Positions 1-14,954 of a stretch of 14,954 bases of DNA are shown piece by piece. Source of the stretch: Desulfuromonadaceae bacterium (GTDB lineage: Bacteria > Desulfobacterota > Desulfuromonadia > Desulfuromonadales > Geopsychrobacteraceae). The position numbers and the translations under genes are program-made. A model generated the notes under the pieces. The model made no database searches and was not told where the DNA came from. It saw nothing but the letters and a program-made list of their open reading frames with translations. The number at the start of each line of letters is the position of its first letter. Positions within the stretch are counted from its first letter, which is position 1. The stretch lies in NCBI GenBank assembly GCA_030639985.1, contig DAOWKG010000292.1, forward strand, positions 1-14,954, written 5' to 3'.

Positions 1-1
1 C

Positions 2-775
2 GATCATGAAGAGATGATTGATCGTGATGAATTGCGGCGGTTGGTTCCTGCTGTTGCTGACAATTGCGTCGGCGGGATTATCTGTCGGGCCGACGGTTAC
101 GCCAAGCCGATCAAGACGACCTTAGCTTATCGCCAGCGCGCCGATGTGACCGGGGTCAAAATTCTTGAACGCCATCCGGTTCACGCCATTGAGCGTTGCA
201 ATGACAGCTGGTTAGTTAAATCCCGGCAGCGCAGTTTTCAAGCACAGACCATCGTCAACTGCACCGGCGCCTGGGGTGACCGGATTGCCGCTATGGTTGG
301 TGATAGCGCTCCGGTCAAGGCGGACGCTCTGGCGCTGATGGTAACGGCGCGTACCGACCATTTTATTGATCCGGTTATCGGCGTTGCCAGCCGCAAGCTT
401 TCTTTCAAGCAGATGCAAAACGGCACCGTGGTGATCGGCGGGGCACTCCATGCCGAGGTGGTTGGTGATAAGGAAGGAACCAGACTCGATTTCGTCCAAC
501 TGCGCGAAAGCGCCCGTACGGTGCGTGAGGTATTTCCCCTAATGACCCATTTACCCATCGTTCGAGCTTGGGCCGGCATTGAAGGTGTGATGCCCGATAA
601 AGTCCCGGTTATTAGTGTCAGTCCTGCTGCTCCAGGTGTTTTTCATGCCTTTGGGTTTTCTGCACATGGCTTGCAGTTGGCACCGATTATCGGCATTGTC
701 ATGGCGGATTTGATCATTGATGGTCGTTGCGATTTCGATTTGTCGGCTTTTGCTATCGACAGGTTTAAAAAGTAG
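2..775 (+). CDS. FAD-dependent oxidoreductase, DAO family (5' partial)
   Basis: This is the C-terminal part of a glycine oxidase/sarcosine oxidase-type flavoprotein of the DAO superfamily, enzymes that oxidise amines or amino acids. The frame is open to the left window edge, so the ATG at 14 is probably an internal methionine and the N-terminal FAD-binding GxGxxG region lies outside. Two family hallmarks are visible. The segment VNCTGAWGDRI is the conserved strand-turn contacting FAD. Near the end, GFSAHGLQLAPIIG matches the C-terminal FAD-contacting segment usually written GxxGHGFxxAP. The substrate cannot be told from this half. It ends 47 bases before a solute-binding protein gene on the same strand, which would fit a role in amino-acid or peptide use, but that link is inference. 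The family call is confident; glycine oxidase, sarcosine oxidase beta-like and hydroxyproline or opine oxidase subunits all remain possible. Confidence 0.85.
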   Translation, partial: DHEEMIDRDELRRLVPAVADNCVGGIICRADGYAKPIKTTLAYRQRADVTGVKILERHPVHAIERCNDSWLVKSRQRSFQAQTIVNCTGAWGDRIAAMVGDSAPVKADALALMVTARTDHFIDPVIGVASRKLSFKQMQNGTVVIGGALHAEVVGDKEGTRLDFVQLRESARTVREVFPLMTHLPIVRAWAGIEGVMPDKVPVISVSPAAPGVFHAFGFSAHGLQLAPIIGIVMADLIIDGRCDFDLSAFAIDRFKK

Positions 776-792
776 TAAGCTAGATAGTAATC

Positions 793-822
793 TTGGCACT
801 TAGTTTGTAGAATGGTTATGAT
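793..822 (+). promoter_or_regulatory. Candidate sigma70 promoter upstream of the binding-protein gene
   Basis: A TTGGCA box (793-798) and a TATGAT box (817-822) are separated by 18 bases, close to the sigma70 consensus. The -10 box directly abuts the ATG at 823. Transcription would therefore begin near 829, inside the longest reading frame, which favours a downstream TTG start at 847. Chance matches of this quality occur in AT-rich gaps, so confidence is moderate. Confidence 0.4.
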
Positions 823-2463
823 ATGACTTCATACGGTGAGGCTTCGTTGCAATTTATCTGTATTATCTTCTGTGCAGTTCTTTTTGTGTTTATGCCGGTT
901 ACTACGGCATTTACAGCAGCCCCTTTGGTGTATTTAGATCAAGAAAGTTCGAGTGTCCTGCGCATCGGACTTAATGCTACTGGTGCCGAAACCCTTGACC
1001 CGCATATGGCTGCAGCTTTTAACGATCGGGTGGTTGTCGACATGCTCTTCAACGGTTTGCTCCGCTATGAGCCGGGCAATGCCCCTCACTTTGAGCCTGA
1101 CCTGGCTGAAAATATTCCGGAATCGTATATCCGCGGAAACCAGCAGATCTGGACTTTCCGACTAAAAAAAGGGGTGATGTTCCACCCCGGGCCAAACAGT
1201 GAGGCCTACGAACTGACCGCTGCCGATGTTGTCTATTCGTTTCGTCGGGCTGCCAATCCGCTTCGATCTCGCTATGCCGGTGAGTATAAGGGGATGACGG
1301 TGGAAAAGGTCGATGATTATACCTGTAACATCATCATGGAACCGCCCCTCTCACCGGTTCTTTTCTTTTCCAAAGTGGCTGATTATGCCGGTGGATTCAT
1401 TGTACCGAAAAAAGCCGTTGAAGCTATGGGGGATAAAGCCTTTCGGGCGCATCCGGTAGGGACCGGGCCATTCCAGTTTGGCGATTATAAAATGGTGAAA
1501 AAACTGACTTTACAGGTAAATGAGCGCTATTTTCGCGGTCGACCGCAGTTAGATGCAGTGACGGTTACGTTTCTTCCGGGCAAGGGAGCCAACTATAGAG
1601 CTTTTAGCAACGGTGAAGTGGACGTGATTCGTGCCGGTTATGAAATCGATACCCAGAGAAACCTCCCGAAGGAAACGATTGTCGATGTTTTTGGTGTGCC
1701 TGAGGTGGCGTTGATTCACTTTAATACCAGTGTCAAGCAGCTTGGCGATATCCGGGTTCGACGTGCGATAGCGCACGCTCTGGATCGGAACCGATTTCTT
1801 GCACTTTTTGATGAATTGACAACGACAAATGTATATTCTCCGATCCCCGAGCCTTACCTGCCGGGTGGCTTGACCGAGGAACAAGTCAAGGAGCTTGAGC
1901 TGGATTATCCGTTCGATTTGGATAAGTCTCGCTCTTTACTGGCAGAATCAGGATTTAAAAACGGGTTTTCTCTGGATGTTGTGGCGACAAAACTGAACCA
2001 TGTCCTGAAAAATTACCAGAGTCTTAAAGCTCAGTTGGCACATATAGGTATCCGTATCAACCTGAAAATTGTCGACCACTCGACGATGCACCGGTTGATT
2101 CGCCTAAATAAGAGCGCAATCATCATCTATGAAGCTTGGCGTCCTAATACTGATGCATTTTTAAGCCGTTTTTTCCATTCCGATTCGATTGTTTTATCCG
2201 GGAAGAACCCGGATACGAACTTTTCCCACTATCGAGAAATCGACAATCTGGTCGTCTTGGCCAGGGAGGAGATGGATCAGCAGAAACAGATCCGCCTCTG
2301 GGAATATGCGCAGGCTAAAATTCTCGAAGATATGGTTGCCTACCCGCTGCATTATCGGAAACGGGTTTATTTGCGGCGTGATTACGTCGATTACGGGCAT
2401 TCTCTCAACTCGTCAATGGCGCTTTATCCGCAGGTTACCGAAAAGACACGGGTGTTGAAGTGA
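823..2463 (+). CDS. Periplasmic solute-binding protein, family 5 (peptide/nickel type)
   Basis: This 546-residue protein resembles DppA/OppA-type extracellular solute-binding proteins (SBP_bac_5), which bind peptides or similar ligands in the periplasm. A hydrophobic signal peptide covers residues 9-32, with likely cleavage after TAFTA. No lipobox cysteine is seen, so it should be soluble and periplasmic. Family features include TLDPHMAAAFNDRVVVDMLFNGL near the mature N-terminus, the ADVVYSFRRAANP segment and HPVGTGPFQFGDY. The ATG at 823 lacks a ribosome-binding site. An in-frame TTG at 847 has GGTGAGG five bases upstream and still leaves an intact signal peptide, so it may be the true start. 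No transporter permease or ATPase is adjacent. Instead the stop overlaps the GTG start of a sensor kinase (GTGA), suggesting a role in signal perception. The ligand is unknown. Confidence 0.88.
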   Translation: MTSYGEASLQFICIIFCAVLFVFMPVTTAFTAAPLVYLDQESSSVLRIGLNATGAETLDPHMAAAFNDRVVVDMLFNGLLRYEPGNAPHFEPDLAENIPESYIRGNQQIWTFRLKKGVMFHPGPNSEAYELTAADVVYSFRRAANPLRSRYAGEYKGMTVEKVDDYTCNIIMEPPLSPVLFFSKVADYAGGFIVPKKAVEAMGDKAFRAHPVGTGPFQFGDYKMVKKLTLQVNERYFRGRPQLDAVTVTFLPGKGANYRAFSNGEVDVIRAGYEIDTQRNLPKETIVDVFGVPEVALIHFNTSVKQLGDIRVRRAIAHALDRNRFLALFDELTTTNVYSPIPEPYLPGGLTEEQVKELELDYPFDLDKSRSLLAESGFKNGFSLDVVATKLNHVLKNYQSLKAQLAHIGIRINLKIVDHSTMHRLIRLNKSAIIIYEAWRPNTDAFLSRFFHSDSIVLSGKNPDTNFSHYREIDNLVVLAREEMDQQKQIRLWEYAQAKILEDMVAYPLHYRKRVYLRRDYVDYGHSLNSSMALYPQVTEKTRVLK

Positions 2464-4277
2464 AGATATACACTAAATATTTATTGATAACGTTGCCGAT
2501 GGTGTTACTGGCACTTATGGCCGGAGCCGGTATTACCTATTACCTCTCCAGTCAGGCGTTGGGAAATCTGGCTAAAAATTGGCTGGAGACCCGGCTTACT
2601 GAGGCGGTGCAGACAATTGCGGCTAACGAACAGTTTTTGCGGCGCTACGAAATAACCGATATCGTTTCTGGAGTGAAAAAAGCCAAATTTGATGCCACCA
2701 GAGAACTTGGAACGATAAAGGTCGGAGAACAGGGGTGTATCTTTGTCGTTGAAAAGAACGGGCACGTCGCCATTCATCCAGACCAAGAGCGGGTTGGCAG
2801 CGATGTCAGTGGCGAAGCCTGGTTTGCGACCATGCTCAAGCAGAACAAGGGACGGCTCGACTACGCTTGGAACGGACCGAAAAGTTTGGCCGTTTTTGAG
2901 TATTTTCCCTCGTGGGAGTGGTATGTGGTGGTCAGCGATCCGTTGGATGAGGTTTATGGTGCCATCACCAGAATGCGGATACCCCTGCTTGTTTCAGCAG
3001 TGTCGGGATCGTTTCTTCTTTGCCTGTTACTGGCTTTTTTGGTGCGCAGAATGATTCATCCCCTGCGTTTGCTGGCTGAGGGTGCGCAAAAGATCGGTCA
3101 TGGGGAGCTGGATACGCGAATAGCCGTACATAGCAGTGATGAACTGGGCGAGTTGTCGAGCGCTTTTAATATCATGGCCGAAAAGCTGCAACATAATCAC
3201 GGTGAACTGAAACGGAGTGAACAGCATTTTCGTTCATTGATTGAGAATGAATCGGGAATTATCATGGTTCTTGATGCCGAACGGAAGGTTCGCTACATCA
3301 GCCCATCCCTGCTACGGGTCCTGAATTATCAGGTCGATGAGCTGATCGGCAGTAATTTTACGACTATGATTCATCCGCATGATCAGGAACTTTTTGCCGT
3401 ATTTTTTCGCCAAACGCTCGATTCTCCAGGGCAAAACAGGACGGATGAATTCCGCCTGCTCCACGCCCAGGGTGACTGGCGGGTTTTTGAGGTCTTTAGC
3501 CAGAATCTGCTTGAGGATGAGGTTGTGTCGGGTATTGTTCTCAATGCACGCGATATTACCGTGCGTAAAGATTTTGAAGATGCGCTGAAGATATCTGAAA
3601 AGCAATTACATTTGTTGATGTCACAGTTATTGGAGGCACAGGAAGTGGAGCGTAAACGACTTTCTTCAGAATTACACGACGTTGTCGGGCAGAACCTCCT
3701 TTTGCTCAAGTTTAAAATTACCCAAGTGCAGAATATTGTTGGTATTGAGCAGGAAAATTTGACGGAGAATTGTGAAGAAACCCTCGACTATATCGACCAG
3801 ATTATTGAAAATATTCGTCGTCTCTGCTGGGACCTGATGCCTTCCGATCTGGAGGACCTGGGGTTGGCAGCTGCTGTCAACAGTCTGGTTGAGGATTGCG
3901 CTCGGCACTATAAACTTGATATTGCAATTGATCTGGATGAAATTGATGATATTTTCGATCCGCAAGTACAGATCATCGTTTATCGTCTGATTCAGGAATC
4001 GTTGACGAATATTGCCAAGCATGCCGATGCTGAGGCCGTACGGATTGAAGTTAATTGTGAAAGTGACAGTGTCTGTTTCGTTATTGAAGACGATGGTATC
4101 GGTTTCGACCTGGAAAAAGTTTTTGCCCGATCAGGGCATAAGCGCGGAATCGGTCTTTCGGCGATGCAGGAAAGAGCTCGGAGCGTCAATGCTGAATTGG
4201 AGATCAAGAGTAGCGCAGGGCAGGGAACCAAAATCAGTTTCATAATTCCGTTGAGGCAGGAGCTCATTCATGAATAA
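2460..4277 (+). CDS. Sensor histidine kinase (Cache-HAMP-PAS-HisKA_3-HATPase)
   Basis: This is a 605-residue membrane kinase of the NarX/DegS-like HisKA_3 group. An N-terminal membrane helix (about 8-30) and a second helix (about 173-195) flank a periplasmic Cache-like sensor domain that includes GCIFVVEKNGHVAIHPD (92-108). HAMP follows at about 196-245, PAS at about 253-370, and the dimerisation/phosphoacceptor region near 390-460 with predicted phospho-His406 in SELHDVVGQ. The ATP-binding domain shows the N box QESLTNIAKHA (512-522, Asn517), the D box EDDGIGF (543-549) and GIGLSAMQERA (563-573). The start is GTG, overlapping the stop of the binding-protein gene by four bases, so translation is coupled. 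Its 3' end overlaps the response regulator by eight bases, making the pair cognate. The sensed ligand is unknown; the neighbouring binding protein is an obvious candidate to present it. Confidence 0.95.
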   Translation: MKIYTKYLLITLPMVLLALMAGAGITYYLSSQALGNLAKNWLETRLTEAVQTIAANEQFLRRYEITDIVSGVKKAKFDATRELGTIKVGEQGCIFVVEKNGHVAIHPDQERVGSDVSGEAWFATMLKQNKGRLDYAWNGPKSLAVFEYFPSWEWYVVVSDPLDEVYGAITRMRIPLLVSAVSGSFLLCLLLAFLVRRMIHPLRLLAEGAQKIGHGELDTRIAVHSSDELGELSSAFNIMAEKLQHNHGELKRSEQHFRSLIENESGIIMVLDAERKVRYISPSLLRVLNYQVDELIGSNFTTMIHPHDQELFAVFFRQTLDSPGQNRTDEFRLLHAQGDWRVFEVFSQNLLEDEVVSGIVLNARDITVRKDFEDALKISEKQLHLLMSQLLEAQEVERKRLSSELHDVVGQNLLLLKFKITQVQNIVGIEQENLTENCEETLDYIDQIIENIRRLCWDLMPSDLEDLGLAAAVNSLVEDCARHYKLDIAIDLDEIDDIFDPQVQIIVYRLIQESLTNIAKHADAEAVRIEVNCESDSVCFVIEDDGIGFDLEKVFARSGHKRGIGLSAMQERARSVNAELEIKSSAGQGTKISFIIPLRQELIHE

Positions 4278-4920
4278 TTATAAGATTGTTCTCGCTGATG
4301 ATCATGTCATGCTCAGGCATGGGCTTAAATCGATCATAGAGAGTAATGACGGTTTCGAGGTCATCGCCGAAGCGGATGATGGTGCGGAATTATTGTCTCT
4401 GTTGCACAAAGTAACGCCGGATCTTGTGATTCTGGATATCTCCATGCCGAAAATCAGGGGGATTGAGGCCGCCGCAGAAATTTCCAAAAACTTTCCCGCT
4501 ATCAAGACCCTGATTCTGACCATGCACAAAGGTGCACAGTATCTGCACCACGCACTGTCGGCCGGGGTTGAAGGTTACCTGCTCAAGGAGGATGCACCAA
4601 AGGAAATTTTCACCGCAATTGAAACTATCCGCCGGGGAAATAAGTACATTTCTCCGTTGTTGTCGTCTGGGTTGACCGACGAAATGGCCAGAGCATATCA
4701 AACCGGGGAATTCAAGATTATGTCGACTCCACTAACCCTGCGGGAACGACAAGTGTTGAAGTTGATTGCCGAGGAAAAGACCAACAAGGAAGTTGCTGAA
4801 CTGTTGAATATAAGTCTGCGTACTGTTCATCATCATCGTGCGTCGTTGATGCAGAAGTTGAATATACGTAAAACTGCTGGTTTGGTCAGGTATGCTATCC
4901 AGAAAGGCTATATTGACTGA
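4270..4920 (+). CDS. Response regulator, NarL/LuxR family
   Basis: This is a 216-residue two-domain transcription regulator. The receiver domain (about 4-120) has the acidic pair Asp10-Asp11, phospho-acceptor Asp56 in VILDISMP, Thr84 and the conserved Lys106. The C-terminal LuxR-type helix-turn-helix (about 155-212) contains TLRERQVLKLIAEEKTNKEV and LNISLRTVHHHRASLMQKL. A Shine-Dalgarno AGGAG (4258-4262) sits seven bases before the ATG, inside the kinase reading frame, and the genes overlap by eight bases. The matched architecture (HisKA_3 kinase plus NarL regulator) makes this the cognate partner. Target promoters are not evident; the operon itself and nearby oxidoreductase or transport genes are reasonable guesses. 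Confidence 0.96.
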   Translation: MNNYKIVLADDHVMLRHGLKSIIESNDGFEVIAEADDGAELLSLLHKVTPDLVILDISMPKIRGIEAAAEISKNFPAIKTLILTMHKGAQYLHHALSAGVEGYLLKEDAPKEIFTAIETIRRGNKYISPLLSSGLTDEMARAYQTGEFKIMSTPLTLRERQVLKLIAEEKTNKEVAELLNISLRTVHHHRASLMQKLNIRKTAGLVRYAIQKGYID

Positions 4921-4965
4921 TTTTCTGGAAACAGCCTCCCCTCTGGGAAACTTTTACTGCTGCAG

Positions 4966-6600
4966 TTATGTGGCTTGATGATCCCGGCCGGTTTTGTGTA
5001 GATAATACTCGTAATCACCTTCGTAGCTGGTCATTTTGCCATGGTCGATTTCAAAAACTCGATCAACCAGAGAACGGAGAAAATGGCGATCGTGACTGAC
5101 CAGTAGTACCGTGCCGGTAAATTTTTGTAGTGATTCCAGTAGTACTTCACGTGATTGGATGTCCAAGTGGTTGGTTGGTTCGTCAAGAATCAACAGGTTA
5201 AGTGGCCGACCAAGCAGGGTCGCCAGTACCAGCCGTGATTTTTCACCACCAGAAAGTTTATCGACCCGTTTATCAACATCATCTCCCCGAAACAGGAAAG
5301 CGGCACAGAGATTACGTAGTACCCCGATTGTTTGTAGCGGTAAGGCATCCTGAACCGTTTCGAAAACGGTCTTTTTGGGATCAAGTACTTCCATCGAATG
5401 TTGACTGAAATACCCGGCCGAGACATTGGCACCGATAGTAACTGAACCTTCGCTAGGTTCGATCTGTTTAGCCAGGATTTTTAGAAAGGTCGATTTTCCG
5501 GCACCGTTGACCCCTACTACAGCAATTTTATCCCCGCGTCTGACCAAACCAGAAATGCCAGAAAAAACTGGTTTGTTGCCACCCTCATCAAGTGACCAAC
5601 TTTTTCCTAACGCTTTGCTCGCAATAACATCATCACCACTGCGTGGTGGTTCTGCAAATTCAAATTTAACCGTTTTTTGCTCTGCTGGCAGTTTGATCCT
5701 CTCAATTTTTTCCAGCTTTTTCACCCGTGATTGAACTTGGGCGGCATGGGATGCCCGGGCAGCGAAGCGGGCAATAAAGTCTTCTTCTTTGGCGAGCATT
5801 TCCTGCTGCCGTTTATGGCTTGCCAGTAATTGCTCGCGCCTGATTTCCCGTTCACGCAGATAAAAATCGTAATTCCCCGAATAGTTGGTAATTGTGCCAT
5901 TGCTAACTTCAACAATTCGTGAGACCAGGCGGTTCATAAAGTCGCGGTCATGACTGGTCATAACCAGTGCCCCCTGGTAGTCATTTACCAGCCAGTTTTC
6001 CAACCAGATAATCGACTCTACATCAAGGTGGTTGGTTGGTTCATCAAGGAGTAAAACATCGGGGTTCAAGGTGAGAATTTGCGCCAGCGCAATCCGCATT
6101 TTCCAACCACCGCTGAAATTCTCGACCGGGCGATTATAGTCGTCAGGACCGATTCCAAGTCCGGTGAGAACTGCTTGCGCACGGGATTCAAGATCATATC
6201 CTCCCCGGTGTTCATATTCTTGTTGGGCGTTACCGTAATTTTCGAGCAGCTTAGCCATTTCATCGTCTGGGAGGGGATCGCACATTTGGGCTTCCATCTG
6301 GCGGATATCTTCTCCTAGTGCTACCGTGACTTCAGAAGCTGCGATAACTTCTTCCAGCGCACTACGTCCCGACATTTCTCCAACATCTTGGGAGAAATAG
6401 CCAATGACGGTTTTCTTGGCGCAGGAAATTTCTCCACTGTCTAGCCCTTCCTCACCGGTAATTAAACGAAATATGGTCGACTTGCCCGCACCGTTTGGCC
6501 CCACCAGTCCGGTTCTACTGCCGGGCAGTATCTGAAACGCAGCATTTTTGAACAAAACTCGGGTGCCGTGTTGTTTGGTGATATTTGTCAGATGAATCAT
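4966..6600 (-). CDS. ABC-F family ATPase (two nucleotide-binding domains, no membrane domain)
   Basis: This is a 544-residue soluble ABC-F protein, a family that acts on ribosomes (translation factors related to EttA/YbiT/YheS/Uup, some conferring antibiotic resistance). Domain 1 has Walker A GPNGAGKST (34-42), signature FSGGWKMR (162-169) and Walker B LLLDEPTNHLD with catalytic Glu187. Domain 2 has GVNGAGKST (363-371), signature LSGGEKSR (449-456) and LLILDEPTNHLD with Glu474. The charged linker between domains (about 241-325, with many Arg, Lys and Glu) is the family's P-site tRNA interaction region. No transmembrane helices are present, so it is not a transporter. The start is supported by AAAGGT five bases before the ATG. 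It lies 28 bases after an aminotransferase gene on the same strand and is probably last in that operon. The exact subfamily is undecided, so no symbol is given. Confidence 0.95.
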   Translation of the reverse strand: MIHLTNITKQHGTRVLFKNAAFQILPGSRTGLVGPNGAGKSTIFRLITGEEGLDSGEISCAKKTVIGYFSQDVGEMSGRSALEEVIAASEVTVALGEDIRQMEAQMCDPLPDDEMAKLLENYGNAQQEYEHRGGYDLESRAQAVLTGLGIGPDDYNRPVENFSGGWKMRIALAQILTLNPDVLLLDEPTNHLDVESIIWLENWLVNDYQGALVMTSHDRDFMNRLVSRIVEVSNGTITNYSGNYDFYLREREIRREQLLASHKRQQEMLAKEEDFIARFAARASHAAQVQSRVKKLEKIERIKLPAEQKTVKFEFAEPPRSGDDVIASKALGKSWSLDEGGNKPVFSGISGLVRRGDKIAVVGVNGAGKSTFLKILAKQIEPSEGSVTIGANVSAGYFSQHSMEVLDPKKTVFETVQDALPLQTIGVLRNLCAAFLFRGDDVDKRVDKLSGGEKSRLVLATLLGRPLNLLILDEPTNHLDIQSREVLLESLQKFTGTVLLVSHDRHFLRSLVDRVFEIDHGKMTSYEGDYEYYLHKTGRDHQAT

Positions 6601-6628
6601 TAGTTACCTTTAGAATAGTAGCGATTGG

Positions 6629-7786
6629 TTATAGTTGTTGCAGTCGGGCGATGGCTTGAGGTATCTGGGAGCTTTCTATGTTGCCAAAAGAGAGGCGTAA
6701 ATAAGGTTCTAACCCCGCGCCAAAAGTTTCCCCCGGCAGGCAGATCAGGTTAGCTTCGGTAAGTAGTCGCTTTGCCGCTTCTCTCCCTGTCAATTTATCC
6801 CACGGGTGTTTGATCCACGCGAAAAATGAGCCACTGGCTGCTAGCTCAAAGCTGGTATTTGCGAATAAGAAATCGGTTTTAAAGCGATCGTGTCGTTGTC
6901 GCATTGTTGTGGTGTTTGTTGCTACCCATTTATCTAGATGACGACAGCCGAATTCAAGAGCCAGTTGCGTTGGTCGAGGCTGGCACACTACCATGCTATC
7001 CTGAACTTTCAATGCCTGCTGAATAAATTTATCTGCTGCAATTAAGGCACCGCAACGGAGCCCGGTAATCGCAAATGTTTTACCAAATGAAGCAATCTGG
7101 ATAAACGTTTCTGCCCAATCTGGTCGGCTGAAGAGTTGGTGTGGAGTCTCTCCTATGAAAGCATTATAGGTTTCATCCAGAACCAAGCTGATGTTGTGTG
7201 CTTGCGCCAGTTCAAAAAACGAGTCAATTTGTGGCGGAGAAATTACTGCTCCAGTTGGATTGCTAGGTGTGACCAGCAGGATCGCTTTAGTTTTTGCGGT
7301 GATCAGGCGTTCGATTGTTTTAAGATCGGGTTGGCCGGCAGTTGCAGGATCAAAAGGGGCATAGACAATTTTAATCCCCAGAGCCTGTAATCCCATCGGG
7401 TGATCAAAATAGGCCGGTAATTGGACAATTACCTCATCGCCAGGTTGACAGCGGGTAGAAAAAGCCAGCCAAAAGGCTTGGCTGGCGCCAATGGTCAGAC
7501 AAATTTGTTCACGGACGGGTGAGCTTCCGTAGTGGCGCTGGTACCAGTTGCAAACTTCATCCCGTACTTCTGGCAAACCTTCATCGGGGCTGTATTTGAA
7601 GGTGAGGGGGTTATCGAGTTCATTTTTTAAGTGGTCAATCAACTCCGCCGGTGGGGAGTAGCTGGGAACTGCCTGGCACAGATCTATCAATGGTTTTTCT
7701 GCCGGAAAGGTGCGACCGGTGAGCCAGCTTTTTACTTCAGTAATTGGTGGAGTCTGGATTTTGCTAACTTGTCTGGATATTTCCAT
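6629..7786 (-). CDS. PLP-dependent aminotransferase, class I/II (fold type I)
   Basis: This is a 385-residue cytoplasmic aminotransferase of the aspartate aminotransferase superfamily. The cofactor lysine is predicted as Lys236 in IASFGKTFAITGLRCGALI. Other PLP contacts are Asn176 in TPSNPTGA, Asp204 and Tyr207 in LVLDETYNAF, and the substrate carboxylate Arg364 in YLRLSFG. FKYSPDEGLPEVRDEV (63-78) is the usual substrate-entry segment, and length matches the family. It starts six bases after the stop of an M20 peptidase gene, whose last codons carry AGGG as a possible ribosome-binding site, so the two are translationally coupled. The amino-acid substrate cannot be told from sequence alone. 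Pairing with a peptidase suggests use of amino acids released from peptides, which is inference. A C-S lyase (PatB type) is a less likely alternative. Confidence 0.9.
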   Translation of the reverse strand: MEISRQVSKIQTPPITEVKSWLTGRTFPAEKPLIDLCQAVPSYSPPAELIDHLKNELDNPLTFKYSPDEGLPEVRDEVCNWYQRHYGSSPVREQICLTIGASQAFWLAFSTRCQPGDEVIVQLPAYFDHPMGLQALGIKIVYAPFDPATAGQPDLKTIERLITAKTKAILLVTPSNPTGAVISPPQIDSFFELAQAHNISLVLDETYNAFIGETPHQLFSRPDWAETFIQIASFGKTFAITGLRCGALIAADKFIQQALKVQDSMVVCQPRPTQLALEFGCRHLDKWVATNTTTMRQRHDRFKTDFLFANTSFELAASGSFFAWIKHPWDKLTGREAAKRLLTEANLICLPGETFGAGLEPYLRLSFGNIESSQIPQAIARLQQL

Positions 7787-7792
7787 TTTAGG

Positions 7793-8926
7793 TTATGCCC
7801 TGCGGATAATTTCTACTAATAATTCACTGGTTTTTACCATGTCATCGACCGCGATATACTCATTGATGGTATGAAACTTTTCCATTCCAGTGGCTAAAAT
7901 GACCATTTCAATACCGTTGCCATTAAAGATATTGGCATCTGATCCGCCTCCGGCAGCACGGATCTCCTGAGGTCTGTCAACGGCATTACCGGCTGCGGCA
8001 ATTATTTGAAGAATTGTGGAGTCTTCTGCTACGCACATATTTGGAAATTCTTCAATCAGTTCCAGCGCCATTGAGGCTTGTTTGGTTTCAGTACCAATCT
8101 CTATGGCAGCATTTTTCACTTCCGCTTCGACGGCACTGATGATTGCTTCGGTATATTTGCGTAGTTTATGGCTGTCGTGACTACGGACTTCACCACGTAA
8201 ACTTACCTGCTTCGGGATAATATTTGTCGCCAGGCCGCCGTGAATAGTGCCGATGTTGGCAGTAGTTTCGTGATCGATTCTCCCTAAGGTCATATTAGCA
8301 ATTGCCCGGCTGGCAATCTGGATGGCTGAAACTCCCTGTTCGGGACAAACTCCAGCGTGAGCTTCATGACCATAAACATCAATTTTAAACCGATTTGCTG
8401 CCGGAGCACGATTAATTACGATGTCGGTACCACCGGTATCGAGGGCAATGCCACGCTGCGCTTTAAATTGGGTGAAATTGAGTTGTTTCACCCCGAGCAG
8501 ACCCTGTTCCTCACATATCGAGATAACAATTTCTAGCGCTACATAGGGAATGTTCTGTTCGTTCAAGACTTCGATTGCCTCAATAAGTTCGACTATTCCA
8601 GACTTGTCATCAGCGCCCAGAATCGTATCCCCCGCACTAGTGAAAATGCCATCATTTAAAACTGGTTTAACGTTTTCTGCTGGGGTAACAGTATCCATAT
8701 GCATTGAAAATAGTAACGGTTCACCGGTTTTGGTGCCGGGTATCCGGGCAATAAGGTTGTTGCTATTGCTGCCGATGGTCGCCCCCGCATTGTCAAATTC
8801 GACCAGTGCACCTAATTTTATCAGGCGTTGTTCAAGATATGTAGCCATCGCAGCTTCATGAAATGATGGGCTGTCGATAGCTGTCTGGCGCATAAATTCG
8901 TCGCAGATGCGTTGCCGGTTTATCAT
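7793..8926 (-). CDS. M20 family zinc peptidase, PepT-like
   Basis: This 377-residue protein resembles the peptidase T-like M20 metallopeptidases, cytoplasmic di-zinc aminopeptidases acting on small peptides. Metal and catalytic residues are in order: His76 and Asp78 in SMHMDTV, Asp106 in LGADDKSG, Glu139-Glu140 in CEEQG, Asp163 in LDTGG, and His352 near the C-terminus in KFHTINEYI. The central lid/dimerisation domain spans about 178-285 and contains YGHEAHAG and the NIGTIHGG segment. Length is slightly below E. coli PepT (about 408) and fits the PepT-like subgroup. The start is well supported by AAAGGGAC about seven bases before the ATG. A good minus-strand promoter lies at 8966-8994. It is the first gene of the minus-strand operon. 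The substrate could be di- or tripeptides or another N-acylated amino acid. Confidence 0.93.
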   Translation of the reverse strand: MINRQRICDEFMRQTAIDSPSFHEAAMATYLEQRLIKLGALVEFDNAGATIGSNSNNLIARIPGTKTGEPLLFSMHMDTVTPAENVKPVLNDGIFTSAGDTILGADDKSGIVELIEAIEVLNEQNIPYVALEIVISICEEQGLLGVKQLNFTQFKAQRGIALDTGGTDIVINRAPAANRFKIDVYGHEAHAGVCPEQGVSAIQIASRAIANMTLGRIDHETTANIGTIHGGLATNIIPKQVSLRGEVRSHDSHKLRKYTEAIISAVEAEVKNAAIEIGTETKQASMALELIEEFPNMCVAEDSTILQIIAAAGNAVDRPQEIRAAGGGSDANIFNGNGIEMVILATGMEKFHTINEYIAVDDMVKTSELLVEIIRRA

Positions 8927-8965
8927 GGTATTTGTCCCTTTAATGTCTATGGAGTTTGAATTTAC

Positions 8966-8994
8966 ATATTATCCTCAAGCAGGGAGAGTGGCAA
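8966..8994 (-). promoter_or_regulatory. Sigma70 promoter for the peptidase-aminotransferase-ABC-F operon
   Basis: Reading the minus strand, TTGCCA (8994-8989) and TAATAT (8971-8966) are separated by exactly 17 bases, with four of six and five of six consensus bases. Transcription would begin near 8959, giving a leader of roughly 30 bases that carries the strong ribosome-binding site of the peptidase gene. Confidence 0.6.
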
Positions 8995-8996
8995 TA

Positions 8997-9068
8997 ATGA
9001 AAATGGTGAAAATGGAAAATCAGTTACTGGACATGATAACGATGAAACTGCTACTATTATACGATTAA
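8997..9068 (+). CDS. Possible 23-residue small ORF or leader peptide
   Basis: Within the divergent gap, a short frame begins at ATG 8997 and ends at TAA 9066-9068. It follows a purine-rich GGGAGAG (8982-8988) at normal ribosome-binding distance. The predicted peptide is Met-, Lys- and Leu-rich with an amphipathic look (start MKMVKMENQLLDM). No function or family is recognised. The stop lies 39 bases before the M23 peptidase start. A plausible plus-strand promoter for that gene would fall inside this frame, which argues against expression from the same transcript. It may be chance. Confidence 0.25.
   Translation: MKMVKMENQLLDMITMKLLLLYD
9028..9057 (+). promoter_or_regulatory. Weak candidate promoter for the M23-led operon
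   Basis: TGGACA (9028-9033, five of six consensus bases) and TACTAT (9052-9057, four of six; a TATTAT overlaps it at 9055-9060) are 18 bases apart. Transcription would begin near 9064, about 45 bases before the peptidase start. This is the best candidate seen in the gap on this strand, but it is weak. Confidence 0.3.
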
Positions 9069-9107
9069 GCAATTTGTGGTCAGGTTTTATTAACTCAAAA
9101 TTTTGGT

Positions 9108-10457
9108 GTGACAATGAGTTTCAAGCAAGATTTTCAGCCCCCCCGCAGTTCTGAAAATTTACCGAGGTCGAAATCAAAGGCTGGTAAGTGGGCAGTATTG
9201 GCACTTCTGGTAGTGGTTACCGGGATCGGATTGTTATTGTTGAGTGGTGGCTCCAGTACCGAGTTGGAGGCACGCGAAACCCCGATTCTTGTCAAGGCTA
9301 TCCCTTTAATCCCTGATCCGGTACGTGAAGTGACCAAAAGTATTGTTCCTGCAGGATCGTCAATTACAGCTCTCCTGAGTGGTTATTTTACCGCCCGAGA
9401 AATTCATAATCTCAATCAGCGCAGTAGTGACATTTTTCCTTTTACCAGCATTTGTGCTGGGCAACCCTATCGAATAATAAATATCGATGGTTATTTTGAT
9501 TCCTTTATTTATGAAATTGATGCTGAAGAACTGCTGGTGATCAGTCGTGATGCTGATCAGATCAATATGGAAATTCAGCCGATTATCTATGATGTCTCTA
9601 CAGAACTTGTTCAGGGGACGATTACATCCAGTTTGTTTAATGCAATTTCCGCAATTAACGAGGAGCCCGAACTCGCTTTTGTGTTGGCCGATATTTTTGG
9701 CTGGGATATTAACTTTATCCTTGATCTACGTGTCGGTGATACCTTTTCGGCACTGGTAGAAAAGCGTTTTCGGGAAGGACAACCTGCTGGTTACGGAAAT
9801 ATTTTGGCCGCTGAATTTGTGAATCAGAAAAAAGTGTTTAAGGCTGTCCGTTTTAAGGAAGGCGATCAAAAGGCATCCTACTACAATGAGAAGGGTGAAA
9901 ATATGCGTAAAGCTTTTCTTAAGGCTCCCTTGTCTTTTACGCGTATTTCCTCCGGCTATACCATGCGTCGTCTCCACCCAATTACCAAGGTCTGGAAAGC
10001 ACATCCCGCCATCGATTATGCCGCTCCAATTGGCACTCCGGTGAAAACTGTTGGTGATGGGAGTATCTCTCGAAAAGGCTACGGTAAGGGGAATGGCTAT
10101 TATGTCGAAGTTCGGCATAGTAATGGTTATAAAACCTTGTATATGCACCTGAAGGGGTTTGCCAAGGGTATTGCAAAAGGGAAACGGGTTAACCAAGGGC
10201 AGGTGATCGGTTATGTCGGGAGTACCGGACTGTCAACCGGTCCCCATCTCGATTTTCGCATGAAACGACATGGCAAGCCGATCAATCCTCTCAAGTTGAA
10301 AGTGCCACCGGCAAAATCGCTCAGTAAGGAGCATCTGCCTGAATTTCATCAAATAGCGGCACCACTGCTGGCACAATTGGATGAAAACCGTAGTAATATT
10401 CAAATTGCCAAGATTGTTCTCCCCCAGACCGATACCTTAATCAATAAATCTAATTGA
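9108..10457 (+). CDS. Membrane-anchored M23 (LytM-type) peptidoglycan endopeptidase
   Basis: This 449-residue protein resembles MepM/YebA-like M23 peptidases that cut peptide cross-links in the cell wall. A single N-terminal membrane helix (about 27-46) anchors it with the bulk in the periplasm. An OapA-like/LysM-like and linker region spans about 75-270, including VPAGSSITALLSGYFTAREI. The LytM domain is about 275-395, with HPAIDYAAPIGTPV giving zinc ligands His299 and Asp303, His347 in LYMHLKG, and His380 in TGPHLDFRM. The usual HxH motif at the end is HLD here, so the expected third zinc histidine is Asp382. The start is GTG 9108 or ATG 9114; neither has a clear ribosome-binding site and the choice changes two residues. 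It is the first of six same-strand genes. The activity is inferred; a non-catalytic regulator is possible if the aspartate does not bind zinc. Confidence 0.92.
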   Translation: MTMSFKQDFQPPRSSENLPRSKSKAGKWAVLALLVVVTGIGLLLLSGGSSTELEARETPILVKAIPLIPDPVREVTKSIVPAGSSITALLSGYFTAREIHNLNQRSSDIFPFTSICAGQPYRIINIDGYFDSFIYEIDAEELLVISRDADQINMEIQPIIYDVSTELVQGTITSSLFNAISAINEEPELAFVLADIFGWDINFILDLRVGDTFSALVEKRFREGQPAGYGNILAAEFVNQKKVFKAVRFKEGDQKASYYNEKGENMRKAFLKAPLSFTRISSGYTMRRLHPITKVWKAHPAIDYAAPIGTPVKTVGDGSISRKGYGKGNGYYVEVRHSNGYKTLYMHLKGFAKGIAKGKRVNQGQVIGYVGSTGLSTGPHLDFRMKRHGKPINPLKLKVPPAKSLSKEHLPEFHQIAAPLLAQLDENRSNIQIAKIVLPQTDTLINKSN

Positions 10458-10494
10458 TGATTACCTATTTATCTTTTTTAACCAGGAGATTGCC

Positions 10495-11139
10495 ATGCTG
10501 ATGTTGTCACAGCGGCAACAGATTGTCGATTATGGTTTGCAGATGATTCGTTCAGGGTTGACTACCGGTAGTGGTGGTAACCTGAGTCTCCTCTCTCGTA
10601 GCGATGATTTAATCGCTGTCAGCCCTAGTGGGGTCGATTATCACGATATTACTGCAGCTGATGTTGTTGTTGTTGATCGTGCTGGCAATAAAGTTGATGG
10701 GGTGCTCAAGCCATCGAGTGAGTTGGATTTCCATCTGGCTCTTTATGCGGCCCGTAAAGATATTACTGCTGTTGTTCATACCCATTCAGTCTATGCGACA
10801 ACCATGGCATGTCTCCATTGGGAGTTACCTGCAGTTCACTATTTAATCGCTTTTTCTGGAGATAAAGTCCCGCTGGCACCCTATGCGACCTTTGGTAGCA
10901 AGGAGTTAGCTGCTAATATTATCGCCAGTATTGGCAATTACAATGCGGTCTTATTGGCAAACCACGGACTGGTTGCGGTTGGTAGCGACATGAAGAAAAG
11001 TTTTAATGTCGCGGAAGAAATCGAACTGGTGGCGAGAATCTACTATCAGGCAAAATCGGTGGGACAACCGGTTATAGTTGCTGCTGATGAAATGGAGCGG
11101 GTGGTGGAAAAGTTTGGCAGCTATGGTCAACAGGATTAA
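10495..11139 (+). CDS. fucA: Class II aldolase, L-fuculose-phosphate aldolase-like
   Basis: This 214-residue zinc aldolase closely resembles FucA along its length. FucA cleaves L-fuculose 1-phosphate to dihydroxyacetone phosphate and lactaldehyde. Zinc ligands are predicted as His95 and His97 in VVHTHSVY and His157 in ANHGLVAVG, with catalytic Glu76 in KPSSELDFH. Phosphate-binding segments TGSGGNLS (24-31) and SPSGVDY (43-49) are present, as are VPLAPYATFGSKEL and the C-terminal VVEKFGSYG characteristic of FucA. A clear AGGAG (10484-10488) lies six bases before the ATG; a second ATG two codons later is possible. No fucose kinase or isomerase is nearby. The true substrate may therefore be another sugar phosphate, for example the 5-deoxy sugar phosphates of 5'-deoxyadenosine salvage made by radical SAM enzymes. 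The symbol refers to similarity, not proven substrate. Confidence 0.87.
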   Translation: MLMLSQRQQIVDYGLQMIRSGLTTGSGGNLSLLSRSDDLIAVSPSGVDYHDITAADVVVVDRAGNKVDGVLKPSSELDFHLALYAARKDITAVVHTHSVYATTMACLHWELPAVHYLIAFSGDKVPLAPYATFGSKELAANIIASIGNYNAVLLANHGLVAVGSDMKKSFNVAEEIELVARIYYQAKSVGQPVIVAADEMERVVEKFGSYGQQD

Positions 11140-11163
11140 GAAAGACGAGCTTCAATAGTCGGA

Positions 11164-12309
11164 ATGTATAATGATATATCGGGAGCAATAGTGAATCAGT
11201 CAGCAAATAGTAATTGCAATAAGAATGAACCCAAGCAACCTTCGGTGATCGACATTTCCAAACGTGGACGCCAGAAATTGCGTTCCCGGCAGTATGTAGC
11301 TGCGTGTGAATTGTTTCGGACTGGACTGGAGCAAGAGCCGGAAAATCCCTATCTGTTGTCAGGCATGGGTGATGCCTGCCGGGAACTCGGTGATTTTACC
11401 GAGGCCGAACGTTGTTATCGTGAATTATTGGATGTTGATAGCAATAACTTGTTTGCTCTGCGCGGTTTGGGAGATGTCTGTAAAAAACTCTCTCGTTGCC
11501 AGGAGGCGGTACAACTGTGGGATCGTTATCTGGTTTTAAGACCACAAGATAAATTTGTTATGACCAGAATCGCCGATTGCTGCAAAATATTGAATCAGTA
11601 CGACCGGGCGGAACAGGCATATCGACAAATTATGCAGATTGCTCCAGGGGATCGTTTCGCGATCGCCGGATTGGCCGATTTGCTTCATCGCCAGGGGAAA
11701 GATGAAGAAGCGATTGACACCTATGACAAAATTCTTGAATTTGATGAGAATGAACTCCATATTTTAACTATAGTCGGTAAGCTTTGCTGGCGGATATCCG
11801 ACTTTGATCGGGCCGAAAACTACTTTAAGCGGGCTCTCAATGTTGATCCAAAAAATACTTATGCCCTCTTCGGGTTGGGAAATTGTTATCGCTGGCAGCG
11901 GCAATATGCTAACGCATTAGAGGTCTGGCAAAAAATCCTCCTCATTTCAGCTGGCACTCAGGCCCTTCATACCCGGATGGGTGATGCCTACTGTTATCTT
12001 ACCCGTTTACCTGAGGCGGAAATAAGTTACGGTAAATCGCTCGAATTTGGCGAAGATCTGTTTGCTACAGCTGGTTTGATTTGTCTTCGCTGTGAGCGTA
12101 AAGATTGGGAGAGCGCCGCCGATTTTTTCCATAAGTTGGTTACTGCCAGTAATGATGTGGCGAATGAGATTGAGATGCTAGTTAAACGTTTCATCCGCCT
12201 TGGACAGCGGCAAGCGATAATCGATTTATTTGATTATTTGTTGTCTGCCAGTACTGAAGATAGGCCGATTCTGGCCGAGATAAAAAAGCAGTTAGGGCAA
12301 CTCACCTAG
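11164..12309 (+). CDS. Tetratricopeptide repeat (TPR) protein
   Basis: This 381-residue protein is made almost entirely of tandem 34-residue TPR units from about residue 27 to 330. They recur in register near 27, 62, 96, 130, 164, 198, 232, 266 and 299, for example NPYLLSGMGDACRELGDFTE and NTYALFGLGNCYRWQRQYAN. TPR arrays are protein-protein interaction scaffolds. No signal peptide or membrane helix is seen, so it is probably cytoplasmic. The start is uncertain: ATG 11164 has little ribosome-binding signal, whereas in-frame GTG 11191 follows GGGAG by five bases and removes only nine unstructured residues. It is unusually rich in Cys and Trp for a TPR protein. It starts 24 bases after the aldolase gene and ends 13 bases before acpH. 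The partner is unknown. Confidence 0.9.
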   Translation: MYNDISGAIVNQSANSNCNKNEPKQPSVIDISKRGRQKLRSRQYVAACELFRTGLEQEPENPYLLSGMGDACRELGDFTEAERCYRELLDVDSNNLFALRGLGDVCKKLSRCQEAVQLWDRYLVLRPQDKFVMTRIADCCKILNQYDRAEQAYRQIMQIAPGDRFAIAGLADLLHRQGKDEEAIDTYDKILEFDENELHILTIVGKLCWRISDFDRAENYFKRALNVDPKNTYALFGLGNCYRWQRQYANALEVWQKILLISAGTQALHTRMGDAYCYLTRLPEAEISYGKSLEFGEDLFATAGLICLRCERKDWESAADFFHKLVTASNDVANEIEMLVKRFIRLGQRQAIIDLFDYLLSASTEDRPILAEIKKQLGQLT

Positions 12310-12322
12310 GTCATCACGCCCC

Positions 12323-12907
12323 ATGAATTATCTGGCTCATCTCTATCTTTCTGATCCAAATCCACTTGCCTGGTCGGGCTCGTTAATGGGAGATTTCGTC
12401 AAGGGTGCCGTCCCGACGACGTTTCCGGCAGAGTTGTCACGGCACTTAAAGTTACATCGTCATGTCGATAGCTTGACTCAACGCAGCGAAATATTTCAGA
12501 CTAGTCGGCGCCGGCTCGATCCACGTTTCCGGCATGCCCGCAGTGTTTTGATTGATGTTTTCTTTGACCATTTTCTGGCATGTCGCTGGGACGATTATTC
12601 GGATCAGCCGTTAGCCGATTTTGCGCAGGATGTTTATAACGGGCTACAGTCGTGCTATGACCTTCTCAGTCCGGGGTTACAACAACAATTACCCCGGATG
12701 ATAGAATATGATTGGTTGACCGCATATCGTCAGCCGGAGATTGTCGAACGAGTTTTGCAGCGTCTCGAACAACGAATCAATCATAAAATTCCAATTGCGG
12801 CTGGGTTCTCACAGCTAGAATTGTGGCATGATGAATTGGAAATTGATTTTACCGCTTTTATGGCAGAGGCACAGCAGGTAGTGGTAGAGTGGAAGCGGTT
12901 AAATTGA
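12323..12907 (+). CDS. acpH: Acyl carrier protein phosphodiesterase (DUF479/AcpH family)
   Basis: This 194-residue protein matches the AcpH family, which hydrolyses the 4'-phosphopantetheine group from holo-acyl carrier protein. The family is distantly related to HD-domain phosphohydrolases. Visible signatures are MNYLAHLYLS at the N-terminus, GSLMGDFVKG (Asp24), LKLHRHVDSLTQ (His45, His47, Asp49) and VLIDVFFDHFLACRW (Asp78, Asp82, His83), and the length is typical. The ribosome-binding site is poor (AGG 13 bases upstream), so translation may depend on coupling to the TPR gene ending 13 bases earlier. The biochemical assignment rests on the E. coli member; many homologues in other phyla are untested. 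Confidence 0.85.
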   Translation: MNYLAHLYLSDPNPLAWSGSLMGDFVKGAVPTTFPAELSRHLKLHRHVDSLTQRSEIFQTSRRRLDPRFRHARSVLIDVFFDHFLACRWDDYSDQPLADFAQDVYNGLQSCYDLLSPGLQQQLPRMIEYDWLTAYRQPEIVERVLQRLEQRINHKIPIAAGFSQLELWHDELEIDFTAFMAEAQQVVVEWKRLN

Positions 12908-12927
12908 TTATATCGGGGAGTAATTAA

Positions 12928-13614
12928 ATGGGAAAAGCGGGCTGGGTTAGGATAATTCCGTTTGCAGTGTTTATGGGATTTATCGGGTTGCAGCAATTAT
13001 TGGAGTGGTGTGTTGGTAATGACTGGATCGCTATAAGTCCGGAACAAATGCTCTATCTTTATCCGCTTAAAACCGTCCTGGTCGGCGGATTACTCCTTTT
13101 TTTGTGGAGCAAATACTCAGAACTACGGTTTGCCGATTTTAAAAATTTTACCCACACAGCTGCAAGTATTGGGCTTGGCCTGCTGGTTTTTGTCCTCTGG
13201 ATCAATATGGATTGGGGTATTGCTACGTTTGGTGAGAGTAAGGGCTTTGATCCTTTCTTAATCGGTAGCGATACTACCCGCAATCTGATGATATTTTCCC
13301 GTATTTTTGGTGCCGCATTGATAGTCCCGATTATGGAAGAACTATTCTGGCGCTCATTCATGTTGCGCTACATTATCACCGCCGATTTTTCCACTGTTAA
13401 AGTTGGTACTTATACCCTGACTTCATTTCTGATTTGTGCGGTATTGTTTGGTCTGGAACATAATTTATTTCTGGCCGGTATTATGGCGGGAGTCTCATAC
13501 AGCCTGTTGCTCTATTGGACCAAAAGTATTTACCAGTGCATTCTTGCTCATGCTGTGACCAATCTGGTGCTGGGTATTTATGTGCTGCAGACAGGTTATT
13601 GGCAGTTCTGGTAA
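12928..13614 (+). CDS. CPBP family intramembrane protease (CAAX-protease related)
   Basis: This 228-residue multi-pass membrane protein has the three CPBP/Abi motifs that form the intramembrane active site: Glu137-Glu138 with Arg142 in MEELFWRSF, Phe174 to His178 in FGLEHN, and His208 to Asn212 in HAVTN. Hydrophobic segments lie at about 9-25, 47-60, 79-95, 122-135, 162-175, 180-197 and 205-220. The N-terminal RIIPFAVFMGFIGLQ and YPLKTVLVGGLLLFLWSKYSELR recall the CAAX-protease-related subgroup often found with exosortase/PEP-CTERM systems. No exosortase is visible in this window. The start is supported by GGGGAG about seven bases before the ATG. Its substrate is unknown; it sits between acpH and a selenoprotein gene in an apparent operon. 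Confidence 0.9.
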   Translation: MGKAGWVRIIPFAVFMGFIGLQQLLEWCVGNDWIAISPEQMLYLYPLKTVLVGGLLLFLWSKYSELRFADFKNFTHTAASIGLGLLVFVLWINMDWGIATFGESKGFDPFLIGSDTTRNLMIFSRIFGAALIVPIMEELFWRSFMLRYIITADFSTVKVGTYTLTSFLICAVLFGLEHNLFLAGIMAGVSYSLLLYWTKSIYQCILAHAVTNLVLGIYVLQTGYWQFW

Positions 13615-13657
13615 GTGGCTTGAGCCGGGTAATGTACGAACATGGGAGTAATAAAAT

Positions 13658-14110
13658 ATGTCAAAAATGCAGATCGATATTGATGCCCCCGATTTTGTAT
13701 TAAATGATTTTACTGGCAAAGAATTTTCACTTTCAAGTTATCGTAACCTGAAAAATGTACTCCTTATCTTTAATCGCGGTTTTCTCTGACCGTATTGCCG
13801 TAGGCATATGGCGCAGTTACGCCAAGAAGCAGACAAATTAGCGAGATTGGATATTCAAGTCATGGTCGTGGGGCCGGAAAATTCAGATTCGTTTCGGGAC
13901 TTTTGGCAAAAGGAATCACTCCCTTTTATCGGTTTACCCGACCCAAACCACGTCGTCATGAACCTCTATGGGCAAGAGGTGAAAATATTAAAATTGGGCA
14001 GAATGCCGGCACAGATGCTGATTGATAAAGCGGGGGTTTTAAGGTTTGTTTATTACGGCAAGTCTATGGCCGATATCCCCGCTATCAGTGCAATTATAAA
14101 TGTCCTGTAG
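13658..14110 (+). CDS. Selenoprotein: peroxiredoxin-like (AhpC/TSA-type) thioredoxin-fold protein with in-frame UGA as Sec44
   Basis: Read through one TGA (13787-13789), this frame gives a 150-residue thioredoxin-fold redoxin. It runs from APDFVLNDFTGKEFSLSSY, the normal AhpC/TSA N-terminal beta strand and loop, through NRGFL-U-PYCRRHMAQLR, to the C-terminal LGRMPAQMLIDKAGVLRFVYYG containing the cis-proline (MP). In Cys-containing relatives the active site reads RGFWCPYCRRHMAQL. The UGA replaces exactly the first, attacking cysteine, giving Sec-Pro-Tyr-Cys with Cys47 as resolving residue. The frame is intact on both sides with no other defect. A SECIS-like hairpin follows immediately. GGGAG (13644-13648) precedes the ATG by nine bases. 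The likely role is thiol peroxidase or disulfide reductase activity in the cytoplasm. A conventional call would begin at the internal ATG 13808 and lose the active site. The alternative, a recent nonsense mutation, is much less likely. Confidence 0.9.
13790..13811 (+). promoter_or_regulatory. Candidate bacterial SECIS hairpin directly after the UGA
   Basis: Immediately after the UGA, CCGUA (13790-13794) pairs with UAUGG (13807-13811), including one G-U pair. U13795 is bulged, UGCC (13796-13799) pairs with GGCA (13803-13806), and the apical loop is GUA (13800-13802). A bulged U plus a GU-containing loop above a four-pair stem is the arrangement SelB recognises in the E. coli fdhF element. The loop is closer to the UGA than in fdhF, which is the weak point. 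Confidence 0.6.
13809..13824 (+). promoter_or_regulatory. Alternative SECIS-like hairpin
   Basis: UGGCG (13809-13813) pairs perfectly with CGCCA (13820-13824) around a six-base loop CAGUUA that contains GU. The loop GU begins 27 bases after the UGA, a distance closer to typical bacterial SECIS elements than the first hairpin. It shares bases 13809-13811 with the outer stem of the first hairpin, so the two are mutually exclusive in full form. It could instead be a chance palindrome in coding sequence. Confidence 0.4.
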
Positions 14111-14174
14111 GGGCGGAATCAATTTCCGCACGGATTGATTTGTGGGAAAATGGCTGGTATGGAATCTGCCCCTA
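14108..14174. repeat. Inverted-repeat element between convergent genes (REP/MITE-like or bidirectional terminator)
   Basis: A 67-base unit is bounded by perfect seven-base terminal inverted repeats, TAGGGGC (14108-14114) and GCCCCTA (14168-14174). Inside, GCGGAA (14113-14118) and TTCCGC (14124-14129) form a six-pair hairpin with a five-base loop. Alternatively AATCAAT (14117-14123) pairs with ATTGATT (14134-14140). The TAG at each end is the stop codon of the gene running into it. GTAGGGGC-type termini are familiar from dispersed intergenic palindromes in many bacteria. Only one copy is visible in this window, so its repeat status is inferred. Confidence 0.5.
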
Positions 14175-14954
14175 TGAAAGGATTGCCGGTAGTGGCCAAT
14201 CGGTTTCATAGCCGGCGGGATAGAAGTTCTCTTTGGTGCGATTAAAGTAGCCGAATTGAACCCGAGGAATCTCTTTTTTAATCCGGTCGAGCATCTTTTT
14301 CATGCCGATGCCGCCGCCATCAACGCCCATTGCCTTCCAGTAAACGATGGGATCAATGCTTAAATTACGCATTTGAATCAGGTCGATACCGATAGAGTCA
14401 ACTACCTCCAGCAACTTATCAATCTCATCCTCCCGGTCAGTCACTCCGGGAAATACCAGATAATTGAGCATCGTGAATAGCCCGTGCTGTTTGGCACGAC
14501 GTGCCGATTCGAGGACGTCATCCAAACCGTAGTGTAGGGGTCGATAATAGGCGTTATAGAGCGGTTCCTGAACCGAGTTCAGTGAAATACGAATGGAATC
14601 AATACCTGCTTCTGCCAGTTTATCGATGGCAGCTGGAATGGAGGCATTGGAATTGAAATTGATGGTTCCGCGCGGGGTTTGGCGGCGCATCTCTTTAACG
14701 GCGGCAGCAATCAAATCGGCCTGGAGGATTGGATCGCCTTCACAGCCTTGTCCAAAGGAGACAATCGCATTTTCGGCCGCTTTCAAATGGGGGATTGCCA
14801 CTTCGCAGAGTTCGTCTACGGTGGGGACAAAATTTAATCGATCTTGGCTTGCCTGACATACTTGGGGTTCATCCTGCAATGAAATACAACCGATACAGCG
14901 GGCATTGCAAGCCGGTGAGCATGGTAGCGGTGCTTCCCAACGGCCAAAAAAGAG
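14172..14954 (-). CDS. Radical SAM protein (5' partial)
   Basis: This frame enters from the right window edge on the minus strand; the TTG at 14879 is internal, not a real start. Upstream of it the frame encodes LPCSPACNARCIGCISLQDEP, whose CxxxCxxC (cysteines encoded near 14909, 14897 and 14888) binds the [4Fe-4S] cluster that cleaves S-adenosylmethionine. Downstream, VSFGQGCEGDPIL corresponds to the SAM-binding GGE-like segment. INFNSNASIPAAIDKLAEAGIDSIRISLNSVQEPLYNAYYRP matches the following strands of the radical SAM barrel. About 260 residues are visible and the protein ends at the TAG inside the inverted repeat. The reaction is unknown. It runs convergently towards the selenoprotein gene, so it belongs to a separate transcription unit. 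Confidence 0.9.
   Translation of the reverse strand, partial: LFFGRWEAPLPCSPACNARCIGCISLQDEPQVCQASQDRLNFVPTVDELCEVAIPHLKAAENAIVSFGQGCEGDPILQADLIAAAVKEMRRQTPRGTINFNSNASIPAAIDKLAEAGIDSIRISLNSVQEPLYNAYYRPLHYGLDDVLESARRAKQHGLFTMLNYLVFPGVTDREDEIDKLLEVVDSIGIDLIQMRNLSIDPIVYWKAMGVDGGGIGMKKMLDRIKKEIPRVQFGYFNRTKENFYPAGYETDWPLPAILS

What the first reader, a model, noticed from the sequence alone, without database searches (positions are those of the whole stretch)
13658..14110. Unannotated-type selenoprotein: peroxiredoxin-like protein with Sec in a U-P-Y-C motif
Seen: one in-frame UGA (codon 44) splits an otherwise intact redoxin frame at 13658-14110, and the codon sits exactly where Cys homologues have the catalytic cysteine of CPYC. 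Known: Sec/Cys exchange at thioredoxin-fold active sites is the standard signature of bacterial selenoproteins, and Prx-like selenoproteins exist in Desulfuromonadales-type bacteria. Inference: the gene product is a Sec-dependent thiol peroxidase or reductase. Standard gene callers would report only residues from the internal ATG 13808, losing the active site.
Basis: partly seen in the sequence, partly recalled or inferred. Interest (0 to 1): 0.85.

Follow-up and report, generated by a model that had tools for sequence, protein, structure and literature searches.

The report
Selenocysteine redox protein hidden by UGA
An anaerobic bacterium's gene that looks broken by a stop signal very probably reads that signal as the rare amino acid selenocysteine in the active site of a small redox enzyme; many bacteria carry relatives, and sequence databases mostly store them with the active site cut off.

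Summary
Frame 13658-14110 has one in-frame stop, TGA at 13787-13789. The aligned codon is TGA in 30 of 30 named-genome loci that span it and in 53 of 57 loci of the wider set; the four TGC are distant paralogues of one genome. A hairpin 25 nt after the UGA covaries across 44 genes (20 double-changed cells, 0 of 500 shuffles), and its loop Leu codon is TTG in 73 of 74 genes against about 20% elsewhere. The genome has tRNA-Sec, selA, selB (cut by a contig end) and a selD with its own UGA. UxxC Prx-like selenoproteins are already in print; no NCBIfam model reaches its cut-off here. The branch is nearly always Sec, occurs in at least five phyla, and 88 of the 120 nearest database proteins lack the site. 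Caveat: the window alone breaks the loop-closing pair.

The parts
13658..14110 (+). Gene of a 150-residue Prx-like selenoprotein, read through one UGA
   Evidence: translation; PF00578 and PF08534; stop TAG
13644..13648 (+). Shine-Dalgarno-like GGGAG, 9 nt before the start codon
   Evidence: sequence; by eye
13787..13789 (+). UGA codon 44, read as selenocysteine
   Evidence: TGA at the aligned codon in 53 of 57 loci and 30 of 30
13796..13798 (+). Codon of Cys47, partner of Sec44 in UPYC and the only Cys of the product
   Evidence: Cys47 is replaced by Ala, Thr or Ser in some distant relatives
13808..13810 (+). Internal ATG (Met51) that gene callers take as the start
   Evidence: ORF 13808-14110; 77 of 120 database relatives start there
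13809..13824 (+). Bacterial SECIS hairpin: stem 13809-13814 with 13819-13824, loop AGUU 13815-13818; the closing pair 13814/13819 is C.A in the window
   Evidence: covariation, consensus, codon control; window energies
14006..14008 (+). Codon of Pro117, at the place of the thioredoxin cis-Pro and of the peroxiredoxin Arg
   Evidence: alignments to 4xih, 3hdc and 4nmu; invariant

Best explanation
The gene makes a 150-residue thioredoxin-fold (AhpC/TSA-type) selenoprotein. SelB and tRNA-Sec read UGA codon 44 as selenocysteine, directed by the hairpin whose stem begins 19 nt after the UGA. Sec44 sits just before the first active-site helix, Cys47 lies three residues on, and Pro117 takes the cis-Pro place. 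Sec44 attacks a disulfide or a similar oxidised substrate, Cys47 resolves it through a selenylsulfide, and a cell thiol system reduces the enzyme again. Shown here: the UGA and its conservation, the covarying hairpin in relatives, the Sec machinery in the genome, the predicted fold, and the replacement of the peroxiredoxin residues. Inferred: Sec insertion in this organism, the selenylsulfide cycle, the reductant and the substrate (unknown).
For: TGA at the aligned codon in 30 of 30 named-genome loci, 53 of 57 of the wider set, 30 of 30 in a second class and three more of the window's class. Helix paired in 95.3% of 258 cells, 20 cells changed on both sides, covariation 0.309 against 0.205 with 0 of 500 shuffles as high; slid versions pair 17-66%. 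Loop Leu codon TTG in 73 of 74 genes against 19.9% and 21.6% of other Leu codons. tRNA-Sec, selA, selB up to the contig end, selD with UGA in AGUAAKIGPGDL, PrxU with TFVU and the same CAGUUG loop. Cys at the site in P0007, P0020, P0106 and P0110. Model pLDDT 89.3, pTM 0.86. Prx Pro/Thr/Arg places hold Arg40/Sec44/Pro117, and Arg40 and Pro117 are invariant in 39 rows.
Against: The window is the one gene of 44 in A1 with C.A at the loop-closing pair: hairpin -6.4 to -7.2 kcal/mol against -10.0 for the relatives' form, so taken alone it misses the published model's G position and energy limit. Single-sequence folds are no better than shuffles. Two of the five covariation measures do not clearly beat shuffles (32 and 481 of 500), and the Anaerolineae set adds no covariation. 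selB is incomplete in the assembly. Best fold matches are peroxiredoxins. Some distant Sec relatives lack Cys47, so the UxxC cycle is not general. No conserved neighbours point to a substrate.
Confidence: 0.7

Rival explanations
1. It is a selenoprotein, but a peroxidase: Sec44 is the peroxidatic residue, as glutathione peroxidase uses Sec at the first CxxC place (recalled), and Cys47 or an outside thiol resolves it.
Confidence: 0.25
2. UGA 44 is a true stop and the gene is a pseudogene or makes only the 100-residue C-terminal piece from ATG 13808.
For: Gene callers report this piece; the window's hairpin has lost its closing pair.
Against: TGA is kept at the same codon across phyla, both halves are under protein constraint, and RNA-level covariation and codon bias follow the UGA. 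The piece from Met51 would lack the active site.
Confidence: 0.03
3. UGA codes for tryptophan (a changed genetic code).
For: 25 of the 32 site-spanning proteins among the 120 nearest carry Trp there.
Against: No locus read at DNA level has TGG (53 TGA, 4 TGC of 57), so the Trp is best read as metagenome gene calls made with table 4 (inference; their DNA was not seen). Four of the 14 main window ORFs end at TGA, and tRNA-Sec and selA are present.
Confidence: 0.01

Closest known systems
Prx-like thiol:disulfide oxidoreductase selenoproteins (PF00578, UxxC/UxxU; exemplar WP_010940744.1) and the Prx-like UXXC or 'Prx-like 1' selenoproteins of the ocean metagenomes
   Same: PF00578 domain and UxxC with Sec at the place of the peroxiredoxin Thr (passages of PMC13188914, PMC9312934, PMC1088965, PMC2398784 and PMC1914089).
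   Different: Published sets have many Cys homologues (Prx-like 1: 225 Sec, 2,740 Cys in GOS Table 2); here Sec dominates. I could not compare sequences with the exemplar, so identity of the branches is open.
SelL-related redox protein (NF040769)
   Same: Best NCBIfam match, 7.2e-19; 39 of 39 aligned members match it at 0.001.
   Different: 68.1 bits against a cut-off of 120 for the window protein.
ResA-type thiol:disulfide oxidoreductase
   Different: Sec for the first Cys; no signal peptide or membrane anchor seen by eye; NCBIfam ResA 36.6 bits against 170.
Bcp/AhpE peroxiredoxins and Sec-PrxU
   Same: AhpC/TSA fold; best structural matches.
   Different: Sec lies three residues before the peroxidatic place instead of on it (TFVU in the same genome's PrxU); Pro, Thr and Arg are replaced.

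Membership tests
Bacterial selenoprotein | In-frame UGA at a redox-active place, conserved in relatives | tested here: met
Bacterial selenoprotein | Cys at the aligned place in non-Sec relatives | tested here: met
   TGC in 4 of 57 loci; Cys in 4 of 32 site-spanning database proteins
Bacterial selenoprotein | SECIS hairpin after the UGA (loop 3-9 nt, stem 4-16 bp, G in the first two loop positions, 16-37 nt spacing, energy at most -7.5; PMC13188914 section 5) | tested here: inconclusive
   Spacing 25 nt and stem met; relatives also meet the G position and energy; in the window the open C.A pair puts G third in the loop, and the bare hairpin is -6.4 to -7.2
Bacterial selenoprotein | Sec machinery in the genome | tested here: met
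   tRNA-Sec, selA, selD over cut-off; selB over cut-off but ended by the contig
Bacterial selenoprotein | Selenium in the protein | not testable with these tools
   needs labelling or mass spectrometry
Prx-like thiol:disulfide oxidoreductase (PF00578, UxxC) | PF00578 domain with UxxC | tested here: met
Prx-like thiol:disulfide oxidoreductase (PF00578, UxxC) | Sequence grouping with the published exemplar WP_010940744.1 | not tested
   the exemplar sequence was not fetched
Prx-like thiol:disulfide oxidoreductase (PF00578, UxxC) | Disulfide oxidoreductase activity | not testable with these tools
   bench assay needed
Peroxiredoxin proper | PxxxT/SxxC(U) motif and the conserved Arg | tested here: not met
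   RxxxUxxC, and Pro117 at the Arg place
SelL-related redox protein NF040769 | Score over NCBI's cut-off | tested here: not met
   68.1 bits, cut-off 120
Glutathione peroxidase | Sec-Gln-Trp-Asn catalytic tetrad (recalled) | not tested
   only one weak row seen (2p5q)

The most novel reading that the evidence does not exclude
This is an unnamed branch of Prx-like proteins in which selenocysteine is the ancestral and nearly obligatory state: Cys forms are rare, scattered losses, and a distant group keeps Sec while discarding the neighbouring Cys (UPxA), so the chemistry is truly Sec-dependent rather than a tuned Cys enzyme. It has passed between anaerobes of several phyla and stayed unseen because gene callers cut off its active site.
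Probability: 0.4. Interest if true: 0.6.

Novelty: new member of a known kind. Interest (0 to 1): 0.42.

Why it matters
Many selenoprotein families have far more Cys than Sec forms. Here the ratio is turned round, which makes the branch a good test of what Sec does that Cys cannot. It also shows a systematic annotation loss: 88 of the 120 nearest database proteins begin after the Sec, and in Thermomicrobium roseum the record lists only a 42-residue hypothetical protein ending at the UGA. A covarying hairpin with a nearly fixed AGUU loop, shared with PrxU in the same genome, is a clean model of what SelB recognises.

Tried and rejected
Rfam on the window: no match at gathering scores. Single-sequence folding: no better than shuffles, so the hairpin rests on covariation and codon use. 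selA co-occurrence is weak evidence, because most genomes of the sampled groups have selA: 50 of 51 carriers given are over cut-off (the miss, G092, is 82% complete; 18 of 18 carriers titled outside Desulfobacterota are over it), but so are 355 of 395 genomes of the phylum; in the Anaerolineaceae carrier's class 87 of 92 carriers and 175 of 206 others have a selA match (recounted, Fisher p 0.02). Conserved neighbours: none shared by more than 4 of 74 loci. Synteny with G014, L006 and L043: only the gene itself matches, on short flanks. Plasmids: two distant matches. Promoter and terminator scan: nothing clearly above shuffles. Tree: quick method, 50 of 99 inner branches open, several long branches; used only for scattered Cys tips and the window's neighbours L006-L008.

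Rows dropped before counts: A1 holds 44 of the 53 TGA loci (duplicates L085 and L094 and seven distant non-UPxC rows left out; one UPYT row kept). The second-class reading covers 30 of 96 matches (92 with one TGA; 4 without a stop, of which three begin after the site and one, G751, spans it and was not read); L142 repeats L031, so 73 of 74 is 72 of 73 without it. L036, L037, L044 and L104 do not span the site.

Full report
Observation. The frame 13658-14110 is open for 150 residues but for one TGA at codon 44 (13787-13789), giving FNRGFLUPYCRRHM. It matches PF00578 and PF08534 above their cut-offs. Apart from Sec, Cys47 is its only Cys.

The UGA is conserved. A scan of named genomes gave 32 loci; 30 span the site and all have TGA. 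Their titles name Desulfobacterota, Bacillota, Chloroflexota, Spirochaetales and Latescibacterota, most of them metagenome bins. In 395 genomes of the window's phylum 22 match at 1e-25 or better; 23 of 27 matches hold one TGA, and the four without are all in G128 at 35-37% identity. Read at DNA level, 57 of 61 loci span the site: 53 TGA, 4 TGC. In 298 genomes of the class of an Anaerolineaceae carrier 92 match at 1e-20; 92 of 96 matches hold one TGA, and all 30 fetched have it at the site. In 277 genomes of the window's own class there are five clear relatives, each with one TGA, and one partial; the three new ones have TGA at the site. So the gene is patchy near the window and common elsewhere, which suggests lateral spread (inference).

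Why databases miss it. Of the 120 listed proteins, 88 lack the site, 77 starting at the aligned Met51. The 32 that span it have Trp 25, Cys 4, Leu, Arg and Asp one each. No DNA locus read has TGG, so I take the Trp as UGA translated with table 4 (inference). In Thermomicrobium roseum the frame carries UPYC and the same loop, and the record as given by PLSDB lists only a 42-residue hypothetical protein ending at the UGA.

The SECIS. In 48 nt from the UGA of 44 genes, a helix at columns 23-28 and 33-38 is paired in 95.3% of cells, with 20 cells changed on both sides; no shuffle of 500 reached the paired percentage, the double-change cells or the covariation score, while the counts of double-change pairs and pair types were reached by 32 and 481. 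Slid versions pair 17-66%. Codons change together: GCG/CGY, AUG/CAU, GUG/CAC, GCA/UGC, ACG/CGU. The loop Leu is TTG in 73 of 74 genes against 19.9% and 21.6% of other Leu codons of the same genes; the one exception is the window. PrxU of the same genome has the same CAGUUG loop on another stem. In the second class the stem is almost invariant and adds no covariation. The window's hairpin lacks the closing pair and is weaker, so it fits the published model (section 5 of PMC13188914, read) less well than its relatives do.

The machinery. tRNA-Sec; selA and selB side by side on contig C13, selB ended by the contig; selD with its own UGA in AGUAAKIGPGDL; PrxU with TFVU.

Function. The model (pLDDT 89.3, pTM 0.86) matches Bcp and AhpE peroxiredoxins best and ResA closely. 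At the places that make a peroxiredoxin the family has Arg40 for Pro, Sec44 for Thr and Pro117 for Arg; alignments to AhpE R116A (4xih) and ResA (4nmu) show the last one, and Arg40 and Pro117 are invariant in 39 aligned rows. A UxxC plus cis-Pro oxidoreductase is therefore likelier than a peroxidase. Distant relatives with UPxA, UPYT or UKQS show that Cys47 can be lost, which keeps the peroxidase rival alive. No conserved neighbourhood was found, so the substrate is unknown.

What is known. Reviews list PF00578 UxxC/UxxU 'Prx-like thiol:disulfide oxidoreductase' and a PF08534 UxxC redoxin; Prx-like UXXC selenoproteins go back to the Sargasso Sea study or earlier; PMC1914089 notes TXXU and UXXC at homologous motifs with Sec at different places (passages only). 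Searches listed no paper on this branch as such, seen as listings, and I could not compare with the published exemplar. No NCBIfam model reaches its cut-off for the window protein. I file it as a new member of a known kind, perhaps a distinct branch.

Noticed in passing
L099-L103, L105, L149 (UGA site): A distant group of relatives has UPFA or UPYA: Sec is kept and the neighbouring Cys is lost.
   Followed up: partly
L038 / L112 (own genome C156): PrxU with UGA in TFVU, followed by a hairpin with the same CAGUUG loop as the window's relatives.
   Followed up: partly
L081 / L113 (own genome C143): selD carries its own in-frame UGA in AGUAAKIGPGDL.
   Followed up: yes
L051, L058: Genomes of the same family hold another UGA-bearing Prx-like type, FYRGxWUPYCN, also under the NF040769 cut-off.
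   Followed up: partly
L145 1501-1947 (Thermomicrobium roseum plasmid NC_011961.1): A relative with UPYC and the same hairpin loop is annotated only as a 42-residue hypothetical protein up to the UGA.
   Followed up: yes
L102, L107-L110 (genome G128): One genome has five relatives at 1e-25, one with UGA and four with TGC followed by CxxS or CxxT.
   Followed up: no
P0019, P0046, P0107 (database proteins): Leu, Arg and Asp stand at the Sec place in three relatives; sequence error, decay or real change was not decided.
   Followed up: no
window 12928-13614 and 14172-14954: Neighbours are a Rce1-like CAAX protease 43 nt upstream on the same strand and a radical SAM protein on the other strand; no such context in the relatives' clusters.
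   Followed up: partly
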